DNA of 64,000 bases, from the NCBI GenBank assembly GCA_008125075.1, contig VLTH01000002.1, forward strand, positions 1,781,451-1,845,450. Direction: 5' to 3'. Positions within the stretch are counted from its first letter, which is position 1; every line of letters begins with the position of its first letter. Below the pieces are notes generated by a model that worked only from the letters and a program-made list of their open reading frames with translations, ran no database searches and was not told the origin of the DNA. Made by a program: the position numbers and the translations under genes. The DNA is from Acetivibrio alkalicellulosi (GTDB lineage: Bacteria > Bacillota > Clostridia > Acetivibrionales > Acetivibrionaceae). Shown piece by piece: positions 1-64,000 of this stretch.

Positions 1-1158
1 AGTGGTGCCTCTTACAATAGAATCATCTATCATTACTACTCTCTTGCCCTCTACAACATCTCTTATTGCATTTAACTTTATTTTAACAAATTTTTCTCTT
101 TGTCCTTGTTCTGGCTGAATAAAAGTCCTTCCCACATATCTGTTTTTTAATAAACCCATTCCATATGGTATACCAGATTCCATTGAAAAACCTAATGCAG
201 CAGTAAGTCCAGAGTCAGGAACTCCAATTACTAAATCTGCATCAACAGGATGTTCCATAGCAAGCCTTTTACCTGCTTCAATCCTTGCACTATATACACT
301 TGCACCGTCAATGTAACTGTCAGGTCTTGCAAAATAAATGTGTTCAAATATACACAGTTTTGAATGGTCTAATTTTTGTGTTTGTATTGAATTAATACCA
401 TCTTGAGAAATTAAAACTATCTCTCCTGGCTCAATATCTCTTAAGTATTTGGCTCCAACTGCATCAAGTGCACAGGTTTCAGATGCAAGAACATGTGAAC
501 CATCTTCTGTAATACCCAAGCACAAAGGTCTTATACCTAATGGATCTCTAACTCCAACAAGCCTTCTTGGAGTTAGAATTACCAGAGCATAAGACCCTTT
601 AATATCTCCCATCATTTTTTCAATTGCCTCTTCAATACCTGCACTTGATACTCTGTGTCTCGATATAAGATTTAGTATTACTTCTGAATCTATTGTAGAC
701 TGAAATATCAGCCCTTCTTCTTCAAGTCTGTTTCTTATTTGATTGGCATTTACTAAGTTGCCATTGTGAGCTAGAGCAAGCTTTCCATTTCTATACTTGA
801 TAACCATAGGTTGAGCATTCTCTCGTATACTTTCTCCGGCTGTAGAATATCTAACGTGACCTATGGCAATGTTCCCTTCTAGTTTTTCGAGCGTTCTTTC
901 ATGGAAAACCTCAGGAACAAGTCCCATATCTTTGTGATAAAGCAAATTTTCGTTTTCGTTAACAGCAATTCCAGCACTTTCTTGACCCCTGTGCTGCAAT
1001 GCATACAAAGCATAGTATGCTGCTAAGGCAGCATCCTTACCTTCTCTTTTAAATATGCCAAAAACTCCGCATTCTTCGTTTAATTTATCATCTCTATAAT
1101 CATCATCAAGCATATAATGGTTTAAATCTGCCTTTGACTGCTTTTCCTTATTAAACAT
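1..1158 (-). CDS. purF: Amidophosphoribosyltransferase PurF (3' end outside window)
   Basis: Catalyses the first committed step of purine synthesis, PRPP plus glutamine to phosphoribosylamine. The start at 1158 is preceded by AAGGAG. Translation gives a 29-residue propeptide ending in NEE, then Cys30-GVFG, the N-terminal nucleophile of class II glutamine amidotransferases. ALQHRGQESAG and GHVRYSTAG follow. At the window edge the PRPP-binding segment VVMIDDSIVRGTT is readable. About 386 codons are present; the family is about 470 residues, so the C-terminus is missing. It lies 55 bp downstream of the purE-like gene on the same strand and is probably cotranscribed with it. Confidence 0.96.
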   Translation of the reverse strand, partial: MFNKEKQSKADLNHYMLDDDYRDDKLNEECGVFGIFKREGKDAALAAYYALYALQHRGQESAGIAVNENENLLYHKDMGLVPEVFHERTLEKLEGNIAIGHVRYSTAGESIRENAQPMVIKYRNGKLALAHNGNLVNANQIRNRLEEEGLIFQSTIDSEVILNLISRHRVSSAGIEEAIEKMMGDIKGSYALVILTPRRLVGVRDPLGIRPLCLGITEDGSHVLASETCALDAVGAKYLRDIEPGEIVLISQDGINSIQTQKLDHSKLCIFEHIYFARPDSYIDGASVYSARIEAGKRLAMEHPVDADLVIGVPDSGLTAALGFSMESGIPYGMGLLKNRYVGRTFIQPEQGQREKFVKIKLNAIRDVVEGKRVVMIDDSIVRGTT

Positions 1159-1213
1159 ACTTATTCTCCTTATAAATTACTTCTTAATATTTATGCCCCT
1201 TCCCTACTATGTA

Positions 1214-1714
1214 CTATAAATATTGCTCTCTTAGAAGTTTGTCCTTTTGCTCCACCATTTGTCTTAAACCCTCTTTATATTCTTTCATTTTTCCCCTAAG
1301 CTCATTATAAGCAGTGGAAAGAATCTGAACTGCAAGGAGCGCTGCATTTTCAGTACCATTAACAGCCACTGTAGCAACAGGAACATTTTCAGTTTGTATA
1401 GCCATAGGCATAAGAAGATCCAAACCATTTATTCCTTCTTTTTTTACAGGGACTTTAATAACAGGAATAAAAGTAGCCCCTGCTATAACATGTGCTAATT
1501 TTTTTTCATTATCACAACCAACAATAATAACATCAATTTTATTATTGTCTGCATCTTTTGCATATTCTAAAGCTTTTTTTGAATCATTAAGTTTAGAGTT
1601 TACTATAACTTCCACTCCAAACTTCTCTAAAAACTCTATGCAAGGCTGAAAAATCTCTAATTGTCCATCATTTTCCATCACTACAGCAACTTTTGGGTTT
1701 TTTAGTTTGTCCAT
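1214..1714 (-). CDS. PurE-like protein (AIR carboxylase family) without the catalytic motifs
   Basis: A 166-residue protein with the PurE scaffold. NPKVAVVM opens the first strand, and IPVIKVPV, the GLDLLMPMAIQ helix and VPVATVAVNGTENAALLA match the second half of PurE, normally the N5-CAIR mutase of purine synthesis. The three active-site segments known from bacterial PurE differ: the GSxSD loop reads ENDGQ, the SAHRTP loop with the catalytic His reads NSKLND, and the GGAAHLPG loop reads DNEKKLAH. Its place beside purF argues for a purine link, but catalysis is doubtful from sequence. It could be a divergent enzyme or a non-catalytic paralogue. RBS GGAGG precedes the ATG. Confidence 0.8.
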   Translation of the reverse strand: MDKLKNPKVAVVMENDGQLEIFQPCIEFLEKFGVEVIVNSKLNDSKKALEYAKDADNNKIDVIIVGCDNEKKLAHVIAGATFIPVIKVPVKKEGINGLDLLMPMAIQTENVPVATVAVNGTENAALLAVQILSTAYNELRGKMKEYKEGLRQMVEQKDKLLREQYL

Positions 1715-1732
1715 TGTCTTAAACCTCCATTA

Positions 1733-1762
1733 AAAATTAAAAAAGAGTTGGCGGACCAACCC
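1733..1762 (-). terminator. Hairpin with U-run before the purE-like gene
   Basis: On the minus strand GTTGG-TCCG-CCAAC (arms 1756-1760 and 1747-1751) is followed by CTCTTTTTTAATTTTT. It lies about 30 nt before the purE-like start, so it could end readthrough from guaA or act as an attenuator of the purE-purF mRNA. No purine or PRPP riboswitch core was recognised around it. The 1715-2035 gap holds otherwise only the palindrome listed next. Confidence 0.55.
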
Positions 1763-1960
1763 AAATTGCAAAAAACCTAAGATGACATTTCCACCTGAAT
1801 TTATATCGTAAAACTTAATTTATTCTTATAATATAAAATACTCTTCACAAAATTATACTATCAAATGACACGGCTTCTTGTCAATGACAGATACTAAAAA
1901 AACCGAACAATGTGCAGTGTTTTCTTCGTGAACATTCGTGTTTTTTAAAATCGCCAAAGG

Positions 1961-2030
1961 TTGTCGAAGGGTTGTCGAAGGGGACGGTTCTTGTGACAAT
2001 ATTGTCACAAGAACCGTCCCCTTCGACAAT
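1961..2030. repeat. 58-bp perfect palindrome, REP/MITE-like
   Basis: Two perfect 29-bp arms meet without a loop at 2000/2001 (1972-2000 and 2001-2029). Each arm contains GGGGACGGTTCTTGTGACA. A second TTGTCGAAGG copy stands in tandem at 1961-1970. It begins 7 bp past the guaA stop. The GGGGACGGTTC core resembles repeats scattered in many Clostridia and linked to REP-associated Y1 transposases; that link is recalled, not tested. It may also act as a bidirectional terminator. Short ORFs in both frames here are artefacts of the palindrome. Confidence 0.85.
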
Positions 2031-2035
2031 CTCAC

Positions 2036-3571
2036 TTATTCCCACTCAATTGTTGCAGGAGGTTTGCTTGTTACATCATATACAATTCTGTTTATGTGTT
2101 TTACTTCATTAACAATTCTATTTGATATTTTTTCTAATATGTCATATGGAATTCTTGCCCAGTCAGCTGTCATAAAATCAGTTGTTGTAACAGCTCTCAA
2201 TGCAAGAGTATAGTCATACGTTCGCTCGTCACCCATTACTCCTACACTTCTCATTCCAGTTAGGACTGTAAAGTATTGATTTATTTCCTTGTCAAGCCCA
2301 GATTTTTTTATTTCTTCTCTAAATATATAGTCAGTATCCCTTAGTATGTCAAGCTTTTCTTTTGTAATATCACCAATTACTCTAATACCCAAACCTGGCC
2401 CTGGGAAAGGTTGTCTCATAACAATATGTTCAGGAATGCCTAGCTCTAATCCAGCCTTTCTTACCTCATCTTTGAAAAGATTTCTAAGTGGCTCAATAAT
2501 TTCTTTAAAATCAACGTGATCTGGAAGGCCTCCTACATTATGATGGCTTTTAATTACAGCAGCATCACCAACACCACTTTCAATTACATCTGGATAAATT
2601 GTTCCCTGTACAAGAAAATCTACAGTACCAATTTTTTTAGCTTCTTCTTCAAATACTCTAATAAATTCCTCACCTATAATTTTTCTCTTTGTCTCAGGAT
2701 CACAAACTCCTTTAAGTCTGTCTAAAAATCTATCCTGAGCATTTACTCTTATCAAGTTTATATCATACTGATTTCTAAAAACTTCTTCTACCTGATCACC
2801 TTCATACTTTCTAAGTAGACCATGGTCAACAAAAATACATGTTAATTGTTTTCCCACTGCTCTGTGAATCATGACAGCAGCAACTGAGGAATCTACTCCT
2901 CCTGAAAGGGCACACAAGACCTTTTTGTCTCCAACCTTTTCTTTTATGTCTTTTATTGATTGTTCAACAAAGGAAGACATTATCCAATCACCCTTGCAAC
3001 CACATATATTATAAAGAAAATTGTTTAGAATGTCTTTTCCTTTTGGCGTATGAACTACTTCAGGATGAAATTGAACTCCATAGAGCTTTTTTTCTTCATT
3101 TTCAATTGCGCCTGTAATACAGTTTGTTGTGGAAGCTTTCGTAATAAATCCATCTGGAACATTATCAACACAATATGTATGACTCATCCAGCATACAGTA
3201 TCTTCTTCAATACCATCAAAAAGCTTACTGTCAGATTTTAAATTAATGCCAATCCTTCCATATTCCCGCTGATCCGCCTTCTTTACTGTCCCCCCCAACA
3301 TGTAGCTCATTAATTGCATACCGTAACAAATACCAAGAATAGGAATACCTAATTCAAAAATCTCTTTGTCACAAAAGGGAGCTTTTGGGTCTAAAACAGA
3401 AGCAGGTCCACCTGTAAAAATAATTCCTTTTGGATTCATAGCCTTTATTTTTTCAACAGAAGAAGTGTAAGGAACAACTTCACAATAAACATTTGCTTCT
3501 CTTACTCTTCTTGCTATAAGCTGATTATATTGTCCTCCAAAATCAAGAACCAAAATAAATTCATTATTCAA
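2036..3571 (-). CDS. guaA: GMP synthase (glutamine-hydrolysing)
   Basis: Converts XMP to GMP with ATP and glutamine. The 511-residue length is normal for the two-domain enzyme. The N-terminal class I amidotransferase shows GICYGMQ (nucleophile Cys) and FHPEVVHT (His-Glu). The ATP-pyrophosphatase P-loop LSGGVDSSV follows at about residue 226, and the C-terminal dimerisation domain ends in PPATIEWE. The start is TTG at 3571, chosen because AAGGAG lies 8 nt upstream and translation begins [15 protein letters not shown]. It has its own promoter (3607-3635). Confidence 0.97.
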
Positions 3572-3606
3572 AATAACATCTCCTTAAAACAAAAATATGA
3601 TGTCTT

Positions 3607-3635
3607 ATTATACCTAAATTAAGACCTTAATGCAA
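3607..3635 (-). promoter_or_regulatory. SigA-type promoter of guaA
   Basis: TTGCAT, 17-bp spacer, TATAAT on the minus strand. The predicted transcription start lies about 30 nt before the TTG start of guaA. Confidence 0.7.
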
Positions 3636-3652
3636 AATAAAATTTCTAAAAA

Positions 3653-4114
3653 TTAATATTTTTTTTCCCCATTTCTTTTATGAGAGAAAGAATTTTTTGA
3701 TAATAATAAAACAAGCAATAGCCCTAGGTTAATACCTATATTATCTAGCAAAACATCCCTCAACTCTCCGCTTCTTCCTGGAATAAAACTCTGATAGGTT
3801 TCATCAATAATAGAAAAAACTGTGGCCATAATCCATGTAAAATAGTACGGCTTAAGCCCCTTTGCCCCAAATGCTTTCCAGGAAAGAGTAAGTAAAATGC
3901 TCAATAAAAAATATATAAATACATGTGCATGTTTTCGAATGTAAAAATGTAATTTGTCTTTATTCACAATATTAATTTGAAAAGTTTCTTCAAGTCTTTC
4001 TATAATAGGTTCAATCTTTTCTAGAATAAAACCACTTTTTTCCTTTGATACCTGGGCCGGTTCACTAGAAAGACGAAGAATTAAAAACATGCAAAGTACT
4101 GCAAGTATCCACAA
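3653..4114 (-). CDS. VanZ-like family membrane protein
   Basis: About 153 residues with four hydrophobic stretches. VanZ-family signatures are present: a KHAHVFIYFLL helix, then DETYQSFIPGRSGELRDVLLDNIG. Family members are integral membrane proteins; VanZ itself gives low-level teicoplanin resistance, and most others have no known role. The start is uncertain: TTG at 4114 is used, but the best RBS (GGAGAGG) lies further upstream and would need a rare ATA or ATT start, since a stop follows the only GTG there. Confidence 0.75.
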   Translation of the reverse strand: MWILAVLCMFLILRLSSEPAQVSKEKSGFILEKIEPIIERLEETFQINIVNKDKLHFYIRKHAHVFIYFLLSILLTLSWKAFGAKGLKPYYFTWIMATVFSIIDETYQSFIPGRSGELRDVLLDNIGINLGLLLVLLLSKNSFSHKRNGEKKY

Positions 4115-4214
4115 AACAATTGTTATTATTGATTTATTTTTAATATTTATACTTTACACCTCTCCATTCCTAAATCAGACAGCCTTTTTTATTTCTTGTC
4201 TATTTCAATTTAAA

Positions 4215-4253
4215 TCTTAAAAAATTTTAGGTAAGATAAAATTCAAACCTAAA
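4215..4253 (-). terminator. Terminator of the peptide-modification operon
   Basis: On the minus strand TTTAGGT (4247-4253) and ACCTAAA (4226-4232) pair across a 14-nt loop and lead into ATTTTTTAAG. It begins 20 nt after the nucleotidyltransferase stop. Confidence 0.6.
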
Positions 4254-4272
4254 CTTTATGTTCGAACATCCA

Positions 4273-5475
4273 CTAATTAAAAATGCCCACTCTTTCATAT
4301 AAGTCTTTAAGCTTTTTTAAATCTATTTCTTTAGCCGAGTAAACAGTTTCTAGCCTTTTTATAGATCTATCTTTTCTATATAAGAATCCAAGAATTAATC
4401 TAATAATCCAGAAAACAGGTAGCAAAAAAGGAAGCACATTTAATACCTTAAATATTTTTTTCATTTTTTTCAATGGAGGAAAAAACAGTCTTAAGCCAAA
4501 CATATGCTTTGCTTTCTTTGAGTCTATTTCTTTTACATCATTTTCAATCAAAGATAATAAAGCACCATTTTTCACTGTACCATATACCCCACTTGATAAT
4601 ATATAGTCTCCCATCTCAATATATAATTTATCAAAGTCTTTATTTTTTGTTTCTCCATTAAACCACATATTTGCCAGAGCTCTGCTGTTTTTCTCGAATT
4701 CCAAAAGATTTAGTTTTCCTAATTGAGATTTAATGTATTCTAAATCCAATTCATTTTTAAAGTGTTTATTATACATAAATATATCAATAATATTTCGAAT
4801 GCCTGATCCATACTTTTTAAAGTGTATTGTATAATGAACAACTAAGTAAATATAAAAATCTTCTTTTGATAGCTTATATATATATTCTGATTGTTCTCTA
4901 TTAATAACCTTCTCCCATATGTTTTTATAGTAACTTAAATATGGTTCCATATTATCAGTAAGAATCTTGTGCATCTCTATAGTTATACATGGTTTTTTAT
5001 AGTATTTTTCATGCTTATCACCTTTATTCTCAAGAGCATATCCCACATTTTTCATAATTTCTCTTACTAAAGGAGTTTTTTCTTCTTTGTACAAAATATC
5101 TACATCCCCCATAGTTCTCATATCAGCCGAAGGATATAGGTGCTTAATAATATATCCTTTAAGGGGCATACATTCAATTTTGTTTTCTTCAAACTTTTCA
5201 AGTAGCATTTCTACCATTAAGTGTTGAGTAGCTTCACGTGCCATTGCTTTTTTGTAGTCAAAATACATTTTTTCCCCTATATCTTTTGGAGGTTTATATG
5301 TATCTTCTAAATTACGAGTGCTATAATAAATCATATTGGAAACACTATGAAAACACGCTAATTTATATACTAATTCCCAATTTAAATTTTCAGGTGGTTT
5401 ATCTGCCTTTTTTTCATTAATTGCAGCAGATATTAAATGAATCAAATATGATTTTTCATTAGCATTAACATTCAC
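4273..5475 (-). CDS. Nucleotidyltransferase family protein (NTP_transf_5-like)
   Basis: Start GTG at 5475 is chosen because AGGAGG lies 7 nt upstream; a longer frame upstream has no RBS. That gives 400 residues. The fold signature is PLKGYIIKHLYP followed by MRTMGDVDIL at about residues 118-128, typical of the NTP_transf_5 group of the polymerase-beta superfamily. A hydrophobic stretch VLPFLLPVFWIIRLILGFL near residue 350 suggests membrane association. It overlaps the ABC transporter gene by 11 bp, so translation is probably coupled. Related genes occur in paeninodin-type RiPP clusters, where they are proposed to act on phosphorylated peptides. That role here is inference. Confidence 0.75.
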   Translation of the reverse strand: MNVNANEKSYLIHLISAAINEKKADKPPENLNWELVYKLACFHSVSNMIYYSTRNLEDTYKPPKDIGEKMYFDYKKAMAREATQHLMVEMLLEKFEENKIECMPLKGYIIKHLYPSADMRTMGDVDILYKEEKTPLVREIMKNVGYALENKGDKHEKYYKKPCITIEMHKILTDNMEPYLSYYKNIWEKVINREQSEYIYKLSKEDFYIYLVVHYTIHFKKYGSGIRNIIDIFMYNKHFKNELDLEYIKSQLGKLNLLEFEKNSRALANMWFNGETKNKDFDKLYIEMGDYILSSGVYGTVKNGALLSLIENDVKEIDSKKAKHMFGLRLFFPPLKKMKKIFKVLNVLPFLLPVFWIIRLILGFLYRKDRSIKRLETVYSAKEIDLKKLKDLYERVGIFN

Positions 5476-7150
5476 AAAAACTCCTCCTCTCCTCAAAAAT
5501 TTTTCCGTCTTTAAGATAGAAGACTTTATTATATAAAGATGATAATGTATTCTTATGTGATATAATAATAAAAGTCCTGTTAACATGTTTTTTTAGATTT
5601 AATAGTACTTTTTTCTCGGTAGACTCATCTAATGCAGATGTTGCCTCGTCTAAAAGTAATATGGGTGCATCACTTAAAACTGCTCTTGCAATAGCAATCC
5701 TTTGAATTTGGCCTTCTGATAACCCTTGTCCTTTTTCTCCAATTATTGTATCAAGCTTTAATGGAAGCATACTTATAAACAGGTCTGCACAACTAATTTG
5801 TGCTGCTCTCATAATTTGCTCATCAGTTGCATCTTTATTAAAAAATGAAATATTATCCCTGACTGTACCTGAAATCAATATATTTTTTTGAGGTACATAA
5901 GCAAAATACTTTCTTGTATAACAATCAACATCAATCTTTGTACCTTTTGTTGTTTTTAAATATATCTCACCTTCTTTAGCTGGATATATTCTAAGTAAAA
6001 GCTTTAACAAAGTGCTTTTTCCAATACCTGAAACCCCTCTTAACAGTGCAAAATCTCCTTTTGCTACAATTAAATTTACATTGCTTAAAACCAACTTTTC
6101 TCCATATGTGAAGGATACTTTCTCAAATGCTATAAAATCAATATCAAAAAACTCTTTATTATTTTTGTCATCTTTTTTATTAATATCTGACTCATCTAAA
6201 AGCTCTTCAAGCTCAATAATCCTTTCGGCTGAAGCCATAGCACCATAAACTTTTGGCATAAGCCCTGATAAACCTGAAAAAGGAAGCTGTAATTGTGATA
6301 CCAGTTGCAACATAGCTGTTAACGTTCCAAATGAAATGTTGTTTTCCATTAGCTCAAAAGAATTCCACACCAAAGCGTATATGTAACAAATTGCAAATAC
6401 AAAAGAAAAACCTGCACTAGATAACATTGTAAAAATATTTTTGTGTCTTTTTGCATCATAGTGTTGTTGTTGAAGATCTTTTGATTTGCTTAGCATTGTT
6501 TTCTCTATTCTAAACACCTTAACAACAATGATATTTTCCAGCAATTCATAAATGAACGACTGTAACATTCCATCTTTTTGCTGTACATTTTTATGCAGTT
6601 CTTTTACTTTATTTCTCAGTAATCTAGATACAAAGAAAACAACTGTTCCAACTACTAAAAATATTACTGTAAACACTCTATTTAAAATAAACAAGACCGT
6701 AAAGACAGAAAATAGCTTTGTAAGAAGCTTAACCGAATCAGGTATAACGGTTGCCACATTCTCACTTACCTTAAGTATATCTGACGTAATCCTGCTCATC
6801 ACATCTCCCTTGTGATATTGTTGCATATGTGAGTATTCTTTTTGAACAAACTTTCCTAATACACTTGTCTTATAGCAGTTTTCAAGTTTGTTTTGAATAT
6901 TTTGCCCGGTATATTTACAATACATATTTAGTCCAAGTTGAAATAACACCAAAAAAAGCAACAATGCACCATACATAAATAATCCATTTTTATACCCAGC
7001 AGCAGCATTGTCAATTAATCCCCGTGAAGCAAGAGCAATAAATACTCCACTTACTGCTGCTATTATATTGGCAAAAACTAAAATACACATGGGAACTATT
7101 TGAGATTTAGAATTTTCATATATCCATTGTAAAACTTTTTTATCTTTCAT
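5465..7150 (-). CDS. ABC transporter, fused permease and ATPase (peptide exporter type)
   Basis: About 561 residues: an N-terminal six-helix exporter domain, then an ATPase with Walker A GVSGIGKST, signature LSEGQIQRIAIARA, Walker B ILLLDEATSALDE and the H-loop in IIISHKN. There is no N-terminal C39 peptidase domain, so any leader removal would need another enzyme; the adjacent S26-type peptidase fits. Start 7150 is preferred: GGAG lies 6 nt upstream and the ATG overlaps the stop of the peptidase gene (ATGA). An ATG at 7162 is possible but has a poor RBS. The likely cargo is a modified peptide, inferred from context. Confidence 0.9.
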   Translation of the reverse strand: MKDKKVLQWIYENSKSQIVPMCILVFANIIAAVSGVFIALASRGLIDNAAAGYKNGLFMYGALLLFLVLFQLGLNMYCKYTGQNIQNKLENCYKTSVLGKFVQKEYSHMQQYHKGDVMSRITSDILKVSENVATVIPDSVKLLTKLFSVFTVLFILNRVFTVIFLVVGTVVFFVSRLLRNKVKELHKNVQQKDGMLQSFIYELLENIIVVKVFRIEKTMLSKSKDLQQQHYDAKRHKNIFTMLSSAGFSFVFAICYIYALVWNSFELMENNISFGTLTAMLQLVSQLQLPFSGLSGLMPKVYGAMASAERIIELEELLDESDINKKDDKNNKEFFDIDFIAFEKVSFTYGEKLVLSNVNLIVAKGDFALLRGVSGIGKSTLLKLLLRIYPAKEGEIYLKTTKGTKIDVDCYTRKYFAYVPQKNILISGTVRDNISFFNKDATDEQIMRAAQISCADLFISMLPLKLDTIIGEKGQGLSEGQIQRIAIARAVLSDAPILLLDEATSALDESTEKKVLLNLKKHVNRTFIIISHKNTLSSLYNKVFYLKDGKIFEERRSFCEC

Positions 7151-7614
7151 TTCATTCTCCATGCTCTAAACCTTTTGCACAATGACTTAAACTTATATAC
7201 ACAGAATCTAAAGGGATATGTAATACTCCATATTCTAACGTAAATTCTATAGTATAAATTGTCACAGGAATAATATTTTTCATTTCTCCAAAAACCTTTG
7301 ACTACTCCCACTACTTGAGAATGCTGAACAAAATGCTCTTTTATAGCCTGATTGTCACCTATAATCACATAGCCATCTGAGTTTACTTTTACAATTCTGT
7401 GTAAAACAAATTTACCATCTGGTCGAATAAATAGTGGAATATCATATTTTTTCAAAATTTGTTTTTCCGATCTTTTAATACACACCCTGTCTCTTTTATG
7501 ATGTAACATAGGAAGCATACTATTGCCCATAATTGTAAAAATAACTTCTCCCCCATTATTCATAATTTCTTCCATCAAGGCATGTGTCTGTGACAAATTA
7601 ACCTTATTAATCAA
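7147..7614 (-). CDS. S24/S26-family peptidase (signal-peptidase-like)
   Basis: 155 residues. GNSMLPML holds the nucleophile Ser32; DIPLFIRP and FVLHRIVKV with His72 follow, then GYVIIGDN. A His at the position of the usual Lys base resembles the ER/SipW type of signal peptidase. There is one weakly hydrophobic segment near residues 120-140 and a basic C-terminus. It overlaps the PqqD-like gene by 8 bp and the exporter gene by 4 bp. In this setting it is a candidate leader peptidase for the small peptide at 10064-10159 (inference). Confidence 0.8.
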   Translation of the reverse strand: MINKVNLSQTHALMEEIMNNGGEVIFTIMGNSMLPMLHHKRDRVCIKRSEKQILKKYDIPLFIRPDGKFVLHRIVKVNSDGYVIIGDNQAIKEHFVQHSQVVGVVKGFWRNEKYYSCDNLYYRIYVRIWSITYPFRFCVYKFKSLCKRFRAWRMK

Positions 7615-7870
7615 TTAAATCAGCATCCTTTAGCTTCTCAACAAATTCAAAAACATCCCTCTTTGCTGTTTTTTCATCTATATCATATTCATTTATAAGC
7701 TCACTAGTCAAATTCTCAACAGTATTATCCTCCAAAAGTTGTTTCCACAAAAAAGCACCTGTATCATTTAGTGTTATCATTCCATTAAAGTCAACAGTTG
7801 CATCTCCCACTGGGACTACTACATGATTTTTTGCAATTTCTCTTATCATATACCCTGGCTTTATTTTCAT
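7607..7870 (-). CDS. PqqD-like RiPP recognition element protein
   Basis: 87 residues with the PqqD pattern: an N-terminal strand region with GDATVDFNGMITLNDTGAFLW, then helices with VENLTSELINEYDID and DVFEFVEKLKDADLI. Stand-alone PqqD-like proteins bind leader peptides and present them to modifying enzymes. It is transcribed between the kinase and peptidase genes and overlaps the latter, which marks this operon as a peptide-tailoring system. Confidence 0.88.
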   Translation of the reverse strand: MKIKPGYMIREIAKNHVVVPVGDATVDFNGMITLNDTGAFLWKQLLEDNTVENLTSELINEYDIDEKTAKRDVFEFVEKLKDADLID

Positions 7871-7912
7871 ATTAGATCTCGTCCTTTCCTTATGTCTTTG
7901 AATTTAACTGCA

Positions 7913-8629
7913 TTATGTCTTTAAATTAACTACATTATATATTAGTTTTACAGCATCTGTACTAATGTTACACTTTAACTTATATATTGGTATTCTCTCA
8001 AGCAATAGATCTAAGAGACCAAGTAGTTTCTCCATCTTTTGCTCATTATTGGCTAAAGGACGTAAACTCTGATTTATCAATAGTTTCAAAGCTTCCTTAG
8101 CATCTAAACGCCTTACACTATTATTTTCTGCCTGCTCTAAAAAAACAATTGCTTTTAGTGGTACTTTAATATTTGAATTTAAATTGTTTTTTCCACTCCA
8201 TGGTGTCCCATAAACATAAAAAGCATCCTCAACAAAACGTAAAGCCGGCTTGTCATCATTTATGATAACAGCTCTATCCTTTCCAAAGTAGTCTTGCCAA
8301 AGACTTGTATGAGTAGACTTTCCTGTCCCACATGGAGCTGAAAACAATACTGCCACATGGTCTAAAGCAACTGCCGAAGAGTGTAAGCAAAATCCATTAA
8401 AATCAAATATATTATCAGCAAATATACACCCTGTATATATATATTCTAATTCATTTAAAGATAATTGGGGATACCTTTTACTTAAATTTTCAAGTTTTTC
8501 ATTATCCATATCTATTTTTATATCAGCACAGCTAATTTCACTACTAAAATATTTCTTTGAGCGCTCTTGAAGCATTTTTTTTAAGCATTCCATTTGTATA
8601 TTTAAATCAGCAATTTTGTAAAAGCTCAC
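7913..8629 (-). CDS. HPr-kinase-like protein kinase (RiPP-associated type)
   Basis: Start GTG at 8629 is chosen for the AGGGAG RBS 8 nt upstream, giving 238 residues. It has the HprK C-terminal fold without the N-terminal HPr-kinase domain: Walker A SAPCGTGKSTHTSLW at about residues 97-111, NDDKPALR as the acidic metal and phosphate-binding motif, then GTPWSGK. Relatives such as PadeK phosphorylate the C-terminal Ser of lasso precursors. A peptide substrate is therefore likely here, and the nearest candidate is the 31-residue ORF upstream. The substrate is inference; the fold is seen. Confidence 0.82.
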   Translation of the reverse strand: MSFYKIADLNIQMECLKKMLQERSKKYFSSEISCADIKIDMDNEKLENLSKRYPQLSLNELEYIYTGCIFADNIFDFNGFCLHSSAVALDHVAVLFSAPCGTGKSTHTSLWQDYFGKDRAVIINDDKPALRFVEDAFYVYGTPWSGKNNLNSNIKVPLKAIVFLEQAENNSVRRLDAKEALKLLINQSLRPLANNEQKMEKLLGLLDLLLERIPIYKLKCNISTDAVKLIYNVVNLKT

Positions 8630-8660
8630 TACAACAACTCCCTCACATATATGGAATATC

Positions 8661-8816
8661 TGAAATATCACTTCCACTTTTGTCAAAGCTTTGTTTGAGC
8701 GCTAGCGAGTTTTGCTCGACTCCGAGGAGTATTTACAGCCTCTATACTGGGAAACTTAAGTTCCTGGAATGTTTACTTTACGCATTATACTCACCCAAGT
8801 GGAAGTTATATTTTCA
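8661..8816. repeat. 156-bp segment with 19-20 bp terminal inverted repeats
   Basis: Ends 8661-8679 and 8797-8816 are inverted copies differing at two positions or so. It lies between the SLH gene stop and the kinase gene start. The interior holds a GC-richer patch with internal symmetry (GAGCGCTAGCGAG...GCTCG). No target-site duplication was found. It may be a small non-autonomous mobile element or a structured intergenic RNA. The minus strand has a TATAAT at about 8787-8792 but no convincing -35. Confidence 0.5.
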
Positions 8817-8829
8817 AAATCCCTTAATA

Positions 8830-9978
8830 CTAGTAATCTACTATATCTGCTCTTTCTTCATCATCTGTATCTGGATTGCCTGTATCTGGCTTGTCTGTAT
8901 TATCTGAATCTGGCTGCTTATCTTCTGAAGGTTCACCTGAAGAAGAATCCCCTGGCCCTGTGTGTGAAGGTGGACTGTCAGAAGGTGCTGGATCGGATGT
9001 TCCTCCTGAAGGTGGTACATCAGAAGCTGTACTGTCAGTTTCAGTAGCTGGTATCTCATTTTCTCCCTTTTCTACTGGTTCTTCTACATATACTAAAACT
9101 ACATCTTCTTTTTCTATATTGACTTCTCCTAAATCGCTGTCCATTACTTTAATATCATATTTACCTCCACCTCTAATAAAGGTGGTTCCACTTATATAAA
9201 CATCTTTTAAAAAGACTTCTCCCTCTCCAATTCCCTCTGCCAAATAGAGATTGCCTGTAATCCTCATGTTTTTTAGAGTAGCACCAGAAGTATTAACTAC
9301 AACGTTGCCATCTATATTTTCAGTATACTCACCTGGCGCATTTATAAAAAGATCTATAATATTATCCAATAATTGAACCATCTCTGCTCTTGTTAAATTA
9401 CTGTTAGGCTCAAAAAGCCCGTCACCTTTCCCTCTGATATAACCAGATGATTCCATTGCAAATATGGCATCTTCTGCCCACCTAGGTAATTTGTCATCCT
9501 TAAAACTTGTTTTAAAATTCAAAGGCATTACAATTGAAAATACATTTTTAAATATAACTGCTGCTTCAGCACGAGTCAAAGGATCATTAGACCTTGCCAT
9601 TGGATTACCATTTTCATCAGGACTTCCTTTTATTATTCCATGTGCATACGCCCTAATTACTGCATCATAATACCACTCATCTCCCTTTAAATCTGTAAAA
9701 GGATTACTTATTGTTTTATTAAATCCAAATATCTTATTTAATATAACAATCATTTCAGCCCTAGTAATATTATTATTAGGATTAAAATTTACTCCATCTC
9801 CCTTAATTACACCTTTGTCCTTCCAATTATCAATTGCAGGTTTTGCCCAGAAGTCCTCCCTCACATCCTGAAATTCAATTTTCAAATCTGATGCCAATAC
9901 ATTTATTCCAGATATAACATTTAGCAAAACTACCCCTATAGTAAATACTATGTAATAAAAAAATCTTTTGTTTTTCAT
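8830..9978 (-). CDS. SLH-domain surface protein with Pro/Ser/Asp-rich C-terminus
   Basis: 382 residues. A signal peptide covers about residues 1-30. Three SLH modules follow at about 36-86, 93-147 and 159-212, each ending in a TRAE motif; these anchor proteins to pyruvylated secondary cell-wall polymer. A beta-rich segment (about 217-303) contains GNVVVN, GNLYLAEG and TTFIRGGG, resembling the solenoid repeats of the neighbouring secreted proteins. The last 80 residues are a low-complexity Pro/Ser/Thr/Asp tail ending in ADIVDY. RBS AGGAGG is 6 nt upstream. It sits between the small peptide gene and the kinase gene, so it may be part of the same unit. Confidence 0.88.
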   Translation of the reverse strand: MKNKRFFYYIVFTIGVVLLNVISGINVLASDLKIEFQDVREDFWAKPAIDNWKDKGVIKGDGVNFNPNNNITRAEMIVILNKIFGFNKTISNPFTDLKGDEWYYDAVIRAYAHGIIKGSPDENGNPMARSNDPLTRAEAAVIFKNVFSIVMPLNFKTSFKDDKLPRWAEDAIFAMESSGYIRGKGDGLFEPNSNLTRAEMVQLLDNIIDLFINAPGEYTENIDGNVVVNTSGATLKNMRITGNLYLAEGIGEGEVFLKDVYISGTTFIRGGGKYDIKVMDSDLGEVNIEKEDVVLVYVEEPVEKGENEIPATETDSTASDVPPSGGTSDPAPSDSPPSHTGPGDSSSGEPSEDKQPDSDNTDKPDTGNPDTDDEERADIVDY

Positions 9979-10014
9979 TTTTTTCCTCCTAATACTAAAA
10001 ACTATTTTGTAACG

Positions 10015-10054
10015 ATAGTAGAGCAGGCAAACATAAGTCTGCCTGCTCTACTAT
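10015..10054 (-). terminator. Strong hairpin between peptide ORF and SLH gene
   Basis: ATAGTAGAGCAGGCA (10015-10029) pairs perfectly with 10040-10054 around a 10-nt loop. No long U-run follows on either strand, so it may be an mRNA-stabilising or partial terminator hairpin. Such hairpins often lie between a small, highly expressed precursor gene and downstream modification genes. Confidence 0.6.
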
Positions 10055-10063
10055 TGTCTCTAA

Positions 10064-10159
10064 TTAAGGAACATCCACCATGTCTGGAGTACTACATGTA
10101 ATGTCCTCAATTTCAAATTTTGTTACTTCAATTTCTGGCTTTTCATATTGCTTTTTCAA
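10064..10159 (-). CDS. 31-residue putative RiPP precursor peptide
   Basis: A short ORF starting with TTG at 10159, with GGAGGTG placed 7-8 nt upstream inside the end of the preceding gene, 2 nt after that gene's stop. The peptide starts MKKQYEKPEIEVTKFEIEDI, continues with Thr-Cys-Ser-Thr-Pro-Asp and ends MVDVP. A Lys-rich start, a Tyr-x-Lys-Pro motif and an acidic middle are features of lasso/paeninodin-type and similar RiPP leaders. The C-terminal part carries one Cys, one Ser and two Thr. The PqqD-like protein, HPr-like kinase, S26 peptidase and exporter lie just downstream. Precursor identity is inference from the leader and context. Confidence 0.65.
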   Translation of the reverse strand: MKKQYEKPEIEVTKFEIEDITCSTPDMVDVP

Positions 10160-10161
10160 CT

Positions 10162-11901
10162 TTATTCACCTCCCATTTCTGCCTTTGCTGTAATTTCACT
10201 ATATACAGTGATAATATTACCATTTAAATCCCTGTAAATCAGGTATCCTCTTCCATACCAAATTTCACCATCTAGTACGTTAATCTTTCGAATATAAAAC
10301 TGATTTGTTGAATCATTATTGATTCTTCCTTTTACTATGTTTTGTGTATCTAGTGTTATTTCATCTTCAGGATCTGTATCTGATTTAAGTAAAATCACAC
10401 CACTTTCAATTAATGAATAACCTTCTACCATATTTCTAGTAGCAGTAAACATAACTGTTTTTCCATCATTATCTACTAAAACATCATTAGATAATGCAAT
10501 AAATGGACTGTACTCTACAACTTCTTCCTCATCAACAAAAACAGCCGTTAGTGTTATGTCTTTCTTTGGCATAAAGAAAGTATAAGTATTATCAATGCTT
10601 ATTTTCAATCCATCCATTTCCCAGTGACTAAATATCATTTGGTCTATCACATCTGCTATAACTTGAACCTCTACATCAAACAAATATTGTCCTACTGTAT
10701 TCCCTGACATCAAAGTGCCATTAACAACATTTACACTATATTCATCAGAAAGTCTTTGGAATATAGGTGATATAGTCATATTAGATGTAACATTGCTAAA
10801 ATCCTTATTCCATCCTACAAATTCATATCCTATCAAACGAGGATCTGCTGGTGGAATAGCAGCTTGATTTTTAAGAACCTTTGTTGACTGCAATATCTTT
10901 TTACTTCTATCTAAGAATACTACGTTAAACTCTTCTGTTACAGTTTCATTAAATACTGCCTTTAGATTTGCTCCTGTTCCCAAAACAAAATTAAAAATTG
11001 GGTTTAATGAAATTATCCTTTTAATTTCAATATCTTCCCAATAAGAAAACTCTGAACCAACACCTGCTTCTGCTTCCAATTTAATGTTTTTCTCAATTTC
11101 AAAACTGTGTTTATAATTGTCTGGTAAAATCTCATTATCATTAAGAATAACATAACCATCTCCAGCAACGCTAACCTCTAGCATGCTCTTTTCATAAAGC
11201 TCTTTTAATATCATCCAAACATCTTGGTCATTAATGAAATTATACCTTTTTTCCAGCGGTCTGTCTATGCACAATATGTAAAATCTAGATTTTTTTCGGT
11301 TTTCAAATTCTATTGTCTGATTACCCTTCCCATTTAATATTACACTATGAGAACCGCTAGCATAAAAACTCTCCGGGCTTCCACCTTTTTGAGTGAAATC
11401 ACCCTTTATTTCCATTGTACCTCCTGAGAGTTTTCCCTTATGAGAAATGTTTGAATTCATCACAAAACTTCCATGAACTTTTACATAATCCAATATATTG
11501 GTCATTTCAAGACTTGCATTAACACTAGTACCATTTTTCCCAATTATATAGTTACCTTCTATCTCAATATCTCCTGCATTTACAAATACTGTACCTCCCT
11601 TTTGAAGTAAATCTCCTTTTATCGTTAATTTCTTACCGTTTATATCAAGCCGACCATAACACATTGTAAGATTTCCTTCTATTATAGTGTTTTGTTGTAA
11701 TTTCATGTCACCTGTCAATATGATGTTATGAGGTAATATTAAATCTTCGCCATCTTCTGTTATAAAACTAAGTTTGCCGATTTCTAAGTCGTCCTCTGAG
11801 AAAAAACCCTCTTGTGAACATACCCCCACAGAAGTGTTTAAAGCCATAACAAATACTAAAATACCAAACAACAAAATGCATTTTCTTACTTTTCCGTACA
11901 T
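10162..11901 (-). CDS. Secreted beta-solenoid / InlB B-repeat protein (paralogue 1)
   Basis: 579 residues from the ATG at 11901, chosen because GGGAGG is 8 nt upstream; an ATG 6 nt earlier is too close. A signal peptide covers about residues 1-28. Residues 40-200 form short repeats of the type GDLxxxGGTVxxNxGxxxxxG, suggesting a beta-solenoid. The central part has an InlB B-repeat (VVFLDRSKKILQST ... GYEFVGWNKDF) and a bacterial-repeat segment ending FFMPKKDITLTAVF. The C-terminal ~130 residues (EGYSLIESGVILLKS ... YLIYRDLNGNI) recur in the two paralogues. It is probably a cell-surface or matrix protein; no anchor motif is seen. Confidence 0.8.
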   Translation of the reverse strand: MYGKVRKCILLFGILVFVMALNTSVGVCSQEGFFSEDDLEIGKLSFITEDGEDLILPHNIILTGDMKLQQNTIIEGNLTMCYGRLDINGKKLTIKGDLLQKGGTVFVNAGDIEIEGNYIIGKNGTSVNASLEMTNILDYVKVHGSFVMNSNISHKGKLSGGTMEIKGDFTQKGGSPESFYASGSHSVILNGKGNQTIEFENRKKSRFYILCIDRPLEKRYNFINDQDVWMILKELYEKSMLEVSVAGDGYVILNDNEILPDNYKHSFEIEKNIKLEAEAGVGSEFSYWEDIEIKRIISLNPIFNFVLGTGANLKAVFNETVTEEFNVVFLDRSKKILQSTKVLKNQAAIPPADPRLIGYEFVGWNKDFSNVTSNMTISPIFQRLSDEYSVNVVNGTLMSGNTVGQYLFDVEVQVIADVIDQMIFSHWEMDGLKISIDNTYTFFMPKKDITLTAVFVDEEEVVEYSPFIALSNDVLVDNDGKTVMFTATRNMVEGYSLIESGVILLKSDTDPEDEITLDTQNIVKGRINNDSTNQFYIRKINVLDGEIWYGRGYLIYRDLNGNIITVYSEITAKAEMGGE

Positions 11902-12139
11902 AGTCATTACCTCCCATATATATTTTATTACTTAACATGGTTTATGAGTATATAAAACACAAACATAATACAAGCAGTATGTTTATAATTTATCAACACA
12001 AACCATTTATAAGTCACTCAAGATGAAAAAATGTGATTATTGTTCTATTTATTAGTACATCTTAATAAATTCCAATTCAAAAAAGCGGAAGTAATTATTC
12101 ATAAGTTATGATACATTGTGTAAAATTCCATTTGTAAAC

Positions 12140-12167
12140 ATTATATCACATGGTATCTATACTGCAA
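12140..12167 (-). promoter_or_regulatory. Promoter candidate for the 10162-11901 gene
   Basis: TTGCAG, 16-bp spacer, TATAAT on the minus strand, giving a leader of about 230 nt. The -10 region (GTGATATAATGTTT) resembles those upstream of the two paralogues. Nothing else is recognised in the 11902-12223 gap; no known riboswitch core was seen. Confidence 0.45.
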
Positions 12168-12223
12168 TACATTTATCAAAAAAACCCAGTATAACTCATC
12201 GACATATTATTACAATTTTCCCA

Positions 12224-13429
12224 TTAGTTTTTAGCATCCTTCAAACTACCACTGGCAGTAGTTTTACTATATACAGTTATTATGTTTCCCTCTAAATCCT
12301 CATATACCATATATGCTCTTCCAAACCAAATGTCATCTGATCTAACATTTAACTTACGTATATAAAACTGGTCTGTTGAATTATTATCTATTTTGCCCCT
12401 TATTCTATTTTCAGTATTAAGTGTAAGTGGATTATTCATCTCATTTCTTGAATTTAGTAATATAACTCCACTTTCTATTAATTTATATCCATAAGTAGTA
12501 TTTCTATATGCACAAAACATTATTGTGTTATCATTAATATCTATTAGTACATCTTCTGCTAATGTAATAAATGGCTTTGTATCAATAGTATCTGACTCTT
12601 CTACATAAACTGCAGTTAATACAGTATCCCGTTTTGGCATAAAGAAAGTAAACTCAATTTTACTACTTATTCTCACGCCATCTTGTTCCCAATGACTAAA
12701 TTTCTTTCCTTCTTCTGCCTCATTTGCAACAACTCTTATAGGCATGTCAAACTGATACTCTCCTTGTGTATCTCCTGTTGGGAGCATCCCACCAACAACA
12801 TTTATTGAGTATTTATCAGGTAATCTTATAAATCTTGCACTAATAATCATATTAGAATTAACATTTCTATAGTCTTTATCCCATCCTGTAAACTCATATC
12901 CTATCATTTCTGTCACTCTTGGCGCTCTAACTGAAAAATTCCTACTAACATATGATGATTGTAGTATTCTTTGACTCCTATCTTTAAAAAGAACTGTAAA
13001 AAAATTAGTTTCTTCTTTAGGAGTTCTATAAAATACCGCTTTTAAATTCTCACCTGTTCCCATAATAAACTCATAAACTGGCTGGGTAGAAATAATTTTA
13101 CCCACATCACTGTCTTCCCAATAGACAAATTCAGAATCTGGATTTGCAGTTGCAACTAATTTTATTCTTGTGCCCATATCATAACTGTTTTTAAAGTTTG
13201 AAGGCAAGGTTAGTTGTTCATCATTAATTTTTACAAAACCATCCCCCACAGTAGTTACTTCCAATAAACTTTTTCTCGTAATAATCGGTATTTCATTTTC
13301 TTCTACTAATTCATTCTCACTTAAAGTTAAATTTGTGTTAATAGTATCATTAGCCCAACACAATACAAAAGAACAGCTTAAAACAAATACAAATGCTAAA
13401 AGAAAAACTATACCTTTAATAGTTCGCAT
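12224..13429 (-). CDS. Secreted InlB B-repeat protein (paralogue 2, no solenoid)
   Basis: 401 residues. The signal peptide covers about 1-27 (FLLAFVFVLSCSFVLCWA). It aligns along its length with the C-terminal two thirds of its neighbours: a LEVTTVGDGFVKINDE segment, VLFKDRSQRILQSS with GYEFTGWDKDY (InlB type), KFSHWEQDGVRIS with FFMPKRDTVLTAVY, and a C-terminal module with YKLIESGVILLNS. The N-terminal solenoid repeats of the others are absent. AGGAGG lies 7 nt before the ATG. It is a likely product of tandem duplication followed by loss of the solenoid part. Confidence 0.8.
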   Translation of the reverse strand: MRTIKGIVFLLAFVFVLSCSFVLCWANDTINTNLTLSENELVEENEIPIITRKSLLEVTTVGDGFVKINDEQLTLPSNFKNSYDMGTRIKLVATANPDSEFVYWEDSDVGKIISTQPVYEFIMGTGENLKAVFYRTPKEETNFFTVLFKDRSQRILQSSYVSRNFSVRAPRVTEMIGYEFTGWDKDYRNVNSNMIISARFIRLPDKYSINVVGGMLPTGDTQGEYQFDMPIRVVANEAEEGKKFSHWEQDGVRISSKIEFTFFMPKRDTVLTAVYVEESDTIDTKPFITLAEDVLIDINDNTIMFCAYRNTTYGYKLIESGVILLNSRNEMNNPLTLNTENRIRGKIDNNSTDQFYIRKLNVRSDDIWFGRAYMVYEDLEGNIITVYSKTTASGSLKDAKN

Positions 13430-13764
13430 AAATACTCCTCCTATTTTTAAATTATTTATTTTTAAAACCTTTCAATTTTATTCCCAGAAAGTAATTTAAA
13501 TGAACAATAGAACTCTGCTCATAAAACTATCATTACTGTATTTATAACAACAATGTTAATTTATGCTCAACTGTGTAAGATATTTTCTTTGAATTAACTT
13601 TTATAATAATTTGCCAAGAATATTATACCATAGATTAACATCAAAAAATATAACTTCACAAAAAAAAATAAACCTTACATTCAATAAAATTAATAAATGT
13701 AAAGAAAAATATGCACTCCTTCATTTTTCATATATAGTTAACATTTTGATATATATTAACTTAA
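13430..13764. other. 335-bp intergenic region with weak promoter
   Basis: A TATAAT lies at 13622-13627 (minus strand) in the context CTATGGTATAATATTC, like the -10 regions of the paralogous genes, but no good -35 stands at the right distance. It would give a leader of about 190 nt for the 12224-13429 gene. The rest is AT-rich and shows no repeat or RNA element I recognise. Confidence 0.3.
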
Positions 13765-15087
13765 TCACTGACCAATTCCAATATATTTGAATCCCTGCTC
13801 CTCCATAGTATCTCTTCTATATATATTTCTAAAGTCAAAGAAATAAGGCTCTGTCAATAAATCTTTAATCCTATTTAAATCAAGATATCTAAACTGATTC
13901 CATTCAGTAATAATAACTACGCCATTACTTTCTGATATAGCCTCATATTCATCCTTGCAATATAAAATTCCTTCTTCCATATGTTTAAATATTATCTTTG
14001 CTTCATCCATTGCAACTGGATCATATACTTTAAACTTTACACCCTTGTTGTAAAGCTCATTTATTATTGTTACTGATGGAGCATCTCTCATATCATCTGT
14101 ATTTGGTTTAAAGGATACTCCCAATATAGCCAACTTTTTACCATCTAAATTTCCCATATTATCTTCAATCTTTTTTACCATAAGCTTTTTCTGATTATCA
14201 TTTGCCACAACAGTTTGCTCAACTAATGTAATAGGTGCTCCAAACTTTCTCCCGGTATTTACAAGAGCTAAAGTATCTTTTGGAAAGCAACTTCCGCCAT
14301 ATCCCGGGCCTGGGTGCAAAAACTTTGGACTAATTCGTCCATCTCTTCCCATTGCTTTAGATACATCTAATACATTTGCACCTACCCTTTCACAAAGATT
14401 AGCCATCTCATTTATAAAGGTTATTTTCATAGCTAAAAATGCATTAGAAGCATATTTTATCATTTCTGCAGTTTCAATATTAGTTAATATAAAAGGTGTT
14501 TCATTTAGGTATAATACACTATATACCTGTTTCATTATGTCAATAGCCCTTTGGGATTCTGCTCCAACAACCACTCTGTCAGGATGCAAAAAATCATATA
14601 CTGAAGAACCTTCTCTTAGAAATTCAGGATTTGACACTACATCAAAAACATATGATGCGCTCCTTTTTTTAAGCTCTTCTTCTATTAATGCCTTAACTTT
14701 TTGTCCAGTTCCAACAGGCACGGTACTCTTATTTACAACAACCCTGTATCCATTCATATATTTCCCAATATCTCTTGCCACCTGCTCCACATAATTTAGG
14801 TCAGCACTGCCATCAGTAGCTGATGGGGTACCTACACATATAAATATAACATTGCATTGTTCTATAGCCTTTTTAATATCTGTAGTAAACTTAAGCCTTT
14901 TGTAGTATAAATTTCTTTCTACTATCAAATCAAGCCCAAGCTCATAAATTGGAATAATACCTTTTTTCAAATTCTCTATTTTTTTTAGATCATTATCTAC
15001 ACAAATAATCCTAAGTCCAAAATCTGAAAGACTTGCACCTGTTACAAGACCAACATAACCAGTTCCAACAATAGCTACTTTATGCAT
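13765..15087 (-). CDS. UDP-glucose 6-dehydrogenase (TuaD/UgdA type)
   Basis: 440 residues from the ATG at 15087, preferred because GGGGGA is 5 nt upstream; a longer frame has no RBS. It oxidises UDP-glucose to UDP-glucuronate with NAD. Seen: Rossmann motif VAIVGTGYVGLVTG, KSTVPVGTG, NPEFLREGSSVYDFLHPDRVVVG, and GPGYGGSCFPKD with the catalytic Cys. It is the longer Gram-positive type and is distinct from the 389-residue Ugd at 20300-21469. It sits among secreted-protein genes rather than in the polysaccharide units. Confidence 0.9.
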   Translation of the reverse strand: MHKVAIVGTGYVGLVTGASLSDFGLRIICVDNDLKKIENLKKGIIPIYELGLDLIVERNLYYKRLKFTTDIKKAIEQCNVIFICVGTPSATDGSADLNYVEQVARDIGKYMNGYRVVVNKSTVPVGTGQKVKALIEEELKKRSASYVFDVVSNPEFLREGSSVYDFLHPDRVVVGAESQRAIDIMKQVYSVLYLNETPFILTNIETAEMIKYASNAFLAMKITFINEMANLCERVGANVLDVSKAMGRDGRISPKFLHPGPGYGGSCFPKDTLALVNTGRKFGAPITLVEQTVVANDNQKKLMVKKIEDNMGNLDGKKLAILGVSFKPNTDDMRDAPSVTIINELYNKGVKFKVYDPVAMDEAKIIFKHMEEGILYCKDEYEAISESNGVVIITEWNQFRYLDLNRIKDLLTEPYFFDFRNIYRRDTMEEQGFKYIGIGQ

Positions 15088-15216
15088 TTTAATCCCCCAC
15101 ACATACTCACCCATCCCCATACACTATATGAAAAAAGTATATTTAGGGTGAATACTAATAGATTTGACATTAACTCTCTTTTTATTTAATCAATCTTCCT
15201 ATTATGATTTATATAA

Positions 15217-15319
15217 AAAACAAACCCACCAAGTAGATATATTATTTCAATACCACTTGGTGGGTTTGTTTATTTTTATTTATTGCCTATTTTTATAATC
15301 TTAAATTCCTCCTTTTGCA
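15217..15319. repeat. 103-bp repeat copy 1, with terminator and vestigial gene end
   Basis: Nearly identical to 16584-16685. It contains 17-bp perfect inverted arms (15218-15234 and 15255-15271), which on the minus strand form an intrinsic terminator followed by TTTTTTAT. Its right part reads as the last codons (AKGGI stop) of a gene like the one ending at 16667, so it looks like the 3' remnant of a lost paralogue. To its right, 15313-15405 carries several CGTTGCA repeats. The hairpin probably ends the Rpn-family gene transcript. No other feature is seen in the 15088-15484 gap. Confidence 0.8.
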
Positions 15320-15484
15320 ACGATTCGTTTCTCGTTGCATTTACCGTTGCATTTTGAACGAATTTCCCTCTCCTCGTTGCATATCGATTTACAACGACTA
15401 AGATATTAGGCTAGGCTTATTCTAGTATAATATACAAAAATTTAATTTTTCTAATTGCTTAATCCAAAGTTGCTTAATCAAAAC

Positions 15485-16417
15485 CTACTGTTCTTTATTA
15501 ATTCTTGATATAAATTCATCTATGCTAGAAGCCTTAGCTGCTAACTTATGCCATTTTCTTAGGGTCTCTATATTTTTCTCATTCCTTATAGTTTGCTCTA
15601 ATTCATATGGTATATCTGATAATTCTTCTAATAATTCAAGAATAGATTCTATTTTCTCTTTTTCAATTCCTTTTTCCATTCCTTCTTCTAAATATTTATT
15701 TTTTAAATTAAATTTTTCCATTATACTCTCTAGTCTTTCCATATCTTTATCTGTCAACTTATATGCCATTTCATACACCTCCATAATCTTACTTACATGT
15801 ATAGTTGTTATTATATTCATCAATGATTCATATAAATTGTTTTTAGGCTCTTTTATTGATTCATCTATTACCTCTAGCATCTCTGCCTTTATATTTGCTC
15901 TTTTAGTAAGTAACCTTATATATCTATTTACCTTTCCTGGCAATTGGTCTATGACTATTATCTGTGTTGCTATGTCTTCTCCTTCAATGTAATATATTCC
16001 TTTGCTATGGTTAACAATATTCTTATGTCTCTTACTTTTTATATGCTCAGTCATTGCTTTTGGATAATTATTACTAACTAACGTTATACTTATATCCTGC
16101 AACTTTATTGAATCAACTTTATCAACTAATGTCTTATATAAATATGCATAAGCTTTTACTTTATAATAATCGTCTATACTTATATAATCATCGGGTGATT
16201 TATATTCAATTATATTATGTCCAACAAATATCTGTGCTATATTTCTTAGTATAGTTACATCTTTTCGTTTTTTTATTACCAATATATCAACTGCAAGTGG
16301 TTTTGAACTTAACTGATGCTCTTCTTCTATCTCTAATATTTCTGGATAATATTCTTTTAATTCAAGCTTCATTGCTGCTGCAAACACTGGATGCCATTGT
16401 ATCTTTTCACTCCCCAA
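15485..16417 (-). CDS. Rpn-family / PD-(D/E)XK nuclease-transposase protein
   Basis: 310 residues. The nuclease core is LAVDILVIKK followed by GHNIIEYKSPDD, that is Asp and Glu-x-Lys of the PD-(D/E)XK fold, at about residues 43-76. A Glu/Lys-rich helix with EGMEKGIEKEKIESILE stands near the C-terminus, typical of Rpn proteins (recombination-promoting nuclease or putative transposase). Start TTG has AGGAAG about 9 nt upstream. It is framed by the two 103-bp repeats. A fragment nearly identical to residues around 190-235 survives at 20177-20285. Confidence 0.82.
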   Translation of the reverse strand: MGSEKIQWHPVFAAAMKLELKEYYPEILEIEEEHQLSSKPLAVDILVIKKRKDVTILRNIAQIFVGHNIIEYKSPDDYISIDDYYKVKAYAYLYKTLVDKVDSIKLQDISITLVSNNYPKAMTEHIKSKRHKNIVNHSKGIYYIEGEDIATQIIVIDQLPGKVNRYIRLLTKRANIKAEMLEVIDESIKEPKNNLYESLMNIITTIHVSKIMEVYEMAYKLTDKDMERLESIMEKFNLKNKYLEEGMEKGIEKEKIESILELLEELSDIPYELEQTIRNEKNIETLRKWHKLAAKASSIDEFISRINKEQ

Positions 16418-16583
16418 TTTAATACACTTCCTAACTTTTATTTTAACACATTTCTATAATTAATTATATTCCGAACTTATGTTCTGTGTCAATCTATGAA
16501 ATTAAAAACTTACTTCCTGTAATTATTAAAATAAAACCTTTTTTAATGTATACTTATCATTAATTAAAGTATAAAGTAATTAC

Positions 16584-16685
16584 AAAACAAACCCACCAAG
16601 TAGATATATTATTTCAATACCACTTGGTGGGTTTGTTTATTTTATTTATTTCCTATTTCTATAATCTTAAATTTCTCCTTTTGCA
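16584..16685. repeat. 103-bp repeat copy 2, terminator of the 16667-19819 gene
   Basis: Matches 15217-15319 closely. Perfect 17-bp arms (16585-16601 and 16622-16638) form a hairpin just after the stop of the large secreted-protein gene, whose last codons are part of the repeat. With copy 1 it frames the Rpn gene. Confidence 0.85.
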
Positions 16686-19600
16686 GTTATTTCACTGTAA
16701 GATGTATTAATATTACCTCTAGAATCCTCATAAATGATATATGCTCTTGCATACCAGATTTCTCCCTTTTCAACATTCATCTTACGAACATGAAATTGGT
16801 CTGTAGAATTATTGTTTATTCTTCCTCGCAAAATATTTTCAGTTTCTAAAGTTATGGTATCTTCTAAGCTAACATCTGACTTTAATAAAATAACTCCACT
16901 TTCTACTAATGAATATCCTTTTGTAACATTTCTATTTGCTGTAAACATAATAGTTTTACCTTCAGTATCTATAATTGCTTTTTCTGATATACTTATAAAA
17001 GGTTCCTGGCTTATACTCTCTACACTATCTACATAAAAAGCAACCAATGCAGTATCTCTCTTAGGCATAAAGAACGAAAAATTTATATCATTACTAATTT
17101 TAATTCCATCCTGTTCCCAATGGCTAAATTTCATTCCCGATGGTGGAGCATCTGCAATAACTCTAACTGGCATATCAAACTGATATTCTCCCGCCATATC
17201 TCCTGTTGATAATTTACCACCTGCAACAGTTATAATATATGTATCTGGCAATCTTTTAAATACAGCTGATACTATCATATCAGAATCCACATTACTAAAG
17301 TCTTTATCCCATCCAACAAAATCATATCCAGTTATAAAAGGATCTTCAGGTGGTGTTGCTGCTGAATTTTTTTCAACAATTGCAGATTTTAGTATGCTGC
17401 CACTTTTATTTTTAAATATAACTGAAAATCTTTCTTCATCTTTTATGTTAAAAACTGCTCTAACACTTTCATCTGTTCCCATTACAAATTCATACACAGG
17501 GTTATCGGATATTATTCTTTTTAGCTCAACATCTTCCCAATATGCAAATTCTGCACCAGAGTCTGTAACAGCAGTTAGTATTATATTTGCACCTTGATTA
17601 TGTTCCTGCTTATAATTTGAAGGCAAACTTTCATCATTCATTTTTACAAAACCATTACCACTAACAGTTACCTCTAAAATACTCTTAGGCCAGTCAATCA
17701 TGCATTGCTTCAATGTAACCCATACTTCCACATCATTTGTAAAGTTATAACCTGTTTCAAAAGGTTTAGTAATGCAAAGTATATTAAATTTAGATATACC
17801 TGGACTTTGAAAACTAACTGTCTGCACTTCTTTTCCGCTTAGTATTACTTTGTGAGTCCCACTTGCTATAAAATTCCAGTTAGTGGAGTATATATTATTT
17901 CTTCCTTGTATAAAGTCTCCCTTTATTTCCATTGTTCCTGCTGTCAAACTAAAATTATGGCTATTAATTGAATAGGTTATAAAGCTTCCTCCTATCCATA
18001 CTCTGTCCATTTCATTTGTCATATTTAATAACCCATAAACATTGTTGTCCTCATTTCCTATTTTATAATCTCCCTCTACTTCTAATTCTCCTCCATTTAT
18101 GTTTACTGTCCCTCCGTCTTGTATCAGATCTCCTTCTACTTCTAATTTTCCTTTATTTAAATTAATTGTTCCTCCATTTATTATCAGATCTTTACCTTCT
18201 AGTGTTAATCTACTTCCATTTAAATTTAGCGTTCCTCCATTTACTATTATCTTACCATCTATTAATAAATCACCTCCAGCTAAATCCATCATCCCTTCGT
18301 CTAGTACTAAATCACCTCTCACTATCAGACTATATTCTCCTAAATTCAGGGTTCCTCCTTTTAAATTTAAGTCTCCATTAAACTCTTTATCTTCTTTCAG
18401 AGTAAAATTTGCTGCCCATAATGGTAGCTCTGTTGTTTTATATCCATTTAATATTATATCTCTTACTGGTAGTGCACTTTCAAATTTTATTCCTTCTTCT
18501 GATTTGTTTTTTATTTCTAATATATTAAATGTTGATGTTCCTGGACTTTGAAAACTTACTGTCTGTTCATCTTCTCCACTTAATATTACTTTGTGAGTCC
18601 CACTTGCTATAAAATTCCAGTTAGTGGAGTATATATTATTTCTTCCTTGTATAAAGTCTCCCTTTATTTCCATTGTTCCTGCTGTCAAACTTCCACTATG
18701 ACTACTAATTGAATAGGTTATAAAGCTTCCTCCTATCCATACTCTGTCCATTTCATTTGTCATCCTTAATATACCGTTTACATTGTTGTCCTCATCCCCT
18801 ATTATATAATCTCCCTCTACTTCTAGCTCTCCTCCGTTTATGTTCACCGTTCCTCTGCCTTGTATTAGATCTCCTTCTACTTCTAATTTTCCTTTATTTA
18901 AATTAATTGTTCCTCCATTTATTATCAAATCTTTACCTTCTAGTGTTAATTTACTTCCATTTAGATTTAGCGTCCCTCCATTTACTATTATCTTACCATC
19001 TATTAATAAATCACCTCCAGCTAAATCCATCATCCCTTCGTCTAGTACTAAATCACCTCTCACTATCAGACTATATTCTCCTAAATTCAGGGTTCCTCCT
19101 TTTAAATTTAAGTCTCCATTAAACTCTTTATCTTCTTTCAGAGTAAAATTTGCTGCCCATAATGGTAGATCTGTTGTTTTATATCCATTTAATATTATAT
19201 CTCTTACTGGTAGTGCACTTTCAAATTTTATTCCTTCTTCTGATTTGTTTTTTATTTCTAATATATTAAATGTTGATGTTCCTGGACTTTGAAAACTTAC
19301 TGTCTGTTCATCTTCTCCACTTAATATTACTTTGTGACTTCCGCTTGCTACAAAATTCCAGTTAGTGGAGTATATATTATTTCTTCCTTGTATAAAGTCT
19401 CCCTTTATTTCCATTGTTCCTGCTGTCAAACTTCCACTATGGCTATTAATTGAATAGGTTATAAAGCTTCCTCCTATCCATACTCTATCCATTTCATTTG
19501 TCATCCTTAATATACCGTTTACATAGTTGTCTTCACTTCCTATTCTATAATCACCCTGTACTTCTAGTTCTCCTCCATTTATGTTCACCGTTCCTCCGTT

Positions 19601-19819
19601 TTGTATCAAATCTCCTTCTACTTTTAAACTGTAACCATTTAAGTTTAAAGTACCATTTGTTATTTCTAGATTCCCTGTTATTCTTTTGTCTTCACTTAAC
19701 GTCACATTTTCATTAATAATCTCTCCATTAATAGAGGCTTCCACCAAGCACACTCTCATAACCATAATTAGTGCTAAAAGTCCCCAAAATATAATTCCTT
19801 TTCTTGCTTTTGTACCCAC
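16667..19819 (-). CDS. Giant secreted beta-solenoid / InlB repeat protein (paralogue 3)
   Basis: 1050 residues, GTG start with AAGGAGG 7 nt upstream. Signal peptide about 1-29. Residues about 40-700 are solenoid-like repeats (GGTLNLNGSKLTLEGKDL, GGTVNINGGELEVEGDY) organised in a 247-residue unit present twice in full and once in part, with almost no divergence. The C-terminal ~340 residues match the other two paralogues: InlB-type GYDFVGWDKDFSNV, SHWEQDGIKIS with FFMPKRDTALVAFY, and the final module ending ITAKGEI. No sortase or SLH anchor is seen. A fibrous matrix or surface role is inference. It has its own promoter (20081-20108) and terminator. Confidence 0.82.
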   Translation of the reverse strand: MGTKARKGIIFWGLLALIMVMRVCLVEASINGEIINENVTLSEDKRITGNLEITNGTLNLNGYSLKVEGDLIQNGGTVNINGGELEVQGDYRIGSEDNYVNGILRMTNEMDRVWIGGSFITYSINSHSGSLTAGTMEIKGDFIQGRNNIYSTNWNFVASGSHKVILSGEDEQTVSFQSPGTSTFNILEIKNKSEEGIKFESALPVRDIILNGYKTTDLPLWAANFTLKEDKEFNGDLNLKGGTLNLGEYSLIVRGDLVLDEGMMDLAGGDLLIDGKIIVNGGTLNLNGSKLTLEGKDLIINGGTINLNKGKLEVEGDLIQGRGTVNINGGELEVEGDYIIGDEDNNVNGILRMTNEMDRVWIGGSFITYSISSHSGSLTAGTMEIKGDFIQGRNNIYSTNWNFIASGTHKVILSGEDEQTVSFQSPGTSTFNILEIKNKSEEGIKFESALPVRDIILNGYKTTELPLWAANFTLKEDKEFNGDLNLKGGTLNLGEYSLIVRGDLVLDEGMMDLAGGDLLIDGKIIVNGGTLNLNGSRLTLEGKDLIINGGTINLNKGKLEVEGDLIQDGGTVNINGGELEVEGDYKIGNEDNNVYGLLNMTNEMDRVWIGGSFITYSINSHNFSLTAGTMEIKGDFIQGRNNIYSTNWNFIASGTHKVILSGKEVQTVSFQSPGISKFNILCITKPFETGYNFTNDVEVWVTLKQCMIDWPKSILEVTVSGNGFVKMNDESLPSNYKQEHNQGANIILTAVTDSGAEFAYWEDVELKRIISDNPVYEFVMGTDESVRAVFNIKDEERFSVIFKNKSGSILKSAIVEKNSAATPPEDPFITGYDFVGWDKDFSNVDSDMIVSAVFKRLPDTYIITVAGGKLSTGDMAGEYQFDMPVRVIADAPPSGMKFSHWEQDGIKISNDINFSFFMPKRDTALVAFYVDSVESISQEPFISISEKAIIDTEGKTIMFTANRNVTKGYSLVESGVILLKSDVSLEDTITLETENILRGRINNNSTDQFHVRKMNVEKGEIWYARAYIIYEDSRGNINTSYSEITAKGEI
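17800..19642. repeat. 741-bp intragenic tandem repeat (2.5 copies)
   Basis: Unit 1 is about 19642-18902, unit 2 about 18901-18161, and a partial third copy runs to about 17800. Long stretches are identical between units (for example around 18360-18600 versus 19101-19341). Unit borders are approximate. The period is 247 codons, so the reading frame is kept. The near identity points to recent duplication or gene conversion. Confidence 0.85.
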
Positions 19820-20080
19820 AGCAATTCCTCCTTAAAATAATTTTAGTCCCCATAATAACCATGCAATATAAAATTAGCATCTCTAATTATTAATTATAAA
19901 CTGTATCAGTTGCTGATTTATTTTTTTGTCCTAAACTCACTTTGAAATGTGTTAAAAAGTTTTACTAAAATATATTATCTTATAAACACTTAAACTTACT
20001 GGAGTTCTTTGTTACTATGCTATCTTCTCCATATATGTTTTATGTAAATATATGATGGTTATTATAATATTATCCCAAAC

Positions 20081-20108
20081 ATTATATCATAGACTGAAAC
20101 TATTTCAA
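20081..20108 (-). promoter_or_regulatory. Promoter of the giant secreted-protein gene
   Basis: TTGAAA, 16-bp spacer, TATAAT on the minus strand. The predicted leader is about 255 nt. The rest of the 19820-20135 gap is AT-rich without a recognised element. Confidence 0.65.
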
Positions 20109-20135
20109 GAATTTTCATAAAATAATATAACTTAT

Positions 20136-20161
20136 AAAAAAAGCACTCTCTACAAGAGTGC
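20136..20161 (-). terminator. Intrinsic terminator ending polysaccharide unit B
   Basis: GCACTCT-TGTAG-AGAGTGC on the minus strand (arms 20155-20161 and 20143-20149), followed by TTTTTTT. It resembles the terminator at 32768-32794 that ends unit A. Confidence 0.85.
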
Positions 20162-20176
20162 CTATATATCTACTTT

Positions 20177-20285
20177 CATTATACTCTCTAGTCTTTCCAT
20201 ATCTTTATCTGTCAACTTATATGCCATTTCATACACCTCCATAATCCTACTTACATGTATAGTTATCAATGATTCATATAAATTG
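20177..20285 (-). pseudogene. Remnant of an Rpn-family gene
   Basis: Nearly identical to about 15715-15845 of the Rpn gene (codons for SRIMEVYEMAYKLTDKDMER), with a small internal deletion and no start or nuclease core. It sits right after ugd, between that gene and the unit terminator. Confidence 0.85.
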
Positions 20286-20299
20286 GCATTTGTAATATT

Positions 20300-21469
20300 T
20301 TAACAATCCCTGCTATATAAATCCCTTGTATACACCTTCTCTTTCACATCCTTTAATTCATCTGACAGCCTATTAGCAACAATTACATCACTTATTTTCT
20401 TAAACTCATCAAAATCTTTTATAACACGAGAATTATAAAAATCATCTTTATCTAATGCGGGCTCATAAACAACAACCTCTATTCCTTTAGCCTTAACACG
20501 CTTCATAACACCTTGAATAGAAGATTGTCTAAAATTATCAGAATTCATTTTCATAGTAAGTCTATAAACCCCAACAACTTTAGGATGTCTTTTAATAATC
20601 ATATCGGCAATATGATCTTTCCTTGTCCTATTTGCATCAACAATTGCAGACATAATATTGCTTGGTACATCTTCATAATTAGCTAACAACTGTTTTGTAT
20701 CTTTTGGCAAACAATATCCCCCATACCCAAATGACGGATTGTTGTAATGTTTTCCTATTCTTGGATCTAAACCAACTCCTTCTATTATTTGCTTTGTATC
20801 TAAACCTCTTATCTCCGCATAAGTGTCAAGTTCATTAAAGAAAGCAACCCTCATTGCCAAATAAGTGTTTGCGAATAATTTAACAGCTTCTGCCTCTGTA
20901 GAATTAGTTAGAAGAACAGGTATATCCTTTTTAATTGCTCCTTCAATAAGTAGATCTGCAAACCTCTTTGATCTTTCTGATTTTTCTCCAATTACAATTC
21001 TAGACGGATAAAGATTATCATATAGTGCCTTACCTTCTCTTAAAAACTCTGGTGAGAAAATAATGTTTTCTGTTTCAAATTTTTCTTTAACTTTTTCTGT
21101 ATACCCTACAGGTACTGTAGATTTAATAATCATAATTGCATCAGGATTAATTGATAATACATTTGCAATTACAGCCTCAACAGACCTAGTATTAAAGTAG
21201 TTTTTTTCTGGATCATAATTGGTTGGAGTAGAAATTATAACATAATCCGCATCTTTAAATGCTAAATAATTATTAGTTGTAGCTGTTAAGTTTAAATCTT
21301 TTGTCTTCAAATATTCATCAATTTCTGTATCAACAATTGGTGATTTTTTTTCATTAATCATGTCTACCTTTTCCTGAATAATATCTAATGCAATTACTTC
21401 ATTATGCTGAGCTAATAAAACAGCATTAGAAAGTCCAACATAACCTGTACCTGCAACCGTTATTTTCAT
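20300..21469 (-). CDS. ugd: UDP-glucose 6-dehydrogenase (short E. coli Ugd type)
   Basis: 389 residues, the size of the E. coli Ugd type. Rossmann motif [14 protein letters not shown], then [35 protein letters not shown] and [11 protein letters not shown] with the catalytic Cys. It supplies UDP-glucuronate. It is the last gene of unit B, 84 bp after the UDP-glucuronate 4-epimerase gene, so the pair can make UDP-GlcA and UDP-GalA. RBS GGGGGG precedes the ATG. Confidence 0.93.
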
Positions 21470-21552
21470 AATAATTGCCCCCCTTTAACTTCATTTAATG
21501 AAGTTTTTAATACTATATTTTTATACTTTCAACGCATTAATTTGTTATATTT

Positions 21553-22560
21553 TTATATTTGATAGTACCTTTTGTACCAAAATACAAACTTTTCTATTCC
21601 TTCTTCTATGCTTGTGCTTGGTTTAAATCCAATATCTCTTTCTAAATCAGATACATCTGCATAAGTTCTAATCACATCTCCTAACTGCATATCCATATAT
21701 ACCTTCTCTGCTTCTTTTCCAATAGCAGACTCTAACGCCTTAATAAAACGCATTAATGATACTGGATTATTATTACCTATATTATAAACCTTATATGGCG
21801 CAAAACTTGTACTTAAATCATCTTTACTCTCATCCCATTGTTTGTTTGAAACCGGTATCTTATCTATTAATTTAAAAACCCCTTCAACTATATCATCTAT
21901 ATATGTAAAGTCCCGTTCCATCTTACCATGATTAAATACTTTAATTGGTTTACCACATAATATATCTTTGGTAAATAAAAAGTATGCCATATCAGGCCTG
22001 CCATATGGACCATAAACAGTGAAAAATCTAAGTCCAGTAGTAGGAATATTATATAAATGGCTATATGTATGAGCCATAAGTTCATTTGATTTTTTAGTAG
22101 CTGCATAAAGAGATACTGGATGGTCTACATTATGATTTGTAGAAAATGGTGCCACCTTATTACCACCGTAAACTGAACTTGATGATGCATAAAGTAAATG
22201 CTTAACAGGATAATTTCTGCAAGCTTCTAATATATTCATAAATCCTACTAAATTAGAATCAACATAAGCATAAGGATTTTCTATTGAATATCGAACTCCA
22301 GCCTGTGCCGCTAAATTAATTACATGAGTAATATTATATTTAGAAAATATTTCATCTAGAGATTTTTTATCTTTTAAATCTACCTTTCTAAAATTAAAGT
22401 TAGAATACCTACCTAAAATTTCAAGCCTTGATTCTTTTAATCTAGGATCATAGTAGTTATTTAAATTATCTATTCCTACAACTTGATAGGATTTATCCAA
22501 TAGTAGTTGTGATAAGTGAAAACCTATGAACCCAGCTGCTCCTGTAATTAATATTTTCAT
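21553..22560 (-). CDS. UDP-glucuronate 4-epimerase (CapI/LspL type SDR)
   Basis: 335 residues. Extended [13 protein letters not shown] nucleotide motif, catalytic YAATKKSNE (Tyr-x3-Lys), and the family stretch [20 protein letters not shown], typical of UDP-glucuronate 4-epimerases. [13 protein letters not shown] near residue 37 also fits. It interconverts UDP-GlcA and UDP-GalA. Start 10 bp from the flippase stop; clearly in the same operon as ugd. Confidence 0.9.
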
Positions 22561-22569
22561 ATTTACCCC

Positions 22570-23919
22570 CTATTTTTCTTTTTTAACCAACTCTATTTCC
22601 TTATTTATGTAAAACCGTGCTAATACATACGTGGCAAAATAAAATATGGACATAGACGAGCTATAAAAAATAATCGCTACATATGCACTTCCATTGAAAA
22701 AATACTTAGCACTTCCAAATGATAAAAGTACTAACCCTAATCCTAATAGGTCTAATATCATCTTTTGTTTTTGCTTTTCTATAACTTCAAAAACCCTACT
22801 AACTGGCGAAAATATAAAATCAGAATATATTGCTACAGACAAAATTCGAGCATACACTCCAGCTTCATACCATTGCTCACCAAAAGCAAATGAAAATAAC
22901 CAAGGTCCAATTATAATTAAAGCTAGAGTTGGGAATATTCCAATTAAAATTAGTTTTCTCATTAAACTATTTGATAAGTTTTTTAACTTAATAGGATTCT
23001 TCTTTCCTATACTAGCAGCTTCTGCGAAAAAAACATTTCTGATAGAATGTCCTATCACAGTCATTGGTAATTTTACAATAGTATTTGCTAAACCATACAT
23101 TCCAACTGTAGAAGCTCCATATAAAGACATGTTAAAAATGGGTAATTGGTTTTTAAATCTTGATAAAAAAGTACCTGGAGTTTGATAAATAGCAAAATCC
23201 TTATATCTTTTAAAGCTATATACCATTTCTTTAAAATTTATATGATGAAATATATTTTTTTCACTCTCATAAAATTTCTTCAAGAAAACAACTATGCTTA
23301 CGCTTTCACTTATAATCTTACCAAAGAGTAAACCAAAAACTCCAAAACCAAAATATCCTGCTACAGTTTTTACTATGTTTCCGGACAAATTTTGACCTAC
23401 TTTTGTTTTTGAAATTAGCTTAAAACTCTTTCTTCTATAGTTCCATTTAAGTAAAATTTGATATACTCCAATAAAGAAAACTCCAACTGATAAAAAATAT
23501 TTGTATTGGCTCATTGAATCAGCATCTAAAAGGGATAGGAATCTATCACCATAAAAATATAACACTCCTGTTAATACTAATGTAAAAATAGATAAAATAC
23601 AAAAACTTACTCCTGCTAAGTTTATTGCAGATTTATCATTTTCCGGTATAGGTATTGCTAGTTCATACTTTAGTGAGGAAAAAGAAAATAGCATTATAAT
23701 AGATGAAAAAATAGCCATAATTCCATATTCACTTGGTAAATATAATCGAGTCAATATTGGAGAAAAAAATACATTTATAATCTGTGTAATTGCTGTACCA
23801 CCAGCTATATATAAAACACTCTTAGTAAAATTACTCTTTAATAATTTAGTTTTATTTTCCTTTATTTTATTATATATTAAATTCATAACATACACATCCC
23901 TATTAGATTTCAAATTCAC
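22570..23919 (-). CDS. Polysaccharide flippase, Wzx-like (unit B)
   Basis: 449 residues with about 12-14 hydrophobic helices. The N-terminal GGTAITQIINVFFSPILTRL with PSEYGIMAIF is the hallmark of the MOP/PST exporter family that flips undecaprenyl-linked repeat units across the membrane. It is the only flippase of unit B, as 34214-35686 is for unit A. Confidence 0.9.
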   Translation of the reverse strand: MNLKSNRDVYVMNLIYNKIKENKTKLLKSNFTKSVLYIAGGTAITQIINVFFSPILTRLYLPSEYGIMAIFSSIIMLFSFSSLKYELAIPIPENDKSAINLAGVSFCILSIFTLVLTGVLYFYGDRFLSLLDADSMSQYKYFLSVGVFFIGVYQILLKWNYRRKSFKLISKTKVGQNLSGNIVKTVAGYFGFGVFGLLFGKIISESVSIVVFLKKFYESEKNIFHHINFKEMVYSFKRYKDFAIYQTPGTFLSRFKNQLPIFNMSLYGASTVGMYGLANTIVKLPMTVIGHSIRNVFFAEAASIGKKNPIKLKNLSNSLMRKLILIGIFPTLALIIIGPWLFSFAFGEQWYEAGVYARILSVAIYSDFIFSPVSRVFEVIEKQKQKMILDLLGLGLVLLSFGSAKYFFNGSAYVAIIFYSSSMSIFYFATYVLARFYINKEIELVKKEK

Positions 23920-23925
23920 ACTTTT

Positions 23926-24558
23926 TTATAAATCTATCTCACTTAATATTTTATTTACAGCTTCTTTAGGAGTCATATCTTTATTGTAATTAATTCTTAT
24001 TATTTTCATGACAGGTTTATATATTTTTTTTACATAATCAACCATACATAAAGTATCTTTAAAATCAATTACATTTTGCTGAATAATTTCTAAACTAAAA
24101 AAATCATTTTTCCTACTTCTTTTTAATCTTCTTTCATATATTGTATCTGCATCTGCTTCTAAAACAACTATGCAATCAGGTATATATATTTTTTTTTGTA
24201 TCACATTTATAATTTCTTTCATATTATCACACTTACAATGTCTATTAATTTCTCTTGTTTTATGTAAAATACCTTCATCTAAAAAATAGATTTGTTGTTT
24301 ATTATCAATTGCTTTTATCTTCAAAATATATGAACATAAAAGTTTTAATATTTTAATTCCTCCTTTAATATTAATAGGCTTAAGTTTATAAGTTAAATAT
24401 ATTGCTTTTAAAATAGTAAAAATTTTTTCTTTTATACTGGTATTTCTGTATATACTTAAATTAGTTAATTTAATTCCACTAATATCTTTTAAACTTATAA
24501 ATGAATCTAAAACTGTTGTTTTCCCAGTACCAGCAATACCTATAAATTCAATAACCAT
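23926..24558 (-). CDS. P-loop kinase-like protein (dNMP/adenylylsulfate kinase fold)
   Basis: 210 residues. Walker A GIAGTGKTTV at residues 7-16, a DEGILHKTRE motif near 105, and a lid-like RRLKRSRKND segment near 160, as in nucleotide kinases of the thymidylate-kinase class. Genes of this type appear in polysaccharide clusters with no proven role. Substrate unknown. It is spaced 7 bp from the flippase gene and so cotranscribed. Confidence 0.6.
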   Translation of the reverse strand: MVIEFIGIAGTGKTTVLDSFISLKDISGIKLTNLSIYRNTSIKEKIFTILKAIYLTYKLKPINIKGGIKILKLLCSYILKIKAIDNKQQIYFLDEGILHKTREINRHCKCDNMKEIINVIQKKIYIPDCIVVLEADADTIYERRLKRSRKNDFFSLEIIQQNVIDFKDTLCMVDYVKKIYKPVMKIIRINYNKDMTPKEAVNKILSEIDL

Positions 24559-24572
24559 TTTTTCTCTCCTTT

Positions 24573-25823
24573 TTAAGCATAAAAGGATTTACTATTTTCA
24601 CCCTTTATATTAACACTTCTTGTTTTGGCATAAGACAAAATTAATATCCATACCATCATAAATGGTCTAATATAATAAGTTGTCTGCCAATATTCTAAAA
24701 TAACTAAAATTACAGCAAATACAATAAAAACATTAAATATTCTTTTGTCAACATCAGTTACATATTTACGACTTTTCCAAAGAGCAACAAATACGTATGC
24801 ATATTTAGCATAATATATAATAAAACCGATCCAACCTCCACTAACTAAAATTTCAAGAAAATTATTATGGACATGATTGCCACCATCTTTAAAAACAGTT
24901 CTAAAATTATTTAGTCCCCAACCAGTTATAGGTCTCATACTAAATACTTCTTTTGCTGTCTCTATAAGCTTGATTCTTGTACGCATAGATGCGTCAATAG
25001 TATTGTAATCACTACTAATTAAATAATTTAAAACATTTTCTAATCTGTGTCCAACAGAAAAATATAGAATTTCATTATTCATAATTGTATAGTATCCAAA
25101 TATTAAAACACCTACAGTAACACCAATATAAATTAAGCTTTTTATTAAATTAAATCTTACTTCTTTTATATAAAAATTACCTATTAACGCTAAAGGTACA
25201 AACAAAAAAGCCTTACGAGTTGCAAAAACAAACATTGTTAATGTCATAAAAATAAAAATTCCCCAAAATTTCTTATTATTACTTTTACTATATAAAATCA
25301 TTGATAAAATCATACATATTCCAGCAATCCAAGCACCTCTGATTGGAGAAATGCCTCCAATACTAACTCCATATATGTTAATCCCGGACATTCTTCTGTT
25401 AGTAAATAATGTTCCCATGTTAATAACTAAAGTCAAAGCAATAGAAAAAACATAAGATAAAGTAAATAACTTTAATATGTATCTAAAGTTATTTCTGAAA
25501 TGAATATAATTATATAAAGAAATATATATAACTGTACATATTATTAGTGTATTAATCATCTCACTAGAAGCTGTCTTGTCAACAGTAATACCATATAAGT
25601 TCTGAAATACTGCATATGCTATAAAAAGAATTTCTAACATAAAATATTTAGATATCTTTAATCTACCTTTAATTAAAATCATAAATATACAAGAAGACGC
25701 AAATAAAAATAAAGTCCCCCTTCCAACTATAGATCGTTCAGATAAAAATGTCATTAAAATATATAGACAAAATGATATATCTACAAAGGATTCTATTTTT
25801 ACTTTTCCATCCACACAATACAT
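24573..25823 (-). CDS. O-antigen polymerase/ligase-like membrane protein, Wzy (unit B)
   Basis: 416 residues from ATG 25823, preferred because AGGGTGG is 6 nt upstream; an ATG at 25856 has no RBS. About 10-12 transmembrane helices. The Wzy_C/O-antigen ligase signature is the periplasmic loop with TGWGLNNFRTVF, GGNHVHNNFLEILVSGGWIG. It joins repeat units on the outer face of the membrane. Each of the two polysaccharide units has one such gene. Confidence 0.85.
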   Translation of the reverse strand: MYCVDGKVKIESFVDISFCLYILMTFLSERSIVGRGTLFLFASSCIFMILIKGRLKISKYFMLEILFIAYAVFQNLYGITVDKTASSEMINTLIICTVIYISLYNYIHFRNNFRYILKLFTLSYVFSIALTLVINMGTLFTNRRMSGINIYGVSIGGISPIRGAWIAGICMILSMILYSKSNNKKFWGIFIFMTLTMFVFATRKAFLFVPLALIGNFYIKEVRFNLIKSLIYIGVTVGVLIFGYYTIMNNEILYFSVGHRLENVLNYLISSDYNTIDASMRTRIKLIETAKEVFSMRPITGWGLNNFRTVFKDGGNHVHNNFLEILVSGGWIGFIIYYAKYAYVFVALWKSRKYVTDVDKRIFNVFIVFAVILVILEYWQTTYYIRPFMMVWILILSYAKTRSVNIKGENSKSFYA

Positions 25824-25890
25824 ACAAATCCACCCTATATCTTTTATGCAAAACATAATATAATACTATACATTCTTTACAATATCTTGT

Positions 25891-26970
25891 TTACACAACT
25901 ATATCTTTTAGATATTTTAATAATTGACTTGCTATCTTATTTATTTCTAGTTTTTGACGTATTAATATTGCATTAGTACAAATCTTTTTTGTATAATTCT
26001 CATCTTCAACAATTTTAAACATTGCTAAAACTATTCCATCCTTATCACCTACTGGAACTAATATTCCATTTTTCATGTTTTCAATAAGTTCATTTGGTCC
26101 ACCAACTGGACAATCTGTTGATATCACAGGTAACCCTAATGCCATAGCTTCAATCAAAACATTTGGCATTCCTTCATAATTAGATGTTAATATAAACATC
26201 TGAGATTGATTAATTAAGTCTAACACATTTTTCTTCTTTCCAGGTAAAAAATAAGAGTTTTTAGGAAGCTTTTTTGAAGCATATTGTTCTAATTTATCTC
26301 TTAATGAACCCTCTCCATATATTGTTAATATATAATCATCATATTTGTGATGAAATTCTGAAAATGCATCAATTAATAAATGGAAATTTTTTTGTTCTTC
26401 CAGTCTTCCAATTGCAACAATTTCTTTACGTCTTTTCCCTGTATATGGCTGTGGTAATCTATTTAAATCAATAGGATTTGGTAAAATAATACTTCTTTTT
26501 TGAATTCCTAAAGAAAAAAACTCACTTGCTTGTTTTGTTTGAAAAACAAAACCTTTACAAAAAAAAGGATATATTATTTTTCTCAAAACACGCTTTATTT
26601 TGCTTCTTGGATATAATGCTGGATTGTTACGTTCAGATACTATTACTGGTATATTAGTTCCAACTAAAGCCAATGCTACCCAAACATTTACTTTTTCAGG
26701 CATTGCTATTATAACATCTGGTTTAAATTTCTTTGTCATCTTTCTTAAATTAAAATAGTTTTTAATAATACTTCTATTATAGTTTTTACTATCGTAAGCA
26801 AATGACCTAATATTTACTTTTTTATTTAAATCATAAAAACACTCTGGTTTGCTCTCTGTTAAAATACTGCATTTAATTTCATTATCAGTAAACCAATTAG
26901 CTAATTGTGCAATAACACGCTCACAACCTCCACCAACCATATCATATGTAACAAGCATAACGTTTTTCAA
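25891..26970 (-). CDS. Glycosyltransferase family 4
   Basis: 359 residues, GT-B fold. N-terminal MVGGGCERVIAQLANW, C-terminal donor site AIGRLEEQKNFHLLIDAF and SNYEGMPNVLIEAMALGLP (the E-x7-E motif), followed by GGPNELIENMKNGILVP. It adds one sugar of the unit B repeat; the donor cannot be read from sequence. Confidence 0.88.
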   Translation of the reverse strand: MKNVMLVTYDMVGGGCERVIAQLANWFTDNEIKCSILTESKPECFYDLNKKVNIRSFAYDSKNYNRSIIKNYFNLRKMTKKFKPDVIIAMPEKVNVWVALALVGTNIPVIVSERNNPALYPRSKIKRVLRKIIYPFFCKGFVFQTKQASEFFSLGIQKRSIILPNPIDLNRLPQPYTGKRRKEIVAIGRLEEQKNFHLLIDAFSEFHHKYDDYILTIYGEGSLRDKLEQYASKKLPKNSYFLPGKKKNVLDLINQSQMFILTSNYEGMPNVLIEAMALGLPVISTDCPVGGPNELIENMKNGILVPVGDKDGIVLAMFKIVEDENYTKKICTNAILIRQKLEINKIASQLLKYLKDIVV

Positions 26971-27027
26971 ACTAAAACAACTCCCTATTACTTATTATGA
27001 CAGCTTAAAAAATTAAAATACAGCATG

Positions 27028-28116
27028 TCAGTTTGTTAATTCTATATACAGTTTTTTTAACTCCTTAGCATTCTCTTTTACATTATACCCTGCCCTGGTT
27101 ATTTGTTTTACTATGCTATCTTTAATTAGGTTTCTATCAATCAACTTTATTTTGTTTATCTTATTAGCCCATTCTTTTGAACCAGCTTCTAAAGGCATAA
27201 ATTCAACAAGATCAGTGAGCTTTACTTCTTTGGTAACTTTGTCTGACACTAAACATGGCAAACATGCTATCTGCCATTCCACAACCACATTAGGTAAACC
27301 TTCATATCTAGATGGTAGTACCATAATATCCATAGCCTGAACCAGTCTTTCAACCTCTAATGATTTTCCTATAAATATAACTTGATTTTCCAATCCCAAC
27401 TTTTTCACTTTGCTTTTAATATCTTCTTTTAAACTACCATCACCAACCAATAATAAAACATACTCAGGATTTATTTTAACTAAATCATTAAATACTTCTA
27501 TAAGAAATTCATGATTTTTTTGATAATTGAAATATCCAACATGACCGATTACTTTTTTTCCATTTAATTTATATTTTTCTCTATATTCCTGGCGAGTTTT
27601 TTGATTAAAAGCAAATTTATCAATATCATTACCGTTTTTTATAACGGTAAATTTATTTCTCCTAAAAAGCCATTTACCTGCTTCTACTCCACATGCAAAG
27701 CCATCTGTGTAGGAAGTGTCAAATATTGGTCTTAATAGTTTATGTATTAATCTATGAACACACGTAGTATTTCTACTATGAGCTATTCTAACCTTTACTG
27801 CCTCTAATCTAGCTGCTAACATTTCTAATGCTAACGTACAACTATTTCCATGGGCATGAACAATATCATATTTGCCTTCAGATATAATTTTTCTCATAGT
27901 ATTAAAGTATTTAATGGGATTTCTTCTTCTCATTAATAACTCAAAAATTTTCCCATTATTAAGCTCTATTTCATCTCTTATTCTTTTTGGCACAACATTA
28001 GGAGCAATAAAATCAATAGACATATCATTTTTGTCCATATATCTATAATAATTCATAACACTCATTGTTATTCCTGATATCTCCATAGTGGTAGTCATAA
28101 TAATTAATACTCTCAA
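27028..28116 (-). CDS. Glycosyltransferase family 4 (EpsF-like)
   Basis: 362 residues, GT-B. ISGITMSVMNYYRYM and VHAHGN in the acceptor half; GHVGYFNYQKNHEFLIEVF and PSRYEGLPNVVVEWQIA in the donor half. The pattern is that of EpsF-like transferases in Gram-positive exopolysaccharide operons. Sugar specificity unknown. Confidence 0.88.
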   Translation of the reverse strand: MRVLIIMTTTMEISGITMSVMNYYRYMDKNDMSIDFIAPNVVPKRIRDEIELNNGKIFELLMRRRNPIKYFNTMRKIISEGKYDIVHAHGNSCTLALEMLAARLEAVKVRIAHSRNTTCVHRLIHKLLRPIFDTSYTDGFACGVEAGKWLFRRNKFTVIKNGNDIDKFAFNQKTRQEYREKYKLNGKKVIGHVGYFNYQKNHEFLIEVFNDLVKINPEYVLLLVGDGSLKEDIKSKVKKLGLENQVIFIGKSLEVERLVQAMDIMVLPSRYEGLPNVVVEWQIACLPCLVSDKVTKEVKLTDLVEFMPLEAGSKEWANKINKIKLIDRNLIKDSIVKQITRAGYNVKENAKELKKLYIELTN

Positions 28117-28182
28117 CTGTCTTTACCCTCCTATACTTAAAATCAAGCATCTATTCTTAAAAATTTCAATGAACTAAAATTA

Positions 28183-29055
28183 CTAATATAAACTTAAATT
28201 AATTAATTTTGATATTTCTATATCCTTTTCTAATGGTTCAAATGGAGATAAACCACCTGCAGGTGTAAAAGTTAATTCTCCAAAAATAATTCTACTTTTT
28301 ATAATATAAAAATCCACACGCACAAAAGGAAATCCTTCTGATAAACTCTTAGATATATGTATTAACTCAGGAAGCACTATTGGTTTTTCAATTTCTCTTG
28401 TAAATGAAGGATATCTTCCTTTTCTTAACTCAAGTCTATTCCATTTTGTATCAAAAAAATCTTGAGTTTGGGAAAATTCTCTATCTTTAATTACTTGTAT
28501 AAACGCAGGTTGTCCATTAAAACAAAAAATCTTATAGTCTGTAAGAACTCCACCATCTTCATATAAATACTTCTCACACAAAAGCCTTGGCTTTATTTTT
28601 GAATACTGTGGCTCTTTTTTTATTTTTGAAAAATCTGTTTCTAACCATGCTTTCATTTTTTTCTTAGCTTCATCAATATTTAAATTTCTCTTATTTTGAC
28701 AAACTAAATTATAGCCACAACCATGTGTTCCTTTTATTACAAATTCATTTGGCAATTCCTCAAAATTAATTTCTTCAACTCTATTAAAAATACCAATAAT
28801 ATCATTTAAATATTTATCTCCAATTTTTTGTTTAACGTAATCTCTTACTAAATATTTATCAACATAATTACTATATCTTTGTAAATTACCATATAATTTA
28901 ATCCATTGTATTTTTTCACCAAAATATTTTGGGTCCTTTAAATTTAATACTTTTTTATATCCTCTAGCATGTTCAAGATACAAAACAATCTTTGCTGGCA
29001 TAACACAAAGCATTTTATAGTAAATATTCTTCATTATTTCCAAAAAAATCACCAT
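28183..29055 (-). CDS. TupA-like ATP-grasp protein
   Basis: 290 residues. NLKDPKYFGEKIQWIKLY, the Lys/Tyr/Asp-rich YVDKYLVRDYVK, GTHGCGYNLVC, RLLCEKYL and TDYKIFCFNGQPAFIQV mark the TupA-like ATP-grasp family, named after an enzyme of teichuronopeptide synthesis. ATP-grasp enzymes ligate carboxylates to amines, so it may attach an amino acid to a uronic acid of the polymer, which fits the Ugd pair in the same unit. ATG at 29055 follows the previous stop directly; an ATG 21 nt later is also possible. Confidence 0.82.
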   Translation of the reverse strand: MVIFLEIMKNIYYKMLCVMPAKIVLYLEHARGYKKVLNLKDPKYFGEKIQWIKLYGNLQRYSNYVDKYLVRDYVKQKIGDKYLNDIIGIFNRVEEINFEELPNEFVIKGTHGCGYNLVCQNKRNLNIDEAKKKMKAWLETDFSKIKKEPQYSKIKPRLLCEKYLYEDGGVLTDYKIFCFNGQPAFIQVIKDREFSQTQDFFDTKWNRLELRKGRYPSFTREIEKPIVLPELIHISKSLSEGFPFVRVDFYIIKSRIIFGELTFTPAGGLSPFEPLEKDIEISKLINLSLY

Positions 29056-29056
29056 C

Positions 29057-29539
29057 TCAAATTTTATTTATCAAGAAATTCTCAATTAACGATATAATAT
29101 TTCCCTGACCTTTAAATATCTTATCTATCGGTTTTTCACAAATTTTAGAAATTTGCTCACCAAGTAAATTAACATCTATCAATTTTAATATATATCCTTC
29201 ATCTGCAAAAAAATCAACTATTTGAAACTGATGATCATCTTCATGTTCTTTAAACTTAGCTTGTCTAGGTATTGCTATAATCTGTTTTTTAGCTTTTAAA
29301 CCTTTAACAATTGCACCTGTTCCTCCATGGGTAATAATTAACTCACTCTTATTTACTTTGTCTTCATATTCATCTGGAGACAAATATTGTTTGTAATCAT
29401 AGTATTTAGGTTTATATGTTGATGCTCCTATTTGAGCAAACACTTCATCAGTTATAAGTTTATTTTCAATAAGATTGTCTAATTCTATTAATAGCCTATT
29501 AAACTGAAATATTTGAGTTCCTGTACATATAAATATCAA
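29057..29539 (-). CDS. Glycosyltransferase subunit, PssE/Alg13-like
   Basis: 160 residues. MIFICTGTQIFQFNRLL, then IITHGGTGAIVKGLKAKKQIIAIPR, the donor-binding half of a GT28-type glycosyltransferase. It works with a separate membrane-associated Alg14-like partner, encoded by the next gene upstream with a 4-bp overlap. Confidence 0.88.
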   Translation of the reverse strand: MIFICTGTQIFQFNRLLIELDNLIENKLITDEVFAQIGASTYKPKYYDYKQYLSPDEYEDKVNKSELIITHGGTGAIVKGLKAKKQIIAIPRQAKFKEHEDDHQFQIVDFFADEGYILKLIDVNLLGEQISKICEKPIDKIFKGQGNIISLIENFLINKI

Positions 29540-29997
29540 TATATACTACCTCCATAAACTGCATTTGGATAATACTTTCTAAGTGACTCCCATTGTATAA
29601 TAAACAAATCAGCAAATTTGTACATTAACCTACCTGTTTTTGTTGGATCTTTTATTTTAGCAAAAGTCTCAATGAATATTATTTTTTTTCCTGTAAGTTT
29701 TGCTAAAACAGCAAATGGAATAACAATCATCGAACCTGTGCTTATTATCACTTTTGGTCTTTCTTTCACCCATATTCTTAAAGCTAATATGAAATTTATA
29801 ACAAACTTAAATATTAGCAACTTATCTGTATGACTTATTTGAATCATATAATAATCAGCCTTATCAGATGTCAAAACCTTTTCTGTAATTACACATGAAT
29901 TATATTTCTTCATTAAGGGTTTTAACATCTTTAGTTGTTCAAAATGACCTCCAGATGAAGATATAAATAATAACTTAGGAGTTTTTTTAGAACTCAT
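29536..29997 (-). CDS. Glycosyltransferase subunit, PssD/Alg14-like
   Basis: 153 residues. LLFISSSGGHFEQLKML at the N-terminus, then KPKVIISTGSMIVIPFAVL-like hydrophobic segment and FIETFAKIKDPTKTGRLMY. This is the acceptor-binding, membrane-anchoring half of a bipartite glycosyltransferase (Cps14F/PssD). The stop overlaps the start of the PssE-like gene. Confidence 0.88.
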   Translation of the reverse strand: MSSKKTPKLLFISSSGGHFEQLKMLKPLMKKYNSCVITEKVLTSDKADYYMIQISHTDKLLIFKFVINFILALRIWVKERPKVIISTGSMIVIPFAVLAKLTGKKIIFIETFAKIKDPTKTGRLMYKFADLFIIQWESLRKYYPNAVYGGSIY

Positions 29998-29999
29998 AT

Positions 30000-30893
30000 T
30001 TACTCACCACCTATAACAATTTGAGTTTTTTTATCTATTTTTATAGGATTAATAATTTTATTAATCATAAATGTAATATTCTTTTGCTTACCTATAAAAA
30101 AGCTCGCTAAACGATTAATTAAAATTGCAATCCATCTAGGAATATACATAATAAACTTACAGTTTCCATTTTTGCATTCTTCATTAAGTTTTAATCTTGT
30201 ATTTATTTTATTTTCATCTGAAACATTTATAATTCCTGTATATTTACTTTCATTATCGCACCAGTTTAAAATCAACTGTACAACTTTACTTAAAGACAAG
30301 AATTCATATTCTAATCCACTACCAATTATGTAACCCAATTTAGGATATTTTATAAAATATCTTTTTTGTATATCTATTTGATTTTCTTTTGAATAAATTG
30401 GAGCAAATCTAGCTATTAAAAAAGGTTGTTTTGCTATTTCTATCAAGGCTTGCTCAGCTAAAACTTTTGACTTTGCATAAAAACCTATTGGAGTAGGTTT
30501 TGTATTTTCGGTAATCATATCATCTTGTATTCCATAAACATCAATAGTGCTTGAAAAGAATATTGGAATATTTTTCTCTGTTGCAATCTCAAATATTTGT
30601 CTGCTTACTAATGTATTAATTCTGTAATATCTACTCCATGATAACTTAATCCCTTTCCTAGAATGTGCAATAGCAGCCAAATGGATTACATTTGAAAAAT
30701 TATATTGTTTAAAAATGTCTTTCAACCTTGAGTAATCAGTTAAGTCCATTGAAATATAATTATAATTCTCATGTTTCACTTTTGATATAGGCTCCATTGA
30801 GATTCCAGTTACTTTATTGTTTTTCTTTAGTAAAGCTTCAACAACTTGAGATCCAACCATTCCATTGCTACCTGTCACAACTATATGCTTCAT
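30000..30893 (-). CDS. NAD-dependent epimerase/dehydratase family protein
   Basis: 297 residues. Extended SDR with VTGSNGMVGSQVVEAL and catalytic YAKSK; SSTIDVYG upstream of it. Substrate unknown; probably a nucleotide-sugar epimerase or reductase of unit B. The C-terminal helix IPRWIAILINRLASFF is amphipathic. It overlaps the deacetylase gene by 4 bp. Confidence 0.8.
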   Translation of the reverse strand: MKHIVVTGSNGMVGSQVVEALLKKNNKVTGISMEPISKVKHENYNYISMDLTDYSRLKDIFKQYNFSNVIHLAAIAHSRKGIKLSWSRYYRINTLVSRQIFEIATEKNIPIFFSSTIDVYGIQDDMITENTKPTPIGFYAKSKVLAEQALIEIAKQPFLIARFAPIYSKENQIDIQKRYFIKYPKLGYIIGSGLEYEFLSLSKVVQLILNWCDNESKYTGIINVSDENKINTRLKLNEECKNGNCKFIMYIPRWIAILINRLASFFIGKQKNITFMINKIINPIKIDKKTQIVIGGE

Positions 30894-31735
30894 GATTGTA
30901 ACCTCTCATTCATATCATATTCTAGTGTTCTAAACTCAGCTCCCATAGTTTTAAGAAAAGAAATAATTTTCCTTATCTTCTTTAGGTTTCTTTTCCTGCC
31001 TACTTCAAATCTAAACTTAGTCTTTTTGTTAATTTCCTTTGGCAATTTAATTTCCTTTGAAGTTAATTCAAATGGATGTAAATATAATAAGAAATTATCT
31101 TTTTGTTTTGCATATTTTTTTATTAATACTTTTATTAACCAGTATGGAATTAATCTTATATACCCACCACCAGATATAGGTACACTATATTTAAAAACTC
31201 TGTGGGTTGGTATTTCATACTCGAAATAATCATTTTGAACAAACACCAAGTCCTCAATTTCATTATATCCTGATAAATCTAAATTTCTATACAACGGATG
31301 GTGTTCAAATTTTATGTAACTACTGTCATATTTATATCCAATTGATTTTAAAATCTCTAACTTATCACGATCAATTGAAAAACAAGATGCACGATATCCT
31401 TTAATTTCACGTTCAGTACATTTTTCTAATAGTGCTTTAGCTTTTAAGACTTCTTCTTTAAAATCATTCAAATTTTTATTATAAAGAAGCTCATGATCAT
31501 ATCCGTGACATGCTATTTCATGACCTCTTCTGCTAATTTCTCTAATAATATCAGAATTTCTTTCCAAAACATTTGCAAGAACAAAGAAAGTTCCCTTTAT
31601 TTTATATTCATCTAACAAGTCTAAAAAATCTATGATTTCTGGAATAACTTCAACATTTTTATTTAGATTGATACCTTTAAAATAATCTAAGTCATACCAT
31701 TCTTCTATATCAACTGTTATGTATACATACTTCAT
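30890..31735 (-). CDS. Polysaccharide deacetylase family protein (DUF3473 type)
   Basis: 281 residues. NodB-fold motifs: TVDIEEWYD (metal and catalytic Asp), GHEIACHGYDHE (H-x3-5-H metal ligands), GYRASCFSID, and YLHPFE near the C-terminus. This subfamily is frequent in exopolysaccharide loci and removes N-acetyl groups from lipid-linked sugars or the polymer. No signal peptide, so it acts in the cytoplasm. Overlaps the sugar transferase gene by 4 bp (ATGA). Confidence 0.85.
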   Translation of the reverse strand: MKYVYITVDIEEWYDLDYFKGINLNKNVEVIPEIIDFLDLLDEYKIKGTFFVLANVLERNSDIIREISRRGHEIACHGYDHELLYNKNLNDFKEEVLKAKALLEKCTEREIKGYRASCFSIDRDKLEILKSIGYKYDSSYIKFEHHPLYRNLDLSGYNEIEDLVFVQNDYFEYEIPTHRVFKYSVPISGGGYIRLIPYWLIKVLIKKYAKQKDNFLLYLHPFELTSKEIKLPKEINKKTKFRFEVGRKRNLKKIRKIISFLKTMGAEFRTLEYDMNERLQS

Positions 31736-32373
31736 ATTTTGACATTCTCCTTTTCTGGTGAAGCATGAGATAATTTACTGTCAACACCAGTCCCTCCTTC
31801 AACAATCCCATCACTTTTTAATACACTAAGAATTGTGCCAAAAAAGCATTTTAAATCCATGATAAATCCAATTTTATCAACATATTCTCCATCTAGTTTA
31901 GCTTTATCTTCAATTTCTAACTCATCTCTGCCATTAATCTGTGCCCAGCCCGTAAGACCTACAGGTACATCATTTGCACCATACTTATCTCTTTCTTCAA
32001 TCAAGTCATACTGATTCCACAGAGCTGGCCTTGGACCAACTATGCTCATATCCCCTGTGAATATATTCCATATCTGTGGCAATTCATCAAGACTTGTTTT
32101 TCGTAAAATCTTTCCAACCTTTGTTATCCACTTTTCTGGGTTAGCAAGAAGATGTGTGGGAATGTTCTTTGGTGTTTCTATCCTCATAGTTCTAAACTTT
32201 ACTATATTGAAATGTCTCTTATTTATTCCAATTCTCTTTTGCTTAAATAAAACAGGTCCCTTAGAATCAAGTTTGATTGCTATAATAATAACTAAAAATA
32301 TAGGAGAAGTAATAATCATACCTAGCAAGGATAAAATAATATCAAAAATTCTTTTTGTTTTCAAATATTCCAT
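31732..32373 (-). CDS. Initiating sugar-phosphate transferase (unit B)
   Basis: 213 residues. One N-terminal membrane helix (IILSLLGMIITSPIFLVIIIAI), then KRIGINKRHFNIVKFRTM, KTSLDELPQIWNIFTGDMSIVGPRP and GLTGWAQINGRD, the signature of small PglC-type enzymes that move a sugar 1-phosphate onto undecaprenyl phosphate. It is the first gene of unit B. It is paralogous to 45972-46583, which starts unit A. Confidence 0.92.
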   Translation of the reverse strand: MEYLKTKRIFDIILSLLGMIITSPIFLVIIIAIKLDSKGPVLFKQKRIGINKRHFNIVKFRTMRIETPKNIPTHLLANPEKWITKVGKILRKTSLDELPQIWNIFTGDMSIVGPRPALWNQYDLIEERDKYGANDVPVGLTGWAQINGRDELEIEDKAKLDGEYVDKIGFIMDLKCFFGTILSVLKSDGIVEGGTGVDSKLSHASPEKENVKI

Positions 32374-32449
32374 TTTCTATTCCCCTTATAAATAAAATCA
32401 TTACTCTCGTCTCACCCCATTACTTTCCTTTGTATACAAATACATTTAA

Positions 32450-32478
32450 ATTATACCTTACAGGTAATTTTTTTTCAA
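32450..32478 (-). promoter_or_regulatory. Promoter of polysaccharide unit B
   Basis: TTGAAA, 17-bp spacer, TATAAT on the minus strand, giving a leader of about 70 nt before the sugar transferase start. Confidence 0.75.
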
Positions 32479-32597
32479 TAACTTAATACTTTTATTTCTT
32501 ATATATATTATATTTTTTACATATCATCCAGCATTTTTTTGATTTTCAGATATTGCCTCTTTATTCTACTTAAGTATCTCTTAGCCATTCTAATATA

Positions 32598-32708
32598 TAT
32601 TTAATTCATTATAATCAAACTTAACAGGCTTTGCAATAAAAATCTTTTCATGCTTTGTATCTGTTATCCCTAATTCTGCAAGTAATAACTCTACAAAAAG
32701 TTTTCATC
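32598..32708 (-). pseudogene. Remnant of a PglF/CapD-type dehydratase gene
   Basis: Closely matches 46752-46860 within the dehydratase gene (the segment coding for the ETKHQKIFIGKPVKFDYNEL region), with substitutions and loss of everything else. It lies before the unit B sugar transferase, as the intact dehydratase does in unit A. The remainder of the 32374-32835 gap holds the unit B promoter and unit A terminator. Confidence 0.85.
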
Positions 32709-32767
32709 TATAACAGTTATATATATTATATTATCTAAACTAATATCACTTAACTTGTAAAATATAT

Positions 32768-32794
32768 AAAAAAAGTACTCTATAAAAAGAGTAC
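32768..32794 (-). terminator. Intrinsic terminator ending polysaccharide unit A
   Basis: GTACTCT-TTTTAT-AGAGTAC on the minus strand (arms 32788-32794 and 32775-32781), followed by a U-run. It lies about 40 nt after the wecB stop and is a near copy of the terminator at 20136-20161. Confidence 0.82.
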
Positions 32795-32835
32795 CTATTT
32801 GAATTTCCGATTCCTAGTATTTACTTTTCAATATA

Positions 32836-33933
32836 TTACTTCATACATATTATGTCCACAATCCTCTTACTTGCAAAACCATCTCCATAAGGATTACTTG
32901 CTTTACTCATCTTATCATATTCTTCTTTATCCTCAAGAAGGTTTTTAAAGGTCTTGTATATAACATCTTCATCTGTACCAACAAGTTTTAACGTTCCTGC
33001 TTCAATTCCTTCTGGTCGCTCTGTTGTATCTCTCATAACTAAAACAGGTTTACCAAGACTTGGAGCCTCTTCTTGTATTCCTCCGCTATCTGTTAAAATA
33101 AGATATGACCTTGAAAGGAAATTATGAAAATCCACAACCTCTAAAGGCTCTATTAATCTTATTCTATCTGTGTTTCCTAGTATATCTCTAGCAGCTTCTC
33201 TTACCACTGGATTCATATGAATTGGATAAATAGCTTTAATATCAGGCTTTTCGTCTATAATTCTTTTAATAGATCTAAACATGTTTCTCATAGGTTGCCC
33301 AAGATTTTCTCTTCTATGAGCTGTTATCATAATCAGTCTGCTATCTGATGCCCATTCTAAATGCTCATGGGTGTATTCTTTCCTAACTGTAGTTTTTAGT
33401 GCATCTATTGCTGTATTTCCTGTTACAAAAATAGTTGAAGGGTCTTTTCCCTCTTTTAAAAGGTTTTCTTTTGAAACTTTGGTAGGTGCAAAATTGTAAT
33501 TTGCCATAATACCTACAGCCTGTCGATTAAACTCCTCTGGGTATGGAGAGTAAATATTATATGTTCTAAGACCTGCTTCAACATGACCTACCTGTATTTG
33601 TAGATAAAAGCATGCCAATGAAGTAACAAATGTAGTTGATGTATCACCATGCACCAATACTATATCTGGCCTTACCGTCTCTAAAACAGACTTCATCTTT
33701 TCTAAAATATTTATAGTCACATCAAATAATGTTTGTTTTTCTTTCATTATAGATAAATCATAATCAGGTACTACATCAAAGGCGGTTAAAACCTGGTCTA
33801 ACATCTCTCTATGCTGACCTGTCACACATACCAATGTATTTATATTATCTCTTGTTTTTAATTCCTTAACAAGTGGACACATTTTAATAGCTTCTGGTCT
33901 TGTTCCAAATACTACCATAACTTTTTTAAGCAT
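32836..33933 (-). CDS. wecB: UDP-N-acetylglucosamine 2-epimerase (non-hydrolysing)
   Basis: 365 residues. VFGTRPEAIKMCPL, HGDTSTT, HVEAGLRT, ITAHRRENLG and LTDSGGIQEEAPSLGKP are all family motifs. It interconverts UDP-GlcNAc and UDP-ManNAc. It is the last gene of unit A. No UDP-ManNAc dehydrogenase was recognised nearby, so ManNAc itself or a derivative made elsewhere is the likely product. Confidence 0.95.
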   Translation of the reverse strand: MLKKVMVVFGTRPEAIKMCPLVKELKTRDNINTLVCVTGQHREMLDQVLTAFDVVPDYDLSIMKEKQTLFDVTINILEKMKSVLETVRPDIVLVHGDTSTTFVTSLACFYLQIQVGHVEAGLRTYNIYSPYPEEFNRQAVGIMANYNFAPTKVSKENLLKEGKDPSTIFVTGNTAIDALKTTVRKEYTHEHLEWASDSRLIMITAHRRENLGQPMRNMFRSIKRIIDEKPDIKAIYPIHMNPVVREAARDILGNTDRIRLIEPLEVVDFHNFLSRSYLILTDSGGIQEEAPSLGKPVLVMRDTTERPEGIEAGTLKLVGTDEDVIYKTFKNLLEDKEEYDKMSKASNPYGDGFASKRIVDIICMK

Positions 33934-34213
33934 ATCCTTACACCTCTTATTAGTATTTACTAATCTATTAATTAACTATACTCTTAGAATCTCAGAAGGC
34001 CTTATTTTAAGATTAATTTATCATTATTTCCTGAAAATTAGTTTATATTATATTCAATAATCACTTAAAACACTATAACACATCTTATGCTTTGACAATT
34101 TGCCAATTCTACAATAAATCAATTTCATGTATGTTAAGTCCATGCTCATCAAAACTTTATAGCTTATTGTTTTTATATACTAAGGTTAATTTTGGTTAAT
34201 TACCAATTACCTT

Positions 34214-35686
34214 TTATATTGTAACTTTTTTTTGGTTTTTTCCACTTCTAAATTTCTTTATTTCTTTTAACACATAAATATAAGGTTCTAACTTAAACAT
34301 ATTTGAAAATAAAACATAAGTAATAACTCCTATTAATACTTGAAGAAATAAAGTTAAATATTGTTGCAAATTAATTAATTGAATTAAATAAACAATTCCT
34401 CCCATAAAAAGTGATATTAGTAGAGATGGTAATAAGTCTCTTAGTTGTTCTAAATAACTATAACCTACTAGTTTTTTGTTAGGGAATATATTTATTATCA
34501 TTGATATTAAGCTAGCAATCAATGTGCCTAAGGCTATAGCATAGACACCAAATTTAATACTAATCACTAAAATTAAAAACTCGATAATCTTTTTAATTAT
34601 CTCCAATCGCAAAATTATGCTACTGTAACCTAATCCTTTAATTGCTTGTATATTTCCACTATGGATTGGTTTTAACATAAATGAAATACAAAATATTTGC
34701 ATAAATGGTACGCTAGGTAGCCATTTTTCTGTTAAAAGTATTTTTGTTAAAGGTTCTGCAATTACAGCAAGACCTATCATTATTGGAAAAATAATAAATG
34801 AACTTGTTGTTATAGAACGTCTCATTATTTCTTTCACTCTTTTTTTATTATCTTGATTAAAAGAATATGCTGGTAACATAACTGCTTGAATTGAATCATC
34901 AATATTTCTAATTATCAACGATGGAAATTGTTTACCCCTATTAAAAAATGCTAACATAGATGATGTATACATCTTTCCTATTACAAGTCCTCTTATATCA
35001 TAAGATAATGTTCCAATAAAATTGGTGAGAAGCATATTGGTTCCAAAACTAAATAATCCTTTTAACCTTTTTATTGAAAATACTAATTTAGGCCTCCATT
35101 TAACTGTAAACCACATTACTAAAGTTACAATAAACTGATTTACTATTTGCTGTGTTATTAGAGCCCATACACCAAATCCTTTAAAAGCTAAGACAATACT
35201 TAAAACACCTGATATAACAATTGCTAATAAACTGCTATATAATAGTTTTTTGAATTGAAACCGCTTAGTCAATATTGCAATTTGGACTGAATTTATTGCA
35301 CCTAAAAATAACGTTACGGATAGAACTTTAAGCAAAACTACTAATTGAGATTCATTGTAAAATTTCGCAATAAACGGCGATGCATAAATCAAAATAATGT
35401 AAATAATTCCTGCCATAATTAAATTAACATAAAAAACCGTAGAAAAATCAATTTCATCTGCATTCTTTTTTTGAATTAAAGCAGTGCTAAAACCTTTTTG
35501 GACAAACACATTAGCTAAACTAATAAATATTGTCATAAGAGCTATTAATCCATATTCTTCAGGTAGAACTAACCTTGCTAATAATATAGAAACTAAAAAG
35601 CTTATTCCTTGTGTTCCACCTCTTTCTATAAATTTCCAAAATAGTGAAGTTACAACTTTACTTTTTGTCACTTCATTATCATTCAT
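34214..35686 (-). CDS. Polysaccharide flippase, Wzx/WzxC-like (unit A)
   Basis: 490 residues from ATG 35686, chosen for AGGGGG 7 nt upstream. About 14 transmembrane helices. FIERGGTQGISFLVSILLARL with PEEYGLIALM is the MOP-family N-terminal signature; RGKQFPSLIIRNIDDSIQ resembles the WzxC/teichuronate-exporter branch. It moves the unit A repeat across the membrane. Confidence 0.9.
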   Translation of the reverse strand: MNDNEVTKSKVVTSLFWKFIERGGTQGISFLVSILLARLVLPEEYGLIALMTIFISLANVFVQKGFSTALIQKKNADEIDFSTVFYVNLIMAGIIYIILIYASPFIAKFYNESQLVVLLKVLSVTLFLGAINSVQIAILTKRFQFKKLLYSSLLAIVISGVLSIVLAFKGFGVWALITQQIVNQFIVTLVMWFTVKWRPKLVFSIKRLKGLFSFGTNMLLTNFIGTLSYDIRGLVIGKMYTSSMLAFFNRGKQFPSLIIRNIDDSIQAVMLPAYSFNQDNKKRVKEIMRRSITTSSFIIFPIMIGLAVIAEPLTKILLTEKWLPSVPFMQIFCISFMLKPIHSGNIQAIKGLGYSSIILRLEIIKKIIEFLILVISIKFGVYAIALGTLIASLISMIINIFPNKKLVGYSYLEQLRDLLPSLLISLFMGGIVYLIQLINLQQYLTLFLQVLIGVITYVLFSNMFKLEPYIYVLKEIKKFRSGKNQKKVTI

Positions 35687-35759
35687 ACACAAGCCCCCTT
35701 TAAATATAGCTTATTTCAAAATGTATAGTTTTATATAAAACACTCTTTATATGGTATTA

Positions 35760-36854
35760 TTATTCTTTTTTCTCAATATACTTGATATTATCTTCAATAA
35801 TTAAGGATGCTCTATTTAAAATAGTTTCTGGAAAAGGATTAATTTTAACTTCCCATAAAGATCTTTGCATTATAAAAACAATGAAATAAAACAATCTATT
35901 ATTACTATCATACTTTATATTAAAAATTGAAAACAATTCTTTCAATTCATCATCAATAAACCCTTCAAAATAATATTTGATATTTCTTGATGTGTAGAAG
36001 TAATTAAAAAAATCATAAAAGAAAATATATTTATTTGAGTCTTCCCAATCAATAAAATAACATCCACCATCATTCAAAAGAATATTATGGTAACCTAAGT
36101 CTCCATGTTGATTTACTAAAGGCCAATCATATATATCTCTGTCTAAATTAATTATTATATTACTAACTAGACTAATTAATTTATGATGTTTCACTACTTT
36201 TTTGAATTCCTTATATAACTTTCCAGTTCTAATTTTTACTATTTTTTTCTTGTCTATATTCTGATAATATTCTTTGTAATTTGAAAATATATCGAAGATA
36301 ACTTTTGCTTTATCATTCTCATCCCATAAATTATGCGGTTTAAAGTCTAAATATTCTTCAGTGTATTTACGTTCTTCTAAGTCAAATTGTGTTATTGGAA
36401 TCATGAAATATTTTGAAAACAACTCATAATTAAAGGCTAATGTAAGCAATTTATCTTCATTGCATAAAAACACTACATTTTTCTTTTGTTTAAAATCAAA
36501 AATTCTAATATCCTTATTTCTTGTAACCATAACTAATGTACCTTGAAGTTCACTACTACAACTATTATCGTTTGATATTGCCATCATATTACTTATAAAA
36601 TATATAATAAATTTTCTTATGAAGTTTTGTCTTTTTTTGCTCAAGTGCATAACATTTTTTTGAATAAATTGCTTTGTACTATAATCGTTTACGTATATTA
36701 GTTTTTTTCCACTAGAACTTATAATTTTATATTTTCCAGGAACTAAATACTTTTGCTTTTCAAGTATTATCTTTCTCAACTCTTTTTTTTCTGAAATAGC
36801 CTGCTTTATATATTTAATTAACTTGATAGGATAAAACAATACTCTTTTTTTCAT
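35760..36854 (-). CDS. Aminoglycoside-phosphotransferase-fold protein
   Basis: 364 residues. The kinase-like core is visible late in the protein: LVNQHGDLGYHNILLNDGGC (catalytic HGD loop, Asn) and YFIDWEDSNKYIFFYDFFN (metal-binding Asp). The APH/choline-kinase fold usually phosphorylates small hydroxylated substrates. In a polysaccharide operon it may phosphorylate a sugar or polyol; the substrate cannot be told. The N-terminal half is unfamiliar and Lys-rich. Confidence 0.65.
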   Translation of the reverse strand: MKKRVLFYPIKLIKYIKQAISEKKELRKIILEKQKYLVPGKYKIISSSGKKLIYVNDYSTKQFIQKNVMHLSKKRQNFIRKFIIYFISNMMAISNDNSCSSELQGTLVMVTRNKDIRIFDFKQKKNVVFLCNEDKLLTLAFNYELFSKYFMIPITQFDLEERKYTEEYLDFKPHNLWDENDKAKVIFDIFSNYKEYYQNIDKKKIVKIRTGKLYKEFKKVVKHHKLISLVSNIIINLDRDIYDWPLVNQHGDLGYHNILLNDGGCYFIDWEDSNKYIFFYDFFNYFYTSRNIKYYFEGFIDDELKELFSIFNIKYDSNNRLFYFIVFIMQRSLWEVKINPFPETILNRASLIIEDNIKYIEKKE

Positions 36855-36998
36855 AAAAAAACATCTCCATATTACCTATATTTATAGATTAAGTTCCCTA
36901 TATTTTAAGACTAACTCTATTTCATTGTTTCACAAAGAGCTTCTAAGTAAAGTAATCAGTACCGAGTATTAATTAAACTAATTATTTTATTACACTTT

Positions 36999-39272
36999 TT
37001 AGCTTTTTAACTTTTTAAATATTTTATAAATTTTTCTATAGAATTCAAACCCTTTGCAGTAATTATTTAATGTTTCTTCCAAACTTTTGGTTTCGTCGCA
37101 AATATCTTTAATTAACTCATCATAAAAAGCTGGTTTAATTGGGTTTTGAGGACATTGTACCGTCCAATAATCAATAGCCTCCTTCTTTTCTAATTCTACT
37201 ATATTATGAACTTTTAGATTTCTAAGAATTGTATTTCCCACTTTAGTAATTGCAATAACCATTGATACTCCATCTTTTTCATCTTTATATCGAGGTCCCC
37301 AATAATCTCCTATTCTAATATCTGCAGATGATCTTGTCCTAAAATTACATTCATAGCAAGCTTCCATGTTGCTATGTCTTAATAAAAAGAATCTATAAAA
37401 CAAATCTTTGCTTTCATTACTCAAATAAGATTTACTATTTCCTACTATATGAATAAATTTATCTCTCCATCCTTTTGATTTATCTCTAAATTTCACATCA
37501 GGTGATATACCATATCCATATCGTTTAGAACCTTCTTTTAAGTACTTATACCAGAGATTTTGACTTGGTACTCCATGACATATTAAATCTACTAGAATAT
37601 AATTCTCTCTTTTATTTTTTGACTTTAACAAAAGATCAATTCCCGTTATTTGACACGGCGTCCCAAATATAACAGTCTTTCGTAATTTTGTAAAAACTTC
37701 AGCAAAAACATCCTTAGTATTACTTTGTAAATATTTTGATCCTTTAAATACATTTAAACCAATTACATCTCCACTATTTACTATTTTATGGATAGCTTCA
37801 GCTTTTTCTTTATCATAAAAACATCCAACTACATCATATCCGTCAATCGAAAGATATTTTGCAATCTCAAATCCTGCTCCTCCAGAGGCTGTAGTCTCTA
37901 GTACATTTTTATCAGTTGATTTCAACATATATAAATTATGAATGTCCTTATCAATATTAGACATTGTTTTATTGCTAAAAGGACAAACCGTCTTACATTT
38001 TTTACACTTAATACAAATATCTTGATCTAAGAAAGATTTTAAAAACCCTTTTTTATCTCTCTTAATCTCAATAGCCTTTTTAGGACAAACAATTGAACAC
38101 ACACCACATCCACAACAAGTATTTGTTATTTTAAATTCACGAGTTTTATTAGCATTAATAGCTTCATTTAAGGAATTTTCTAAATACTCCTTTGATTCTT
38201 TACGTTTTTTTTCTAATTTCATATTTGAAATAGCATAATCACAATCTAATGGATGATTAGATATTTTTTTTGTATCTCTAACTAATCTACTCTCTAGCTC
38301 AAATAGTTTAAGAATATTGTATATTCTTGAATTTTGATTATTTTCATCTTTACTTGTGAATCTCTCATAAGCATAGAATGGCTTATTATAAATAATTGAA
38401 AATGCAGTACCATGAAAAGAGTCCGTGCAAATAAAGGAAGCATTTTTAACTAAACTTAGAAATTCACCTGGTCCTACTCCATCCACTACACTATAACCTC
38501 TTTCATAATCTAGTCTAAATACAGGTACAATTCTCAAAGGAATATTAGTAGTTTTACTTAATTTATATACATGTGACCAATTATTTGCATTATTTCCTAA
38601 AAAATAGCATAATATATAAGGTTTACTTTTACCTACAGATACATTCATCGTATCCCACTCATTTGATGTTAAAAGTAATGTTGGATCTAAAACAACTTTC
38701 GCTTCTTTATTACAAATCTCTTTGATCAATTTAGCCCCTTCTTCTTCACGAATTGAAAGGTGAACGAATCTGCTAATATTATCTTCCATACGATTTTTTA
38801 CATATATATCCTCTATTTTTGACAATCCTATGCTCGGAGCATAAGCAATCATTTTCTGAGGGTCTTCAACAAAATTAAGAAAATACTTTGCATTAAAATT
38901 TGAAGGTGACCATATCTGATCACTTCCACATACAAATGCATCATATTTTTCATTCAACAAAAATAAATCTGAGTCCGTTTTACACTCCTCAGTTAAACTA
39001 ATATTTTTATCTAAGAAATTATGAAATGCTGTTTCTCGGGCTTCGTCAAAAATCGACTTACTTTTTTTACTTTTTATTTTTTTTCTAATTTTACGTATAT
39101 AATGATTAATATCTTTATAATCTTTTAATGTAACTAATTTGCCGTGAGCCATATAATTAATCACATCTACTTCATACCCTAGTTTCCTCATTGTATAAGT
39201 TGATGCTGTTACTTGCAAAGAAGTGCCAAAATTATGATATTGTGACCATGTCATTAAAGCTACTTTTTTCAT
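36999..39272 (-). CDS. Polysaccharide pyruvyl transferase fused to F420 hydrogenase-type flavoprotein
   Basis: 757 residues in two parts. Residues about 1-375 are a CsaB/PS_pyruv_trans-like domain (LMTWSQYHNFGTSLQ, FVCGSDQIWSP, FICTDSFHGTAFSIIYNKPF), which transfers pyruvate or a related group to sugars. Then two 4Fe-4S clusters, CCGCGVCSIVCP and CIKCKKCKTVCP (about 385-430), lead into a coenzyme F420 hydrogenase/dehydrogenase beta-subunit C-terminal domain (GTPCQITGIDLLL, DLICHGVPS). In many loci these are separate adjacent genes; here they are one ORF. The flavoprotein part may reduce or form the transferred group (inference). Confidence 0.85.
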   Translation of the reverse strand: MKKVALMTWSQYHNFGTSLQVTASTYTMRKLGYEVDVINYMAHGKLVTLKDYKDINHYIRKIRKKIKSKKSKSIFDEARETAFHNFLDKNISLTEECKTDSDLFLLNEKYDAFVCGSDQIWSPSNFNAKYFLNFVEDPQKMIAYAPSIGLSKIEDIYVKNRMEDNISRFVHLSIREEEGAKLIKEICNKEAKVVLDPTLLLTSNEWDTMNVSVGKSKPYILCYFLGNNANNWSHVYKLSKTTNIPLRIVPVFRLDYERGYSVVDGVGPGEFLSLVKNASFICTDSFHGTAFSIIYNKPFYAYERFTSKDENNQNSRIYNILKLFELESRLVRDTKKISNHPLDCDYAISNMKLEKKRKESKEYLENSLNEAINANKTREFKITNTCCGCGVCSIVCPKKAIEIKRDKKGFLKSFLDQDICIKCKKCKTVCPFSNKTMSNIDKDIHNLYMLKSTDKNVLETTASGGAGFEIAKYLSIDGYDVVGCFYDKEKAEAIHKIVNSGDVIGLNVFKGSKYLQSNTKDVFAEVFTKLRKTVIFGTPCQITGIDLLLKSKNKRENYILVDLICHGVPSQNLWYKYLKEGSKRYGYGISPDVKFRDKSKGWRDKFIHIVGNSKSYLSNESKDLFYRFFLLRHSNMEACYECNFRTRSSADIRIGDYWGPRYKDEKDGVSMVIAITKVGNTILRNLKVHNIVELEKKEAIDYWTVQCPQNPIKPAFYDELIKDICDETKSLEETLNNYCKGFEFYRKIYKIFKKLKS

Positions 39273-39273
39273 A

Positions 39274-40002
39274 CTATGACCCCTTTATTTTTTTCTTAAC
39301 GCTAACTACAAATTGAGTTCCTTTAGACCCAATAATATTTTTTATCTTATTCTTGATTTTGTCAGTTTTTGTGTGCCATGACCCAGAATAATGGTGAATT
39401 GCATAAGTGTTTTCACTTTTAAAAATCTCACCCGTTTTCCAATCCTTTGCACAAAAATAATCTATAGGATAGACTTTTATTCCATCTGATAAACTTTGAT
39501 AAGTATTTTTAGGAAACCAACCATAATCTTCAGATAGAATCGGAGTAAAAACTTTAGGATTCGGTAGTAGATTTAGACTTCCATCTTCCAAAATAAATCT
39601 TTTATTGTCGTAGTAACTTAAAATTTTTTTTACAACATTATGTTTAGGTATCGATCCTATTAATCCCGTCTGTATTAAATCATCTTTTTCACAACCAATA
39701 AAAAAATAATTATTTAAAAATCTATCAAATGGTTTTAAAACCTCAACATCTGTATCCATATAAATTCCACCATAATAATACAAAACATACAATCTTACAT
39801 AATCTGTAACAAAAGCATATTTTTTTGCTTCATAGGCTTCCTTAACATATTGATTAATATTAATATCAAAATTATCTTCATTCCACAAAATTAATTCATA
39901 CTCAGACAGATGTTTCTTCCATGAATTTATACAATTTAATGCTAGATCAGTAAACTGACCATGACCAAACCAACAATAATGTATTTTTTTTGGTATTGAC
40001 AT
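39274..40002 (-). CDS. Glycosyltransferase family 32 protein
   Basis: 242 residues. IPKKIHYCWFG at the N-terminus, then YVRLYVLYYYGGIYMDTDVE with the DxD metal-binding motif, as in GT32 capsular transferases. HHYSGSWHTK near the C-terminus fits the family. The stop is 1 bp from the next start. Sugar unknown. Confidence 0.88.
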   Translation of the reverse strand: MSIPKKIHYCWFGHGQFTDLALNCINSWKKHLSEYELILWNEDNFDININQYVKEAYEAKKYAFVTDYVRLYVLYYYGGIYMDTDVEVLKPFDRFLNNYFFIGCEKDDLIQTGLIGSIPKHNVVKKILSYYDNKRFILEDGSLNLLPNPKVFTPILSEDYGWFPKNTYQSLSDGIKVYPIDYFCAKDWKTGEIFKSENTYAIHHYSGSWHTKTDKIKNKIKNIIGSKGTQFVVSVKKKIKGS

Positions 40003-40024
40003 ATTGCACCTCCAAGAGTCAAAT

Positions 40025-41167
40025 TTATGCTTTTATTTTGTCAACATTATATGATAAACATAATAATATGAAAAGATCATACATTCCCATTGCCTCTGAA
40101 AACAAGATAATAAGTACAGAAAATAATCCAACTGATAAAATTTTTGCTATGTTTTCATCTTTACATTCCATAAGTTTCCTCACAGAATAATACAATATAT
40201 TTAAAAATGCAATTATTGCAAGTATTCCACCCTCTAAAGTAACTTGTATAAATTGATTGTGAGCACTTATATACCTGCCATGTATATACGGAACTATGTT
40301 AGTAGATTTCCCTACACCATAACCCAGCAATAATCTTTCTTTTATCATATTAATTGCCGAATCCCATATAATAGTTCTTCCTGTAAAAGTAGTATCTTTA
40401 CCTAAAACTTTATAAATTACTTCTGAATATCTTTCTTGAACATTGAAAAATATTACGGCTAAAAAAAACACTATATAAACAATAATATATGAACTTATAT
40501 TAAGCAACTTAAATTTCTTTACAATTAAAGGCAATAAATAGTATAAAAGAACTGGTATCCAAGCAATAACATTTGAACCTGATAGCACATACATAGTCAT
40601 ATATGTGCATATTGCCATAGTAAGAAGTAAATGTGCCTTATTAACAAAACTTGGTCTATTACCATTCTTTAATACAATCATAACAATTGTAAGAGTATAT
40701 ATTGGAACCAATTGATTAGAATGTCTAAGAAAAAATATGACTTTCTCAAACACACCATAACCATAAGGATTTAGTATCATAGTAATAAAATTCAAGTAAA
40801 TTAATACACTTAATACTGTTGAAAATGCTTTGATTAATTGTTTAGGTCTACTTTTTAATCCTAATTCAATAAGTAAACATGCTGTTACAGCTGGGTAGAT
40901 TTCAGTAATTAATGAAGATATTGAACCATCGTTAATAAAAGTAGATATACCTTTTATTAAGTAAAATAGGATAAGTGAGACAAAAAATCTCGATATTTTC
41001 CCTTCCTTGAAATAGAAAACAACTACTCCTAAAAACAAAAGCCTCAAACTATTCAAATATATAAAATTCACAGTAGATATATCAAAGTAGGTGAAGTAAT
41101 ATGGTTTAAAAAGTATAATAACAGCAATTAAAAAAAATAAATAGCACGTATTGATTTTATACCTCAT
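40025..41167 (-). CDS. O-antigen polymerase-like membrane protein, Wzy (unit A)
   Basis: 380 residues, about 10-11 transmembrane helices. The Wzy_C-type loop reads GRTIIWDSAINMIKERLLLG, YGVGKSTNIVP and SAHNQFIQVTLEGGILA. It joins repeat units of unit A. It is not closely similar to the unit B polymerase. Confidence 0.8.
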   Translation of the reverse strand: MRYKINTCYLFFLIAVIILFKPYYFTYFDISTVNFIYLNSLRLLFLGVVVFYFKEGKISRFFVSLILFYLIKGISTFINDGSISSLITEIYPAVTACLLIELGLKSRPKQLIKAFSTVLSVLIYLNFITMILNPYGYGVFEKVIFFLRHSNQLVPIYTLTIVMIVLKNGNRPSFVNKAHLLLTMAICTYMTMYVLSGSNVIAWIPVLLYYLLPLIVKKFKLLNISSYIIVYIVFFLAVIFFNVQERYSEVIYKVLGKDTTFTGRTIIWDSAINMIKERLLLGYGVGKSTNIVPYIHGRYISAHNQFIQVTLEGGILAIIAFLNILYYSVRKLMECKDENIAKILSVGLFSVLIILFSEAMGMYDLFILLCLSYNVDKIKA

Positions 41168-41248
41168 AGATAAAATCCCCTATATTAAACATAATTTTTA
41201 AGAACTTTATTTTCAATCTAATCCTCCTAGATATTTATAGTAATTTAA

Positions 41249-42208
41249 TTACCTAAATAATTTATAAATTTGATTCGAATAAAAGTATAATTTTTTATTA
41301 ATTTTCCATAGCAGCACTCTTCTTTTATTTCTTGATGTATACGCTTTATTATTAAGAAAATCACTATCTATAAGATAAGAATACTTTTTCTTGTGTAACC
41401 CGGCTACTTGAAATACATTTAAATACTTATTAACCAAATTATCAAGTAGTAAAGATTTTAATTCTATATCTTCTATCTTATTATATACTTCCTCTAGTTC
41501 CTTACAAGTTTCAATTAGATGTTCTGCATTCCTCACCTTGTTCTCTTGAGTTGTTATAGAGCCATCTCTAATTATGTAATTATAAAAAGTTATATCTGTT
41601 CCAATAACTTTTTTAGCTTTCAAAAATACTCTAGGTGTAAACTGCTCATCTTCGTGAATTAATCCATATTTAAAAAATAAGTTATTTGATATCAAAAAAT
41701 CTCTATTATACATATTTAACCAAGCTGCCATATACATTGTGTTTAACTTCAACTCTTTCTTTAAATATTCTTCTCCATTTACAGCAACACTTTTTGAATT
41801 AAATTTATGAGCCATTTCTATAACTTTATCTTTTTCAACTCTTCTTGCATTACCTACAACTATTTCTGGTTTAATCGGAGCTAAAGCTATTACTCTTTCA
41901 AATCTTTCACATGCGTCTATATCAATATAATCATCAGAATCTACAAATAATACATACTCTCCTTTTGCCTCTTTAAGTCCAGCATTTCTTGCATCAGATA
42001 GCCCACCGTTTTTCTTATGAATAACTCTAATACGTTCATCTTTTTTAGCATAATCATCACAAATCCTTGGACAATTATCTGGACTTCCATCATCAACAAG
42101 AATTATTTCTATATTTTTATATGTCTGGTCTTTTAAACTTTTTACACATCTTTGTAAAAACATTTCAACATTATATACAGGTACTACTATTGATATCTCA
42201 ATACTCAT
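41249..42208 (-). CDS. Glycosyltransferase family 2
   Basis: 319 residues, GT-A fold. ISIVVPVYNVEMFLQRCVKS, VDDGSPDNCP, KNGGLSDARNAGL and VDSDDYID (DxD) are standard GT2 motifs; EDEQFTPRVFLKA is the catalytic-base region. Overlaps the upstream gene by 4 bp. Confidence 0.93.
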   Translation of the reverse strand: MSIEISIVVPVYNVEMFLQRCVKSLKDQTYKNIEIILVDDGSPDNCPRICDDYAKKDERIRVIHKKNGGLSDARNAGLKEAKGEYVLFVDSDDYIDIDACERFERVIALAPIKPEIVVGNARRVEKDKVIEMAHKFNSKSVAVNGEEYLKKELKLNTMYMAAWLNMYNRDFLISNNLFFKYGLIHEDEQFTPRVFLKAKKVIGTDITFYNYIIRDGSITTQENKVRNAEHLIETCKELEEVYNKIEDIELKSLLLDNLVNKYLNVFQVAGLHKKKYSYLIDSDFLNNKAYTSRNKRRVLLWKINKKLYFYSNQIYKLFR

Positions 42209-42996
42209 AATACTCTCCTCTTGTTTTCTTTGATTCCTTTGTTCATTAGGAAAAATAATTCAATAGGATTTATATCGGTATCTAATTTTTTATAATGTCT
42301 AACTATAAATTGCACGATCAATAGCCTTGCCCATCGTTTAGAAATATTAGCATATAAAACTCCTTTATCAAAAAAGTACTTTTGTGTATAACCTTCAAAC
42401 CATGTTGATTGATCATGAGTAACTGTACCTATTATTAAAGGAGAAGAGTAAATTTTTAGTCCCTTCTTCAAGCAATCATTAAGAAATAAACTATCTTCCC
42501 CACAACTGTATCTAGCTCCTCCACCAAATAAAAGTGAGAAATAAATATTTGATCTCCTCACAGATTCTAATCTAATTGCTATTTGATATGTTCCAAACCT
42601 AAAACAGTTAAAAAAACTTAATTTTTTACGTTTCACAATTAAGCGTTTACCTCTTTCTGAATGTGTACTTGGTACATTAAATATAATAACGTCTGCTTTA
42701 GGATTAGATTTAAACTCATTGATAATAATATTCTCATAATCATTTTTATAAGTTACATCATCATCTGCAAATAAGCATATATCCGCCGTTGCTCTCATTA
42801 GTGCTGTATTTCTACTCAAACCCACACCTTTCTCTTTAAACGACATAAACTCCACTTCTTTGTTATTAAAATTTATATGTTTTATTTCATTATTATTACA
42901 TTGATTTACCACAATAGCATCAGATTCAATATTCATTTTTTGGAGGATGCTATGATCTGATTGATTCATTGTAGATACTAAAACTTGCAAACTCAT
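42205..42996 (-). CDS. GT2-like glycosyltransferase
   Basis: 263 residues from ATG 42996, chosen because GGAGAAGG is close upstream. QVLVSTMNQSDHSILQKMNI, VVNQCN, KEKGVGLSRNTALMRA and FADDDVTY show a GT2 core with an ADDD metal motif; CGEDSLFLNDCLKKGLKIY is the acceptor-side acidic motif. The type is common in Clostridial and streptococcal capsule loci. Confidence 0.85.
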   Translation of the reverse strand: MSLQVLVSTMNQSDHSILQKMNIESDAIVVNQCNNNEIKHINFNNKEVEFMSFKEKGVGLSRNTALMRATADICLFADDDVTYKNDYENIIINEFKSNPKADVIIFNVPSTHSERGKRLIVKRKKLSFFNCFRFGTYQIAIRLESVRRSNIYFSLLFGGGARYSCGEDSLFLNDCLKKGLKIYSSPLIIGTVTHDQSTWFEGYTQKYFFDKGVLYANISKRWARLLIVQFIVRHYKKLDTDINPIELFFLMNKGIKENKRRVL

Positions 42997-43009
42997 AACC
43001 TTCTCCTTT

Positions 43010-44215
43010 CTATATGTCAAGTAACAAATTAACTATTTGAGGATATGTGTTAGTTCTATCAAATTTCCCCTCCGCAAGTTTTCTGCTGTTTCTCCCCATT
43101 TCTTTCCTCAACTTCTCATTTTTATACAATTCTAATATTTTATCAGCTAAGTCTTCATGGTCACCATTAATACAATTAAGACCAGCTCTATATTCAGATA
43201 ATAATTCTCTTATTTCTTCATTTTCCTGTGTATTAACTATTGGCAAACTAGCAGCTAAGTAATCAGCATGCTTATTAATAATACTCTGTGCAGCACCCTT
43301 ATTTATAGGATTTACAGCAATATCACATGCAGTTAATAATGTAACCATTTTAGAATATTCAAGTCTTCCCGTAAACTCTACATAAATATCTTTCTCTTTA
43401 GCATATTCTTCAAACTTAGTTTTTAGAGGTCCATATCCCATTACAACAAACTTTAATCCTCTTACTCCTTTATCTTTTAATAACTTCAGGGCGTCTATTA
43501 CTGTAACTAAATCATAGCTATAACCTAATGTTCCAATATAAGTTATCCATATTTCACCTTCTGGCTTTTCAATGGTAGTGCTAGTTTTTATATAACTGTC
43601 AAATGTACTTAGCTCTGTTCCTAAAAATACACTTAATCCCTCTTTGCACTTTTTATTAACACTTAAAGCCCTATCAACATATGTTTGTGAGACAGCAACG
43701 ACCTTATCTGCAAGAGCATAAACCTTATTTGCTTTGTATTTAAAAGGCATAAATATCAAATCACTAATTAATGGATAATTGAAAATCATTTTATATTGTT
43801 CTGGCCATAAGTCTTGTATATCAATTATAAATTTAATACCATTCTTTTTTGCATATCTCCCAACTTGATATGCAACGTCTAAAGAAGGAATAACACAATA
43901 TAATACATCTGGCTTAACCCTTCTTTTTAAGTGTTTTATTACATTTTTAGAGAACTGTTTATGGCTAAAAACTCTCTTAATAGATATATTGTTTGGATAT
44001 CCCGATTCATGAACTAATGTTATTTTGTACCTAAACGAATCTAGGTATTCTTTACTATAATTTCGGTGTGATTTTGTCCCATGATAAAAATTCGACGTTA
44101 CTATTTCTAAATTAATATCTTGTTCTACAATCATATTAGCCAACGTAAAATATCTACTACTTGACTTTTCTTCTTCAAAATGCCAGTAGTTTGTTATCAA
44201 AACAATATCCTTCAT
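43010..44215 (-). CDS. Glycosyltransferase family 4 (WbuB-like)
   Basis: 401 residues, GT-B. N-terminal VLITNYWHFEEEKSSSRYF, central FIIDIQDLWPE as in WbuB-type transferases, donor half ITYIGTLGYSYDLVTVIDAL, and INKHADYLAASLPIVNT. Its stop overlaps the start region of the previous operon gene by 4 bp. Sugar unknown; such enzymes often transfer FucNAc-like sugars. Confidence 0.88.
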   Translation of the reverse strand: MKDIVLITNYWHFEEEKSSSRYFTLANMIVEQDINLEIVTSNFYHGTKSHRNYSKEYLDSFRYKITLVHESGYPNNISIKRVFSHKQFSKNVIKHLKRRVKPDVLYCVIPSLDVAYQVGRYAKKNGIKFIIDIQDLWPEQYKMIFNYPLISDLIFMPFKYKANKVYALADKVVAVSQTYVDRALSVNKKCKEGLSVFLGTELSTFDSYIKTSTTIEKPEGEIWITYIGTLGYSYDLVTVIDALKLLKDKGVRGLKFVVMGYGPLKTKFEEYAKEKDIYVEFTGRLEYSKMVTLLTACDIAVNPINKGAAQSIINKHADYLAASLPIVNTQENEEIRELLSEYRAGLNCINGDHEDLADKILELYKNEKLRKEMGRNSRKLAEGKFDRTNTYPQIVNLLLDI

Positions 44216-45120
44216 AAAGTCTCTCCTTTACGTAAATTATAAGTCATCAACCTAAATAACCTCTCACTCACTTTGTCTGATACAAATGAATTATGAGGGG
44301 TTATTATAACATTTTTAAAATACCATAAAGGACTTTCACCTAATGGTTCTTCTTTAAATACATCTAACGCAACACCTAAAAATTTACCATTATTCAGAAC
44401 TTCTATTAGAGCTCTTTCATCAATCAAATCACCACGAGAAACATTTACAATCACTGCATTATCTTTCATCATTTCCAACTTGTCTTTATTTATTATATGC
44501 CTTGTCTCATTAGTTATTGGTAAAGTTAAAATAACAATGTCACATATCTCTAAAATCTTATCTATATCACTAATAAGAAATGACTTATCCAAATAATCAG
44601 ACTCAACCATTCGAATATCAACACCAATTGTATATACTCCAAAAGCCTTTAACCTCTTTGCAACCTCTGATCCAACATTACCAAAACCTAATATTAAAGC
44701 CTTTTTGTCAGTCAGTTCTATTAAATCTCTATTTTTAAGCCACTTTTGTTTTTCTTGATTTTTATAAAAAAACATACTTCTTTTGTAAATCTCTAAAATC
44801 TTAAGGACGATCCATTCTGCCATAGGTATGCTATAAACATCCTTTGCATTGAAAATTTGTATTTTATGATCATAGATGTAATCAAGAGGCACCCTTTCTA
44901 AACCAGCACTAGTAAGTTGTATAATTTTTAATTTTTTAAATTCTCTAATATCGTTATAAAGAAATAAGCTATTACAAACTACTACATCAATATCACAAAC
45001 ATCAAAATCTAAACAAACTCTCTCATCTTGAACAAATATAATTTCATAACCTAAATTCACTAGTTCATCAATTTGATCTTTTGTATAATTAAACGCTCCT
45101 GTAAGTAATAATCTTTTCAT
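44212..45120 (-). CDS. D-2-hydroxyacid dehydrogenase family protein
   Basis: 302 residues. NAD-binding ALILGFGNVGSEVAKRLKAFG, INVSRG-like NVSRGDLIDERALI with the catalytic Arg, a Glu in FKEEPLGESPLW and the catalytic His in ITPHNSFVS. It reduces 2-keto acids or oxidises 2-hydroxyacids. It directly follows an HpcH-type aldolase gene with a 4-bp overlap, so the two probably act in sequence to make a hydroxyacid for the polymer or for export (inference). Confidence 0.88.
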   Translation of the reverse strand: MKRLLLTGAFNYTKDQIDELVNLGYEIIFVQDERVCLDFDVCDIDVVVCNSLFLYNDIREFKKLKIIQLTSAGLERVPLDYIYDHKIQIFNAKDVYSIPMAEWIVLKILEIYKRSMFFYKNQEKQKWLKNRDLIELTDKKALILGFGNVGSEVAKRLKAFGVYTIGVDIRMVESDYLDKSFLISDIDKILEICDIVILTLPITNETRHIINKDKLEMMKDNAVIVNVSRGDLIDERALIEVLNNGKFLGVALDVFKEEPLGESPLWYFKNVIITPHNSFVSDKVSERLFRLMTYNLRKGETL

Positions 45121-45947
45121 TTAACACTCACCTTGTGATTTATAATCTCCAATACCTTTTTTTTAATAATTATTTTATTCTCTTCAAAAAACTCATTTTC
45201 TTTTTCTTTTAACTGTTTTTCAAACTCTCTTATTTCAGATACTCCCTTATTAAATAAATTCTTAGCCTCATCTATACTTTCAATCTTATGCATATTACAA
45301 AAGCTTCTAGAAAGAATAGCCATAGCAGAACCTAATCTATAATGTTCTGCAATAATATACTCAGCTGGAAGGTCTCCATCACCCAAATTTGCAATACCTC
45401 CAAATCCACATGGTATATCTTTGCTCCTAATCTTATTGAATAGCTTTTCAACAGTTCCATCAACTAAAGGCTCAAACATAAATTTCATTCCATAACTAAG
45501 ATGAAGATCATTAAGACCAATATGTATATAGTTAATTCCTTTAACACTTAATATAGAATCAACATTTTCAACAGCTTCTGTAGTTTCTAATAATAGCATG
45601 GTCTTAGCTCTTCCCGATACATAGTCAATAAATTTTCCCACTTCTTCTTTGGTTTTAAAAAATGGAAGCATAACAATATCTGCTCCATTATTAATTATCT
45701 TATCAATTTCTAACATTGAACCATCAAATATTGGATTAATTCTGACTAAAACCTCTGATCTATTTATTACTCTCTTTATCTTACTTATATCATCAACTTG
45801 ATGACGAGAAATAACAGTATCTAAATGTCCTTGTCTTTTTTCTTTACCGTTAATCTCAAGATCAATAAATATCCAATCCACACCACTTTGCTCTGCAATT
45901 TGAGCTATTTCAATATCATTTGTTATATACATCAATTTTAAAGCCAT
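45117..45947 (-). CDS. HpcH/HpaI aldolase / citrate lyase family protein
   Basis: 276 residues from ATG 45947 (GGAGG 5 nt upstream; another ATG lies 3 nt earlier). VDWIFIDLEINGK, LVRINPIFD, MLPFFKTKEEV, LLLETTEAVENVD and YIHIGLNDLHLSYG match class II pyruvate aldolases, with the Glu and Asp metal ligands. Such enzymes join or split pyruvate and an aldehyde. Their presence in a polysaccharide operon with a 2-hydroxyacid dehydrogenase is uncommon. Confidence 0.82.
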   Translation of the reverse strand: MALKLMYITNDIEIAQIAEQSGVDWIFIDLEINGKEKRQGHLDTVISRHQVDDISKIKRVINRSEVLVRINPIFDGSMLEIDKIINNGADIVMLPFFKTKEEVGKFIDYVSGRAKTMLLLETTEAVENVDSILSVKGINYIHIGLNDLHLSYGMKFMFEPLVDGTVEKLFNKIRSKDIPCGFGGIANLGDGDLPAEYIIAEHYRLGSAMAILSRSFCNMHKIESIDEAKNLFNKGVSEIREFEKQLKEKENEFFEENKIIIKKKVLEIINHKVSVK

Positions 45948-45971
45948 CATATCCTCCAATCAAAGCTCCTT

Positions 45972-46583
45972 TTATCCCGTAATGTTCTTCTTTGCAGTTT
46001 CTTTTACATTTAAGTTGCCTTCCATCTTAATAACTTTAAAAATTGTTTTGATAAATATCATTAGATCAAAATAAAAAGAAATTTTATCTACATACTCAAT
46101 ATTAAGTTCTATTCGTTTTGGCCATTCAACATCTTTTCTTCCATTAACTTGTGCCCAACCTGTCACTCCTGGTCTAACATAAAACATTCTCTTTTGTTCT
46201 TCTGTATACTCACTGTATGGCCAAGGATGATAAGTTAATGCTGGTCTTGGTCCAATAAGAGACATTTCACCTCTCAATATATTTATAAATTGTGGTAATT
46301 CATCAATACTTGTTTTTCTAATGATTCTACCCACCTTTGTGACTCTACTGTCACCTTTAGTTTCATATACGCCACCCTTTTCAGCACCAACACTCATTGA
46401 TCTGAACTTATATATCCTAAATACCTTACCATATAAACCAATTCTCTCTTGCTTAAAGATTATTGGTCCACTAGATTCAATTTTAATTGCTATTGCTGTT
46501 ATTAATAATATTGGAAAAGTTATAACAAAACCAATCAATGAAAAGCATATGTCAAAAATTCTTTTAAAAAATTTATAATCCAT
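45972..46583 (-). CDS. Initiating sugar-phosphate transferase (unit A)
   Basis: 203 residues. One N-terminal helix, KFRSMSVGAEKGG, KTSIDELPQFINILRGEMSLIGPRP and GVTGWAQVNGRKDVEWPKR: PglC-type phosphoglycosyl transferase. It lies 39 bp after the dehydratase gene, and together they resemble PglF-PglC, so diNAcBac or a related deoxyamino sugar phosphate is a reasonable guess for the first sugar. Confidence 0.93.
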   Translation of the reverse strand: MDYKFFKRIFDICFSLIGFVITFPILLITAIAIKIESSGPIIFKQERIGLYGKVFRIYKFRSMSVGAEKGGVYETKGDSRVTKVGRIIRKTSIDELPQFINILRGEMSLIGPRPALTYHPWPYSEYTEEQKRMFYVRPGVTGWAQVNGRKDVEWPKRIELNIEYVDKISFYFDLMIFIKTIFKVIKMEGNLNVKETAKKNITG

Positions 46584-46622
46584 ACTTTAGTACTATCTCC
46601 TCTAACTACGTTTATATTAAAA

Positions 46623-48524
46623 TCATCCAACTTTTTTTGTTTTATGAATATCGTTTGAATCTTTATACTCAGGAACTATTCTTCTCATTATCACATCTAC
46701 CTCTTCAGCTCTTTCTTCCACTAAAATTTCTCTTAACCAGTTCAATTTATTATTTAATTCATTATAATCAAACTTAACAGGCTTTCCAATAAAAATCTTT
46801 TGATGCTTTGTTTCTGTTATCCCCTCTTCTGCAAGTAATAGCTCTTCAAAGAGCTTCTCACCTGGACGAAGGCCTGAGTAATGTATTTTGATATCCTTAT
46901 CTGGCTCAAACCCTGACAGCTTTATTAGATCCCTTGCCAAATCAACAATCTTTACTGGCTCACCCATGTCAAGAATAAAAATCTCTCCACCTTTTGCCAT
47001 AGAACCAGCTTGAATTACCAGTTGAACAGCTTCAGGAATAGTCATAAAGTACCTTATTATATCTGGGTGGGTTACAGTGACAGGTCCCCCAGCTACTATT
47101 TGCTTTTTAAAGTGTGGTATAACACTTCCATTGCTACCAAGTACATTTCCAAATCTTACAGCTACAAATTCTGTTTTACTTTTTTTGTCTAAGGACTGTA
47201 TAATCATTTCGGCCGTTCTCTTACTTGCACCCATTATATTAGTTGGATTTACAGCCTTGTCAGTTGATATTAAAACAAATCTTTTTGTATTATATTTATC
47301 TGCGCACTCAGCAACATTTAATGTTCCAAATACATTGTTTTTTATTGCCTCAGCAGGATTTGCCTGCATTAATGGCACATGTTTGTGAGCTGCTGCATGA
47401 AATACAACACCGGGTCTATATTTTTCAAAAATACATTCCATTCTTTTTCGATCCCTTATTGATGCAATTATAACCTCAAGGTTTAAGTCCTTGTGATTTC
47501 TAATAAGTTCTTGCTGTATCTCGTATGCACTGTTCTCATAAATGTCTAATATAATAAGCTGCTTAGGATTGAAAGTTGCTATCTGACGGCATAACTCACT
47601 TCCTATTGAGCCTCCTCCTCCAGTTACCAACACAACTTCCGAACTTATATACTTACATATTTCTGTTAAATTGACCTTTATAGGATCTCTTCCAAGTAGA
47701 TCCTCTATATTTACGTCTCTTATTTTCTTTACATTTACTTGTCCATTAATGAGCTCAAACACTCCAGGTATTGTTTTTAACTTGCACCTTGTCTCTTTAC
47801 ATATATTGACCATTTCTTTTATTTCCATTTTACCTGCTGATGGAATAGCAATAATGATTTCATCAATCTTTTTTAATTTTACTATTTCATGTATATCATT
47901 TCTTGTACCTAATATTGGTACTCCATGAATTTTTGCCATCTTTTTTGATGGATTGTCATCAACTACTGCTACAGGATATTTCATTAATTGTAGATTGTCA
48001 AAAAGCTCTTGAATCACCATTGAGCCAGCCTCGCCACCTCCAACAATCAAAACCTTTTTACGCTCTGACAAAAGACCATGAAAATATACATTTTTAGCAC
48101 GCCTAAAAGCACGATATGAAAATCGTATTCCTCCTACAAAAAATACAATTAAAATAGGAAACAATACATAATAACTCTGAGGAAAATCAATATACAGGAT
48201 ATGCTGATATAAGATATACAATAGTCCTCCACCAGAAATTGAAGCAAATATAATATTATTCATTTCTTCAATACTAGCAAAGCGCCATATACTTTTGTAA
48301 AGATTAAAAATTCGAAATATTATAAGAAAAGCAATAGTGGTAATTATGTAGCTTTTTTGAAAACTAAGAAAGTATCTAGCTGGAATACTAAATTCTGTTC
48401 TTATAAAAATTGCTCCTAATGATGCAACATTAATCAATATTATGTCTATTAATAATAATATTGACTTTCTGTAGGTTAAATTGAGACTTAGACCCCTTTT
48501 TAGCTTTGAAACTACAGCATACAT
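46623..48524 (-). CDS. Nucleotide-sugar 4,6-dehydratase (PglF/CapD/WbpM-like)
   Basis: 633 residues from ATG 48524, chosen for GGGGGA 6-9 nt upstream. Four N-terminal membrane helices, a first Rossmann motif KVLIVGGGEAGSMVIQEL, and a second VLVTGGGGSIGSELCRQIA. The catalytic region reads STDKAVNPTNIMGASKR, the altered triad (Met for Tyr) of UDP-GlcNAc 4,6-dehydratases, and ends with HSGLRPGEKLFEELL-like sequence. It makes a 4-keto-6-deoxy sugar. First gene of unit A, with its own promoter and a 250-nt leader. Confidence 0.92.
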   Translation of the reverse strand: MYAVVSKLKRGLSLNLTYRKSILLLIDIILINVASLGAIFIRTEFSIPARYFLSFQKSYIITTIAFLIIFRIFNLYKSIWRFASIEEMNNIIFASISGGGLLYILYQHILYIDFPQSYYVLFPILIVFFVGGIRFSYRAFRRAKNVYFHGLLSERKKVLIVGGGEAGSMVIQELFDNLQLMKYPVAVVDDNPSKKMAKIHGVPILGTRNDIHEIVKLKKIDEIIIAIPSAGKMEIKEMVNICKETRCKLKTIPGVFELINGQVNVKKIRDVNIEDLLGRDPIKVNLTEICKYISSEVVLVTGGGGSIGSELCRQIATFNPKQLIILDIYENSAYEIQQELIRNHKDLNLEVIIASIRDRKRMECIFEKYRPGVVFHAAAHKHVPLMQANPAEAIKNNVFGTLNVAECADKYNTKRFVLISTDKAVNPTNIMGASKRTAEMIIQSLDKKSKTEFVAVRFGNVLGSNGSVIPHFKKQIVAGGPVTVTHPDIIRYFMTIPEAVQLVIQAGSMAKGGEIFILDMGEPVKIVDLARDLIKLSGFEPDKDIKIHYSGLRPGEKLFEELLLAEEGITETKHQKIFIGKPVKFDYNELNNKLNWLREILVEERAEEVDVIMRRIVPEYKDSNDIHKTKKVG

Positions 48525-48565
48525 TTTTAAAATCCCCCAATACACCCTTATCTTTGTATAATGGT

Positions 48566-48619
48566 GTGAGTATTACTCTCTTTAATGTCATATCTATTTA
48601 GTTTAATAAGAATACTCAC
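48566..48619 (-). promoter_or_regulatory. 9-bp inverted repeat in the unit A leader
   Basis: GTGAGTATT (48566-48574) and AATACTCAC (48611-48619) are perfect inverted copies 36 bp apart in the leader before the dehydratase gene. It may be a protein-binding site or long-loop hairpin. No U-run follows. The rest of the 48525-48839 gap holds the promoter listed next. Confidence 0.35.
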
Positions 48620-48778
48620 ACAAATACAAGTGGTTTATTTTGTAAAATTGTTGTGAATTTTGCTACGGCATATACATATACTCCCAATTCAGCTCAACAT
48701 AATATTTTTTATATCAAGGAACATATTTCTACAGTTTCATTCTTTTTGTACAAACGCTTAATAATTCCTCGTAAAAAT

Positions 48779-48807
48779 ATAATACCACTTTGCTACTAAA
48801 AAATCAA
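48779..48807 (-). promoter_or_regulatory. Promoter candidate of polysaccharide unit A
   Basis: TTGATT, 17-bp spacer, TATTAT on the minus strand, giving a leader of about 250 nt for the dehydratase gene. This would allow unit A to be expressed apart from the Wzz/kinase operon. Confidence 0.5.
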
Positions 48808-48839
48808 TAACATCACAAAATAACACTATATATTTTTAT

Positions 48840-50246
48840 TTATTCGTACTTATAACTATAATTATATCCATAATATGATGTTTTTCTAAAATCAATCTTT
48901 GTCAATACTGCACCTACTATATTTGCACTAACTCCTTCAAGAGCCTTGCAGGCACGTCTTGCCATATCAATTCTAGTACTTGCACTTGCTATAACAAGTA
49001 CAGTCCCATCTGTTATACCAGCAAGAATAGCAGCATCAGTAACCTGTCCCACAGGTGGAGTATCAAATATAATAACATCGTACTCTGTCTTTACGTGATC
49101 TATAAATGTGTGCATTTTGTTTGAACTGAGCATCTCATATGGATTTGGTGGAACAGGTCCACTTGTTATTATATCCAAGTTAGATATATCAGTATTTTCA
49201 ATAGCCTTATTCTTTATACTATCCTTTGAGTCTGTTAGTATATTTGTTAATCCAACATTATTCTTAACACCAAAATAATGATGCACCTTTGGCTTCCTTA
49301 AGTCTGCATCTACTATAAGCACCTTTTTTCCTGCCTTAGCTAGAGTAACGGCAAGGTTTGCAGCAGTTACAGACTTACCATCACCCATTGATGGGCTAGT
49401 AAATACTATTGTCTTTATTTCCTTGTCTATATTCATATAGTGCAGATTTGTACGCAGCTCCCTAAAGGCTTCAGTAGCTGCTGCTTTAGGATCATTTTTA
49501 GAAATAAGATTTTTTAGGTATTCCTTTTCTAACTCTTTTCTGTTCTTTGATTTATTTTTACCTCTTTTTCCACCACTAAATTTAGGTATTGTACCAATTA
49601 CATTAAGTCCTAATTGTTTTTCAATTTCATCTGGCTTTTTAAACGTATGATCAATAAATTCTAATAGTAAAATAAGCCCAACCCCAAGCATTAACCCCAA
49701 TACACCTGCAACAGCTACATTCATCCGTTTACTCGGTTTAATAGGCGAAGTCGGGGTACTTGCAGTATCAATAACCATAACATTTTTAACTTCAATTATT
49801 TCTGCTGCAAGCTCTTGTATTTCATTTGCCAGTTCATTAACTACATCCATTGCAAGCTGTGGATTATAGTCTTCATAGCTTATCTTAAAGATTCGAGAAT
49901 CCTTAACAGTTCTCACATCTACATTTCTAAGTAGCTTTGCTGGACTTACTCCAAGTTCTTCTCCTACTCTTTCAGCTACAGTTCTTGACTTTAAAAGCTC
50001 TCTGTAGTCTGCTATAAGCTGATTGTTAAGTTGAATATCTCCAATACTAAGTCCACCAATATTTCCACTTTCCTTACCTAAAAATAATGTAGACTCCGAT
50101 CTGTAAATGGGCTTTAGATAATAATTTGTCACTAAATATGCTGAAACAGTAGCTAGTATAAAACAACCAATTATTATATACCACTTTCTAAGAAGCAAAA
50201 ATGAAATCTCTCTTAAGTCTATTTCCTCAAAATCATTTCTTTCCAT
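48840..50246 (-). CDS. Wzz/CpsC-CpsD fusion: chain-length protein with BY-kinase
   Basis: 468 residues from ATG 50246. N-terminal Wzz domain with membrane helices WYIIIGCFILATVSAYLV and VAGVLGLMLGVGLILLLEF. The C-terminal BY-kinase has Walker A SMGDGKSVTAANL, Walker A' VLIVDADLRKPK and Walker B VIIFDTPP, and ends in a Tyr cluster (SYYGYNYSYKYE), the autophosphorylation site. It controls chain length and export. The PHP phosphatase two genes upstream would reverse the phosphorylation. Most Firmicutes split these domains; a single-chain form is seen here. Confidence 0.93.
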   Translation of the reverse strand: MERNDFEEIDLREISFLLLRKWYIIIGCFILATVSAYLVTNYYLKPIYRSESTLFLGKESGNIGGLSIGDIQLNNQLIADYRELLKSRTVAERVGEELGVSPAKLLRNVDVRTVKDSRIFKISYEDYNPQLAMDVVNELANEIQELAAEIIEVKNVMVIDTASTPTSPIKPSKRMNVAVAGVLGLMLGVGLILLLEFIDHTFKKPDEIEKQLGLNVIGTIPKFSGGKRGKNKSKNRKELEKEYLKNLISKNDPKAAATEAFRELRTNLHYMNIDKEIKTIVFTSPSMGDGKSVTAANLAVTLAKAGKKVLIVDADLRKPKVHHYFGVKNNVGLTNILTDSKDSIKNKAIENTDISNLDIITSGPVPPNPYEMLSSNKMHTFIDHVKTEYDVIIFDTPPVGQVTDAAILAGITDGTVLVIASASTRIDMARRACKALEGVSANIVGAVLTKIDFRKTSYYGYNYSYKYE

Positions 50247-50272
50247 AATGCAATGACCCCTTTTCAATTCTA

Positions 50273-50929
50273 TTATATTTCCATCATCAAATGTGAGTAC
50301 ATAAAATATAGCTCTCTACCTCTTGCATAATCACTGCCTAGTGTACTATGAAGATATGATTTTATTTCCTCAAAACCTTCATCTGTAATACCACCATCTA
50401 CAATGCCTTGCAAATAAGCTATATTAACCTTTGAATAAAGCCTTCTTAAATCATCTAAGTCATTCTCGCGAATTCTATTACCATGTTTTTTAATCATTTC
50501 TTCAACCCAATCTTCAGTTAAAAAGTCATTTTCATCAACTGAAGATCCTTCATTTGACGAACCCCCATTACTAGCATTTGTTTCTGGTGATGTATTTTTT
50601 GGGCTTGTATCATCTCCTTCTTCATTTCCATTTGTATCTTTGCCAAAACCACTATCATTATTTCCCTGATTTATTTCTATTTTTCTATCCACTACTGAAT
50701 AGTCAGACCTTCCATTTAATATGTATTCACTACTATCAGTACTCTGTTCTCCAATTGAATTTGCCTCTCTTTCACTTGATGCTCTGGATTTTGATTCAAG
50801 TGCAAAATTGCTGTCTTGATCTTCTACCTCATTTAAACCTCGTGAAGGCGAATTAATAAGTATAGGCAAAACAACTCCTATTAAAATAGTTAAAATCACA
50901 GCCAAGACAATAATGATAATCTTTTTCAT
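50273..50929 (-). CDS. Membrane-anchored protein of unknown function
   Basis: 218 residues, not recognised. One N-terminal membrane helix (IIIIVLAVILTILIGVVLPILI) is followed by about 110 residues of Ser/Asn/Glu/Asp-rich, disordered-looking linker, then a compact helical region of about 80 residues with DWVEEMIKKHGNRIREND, LRRLYSKVNIAYLQGIVDGG and DEGFEEIKSYLHS. The topology suggests an extracytoplasmic C-terminal domain. Placed between the PHP phosphatase and the Wzz/kinase gene, 26 bp from the latter, so a partner in polymer export or its control is plausible (inference). Confidence 0.7.
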   Translation of the reverse strand: MKKIIIIVLAVILTILIGVVLPILINSPSRGLNEVEDQDSNFALESKSRASSEREANSIGEQSTDSSEYILNGRSDYSVVDRKIEINQGNNDSGFGKDTNGNEEGDDTSPKNTSPETNASNGGSSNEGSSVDENDFLTEDWVEEMIKKHGNRIRENDLDDLRRLYSKVNIAYLQGIVDGGITDEGFEEIKSYLHSTLGSDYARGRELYFMYSHLMMEI

Positions 50930-51004
50930 AATTAAAACCCCTTTAAATCATATAAACATGATATGCTTTTATGCTTATAAATGTCTATTTAGAGCACTTT
51001 AAAC

Positions 51005-51793
51005 TTAACTGCTATATCTAATATTCTTAACTATTTCCAGTAAAAAAAAACTTTTTTTTACCTTAGTTAAGTACTCTATATCCTTATTTTCAAGTACCAT
51101 TAAAGGATTGGTATACATAAGTCTCTGAGTATTCTCTAATCCACAAAACTTAATTAATTTGACTTCAAGGTTATCCTTGTTATCTAATAGTCTGTGGGCT
51201 CCATGAGAATCAGATGATACAAGATGCACCATTTCTTCGTTTATAAGTGTTAAGGCTTCTTTTTGTGCCCTTTTGCCATGGTCACCTAGTATACTTCCTG
51301 AATTAATTTGAACTAATGCACCATTGTACACTAAGTCCTTTAATACTCCGCTTTTCCTATATTCTGCTGTATATCGTTCAGGATGTGCTATAATAGGAAC
51401 ATAACCCTCAACTAATAATGAAAAAATTAGACTTGATGCATACTTAGGTACTATATCCATAGCAAACTCTATTAAAATATATCTAGAGTCATTGAGGGTA
51501 AGAATATCATTATTTTTTACCCTTTCAATAGTATTATAATCTGCAAATACCTCCATGCCAGAATAAATGTTAATATCGATATCCTTTTCCTTTAATACTT
51601 TTTTTAAATTACCTACTTTAGATCGTATTAATTGAGGAGTTGGCATATATCCGCCTCCATCAATGAAATGAGGTGTTGCAACTATACCAGTAATTCCAGC
51701 ATCTTTAAGTTTCCTACATAATTCTATTGACTCATCCAAAGATTGCGGACCGTCATCAACTTCATCAAGAATATGACAATGTATGTCAATCAT
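51005..51793 (-). CDS. Tyrosine-protein phosphatase CpsB/YwqE (PHP family)
   Basis: 262 residues. IDIHCHILDEVDDGPQSLDES opens the PHP metal site; ATPHF, EVFADY, IIAHPERY and SSDSHGAH complete it. Manganese-dependent phosphatase that dephosphorylates the BY-kinase encoded two genes downstream. First gene of the control operon, with a good promoter 90 nt upstream. Confidence 0.93.
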   Translation of the reverse strand: MIDIHCHILDEVDDGPQSLDESIELCRKLKDAGITGIVATPHFIDGGGYMPTPQLIRSKVGNLKKVLKEKDIDINIYSGMEVFADYNTIERVKNNDILTLNDSRYILIEFAMDIVPKYASSLIFSLLVEGYVPIIAHPERYTAEYRKSGVLKDLVYNGALVQINSGSILGDHGKRAQKEALTLINEEMVHLVSSDSHGAHRLLDNKDNLEVKLIKFCGLENTQRLMYTNPLMVLENKDIEYLTKVKKSFFLLEIVKNIRYSS

Positions 51794-51889
51794 TTCTTTT
51801 CATCCCTTTATATTTATATTATTGTAAATCATATTATAACTAACTACTACTTCTTAGAAATATCACTTATATTATTTACTACAGCGTAA

Positions 51890-51918
51890 TTATACCATCA
51901 TATTGTTGAAGTCTCAAG
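51890..51918 (-). promoter_or_regulatory. Promoter of the phosphatase / Wzz-kinase operon
   Basis: TTGAGA, 17-bp spacer, TATAAT on the minus strand. Leader about 90 nt. Confidence 0.75.
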
Positions 51919-51937
51919 TAATTTTTTTAAAATTTAA

Positions 51938-51979
51938 TAAATCAGGCAACTGGATAGTTTTACCCCAGCTGCCTGATTA
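51938..51979 (-). terminator. Hairpin after the SLH/PPVTE-repeat gene
   Basis: TAATCAGGCA...CTGG on one side pairs with CCAG...TGCCTGATTA on the other (about 51938-51953 and 51964-51979) with one bulged position. It starts about 15 nt after the stop. The downstream tract is only moderately U-rich. Confidence 0.65.
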
Positions 51980-51994
51980 ACTTCAGTCAATTAT

Positions 51995-54262
51995 TTAATC
52001 TTCATCTTCTTCAGACTCATCTTCTTCAGACTCATCTTCTTCAGACTCATCTTCTTCAGACTCATCTTCTTCAGATTCATCTTCTTCGTCTTCTTCTGAC
52101 TCATCTTCCATTTCAGCTATAAGACCTCTTTCTTCCATAGTCTTATATAAAACAGTAAATGCTTCTGCTCTAGTCACACTTCTCTTTGGTCTGAATGTGT
52201 TGTCTGGATAACCTACAACAATACCAGCATGAACTGATTTTGTTACGTAATCTAACGACCATGAACCTATTTCATCAGCATCAATAAATGATGGTAATTC
52301 TAGACCTTGTTCAGTTGCAATACCAAATGCTTTTAGTATTAGTACAACCATTTCTTCTCTGCTAAGATTTCTTGAAGCTCTAAATGTATTATCTTCATAT
52401 CCAACTATTATTCCTTTATCAACAGCTGTTTGAATAAATCCAGCAGCCCAACCAGGAATTTGTGCACTATCTTCAAATTTCAAGTTTATTTCTTCAGCTG
52501 GTTCTAATCCAGCAGCTCTTACAACAATTACTGACATTTCTGCTCTTGTAATATGATTATCTGGTCTTACAGTACCATCAGGATAACCACTTACAATACC
52601 AAGTTGTGCCAATTTTAATATGTATTCCATAGCCCAGTGGCCGTCTATATCTGAAAAAGGATTAGCAGCTGGTACATCATCGTCTGGTTCAACAATCTCT
52701 GGTGTAGGTGTAGGTGTTGGTGTAGGTGTTGGTGTAGGTGTTGGCGCAGCTGTTGGAACTATTGTTCCTCCTCCGCCGCCTCCTCCACCAGGTGTTGTTG
52801 GTGGTGGTGTTGTTGTTGGTGGTGTTGTCACTGGTGGCTCAGTTACTGGTGGTTCAGTTACTGGTGGTTCAGTTACTGGTGGTTCAGTTACTGGTGGTTC
52901 AGTTACTGGTGGCTCAGTTACTGGTGGTTCAGTTACCGGAGGTTCAGTTACTGGTGGCTCTGTCACTGGTGGCTCTGTCACTGGTGGTTCTGTCACTGGT
53001 GGCTCTGTCACTGGTGGCTCAGTTACTGGTGGTTCAGTTACTGGTGGCTCAGTCACTGGAGGTTCAGTTACTGGTGGCTCAGTTACTGGTGGCTCAGTTA
53101 CTGGTGGCTCAGTTACTGGTGGCTCAGTTACTGGTGGTTCAGTTACTGGTGGCTCAGTTACTGGTGGCTCAGTTACTGGTGGCTCAGTTACTGGTGGTTC
53201 AGTTACTGGTGGCTCTGTTACTGGTGGCTCAGTCGGTGGAACTGGTAATGAACCACTGTAAACTATTCTTCCAAATTCAAATCTTAAATAAGCTTTGAAA
53301 TGATAAATTTCAGTATTAGAATGTTTATTTATTAAATTTTCTACATCTTTAAGGAAATCGTCAAAACTTGTAATGTCCCCTAAAATACCTGTAATTTGAA
53401 GTCCTCTGTCTATCATGCTTTTCATTTCTGAAGGTAAACTTAAAACAAGTCTAACTTTAAAAGTATTGTCTCTATGATCATGTACTGTTGGTGAAAGACT
53501 AGCGTACTGTAACATTCTTAAAAACAACTTTGTACCTAGCTCGTCATACTCATTCCTCATTATCTTTTCATTAATATCATATGCAATTGATTCCCAGCCA
53601 GTTGTGTCTAATTCAATATTTGTTAAGTCAAAAGTTCTTACAACAGTTATAATATTATCTCTTTGAGATTGTGTAAACTCAGTGAATTCTTTAAGGGCTT
53701 CCTCGGTATCATCCCTATCCATACCAAGAAAAATATTATTCACAACATCCACATAATCTAGATATGTACTTTTTGATATGTTAGGAAGAATGTCATCGAT
53801 AAAGTCTATAACAAGCTGTCGTCTTTCATTAATAGTTGTTAGGAAAAGAGCTTCTTTTACAAGCTGTTCAAATTTGCTAACAACTCTGTTTTCCAACTTT
53901 TCCTGAATGTCTTCTAGAATTAATCGTTTTCCCCCATCTGCAAGTAATATTTCCCTTACAACTACGTCAAAATTGTCATTTCGATTCAACTTTGCTAAAA
54001 GTACATTTACTTGACTTCCAGATAAAGCTTTTGCATCGTTTCTTAATGCATCCAATTCGGATTGAGTCAAATTGTCAATAAACTGATTTCTTTCAGCCAA
54101 AGAAAGTGTATAAGCTTCATTTATCACGCTTTGAATACCACTTCCTGCAGACAATTGATTACTGCTTAATACTACCCCACCTGCTAGCAATCCTACAAAT
54201 AGCGCAACTACAATGGCACCAGAAAGAATACTTTGAAACTTTTTGTTAAGGTTACTTTTCAT
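51995..54262 (-). CDS. SLH-domain surface protein with Pro-Pro-Val-Thr-Glu repeats and acidic tail
   Basis: 755 residues. Signal peptide about 1-42. Residues 45-340 are a helical domain not recognised by me. Then come about 27 copies of PPVTE, a Thr/Pro and Gly8 linker, a Pro-Thr run, three SLH modules (about 538-590, 600-655, 660-715; TRAE/SREE motifs), and a C-terminal tail made of repeated ESEED. The SLH modules should hold it to the wall polymer, with the Pro-rich stalk projecting the N-terminal domain. The acidic tail after SLH modules is unusual. It lies next to the polysaccharide control operon but has its own terminator. Confidence 0.88.
52831..53235. repeat. About 27 tandem 15-bp units coding PPVTE
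   Basis: Each unit reads CTGGTGGNTCNGTNA on the plus strand with silent third-position variation. The array is in frame with the SLH protein. It is a likely site of copy-number change. The long plus-strand ORF across it is the antisense of a repeat and not a gene. A second 15-bp array at about 52001-52090 encodes the acidic tail. Confidence 0.95.
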
Positions 54263-54482
54263 TGTTGCCCCCCCTATATTTAATCCTTATTATTATTTAA
54301 ACTACAAAAACTCATTTGGGAATTGAATTTTTGTATTTTAATACTATATTATTTTTTATTGGTAAGATTTATCTAAATATTAAGACCGTTGATAAACATA
54401 ATTTTTGAAAGACAGCTTAATAAAATAGTATCACAATTGACATTATATTGCAATATGTATTATTAAAAATAGTTCAAATTTT

Positions 54483-54827
54483 TTATATTATTTTTGGATT
54501 CATTTCTATACCACCTAGAAGATGATAATGCAAATGAAACACCGTCTGTCCGGCACCTTTTCCGCAGTTTGTAATCAACCTGTACCCTTTGTCTTTTATA
54601 CCAAGTTGCTCTGCCACTGCGTTTGCAGCTATGTGAATGTCAATTAAAACGTTAGCATTATCACTGGTAATATCTTTTACACTTTCAATATGCTCTTTTG
54701 GAATAATAAGAACATGGACTGGTGTTGCAGGATTAATGTCTTTTATGGCAATTACTCTTTCGTTTTCATAATAAATAGTTGAAGGTAATTCTTTTTTGAT
54801 TATTTTACAAAAAATACATCCATCCAT
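54483..54827 (-). CDS. HIT family nucleotide-binding protein (HinT-like)
   Basis: 114 residues. CIFCKIIKKELPS at the N-terminus, then HVLIIPKEHIESV and the histidine triad HLHYHLLGG. HinT-type purine-nucleoside phosphoramidase; the wider physiological role is unclear. It lies 14 bp after alaS, with a GGAGG RBS, and is probably cotranscribed. Confidence 0.95.
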   Translation of the reverse strand: MDGCIFCKIIKKELPSTIYYENERVIAIKDINPATPVHVLIIPKEHIESVKDITSDNANVLIDIHIAANAVAEQLGIKDKGYRLITNCGKGAGQTVFHLHYHLLGGIEMNPKII

Positions 54828-54841
54828 TTAATTATCCTCCT

Positions 54842-57484
54842 CTAGTCTTTAATTTGAGCTTCTACTATATTAACTGCTTTTTTTAGGGCATCATTAATTT
54901 TTGATGGATCTTTTCCTCCTGCCTGAGCCATATCTGGTCTTCCACCTCCGCCCCCATCTGTTACTTTAGCAGTTTCTCGCACTATATTTCCTGCATGTAT
55001 TCCTTTTGAAATTACATCTTTTGTTGCCATTGCTATGAAATTTACTTTTCCTTCATATTCTGACGCAAGAACAATTACCCCAGAGCCAATTCTACTTCTT
55101 ATGTTGTCTCCTGTATTCCTTAGGGTTTCCATGTCTAGTTGATCCAAAGATGCAGTAATTACTTTTACTCCTTTAATATCTAAAGCACTTGATAATATCT
55201 CATCAAGTGTTCCCTTTACAAGCTTGCTTTTTAAATTATCAATTTCTTTTTGAGCACTTTTTAATTCTATAGTTAAAGCTTCAATTTTTTTGATACTATC
55301 ATCTGGATTAACTTTTAGTATTCTTGCAGCATCATTTAAAATGCTTTCTTTTTCATTAAAGTATTCTAGAGCGCCTCTGCCAGTTAAAGCCTCTATTCTT
55401 CTTACTCCAGCCGCAACTCCACTTTCACCAAGTATTTTTATAAAACCTGCCTGGGATGTTATACTAAGATGAGTACCACCACACAATTCCATGCTGTAAT
55501 CACCTATTCTCACCACCCGTACTGCTGTTCCATACTTTTCACCAAAAAGGGCTGTAGCACCTTCCTTTTTAGCTTGTTCTAAAGACATTTCCTCTATCAC
55601 CACTGGTAAACTTTCCATTATTTTGTCATTAACAATTTTTTCAATGTCTTTTAATTCTTCTGAAGTTAAAGCAGAAAAATGCGTAAAATCAAACCTTAGT
55701 CTGTCAGCCTCAACTAAAGAACCTGCCTGATTAACATGGTTGCCTAATACATCTTTTAATGCCTTATGAATAAGATGAGTTGTAGTATGATTTCTAGCTA
55801 TATCCATTCTTCTGTTTTGGTCAATAATAACCTTTGCCTTATCACCCTTTTGTACAACCCCTTTTTCCACTGTGCCAAAATGAAGATATTTCCCATCATC
55901 TGTTTTTTTACAGTCGTAAACTTTTATAATAAACTTTTCAGATTGTATATACCCTTTATCACTTGCCTGACCACCACTTTCAGCATAAAAAGGAGTCTTG
56001 TCAAGCACAACTGTTATTTTATCTCCTTGCCTTGCCTCATCAACAACCTTTTCTCCATTTATAATATATACAACCTCAGACATAATATCATAATTGGTAT
56101 ACCCTTCAAATTCCGTCTTAACATTTCTATCCAGTTCTTTATAGATATCCTCGGTCCATGCTGATCCCTGTTTGCTTTGATAATCACCTCTTGCCAGATC
56201 CTGATGCTCTTTCATTTTCAATTTAAAACCTTCTTCATCTATTCCAAGGGCATTTTCCTCTGCTATTTCCCGGGTAAGGTCATATGGAAATCCGTAAGTT
56301 CCATGAAGCTCAAAAGCTATTTCTCCTGTAATAACTTTTTTGTTGCTTTCTTTTGCTTCGTCTATATATTTATTAAGTATTACAAGCCCCTGGTCAATTG
56401 TTGCCTCAAATTTCTTTTCTTCAATCTCTATTATTTTTTTTATTTTTTCACTATTCTCCTGTAATTGAGGGTATGCTTCTTTTGACTCATTTATTGCAAC
56501 CATAGCAACATCGCATAAAAAAAGTCCCTTTATTCCAAGAAGCTTTCCGTGTCTTGCTGCTCTTCTTAAAAGTCTTCTTAAGACGTACTCTCTTCCCTCA
56601 TTCGAAGGTATAACTCCATCGGACACCATCATGACAGTACTTCTAATATGATCAGTTATTACCCTAATTGAAACATCTGTATTATATGATTTCCCATACT
56701 CAACCCCTGCTAGGTTGCATATATAATTTAATATATTTCTTACAGTATCAACTTCAAATAGATTGTTCACACCCTGCATGGCACAGGCAAGACGCTCAAG
56801 ACCCATACCAGTATCAATGTTTGGGTTGGGAAGTCTGGTATAATTACCTTGATCATCTTTGTTAAACTGGGTGAAAACAAGATTCCACACCTCAACAAAT
56901 CTGTCACAGTCACATCCCACTTTACAATCAGGTTTTCCACAACCTTTTTCCACTCCCATATCAAAATATATCTCAGAGCAAGGACCACAAGGACCTGTAC
57001 CATGCTCCCAAAAATTATCTTTCTTACCCAGCTTGAATATTCTATCTAAAGGTATGCCTACTTCTTTATGCCATATATCCAATGCCTCATCGTCTTCCTC
57101 ATATATAGAAATACCCAGTTTATCAACAGGTATTTTTAAATCTTCCGTAAGAAACTCCCATGCCCAGGAAATAGCTTCTTTTTTAAAATAGTCGCCAAAA
57201 GAAAAATTTCCCAACATCTCAAAGAACGTACCGTGCCTAGCTGTTTTTCCCACATTTTCAATATCTGGCGTTCTAATACACTTCTGACATGTTGTAACTC
57301 TTTTTGATGGAGGCTCTACTTTTCCGGTAAAGTATGGCTTAAGTGGAGCCATTCCTGAGTTTATTAATAATAAGCTTGGATCATTTTCAGGCACCAAAGA
57401 AAAACTAGGAATCCTCAAATGACCTTTATCTTCAAAAAACTTCAAATATTTTTCTCTTAAAGAGTTTAAACCAGTATTATTCAT
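54842..57484 (-). CDS. alaS: Alanine-tRNA ligase
   Basis: 880 residues, full length. Catalytic core with ARHGTFFEMLGNFSFGDYF and TGMGLERLA; editing domain with the HTTTHLIHKAL zinc motif and CGGTHLS; C-terminal Ala-rich binding domain ending GGGGGRPDMAQAGG. Start ATG at 57484 with GGAAGG upstream. A consensus promoter lies 60 nt upstream. No T-box leader was seen. Confidence 0.98.
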   Translation of the reverse strand: MNNTGLNSLREKYLKFFEDKGHLRIPSFSLVPENDPSLLLINSGMAPLKPYFTGKVEPPSKRVTTCQKCIRTPDIENVGKTARHGTFFEMLGNFSFGDYFKKEAISWAWEFLTEDLKIPVDKLGISIYEEDDEALDIWHKEVGIPLDRIFKLGKKDNFWEHGTGPCGPCSEIYFDMGVEKGCGKPDCKVGCDCDRFVEVWNLVFTQFNKDDQGNYTRLPNPNIDTGMGLERLACAMQGVNNLFEVDTVRNILNYICNLAGVEYGKSYNTDVSIRVITDHIRSTVMMVSDGVIPSNEGREYVLRRLLRRAARHGKLLGIKGLFLCDVAMVAINESKEAYPQLQENSEKIKKIIEIEEKKFEATIDQGLVILNKYIDEAKESNKKVITGEIAFELHGTYGFPYDLTREIAEENALGIDEEGFKLKMKEHQDLARGDYQSKQGSAWTEDIYKELDRNVKTEFEGYTNYDIMSEVVYIINGEKVVDEARQGDKITVVLDKTPFYAESGGQASDKGYIQSEKFIIKVYDCKKTDDGKYLHFGTVEKGVVQKGDKAKVIIDQNRRMDIARNHTTTHLIHKALKDVLGNHVNQAGSLVEADRLRFDFTHFSALTSEELKDIEKIVNDKIMESLPVVIEEMSLEQAKKEGATALFGEKYGTAVRVVRIGDYSMELCGGTHLSITSQAGFIKILGESGVAAGVRRIEALTGRGALEYFNEKESILNDAARILKVNPDDSIKKIEALTIELKSAQKEIDNLKSKLVKGTLDEILSSALDIKGVKVITASLDQLDMETLRNTGDNIRSRIGSGVIVLASEYEGKVNFIAMATKDVISKGIHAGNIVRETAKVTDGGGGGRPDMAQAGGKDPSKINDALKKAVNIVEAQIKD

Positions 57485-57543
57485 TAAAATTCTTTCCTTC
57501 CAGATTAATTGATATGTAAAAACAAGATATTACAACAGATAAA

Positions 57544-57572
57544 ATTATATATAAGTATTTTTAATGTGTCAA
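57544..57572 (-). promoter_or_regulatory. Consensus promoter of alaS
   Basis: TTGACA, 17-bp spacer, TATAAT on the minus strand, both hexamers perfect. The leader is about 55 nt and too short for a T-box. Confidence 0.88.
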
Positions 57573-57687
57573 GAACTATACTATGGGTGTAATTAAATAT
57601 TTTATAACAATAATTACAATTAATAGTATCAACTTTAAATAAATCACCTCTTAAAAATTTTATGAAACTAAGTATATTTCTATATCA

Positions 57688-57852
57688 CTATTTGAATCTT
57701 TTAGATTTTACAATCAAAGGGTCAGTAATCTTTTCCATGATTTTTTCTATAGAAGTTTTATCAGAAACAGTTGAAATATGTTCGGTAAAACAATTAATTC
57801 TATCGTTTGAAACTTTAGCACGAACATTTATATCTGCTATTCCTTTACGCAT
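57688..57852 (-). CDS. 54-residue ORF overlapping the toxin-tail gene (possible immunity fragment)
   Basis: Starts at ATG 57852, overlapping the end of the upstream toxin-tail ORF (ATGCGTAA). It reads MRKGIADINVRAKVSNDRIN and ends LIVKSKRFK. No family recognised and no clear RBS, so it relies on coupling if translated. Its place just after an RHS-type toxin end is where immunity genes lie, but it is short and may be a remnant. Confidence 0.4.
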   Translation of the reverse strand: MRKGIADINVRAKVSNDRINCFTEHISTVSDKTSIEKIMEKITDPLIVKSKRFK

Positions 57853-58345
57853 TGGTATAATTTACCCAACCTTTAGTCGTCATATGGTAAACATTTCTAT
57901 AAAAGTTATCATCTTTTACTACTTCAAATCTATCAACTCTAAAACCCTGTGTCCAAAGTTCTTCTGTTATTATATTATACCAATCATATCTGCTTTTTAA
58001 ATATGCAACGCTACCCTTTCCAAGAAGTATATCCCTTCTAGCTTGTATTATTTGACTTTCTAAACGATTTAAATTTATCTCAGGATAAATCAAATTAAAA
58101 GTTAGGTTTAACTCTCCAAAGTATTCAAGTTCATTGCCTATTAAGGTGTAGTTTTCAAATGTTTTATCCCCAGTAAATTTCGCATAAGCAATTTCACCTT
58201 TTATTATTTCATTTATAGTTCTAAGATCATAACTTCTCCCATCACGTTCAATTCGAATACCTGATCCAACCCAAGGATCACCTGGAGCATTAATTATAGA
58301 GTTAATTCTCTCTAATTCTAATCTGAATTTATTAATATGAGACAT
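57845..58345 (-). pseudogene. Truncated RHS/polymorphic toxin C-terminus
   Basis: The reading frame is open from about 58459, where it enters from a break with TYYDSTGHSPVYCDSRNGY and then DPITGYSF before the first ATG at 58345. That entry resembles the transition between an RHS-type core and a toxin tail. The 166 residues after the ATG contain GDPWVGSGIRIERDGRSYDL, a helical NRLESQIIQARRDILLGKG and a C-terminal MTTKGWVNYTNA. The toxin family is not recognised. An in-frame stop lies just upstream (58460-58462) and no core is present, so this is a 5'-truncated fragment. Confidence 0.6.
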
Positions 58346-58570
58346 TGTTTCAGCTGTAAAACTATAGCCTGTTATAGGATCACGAACAAATGGAGTATAA
58401 CCATTTCGCGAATCACAATATACTGGTGAATGCCCTGTTGAGTCATAATAAGTTAAAGGTCATATGTTGTGTCTTTGAAGCCTGCATTGGAGCAGTTTTA
58501 TAGTCTCTTGAATGTGGTATTGTTGAGCCTTTGAGGATTACTACAACTTGAAGTATATACTATTCTTCTC

Positions 58571-58665
58571 AAAAAGTTTGCTTTTTTAGCAAACTTTTTA
58601 GAAGATATAGTTCCTCTGTTTATCGCAGCGGAACTTACTACTTTGATTGCAGCTTCCGCTGCGAT
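58571..58665. repeat. Two hairpins in the 58.46-58.84 kb gap
   Basis: AAAAAGTTTGC (58571-58581) with GCAAACTTTTT (58589-58599), and ATCGCAGCGGAA (58622-58633) with TTCCGCTGCGAT (58654-58665), both perfect. They look like element ends or bidirectional terminators. A 63-residue minus-strand ORF across them is not convincing. Nothing else was seen in this gap apart from the plus-strand promoter at its right end. Confidence 0.5.
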
Positions 58666-58776
58666 ATGCTTTAAAGGTAGAATTTGCAATTATTGATTCT
58701 ATTAACCTACCATTAATCTTTAGCCATATTATAACTTAAAAATTCAGTGTTTTTGACAGTGGCATAAACAATTTCA

Positions 58777-58805
58777 TTGATTTTAATTTAAAAACAGGTT
58801 AAAAT
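58777..58805 (+). promoter_or_regulatory. Promoter of the 58840-59082 gene
   Basis: TTGATT, 17-bp spacer, TAAAAT on the plus strand, about 35 nt before the ATG. Confidence 0.6.
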
Positions 58806-58839
58806 ATTAATGTGAGTTTTAGACATGGAGGATATGTTT

Positions 58840-59082
58840 ATGAATAATGAAGAGTTTCAGAAGCTAGTTTTGGAGCAGTTTCAAACTATAAATAATAGAT
58901 TGGGTAACATAGAAACAAGGCAGGATGAAATATATCAGGTAGTTAGAGCAATAGAGCATTCAAATAATGTTGGTAAAGCTGAACTTGATGACCATAATAT
59001 AAGGCTTGCCAAGAACGAAGGTACACTGAAAAAGATAGCCAAGGTAATTGATGAGGAACTGAATAAAGCATCAAACCTTTAG
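58840..59082 (+). CDS. Small coiled-coil protein, function unknown
   Basis: 80 residues from ATG 58840, chosen because TGGAGG lies 8 nt upstream; the frame is open further but without an RBS. QFQTINNRLGNIETRQDEIYQVV is a heptad-like coiled coil, followed by ELDDHNIRLAKNEGTLKKI. Similar small proteins are common as hypothetical genes in Clostridia. It is the first intact plus-strand gene of the window and has its own promoter. No neighbour suggests a role. Confidence 0.7.
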   Translation: MNNEEFQKLVLEQFQTINNRLGNIETRQDEIYQVVRAIEHSNNVGKAELDDHNIRLAKNEGTLKKIAKVIDEELNKASNL

Positions 59083-59170
59083 AATTAAGTACTGTAGGTT
59101 GAAATAAATCAATCTGGCTAAAATATGAGACAATATTTAACAAATAACGCATGTACTACATACAATTTAA

Positions 59171-59899
59171 AAGATACACGAAAGATTAGTTGACCTTAAT
59201 ATAACTGATGTTCCTTCTCCAAATACAATAGCAAAGTATATACCAGAAGTTAGAAAACTACCAAGTGAAAAGCAAAAACAGTCTTGGAAAACATTCCTTA
59301 AAAATCACCGTAAGGAAATTTGGGCTATGGATTTCTTTACTGTTCCAACTCTTTATTTTAAAGTGTTGTATGTCTTTATTATAATAAGTCATGACAGAAG
59401 AAAGATTGAACACTTTGCAGTTACAACTAACCCTTCTTCGGCATGGGTAGCACAACAAATAAGGGAAGCAACTCCTTTTGGTGAAACACCAAAGTATTTA
59501 ATTCATGACAATGATTCTACTTTTACATCAAAGTTATATAAAGAGTTTTTATCTAATGCAAATATCAAGGCTAAAAGGACAGGGATAAAATCACCCAGAT
59601 AAAATGGAATTTGCGAGAGAGCAGTAGGTATATTGAGAGCTGAGTTATTAAATCATGTTATTCCATTTAATCAGAAACATTTGGAGTATTTACTCCGAAA
59701 TTATTTAAAAGAGTATTATCATCCTGTCAGGACACATCAAGGACTTAATTGCCAAACTCCAATTTTATCAGAAAAACCTCCAGATACTAAGGTAGAAGAT
59801 ACTAAATTGGTTTCAAAGCCAATTCTTGGAGGACTTTATCACAGCTACAAAAAAGCTTACCTAATTCCTAACAGTTACAGCTTTTTAATTTTTAATTAA
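59171..59899 (+). pseudogene. Broken DDE (rve) transposase
   Basis: Integrase-core transposase in one frame, interrupted by a TAA at 59600-59602. WAMDFFTVPT (first Asp), HDNDSTFTSKLYKEFL (second Asp), SPR-stop-NGICERAVGILRAEL (catalytic Glu) and YYHPVRTHQGL are visible. The N-terminal DNA-binding region is missing; the frame opens only at 59171. A CAA to TAA change would explain the stop. IS481/IS3-like group. Confidence 0.88.
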
Positions 59900-59920
59900 C
59901 TTATTTTGTTATGCAAAAGA

Positions 59921-59960
59921 ACAAGCACCTTTGTTTTAATTACCAAAGTGCTTGTTTTTT
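59921..59960 (+). terminator. Terminator after the broken transposase
   Basis: CAAGCACCTTTG and CAAAGTGCTTG pair with one bulge, followed by TTTTTT on the plus strand. Confidence 0.75.
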
Positions 59961-60067
59961 GATTAAGCTATTATTGTTTTAAAAGTATAAAATTATATGT
60001 AGAACATACGTTACTTGTTAAATATTGGCTCATATATTAGCTAGATTGAATTTTTGCAACCTACAGT

Positions 60068-60273
60068 AACTATAGACTTACTTATTATTCATTATTTATT
60101 ATATTTATACATGTTAGAAGTTTACAAAAGTCATAATATAGTCGAAATAACTATATTATGACTTAAGTTTGATTAAATATTGTTAATTTAAGTATCTATA
60201 CTTTAACTTTTGTTAAGTAAACCGTACCAATTTTTTTAGGGCTAAAATTCCCACTTTTCAAACATGCCGACAC
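60068..60273. repeat. About 206-bp structured repeat, copy 1 (after ankyrin gene)
   Basis: Matches 63147-63359 over its whole length. It contains a perfect hairpin GTCATAATATAGT (60130-60142) / ACTATATTATGAC (60150-60162). Copy 2 has GGCAT...ATGCC at the same place, a compensated base-pair change. This copy is also flanked by imperfect 28-bp direct repeats (60028-60055 and 60279-60306). It lies directly 3' of the ankyrin gene. Confidence 0.85.
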
Positions 60274-60311
60274 CGACAGCTCATATTCTAGCCCGATTGA
60301 ATTTTTTAAGT

Positions 60312-60806
60312 CTATTTGTTCTTTAGTAGTTCAGCAATTTCTTTTTGACCTCTTTCTATAGCAAAGGCATATGCATCCATATCGGACATGTTTTCTCCAG
60401 TATATTTCACAGTTGTGTTAATACCACTATCTATTAAAAGTTCTACAATCTCTCCATGTCCACCATAAATCGCAGCAAATAATGGATTTCTATCGGGTTC
60501 ACTTATATCTAATTCGGCACCACAAGTAATTAAATATTTTACAATTTCCAGATGACCTTCACTTGCAGCACGATTAATAGCTCCAGCATTAAAAGTGCCT
60601 CCTTTAATATTTACATCCAAACCAGAATTAACAAGGTATTTTATAATTTCTAGTTTCCCATGTGATGCTGCTACATGCAACCACGTTCCAAATGGTGTCA
60701 TTAAATTTATAATTTCTTTATTTGAGTCTATTAGCTCCATTACTTTTTCAACATTTCCTTGTTTAATTGCAATTCGAATTTCTTTTGCAATGTTAACGTT
60801 GACCAT
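60312..60806 (-). CDS. Ankyrin-repeat protein, candidate immunity protein
   Basis: 164 residues with about four ankyrin repeats: FGTWLHVAASHGKLEIIKYL, GAINRAASEGHLEIVKYLI, NPLFAAIYGGHGEIVELLI and a final YAFAIERGQKEIAELL. Ankyrin proteins often serve as immunity proteins in polymorphic toxin systems. The gene starts 6 bp after the RHS/AHH toxin gene, the standard immunity position. Confidence 0.85.
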   Translation of the reverse strand: MVNVNIAKEIRIAIKQGNVEKVMELIDSNKEIINLMTPFGTWLHVAASHGKLEIIKYLVNSGLDVNIKGGTFNAGAINRAASEGHLEIVKYLITCGAELDISEPDRNPLFAAIYGGHGEIVELLIDSGINTTVKYTGENMSDMDAYAFAIERGQKEIAELLKNK

Positions 60807-60812
60807 TATAAA

Positions 60813-62210
60813 CTACCTCCTTCTAGATGCTTGTTCTCCCAATTCCTTGAGCATCTCTACAATATCATCATAATCTCCACCAGCTTCTTCAACTTCTTTA
60901 AGCTTGTCAACAACATGTTTAAGTGCTTCAATCCCATGTTGACCCACAACTCTATTAGGTGCCCACACAAGAACTTCTCTTCCCATAACGGGGTCAATTC
61001 CATATCTTCTTAATAATTCTTGCCCTTCTTTTACGAGTTCTTTTTGAGCAACACCTAGACCTAGTTTAAATAATATATGGTGTGCATGAGGATCAACCAT
61101 TTCACTTGGTGGGGCTCCAATAAGTCCTCTTAAATATTTATTATAATTTATATTAGCAACTAATATATTATCTCTAATAGTTCCGACTTCTGGAAATGGG
61201 TTATCTAGTATTCTCCTGTTAAGAGTTGGATCTTGTAAAAATGGATTGTCTAGTATTCTCCTGTTAAGAGCTGGATCTTGTAAAAATGGATTATCTAATA
61301 TTCTCTTATTAAAAGTTGGGTCTTGTAAAAATGGATTATCTAGTACTCTCTTATTAAGAGTTGGGTCTTGAGGAAATGTATCTACTATTACATTGTCTTC
61401 TTTAGTTCTCCAATTTGTACCAGAATCATAGTAACTCCTAATGTGACTAGGCATTGTAGGTGCATTAGCTTTATCAATATATTCTTGAATAAAAGAAGGC
61501 TTTGTACTTTGCCATCTTTGTAATCTATATTGTTGTCTATACCATGTATTAAGTATTTCATGAAACTCAGCAGCAGTTTCGACACTTTCAAGTTTTTCCA
61601 TGATATGTGGGGGTTCATCCATGTATTTAAGAGCATGTCTAGCCTGTGTAAGATCATCAGCTAACGGTGCAGGACTTGATACAATGAATAAAAATATACC
61701 AGCAGGTGTTGCAGCTTTGGCATGATAATATAATGTTGCTCCAGCTCCTGTTATATATTTAAGTAAATCAGTGCCATATTCCACTGCTATATTATTATAC
61801 CCAGTTGGATCATAATACATAATAGGTTCATTGTGGCAATAACTATACAAATTCAAGCTAAGCGGATCCCTTGGGTCACCCCTATATGTATCCTCCTGCA
61901 AGAACCTTGCAATCTTTGGATCATACATCCTTGCATTAAGATAATACAACCCAGTTTCTTTATCCCACTGGTAGCCTGCATAAGTTATATTGTTGTTTAC
62001 ATTACCTGTCTGATCTAATATATTACCAAAAGCATCATAATAGTAAGTAGCTGCAACTACACCAGTTGTAGTGTTAATCAGTGCTGTTACATCTGCATGA
62101 CCATTATACATATAGTAGTAAGATTCATTGTCAACAGCTCTCATTAAAAGGTTCGTTCCGTAAATATTCCTACCCACCTGCTGACCTGCTCCATTAACCT
62201 CCAACACCAC
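60813..62210 (-). CDS. RHS core with C-terminal AHH-type nuclease toxin (5'-truncated)
   Basis: 465 residues from GTG 62210, but homology continues in frame to about 62285 (YNEETLTVKEYEYDKV), where a TGA breaks it, so the large N-terminal RHS part is missing. Residues about 30-138 are the RHS-associated core, ending NLYSYCHNEPIMYYDPTGY. A linker with four 15-residue repeats (NPFLQDPTLNRRILD type) follows. The C-terminal ~95 residues contain DPHAHHILFK and LVWAPNRVVGQHG, fitting the AHH nuclease of the HNH/Endo VII superfamily. It probably needs an intact rhs gene to be delivered; on its own it looks like an orphan tip. Confidence 0.82.
   Translation of the reverse strand: MVLEVNGAGQQVGRNIYGTNLLMRAVDNESYYYMYNGHADVTALINTTTGVVAATYYYDAFGNILDQTGNVNNNITYAGYQWDKETGLYYLNARMYDPKIARFLQEDTYRGDPRDPLSLNLYSYCHNEPIMYYDPTGYNNIAVEYGTDLLKYITGAGATLYYHAKAATPAGIFLFIVSSPAPLADDLTQARHALKYMDEPPHIMEKLESVETAAEFHEILNTWYRQQYRLQRWQSTKPSFIQEYIDKANAPTMPSHIRSYYDSGTNWRTKEDNVIVDTFPQDPTLNKRVLDNPFLQDPTFNKRILDNPFLQDPALNRRILDNPFLQDPTLNRRILDNPFPEVGTIRDNILVANINYNKYLRGLIGAPPSEMVDPHAHHILFKLGLGVAQKELVKEGQELLRRYGIDPVMGREVLVWAPNRVVGQHGIEALKHVVDKLKEVEEAGGDYDDIVEMLKELGEQASRRR
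61196..61375. repeat. Four 45-bp tandem repeats in the toxin linker
   Basis: Units begin at about 61196, 61241, 61286 and 61331 and keep the frame (15 residues each). Sequence differs at few positions, so the array is recent. Confidence 0.9.
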
Positions 62211-62409
62211 TTTGTCGTATTCATACTCCTTAACTGTCAGAGTTTCTTCATTATATATACAGGCACTTTCTTTAGTGCTATTTTTTCAAGGTTCAAAATT
62301 TATTTTAATTATATCATAATTCCATATTTGTGAATAAGAATATTATAGAATTTAGGATAGGCACTGTTGCCAGTGCCAAAACTAAAAAATGTGTTTTATA
62401 AATTTAATA

Positions 62410-62808
62410 TCATTCTTCTAACTTTCTTGTAGGTGGGTTTTGATATTCTGTTTTATTTTTCATCATTGAAAAAATAATATTTACAAGCCTTCTCTGAACA
62501 CATTTAAAAGCTTGTTTACTTGTCTTACCCTCTGATATTTTCTTTTTATAATAATCATAAAAAATAGGGTTTGTAAGTTTTTTGTGTTTTCCTCCTGTAT
62601 TGCAAAGAGTAACAGCTATTTTAAAAAGTATTCCGTTGAGCCTTCTGTTACCTCTTTCATTGGCAAACTGTAAATCTGTTTTACCTGATGAATAACTAAC
62701 AGGACTAATTCCAGCGTAACGACTTAACTTTGCAGCGTTAGAAAAACGGTCAATATCTCCAATTTCATTTATAAGATTTGCAGCTGCAATATCATCAATG
62801 CCCCTCAT
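62410..62808 (-). pseudogene. IS110-family transposase C-terminal fragment
   Basis: RGIDDIAAANLINEIGDIDRF, KLSRYAGISPVSYSSGK, NRRLNGILFKIAVTL and FYDYYKKKISEGKTSKQAF are the IS116/IS110/IS902 C-terminal domain. Homology starts at about 62825 (YKLQSM) and the N-terminal DEDD nuclease domain is absent. It is joined head to head with an unrelated transposase fragment. Confidence 0.85.
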
Positions 62809-62829
62809 ACTTTGAAGCTTGTAAATTAT

Positions 62830-63105
62830 CCAGAATACCCCAAATTTAATGCGAGGATTAAAAGGAGATTTTTAGATTTTAAACTGTTTTTGTTAAATCA
62901 TCAGGGAGAGGATGCAAAAACATTAATTATTCAGGAATCCAATATTCATAATTATATATCTCTTCATAAATCACTTGGAGAACTTACTCCATGTGAGGTT
63001 TACTGGGGAGGAAAATCTCCTCCTGATAATTCACCATATAAAATTTTATCTGTTAAAGATTATTTTCCTAATTTTAATAAAGATATCTGTATTAAACTTT
63101 ATTAA
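62830..63105 (+). pseudogene. rve-type transposase C-terminal fragment
   Basis: The end of an IS3-like integrase core: NYISLHKSLGELTPCEVYWGG is the typical N-x5-HxSLG-x-LTP motif. No DDE core precedes it; the frame runs into the reverse complement of the IS110 fragment. The 5' border is approximate. Confidence 0.8.
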
Positions 63106-63146
63106 CCAATTATTTTTTTAGGAAAAAGGTGACCCGTTACTAGTGC

Positions 63147-63359
63147 AACTATAGACTTACTTATTATTCTTTATTTGTTATATTTATACATGTTTGAAAT
63201 TTACAAAAGGCATAAAGGCATAATATAGTGAATACCACTACATTATGCCTCTAGAATGATTAAGTATTGTTATTTTTAGTATCTATGCTTAAACGTTTGT
63301 TAAGTAAACCACACCATTTTTTCAGGGCTAAAATTGCCACATTTCAAACATGCCTACAC
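63147..63359. repeat. About 213-bp structured repeat, copy 2 (after Imm gene)
   Basis: Copy of 60068-60273 with scattered changes and a short insertion. The hairpin GGCATAATATAGTG (63217-63230) / CACTACATTATGCC (63236-63249) is kept. It lies 15 bp 3' of the immunity-type gene. Confidence 0.85.
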
Positions 63360-63374
63360 GACACTACAGAAACT

Positions 63375-63866
63375 TTAAAAGATATCTATTTCTGATATTA
63401 TTTTATTTAACTCACTAATATCAATAAAAGTCTCATTTACATTTATGCTTTTAAGGTCATGTCTAGAATCTTTTATTATATAATTCAACTTAGATGCCAT
63501 AATCCTTACTTGCTTACCGTTGCTTATTGCAAAAACATAACAATTACTATCAGAAAATGATAGTGGTGATATGTCAAAGCGATAATCATTGTCAATATGT
63601 GTATCAAAAGGAAACGTTATGTTGTAGATTTCGACAAATGCTTTATCTTTTTGCATATTATATAATTCCTCATCAATAGTAAGATTTTTAAGATTTTTCT
63701 TAAGAAGAGGAACCTCAGTTTTTAGGGTTGCTGAAACAACTTCCTTTGGAAAAAAATTACCATCAACACAAAATAATAAAACTCCATTACACCATGTTCC
63801 ATCTATATTCCATTCATCTATAGTGTTGATAATAATTGAAAATTTATATGGATCTCCTATCATCAT
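63375..63866 (-). CDS. Immunity protein, probably Imm42-like
   Basis: 163 residues from ATG 63866 (AAGGA 8 nt upstream; an ATG at 63875 overlaps the toxin end more deeply). MIGDPYKFSIIINTIDEWN, NGVLLFCVDGNFFPKEVVSATL and SDSNCYVFAISNGKQVRIMA resemble the Imm42 family as I recall it. The start overlaps the stop of the toxin end by a few bases, the usual toxin-immunity layout. Confidence 0.6.
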   Translation of the reverse strand: MMIGDPYKFSIIINTIDEWNIDGTWCNGVLLFCVDGNFFPKEVVSATLKTEVPLLKKNLKNLTIDEELYNMQKDKAFVEIYNITFPFDTHIDNDYRFDISPLSFSDSNCYVFAISNGKQVRIMASKLNYIIKDSRHDLKSINVNETFIDISELNKIISEIDIF

Positions 63867-63868
63867 AA

Positions 63869-64000
63869 TCACCATCCTTTTTTTGGCATATTAAATAGTC
63901 TCTTTATATCTATTGGAACTTGACTTCCTGTTAAAGAATTTACACCTTGATTTGTAGAGCCACTCCAATGCCAAGTACCATTTCCGTTGTTAAAAAAACG
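63869..64000 (-). CDS. C-terminal end of a polymorphic toxin (5' part outside window)
   Basis: 43 codons are in view: NGNGTWHWSGSTNQGVN, SLTGSQVPIDIKRLFNMPK and a final KGW stop. The frame is open to the window edge. The layout with the immunity gene suggests an RHS or other polymorphic toxin tip; the toxin family cannot be told from this end. Confidence 0.6.
   Translation of the reverse strand, partial: RFFNNGNGTWHWSGSTNQGVNSLTGSQVPIDIKRLFNMPKKGW

Follow-up and report, generated by a model that had tools for sequence, protein, structure and literature searches.

Acetivibrio is a genus of cellulolytic Clostridia. The window, that is, the whole stretch of 64,000 nucleotides of Acetivibrio alkalicellulosi DNA analysed here, carries on its minus strand a short gene that most likely encodes the precursor of a ribosomally synthesized and post-translationally modified peptide (RiPP), placed between two genes for surface proteins and upstream of a cassette of candidate maturation genes. 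Residues of LppA, LppB and LppS mentioned below refer to the linear polyphosphorylated peptide (LPP) system lppAKBSDN of Paenibacillus alginolyticus DSM5050 (PMC13381572, Nat Commun 20 May 2026). The features of the locus are the following, with coordinates given as positions in the window:

4273–5586, minus strand: NTP_transf_5 nucleotidyltransferase (PF14907, E = 5.4e-54)
5465–7162, minus strand: MsbA-like ABC exporter
7147–7614, minus strand: S26/S24-like peptidase of the archaeal/SipW type, predicted leader peptidase, with Ser32 and His72
7607–7870, minus strand: PqqD-family RRE; its N35 and D72 correspond in alignment to LppB N33 and D70, which contact the leader
7913–8629, minus strand: HprK-like kinase (GTG start at 8629 assigned here) with the catalytic H, K, S, D and D of lasso kinases
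8830–9978, minus strand: SLH-domain protein (PF00395) with a low-complexity linker and a tail, ..ERADIVDY, resembling the precursor end PDMVDVP
10015–10054, minus strand: strong RNA hairpin between the precursor and SLH genes, with an 18-bp stem and a 4-nt loop
10064–10159, minus strand: precursor peptide gene, 31 aa, with leader MKKQYEKPEIEVTKFEIEDI, predicted core TCSTPDMVDVP and, by analogy with LppA, predicted phosphosite Ser23
10162–11907, minus strand: secreted-looking surface protein with InlB-type repeats (PF18998) and a signal-like N-terminus
10165–10518, minus strand: C-terminal Ig/FN3-like beta domain of that surface protein (from alignment; AlphaFold pLDDT 93.7, all beta)

The short ORF had been singled out, in a reading of the sequence alone, for its TTG start and well-placed GGAGGTG, and both are indeed present at 10064–10159 on the minus strand. 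The ORF, translated as MKKQYEKPEIEVTKFEIEDITCSTPDMVDVP, runs from the TTG to a TAA stop, and GGAGGTG lies just 5′ of the start, within the 3′ end of the preceding gene (10162–11907). The stop codon of the latter gene is located 2 nt before the precursor start, so that the two are probably translationally coupled. The same gene order is found in two genomes of the same genus (L007 and L008), where the corresponding peptides are MKKPYEKPEMEITKFETEDIAYSAPDPSGMDGIDLN and MKKPYEKPELEITRFETEDIAYSVPDPSGMEGIDLD, respectively. Over 36 codons, these two orthologues differ at 3 first, 2 second and 20 third positions (20 of 25 differences at third positions), and 17 codons differ synonymously versus 5 nonsynonymously; the comparison of synonymous and nonsynonymous changes proposed in the sequence-only reading thus returned a coding pattern. 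The window ORF is a genuine conserved gene. That it is instead a chance ORF, as its small size, TTG start and lack of a match to any Pfam or NCBIfam family could suggest, is extremely unlikely given its conservation across classes and the third-position bias, which refutes such an origin unless the pattern stems from another overlapping feature.

The strong hairpin described after the ORF was recovered as well. The 105-nt stretch around it folds with −38.8 kcal/mol (z = −8.0 vs shuffles), and the hairpin is followed by CGTTAC, with no immediate T run. In six of eight other loci folded, a hairpin is likewise predicted 3′ of the precursor, there without shuffle controls. The possibility that the hairpin is a dispersed repeat element was rejected, given that it occurs at one genome location at up to 3 mismatches. 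A stem word, CAGGCAG or GCAGGCA, is common to the window, L007, L010 and L011, just 3′ of the precursor, and is perhaps part of a conserved attenuator or processing site.

The gene order and family matches bear out the earlier description of an SLH gene followed by an operon for the RRE, kinase, peptidase and exporter. The kinase retains each of the H, K, S, D and D residues in 83 of 83 relatives, and the top Foldseek matches of its AlphaFold model (pLDDT 92.5) are HPr kinase and PEPCK (best E = 3.9e-6). The same residues matter in the lasso peptide kinase BsfK, as does G163 (parts of PMC9266682 and PMC10368454), the counterpart of which by spacing is Ala here and in 80 of the 83 relatives. 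The PqqD protein matches lasso B1 structures; N35 and D72 were identified from an alignment with 9x8z_B (E = 0.076) in which the spacing between the two residues is equal (37 residues), and are found in 51 and 49 of 61 relatives, respectively. The peptidase scores below the cut-off with both TIGR02228 (1.2e-6) and the SipW model (3.2e-4), and its Ser32 and His72 are conserved in 51 of 51 relatives, with no counterpart of LppS D93 identified. The nucleotidyltransferase ORF as listed overlaps the exporter gene, and its true start probably lies further downstream. Among ten window proteins scanned against Pfam and NCBIfam, no immunity gene and no radical SAM gene was recognised, and the Pfam scan of these proteins yielded no lasso cyclase. 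Elsewhere in the window, a perfect 58-bp palindrome with 29-nt arms and no spacer (1972–2029) lies just downstream of guaA, and a short ORF at 20162–20269 nearly repeats part (..SRIMEVYEMAYKLTDKDMERLESIM) of a 310-aa ORF without a Pfam match at 15485–16417, which suggests a mobile or duplicated gene.

To collect relatives of the precursor, we assembled 82 loci, namely, the window, L007 and the best 80 of at least 575 kinase loci. A leader profile seeded with 14 peptides picked by eye was iterated over the 15185 short ORFs of these loci. At E ≤ 4.3e-7 it retrieved 19 ORFs, five of them in addition to the 14 seeds, with the next match only at E = 4.9; matches to the loose leader pattern by itself were not enriched on the strand of the kinase (224 plus, 365 minus). 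When loci from whole-genome searches were added, with L001–L006 and L088–L103 left out as duplicates of other loci, 69 profile matches collapsed to 58 distinct peptides, the start codons of which were set by our own ribosome-binding-site rule. These peptides share the motif YxxPx(I/L)E(I/V)xxFxxED(I/V), usually followed by TxS and then by a variable, mostly acidic C-terminus. Counted from Tyr as position 0, the 58 peptides contain Y in 56, P+3 in 58 (the alignment anchor, and hence by construction), E+6 in 44, I/V+7 in 52, F+10 in 54, E+13 in 40, D/E+14 in 53, I/V+15 in 51, T+17 in 34 and S+19 in 44. Ser is found at +18 or +19 in 48 of the 58 peptides (at +18 for Ser23 of the window) and is absent from both positions in 10. 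The C-terminal part contains Ser/Thr in all 58, is net acidic in 50 and includes Cys in only 6. A Pfam/NCBIfam scan of 51 members gave no match common to two of them (best single match E = 0.0025), and the clostridial leader profile is therefore one covered by no curated model. Members of the family were seen in Clostridia and in a second class of the same phylum; a phylum-wide draw added little (4 of 398 genomes at E 1e-5), and the class of genome G808 yielded 8 of 110 genomes at the same threshold.

The leader had been likened to those of lasso and related precursors, and this holds as far as YxxP. The YxxPx(I/L) sequence is the lasso RRE-binding motif, the PqqD protein resembles lasso B1, and Thr is common near the leader end (+17), all of which would suit a lasso precursor with its cyclase encoded elsewhere in the genome. 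Nevertheless, a search for the lasso B2 peptidase (PF13471, Transglut_core3) found it in none of 16 precursor-bearing genomes (the control search matched 2 of 14 known genomes), the place of B2 is taken by a SipW-type peptidase, and there is no conserved Asp/Glu at the ring-closure site, the best candidate being D in 17 of 58 peptides at +24. A lasso peptide is thus very improbable.

Related short ORFs that combine a conserved leader with a variable C-terminus beside such cassettes, which the sequence-only reading had suggested looking for, do exist: of the 72 kinase loci whose upstream sequence extends to 2 kb or more, 16 carry a same-strand precursor within 2.1 kb upstream of the kinase. No such ORF was found within this distance in the remaining 56, which indicates that many of the kinases act on something else, on substrates encoded far away, or on none. 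At 11 kinase loci without a detected precursor (L033, L035, L037, L042, L050, L053, L054, L059, L063, L066 and L084), proteins that share the C-terminal domain of the window surface protein end 82–500 nt upstream of the kinase; other leader types missed by the profile may be present there. In an order-level set of 58 genomes, the precursor was found in 6, all of which contain the kinase at E < 1e-110, compared to some kinase match in 18 of the 58. In a class-level draw of 393 genomes, at least six of the precursor-bearing ones having supplied members of the search profile, a precursor was found in 40 and a kinase match in 101, and the two coincide in 39 genomes (Fisher p = 5e-25). Five of these 39 have a partial kinase match (G072, G135, G220, G284 and G417). 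The sole exception, G270, bears a precursor, and no kinase was found in it. Conservation beside such cassettes, the absence of which had been named as refuting evidence, is therefore observed.

In some genomes, many precursors are scattered, with at least 16, 14 and 10 copies in G235, G071 and G070, respectively, and many copies in such multi-copy genomes reside on contigs other than that of the kinase. Of 20 regions fetched around scattered precursors, the leader profile found the precursor again in 18 (all except L166 and L167), and each of these 18 precursors lies behind a larger ORF, most of which are secreted-looking where complete. G808 and G839 each contain three precursor–kinase loci, complete to differing degrees. 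The kinase gene of L193 (6464–7489) is split over two overlapping frames, whereas L195, from the same genome, and L194, from G839, carry nearly the same core as L193 with an unsplit kinase.

The nearest partner of the precursor, a point absent from the sequence-only reading, is the large surface protein encoded upstream. Taking as the partner the longest ORF (minimum 80 codons) that ends between 400 nt before and 40 nt after the start, both for precursors and for the control, we found that for 51 of the 58 precursors a larger upstream ORF ends within 65 nt of the start codon, compared with 755 of 7479 other short ORFs in the same 56 loci; 49 of these 51 upstream ORFs are at least 200 codons long. 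Signal-like N-termini, called with a crude hydrophobicity rule and no trained predictor, are present in 27 of 31 complete upstream ORFs located within 70 nt (incomplete or distant ones are excluded from the 31) versus 221 of 627 background ORFs (p = 9e-9). The beta-sandwich C-terminus of the window surface protein can be aligned with the C-termini of 14 further proteins, including two encoded in the window, and has weak Foldseek matches only (to ApaG, FN3 and Ig folds), the best of which, at E = 1.5e-3, falls short of 1e-3. The two window proteins with the same C-terminal domain are surface proteins encoded at 12224–13429 and 16667–19819, and no precursor was found behind either. In L007, the surface gene upstream of the precursor (4629–6376) is broken up into two ORFs that lie in different frames.

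This tight coupling to the upstream gene, together with the many copies on contigs without the kinase in multi-copy genomes, could be taken to mean that the peptide is a small companion of the surface protein with a structural or regulatory part, such as a subunit, a chaperone-like peptide or a translational coupler, with the cassette merely nearby. Against this speak the link to the kinase across genomes (39 of 40), the agreement of the leader with the RRE-binding motif and the conserved Ser at, or next to, the spacing of the phosphorylated Ser3 of LPP, and we consider such a companion role improbable.

At ten loci, the stretch between precursor and kinase codes for a second protein, which is an SLH protein, a lipoprotein-like protein or a protein of no recognised kind. 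The close relatives of the window SLH protein end, past a variable linker, in a conserved tail such as ADIVDY, GDITEY or ADIGDY. The fixed tail pattern is present in 13 of 32 close relatives versus 1 of 88 more distant SLH proteins, and a terminal Tyr in 26 of the 32 versus 10 of 40 distant proteins inspected. In part of the loci, the tail resembles the predicted core of the precursor encoded next to it, the core/tail pairs being GGEIIDG/GGEIIDY (L196), GGDIGDY/GADIGDY (L201), GIEDGEE/GIEDGGE (L051), GWGDL/GWGPL (L055), GGDIIDL/GADTVEL (L011) and DMVD/DIVD in the window, where the match spans only four residues (p = 0.023). Across the ten loci, own tail/core pairs beat permuted pairs with p = 0.0003; with L007 and L008, of the genus of the window, dropped, the eight remaining loci give p = 0.0004 (L010 and L196 are also of one genus), and the five SLH loci give p = 0.042. 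An earlier test with 7 loci had mixed results, and the present one is not fully independent because the hypothesis arose from part of the same data, L196, L201 and L205 having joined from later searches after it was framed. No resemblance was detected in L007, L008, L010 and L205 (own-pair shuffle p > 0.1), so that the idea of tail/core resemblance as a universal per-locus rule was rejected, 4 of 10 loci showing none. Several loci fall outside the test: in L047, L058 and L074 the protein by the kinase is lipoprotein-like or of the SLH type and no precursor was detected, L049 has no clear same-strand gene in between (the long ORFs there are on the opposite strand), and in L198 no intervening ORF on the strand of the precursor reaches 50 aa.

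Considered as a whole, these observations are best explained by an LPP-like peptide gene whose product is matured by the cassette and acts at the surface of the producer, a reading that we regard as likely. By analogy with LPP, the YxxP leader would hold the precursor on the PqqD-type RRE, the HprK-like kinase would likely phosphorylate Ser23, the SipW-type S26 peptidase would likely cut after Ile20 to release the core TCSTPDMVDVP, and the MsbA-like exporter would carry the mature peptide out of the cell, with further decoration by the NTP_transf_5 enzyme possibly coming first. The cut, core and phosphosite are predicted from the parts of the cassette, the conserved residues and the Tyr-to-Ser spacing. 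An initial reading placed the cleavage after TxS by the −3/−1 rule of signal peptidases: small residues occur together at +17 and +19 in 45 of the 58 peptides (shuffled mean 9, maximum 20); in the window peptide, the residues there are Cys and Thr, respectively. This site was later demoted because the phosphorylated Ser of LppA is core residue 3 in the main text of PMC13381572, so that LppS cuts before the Ser.

As for the function, it is possible, if on balance doubtful, that the product is an ordinary secreted antimicrobial or signal and that the neighbourhood of surface proteins and the tail resemblance are incidental. The variable C-terminus and the exporter would suit such a molecule, the biological role of LPPs is still open at the close of PMC13381572, and four of the ten loci lack the tail resemblance; however, most modules have a secreted-looking protein directly upstream, tails and cores co-vary over the ten loci, and the ten scanned window proteins include no recognisable immunity gene. 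Because the precursors lie directly behind secreted-looking proteins and tails co-vary with cores, the LPP-like peptide proposed here seems rather to act at the producer's own cell surface: the evidence hints at a partner of the adjacent surface protein, perhaps a ligand that an anchoring protein shares, and makes a freely diffusing toxin less likely. The pairing with secreted proteins and the core-like tails render the role of a linear phosphorylated RiPP directly testable through binding and localisation. A bolder and distinctly tentative extension is a genome-wide peptide code, in which one cassette would serve many precursors, each produced along with a secreted protein of its own, with the phosphorylated cores and the core-like tails of wall- or membrane-anchored proteins being ligands of the Ig-like C-terminal domains of the secreted proteins. 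If so, docking, display or release of individual surface proteins would be governed by the modification of the peptides, and LPP-type peptides would gain their first testable function.

Comparison with described systems helps to place the family. The cassette proteins ScmC and ScmD of SynChlorMet show a weak family resemblance, the kinase and the PqqD protein scoring far below the cut-offs of the ScmC (TIGR04249; 1.8e-7) and ScmD (TIGR04248; 2.3e-6) models, and differing from that system in that the scanned window proteins include no recognised radical SAM protein. As far as the published descriptions go, the systems of the phosphorylated lasso peptides paeninodin and Bsf share with the window the kinase H, K, S, D and D, the discrete PqqD RRE, a nucleotidyltransferase and an ABC exporter. 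The differences are that no B2 peptidase was found here, its place being taken by the SipW-type enzyme, that only 1 of 58 precursors ends in Ser/Thr and that paeninodin leaders carry WxxP. In parts of PMC9266682 and PMC10368454, Bsf is reported to be phosphorylated on Ser3, with the C-terminal Ser not used. Parts of PMC7533575, PMC5067487 and PMC10885120 were also drawn upon.

The closest counterpart is LPP. According to the main text of PMC13381572, the set consists of the precursor LppA, the HprK-like kinase LppK, the RRE LppB, the SipW-like peptidase LppS, the exporter LppD and the NTP transferase LppN, with no cyclase. LppK adds one to four phosphates to core Ser3 of LppA, leader cleavage by LppS is RRE-dependent and needs S29, H68 and D93, N33 and D70 of LppB contact the leader, and no activity was detected for LppN. 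The window cassette has all the corresponding parts, that is, an HprK-like kinase, a discrete RRE, a SipW/archaeal-type peptidase, an MsbA-like exporter and an NTP transferase; this five-gene set is established for the window, and some related loci lack one or more of the parts. Further likenesses are the YxxP leader with a Tyr-to-Ser spacing of 18, as in LppA, the Asn and Asp of the RRE, and the Ser and His of the peptidase.

The differences from LPP, as presented in the same text, concern the leader, the taxonomic range and the genomic setting. The LppA motif is YxxPxVLxHQxIxFETxxS, whereas past YxxP the clostridial leaders run IEIxxFExEDI(I)TxS, and the LppA consensus is thus absent beyond YxxP and Ser. 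The published genome mapping covers Bacilli, in contrast to Clostridia and one further class here, and the neighbours are capsule loci there and surface proteins here. LPP clusters hold 1–3 precursors each, compared to up to 16 or more dispersed over a genome in the present family, which in part of its loci also encodes, in between, a protein whose tail is core-like. The main text of PMC13381572 contains none of the words clostridi, S-layer, SLH, cell wall, exported, adhesin and surface, and no report of a clostridial peptide/surface-protein pairing was found in the open-access literature searched. The pairing with upstream proteins, the scattering of at least 16 precursors and the core-like tails are points beyond those in that text. 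The differing leader consensus is the reason why we describe the family as an LPP-like variant and not as a plain member.
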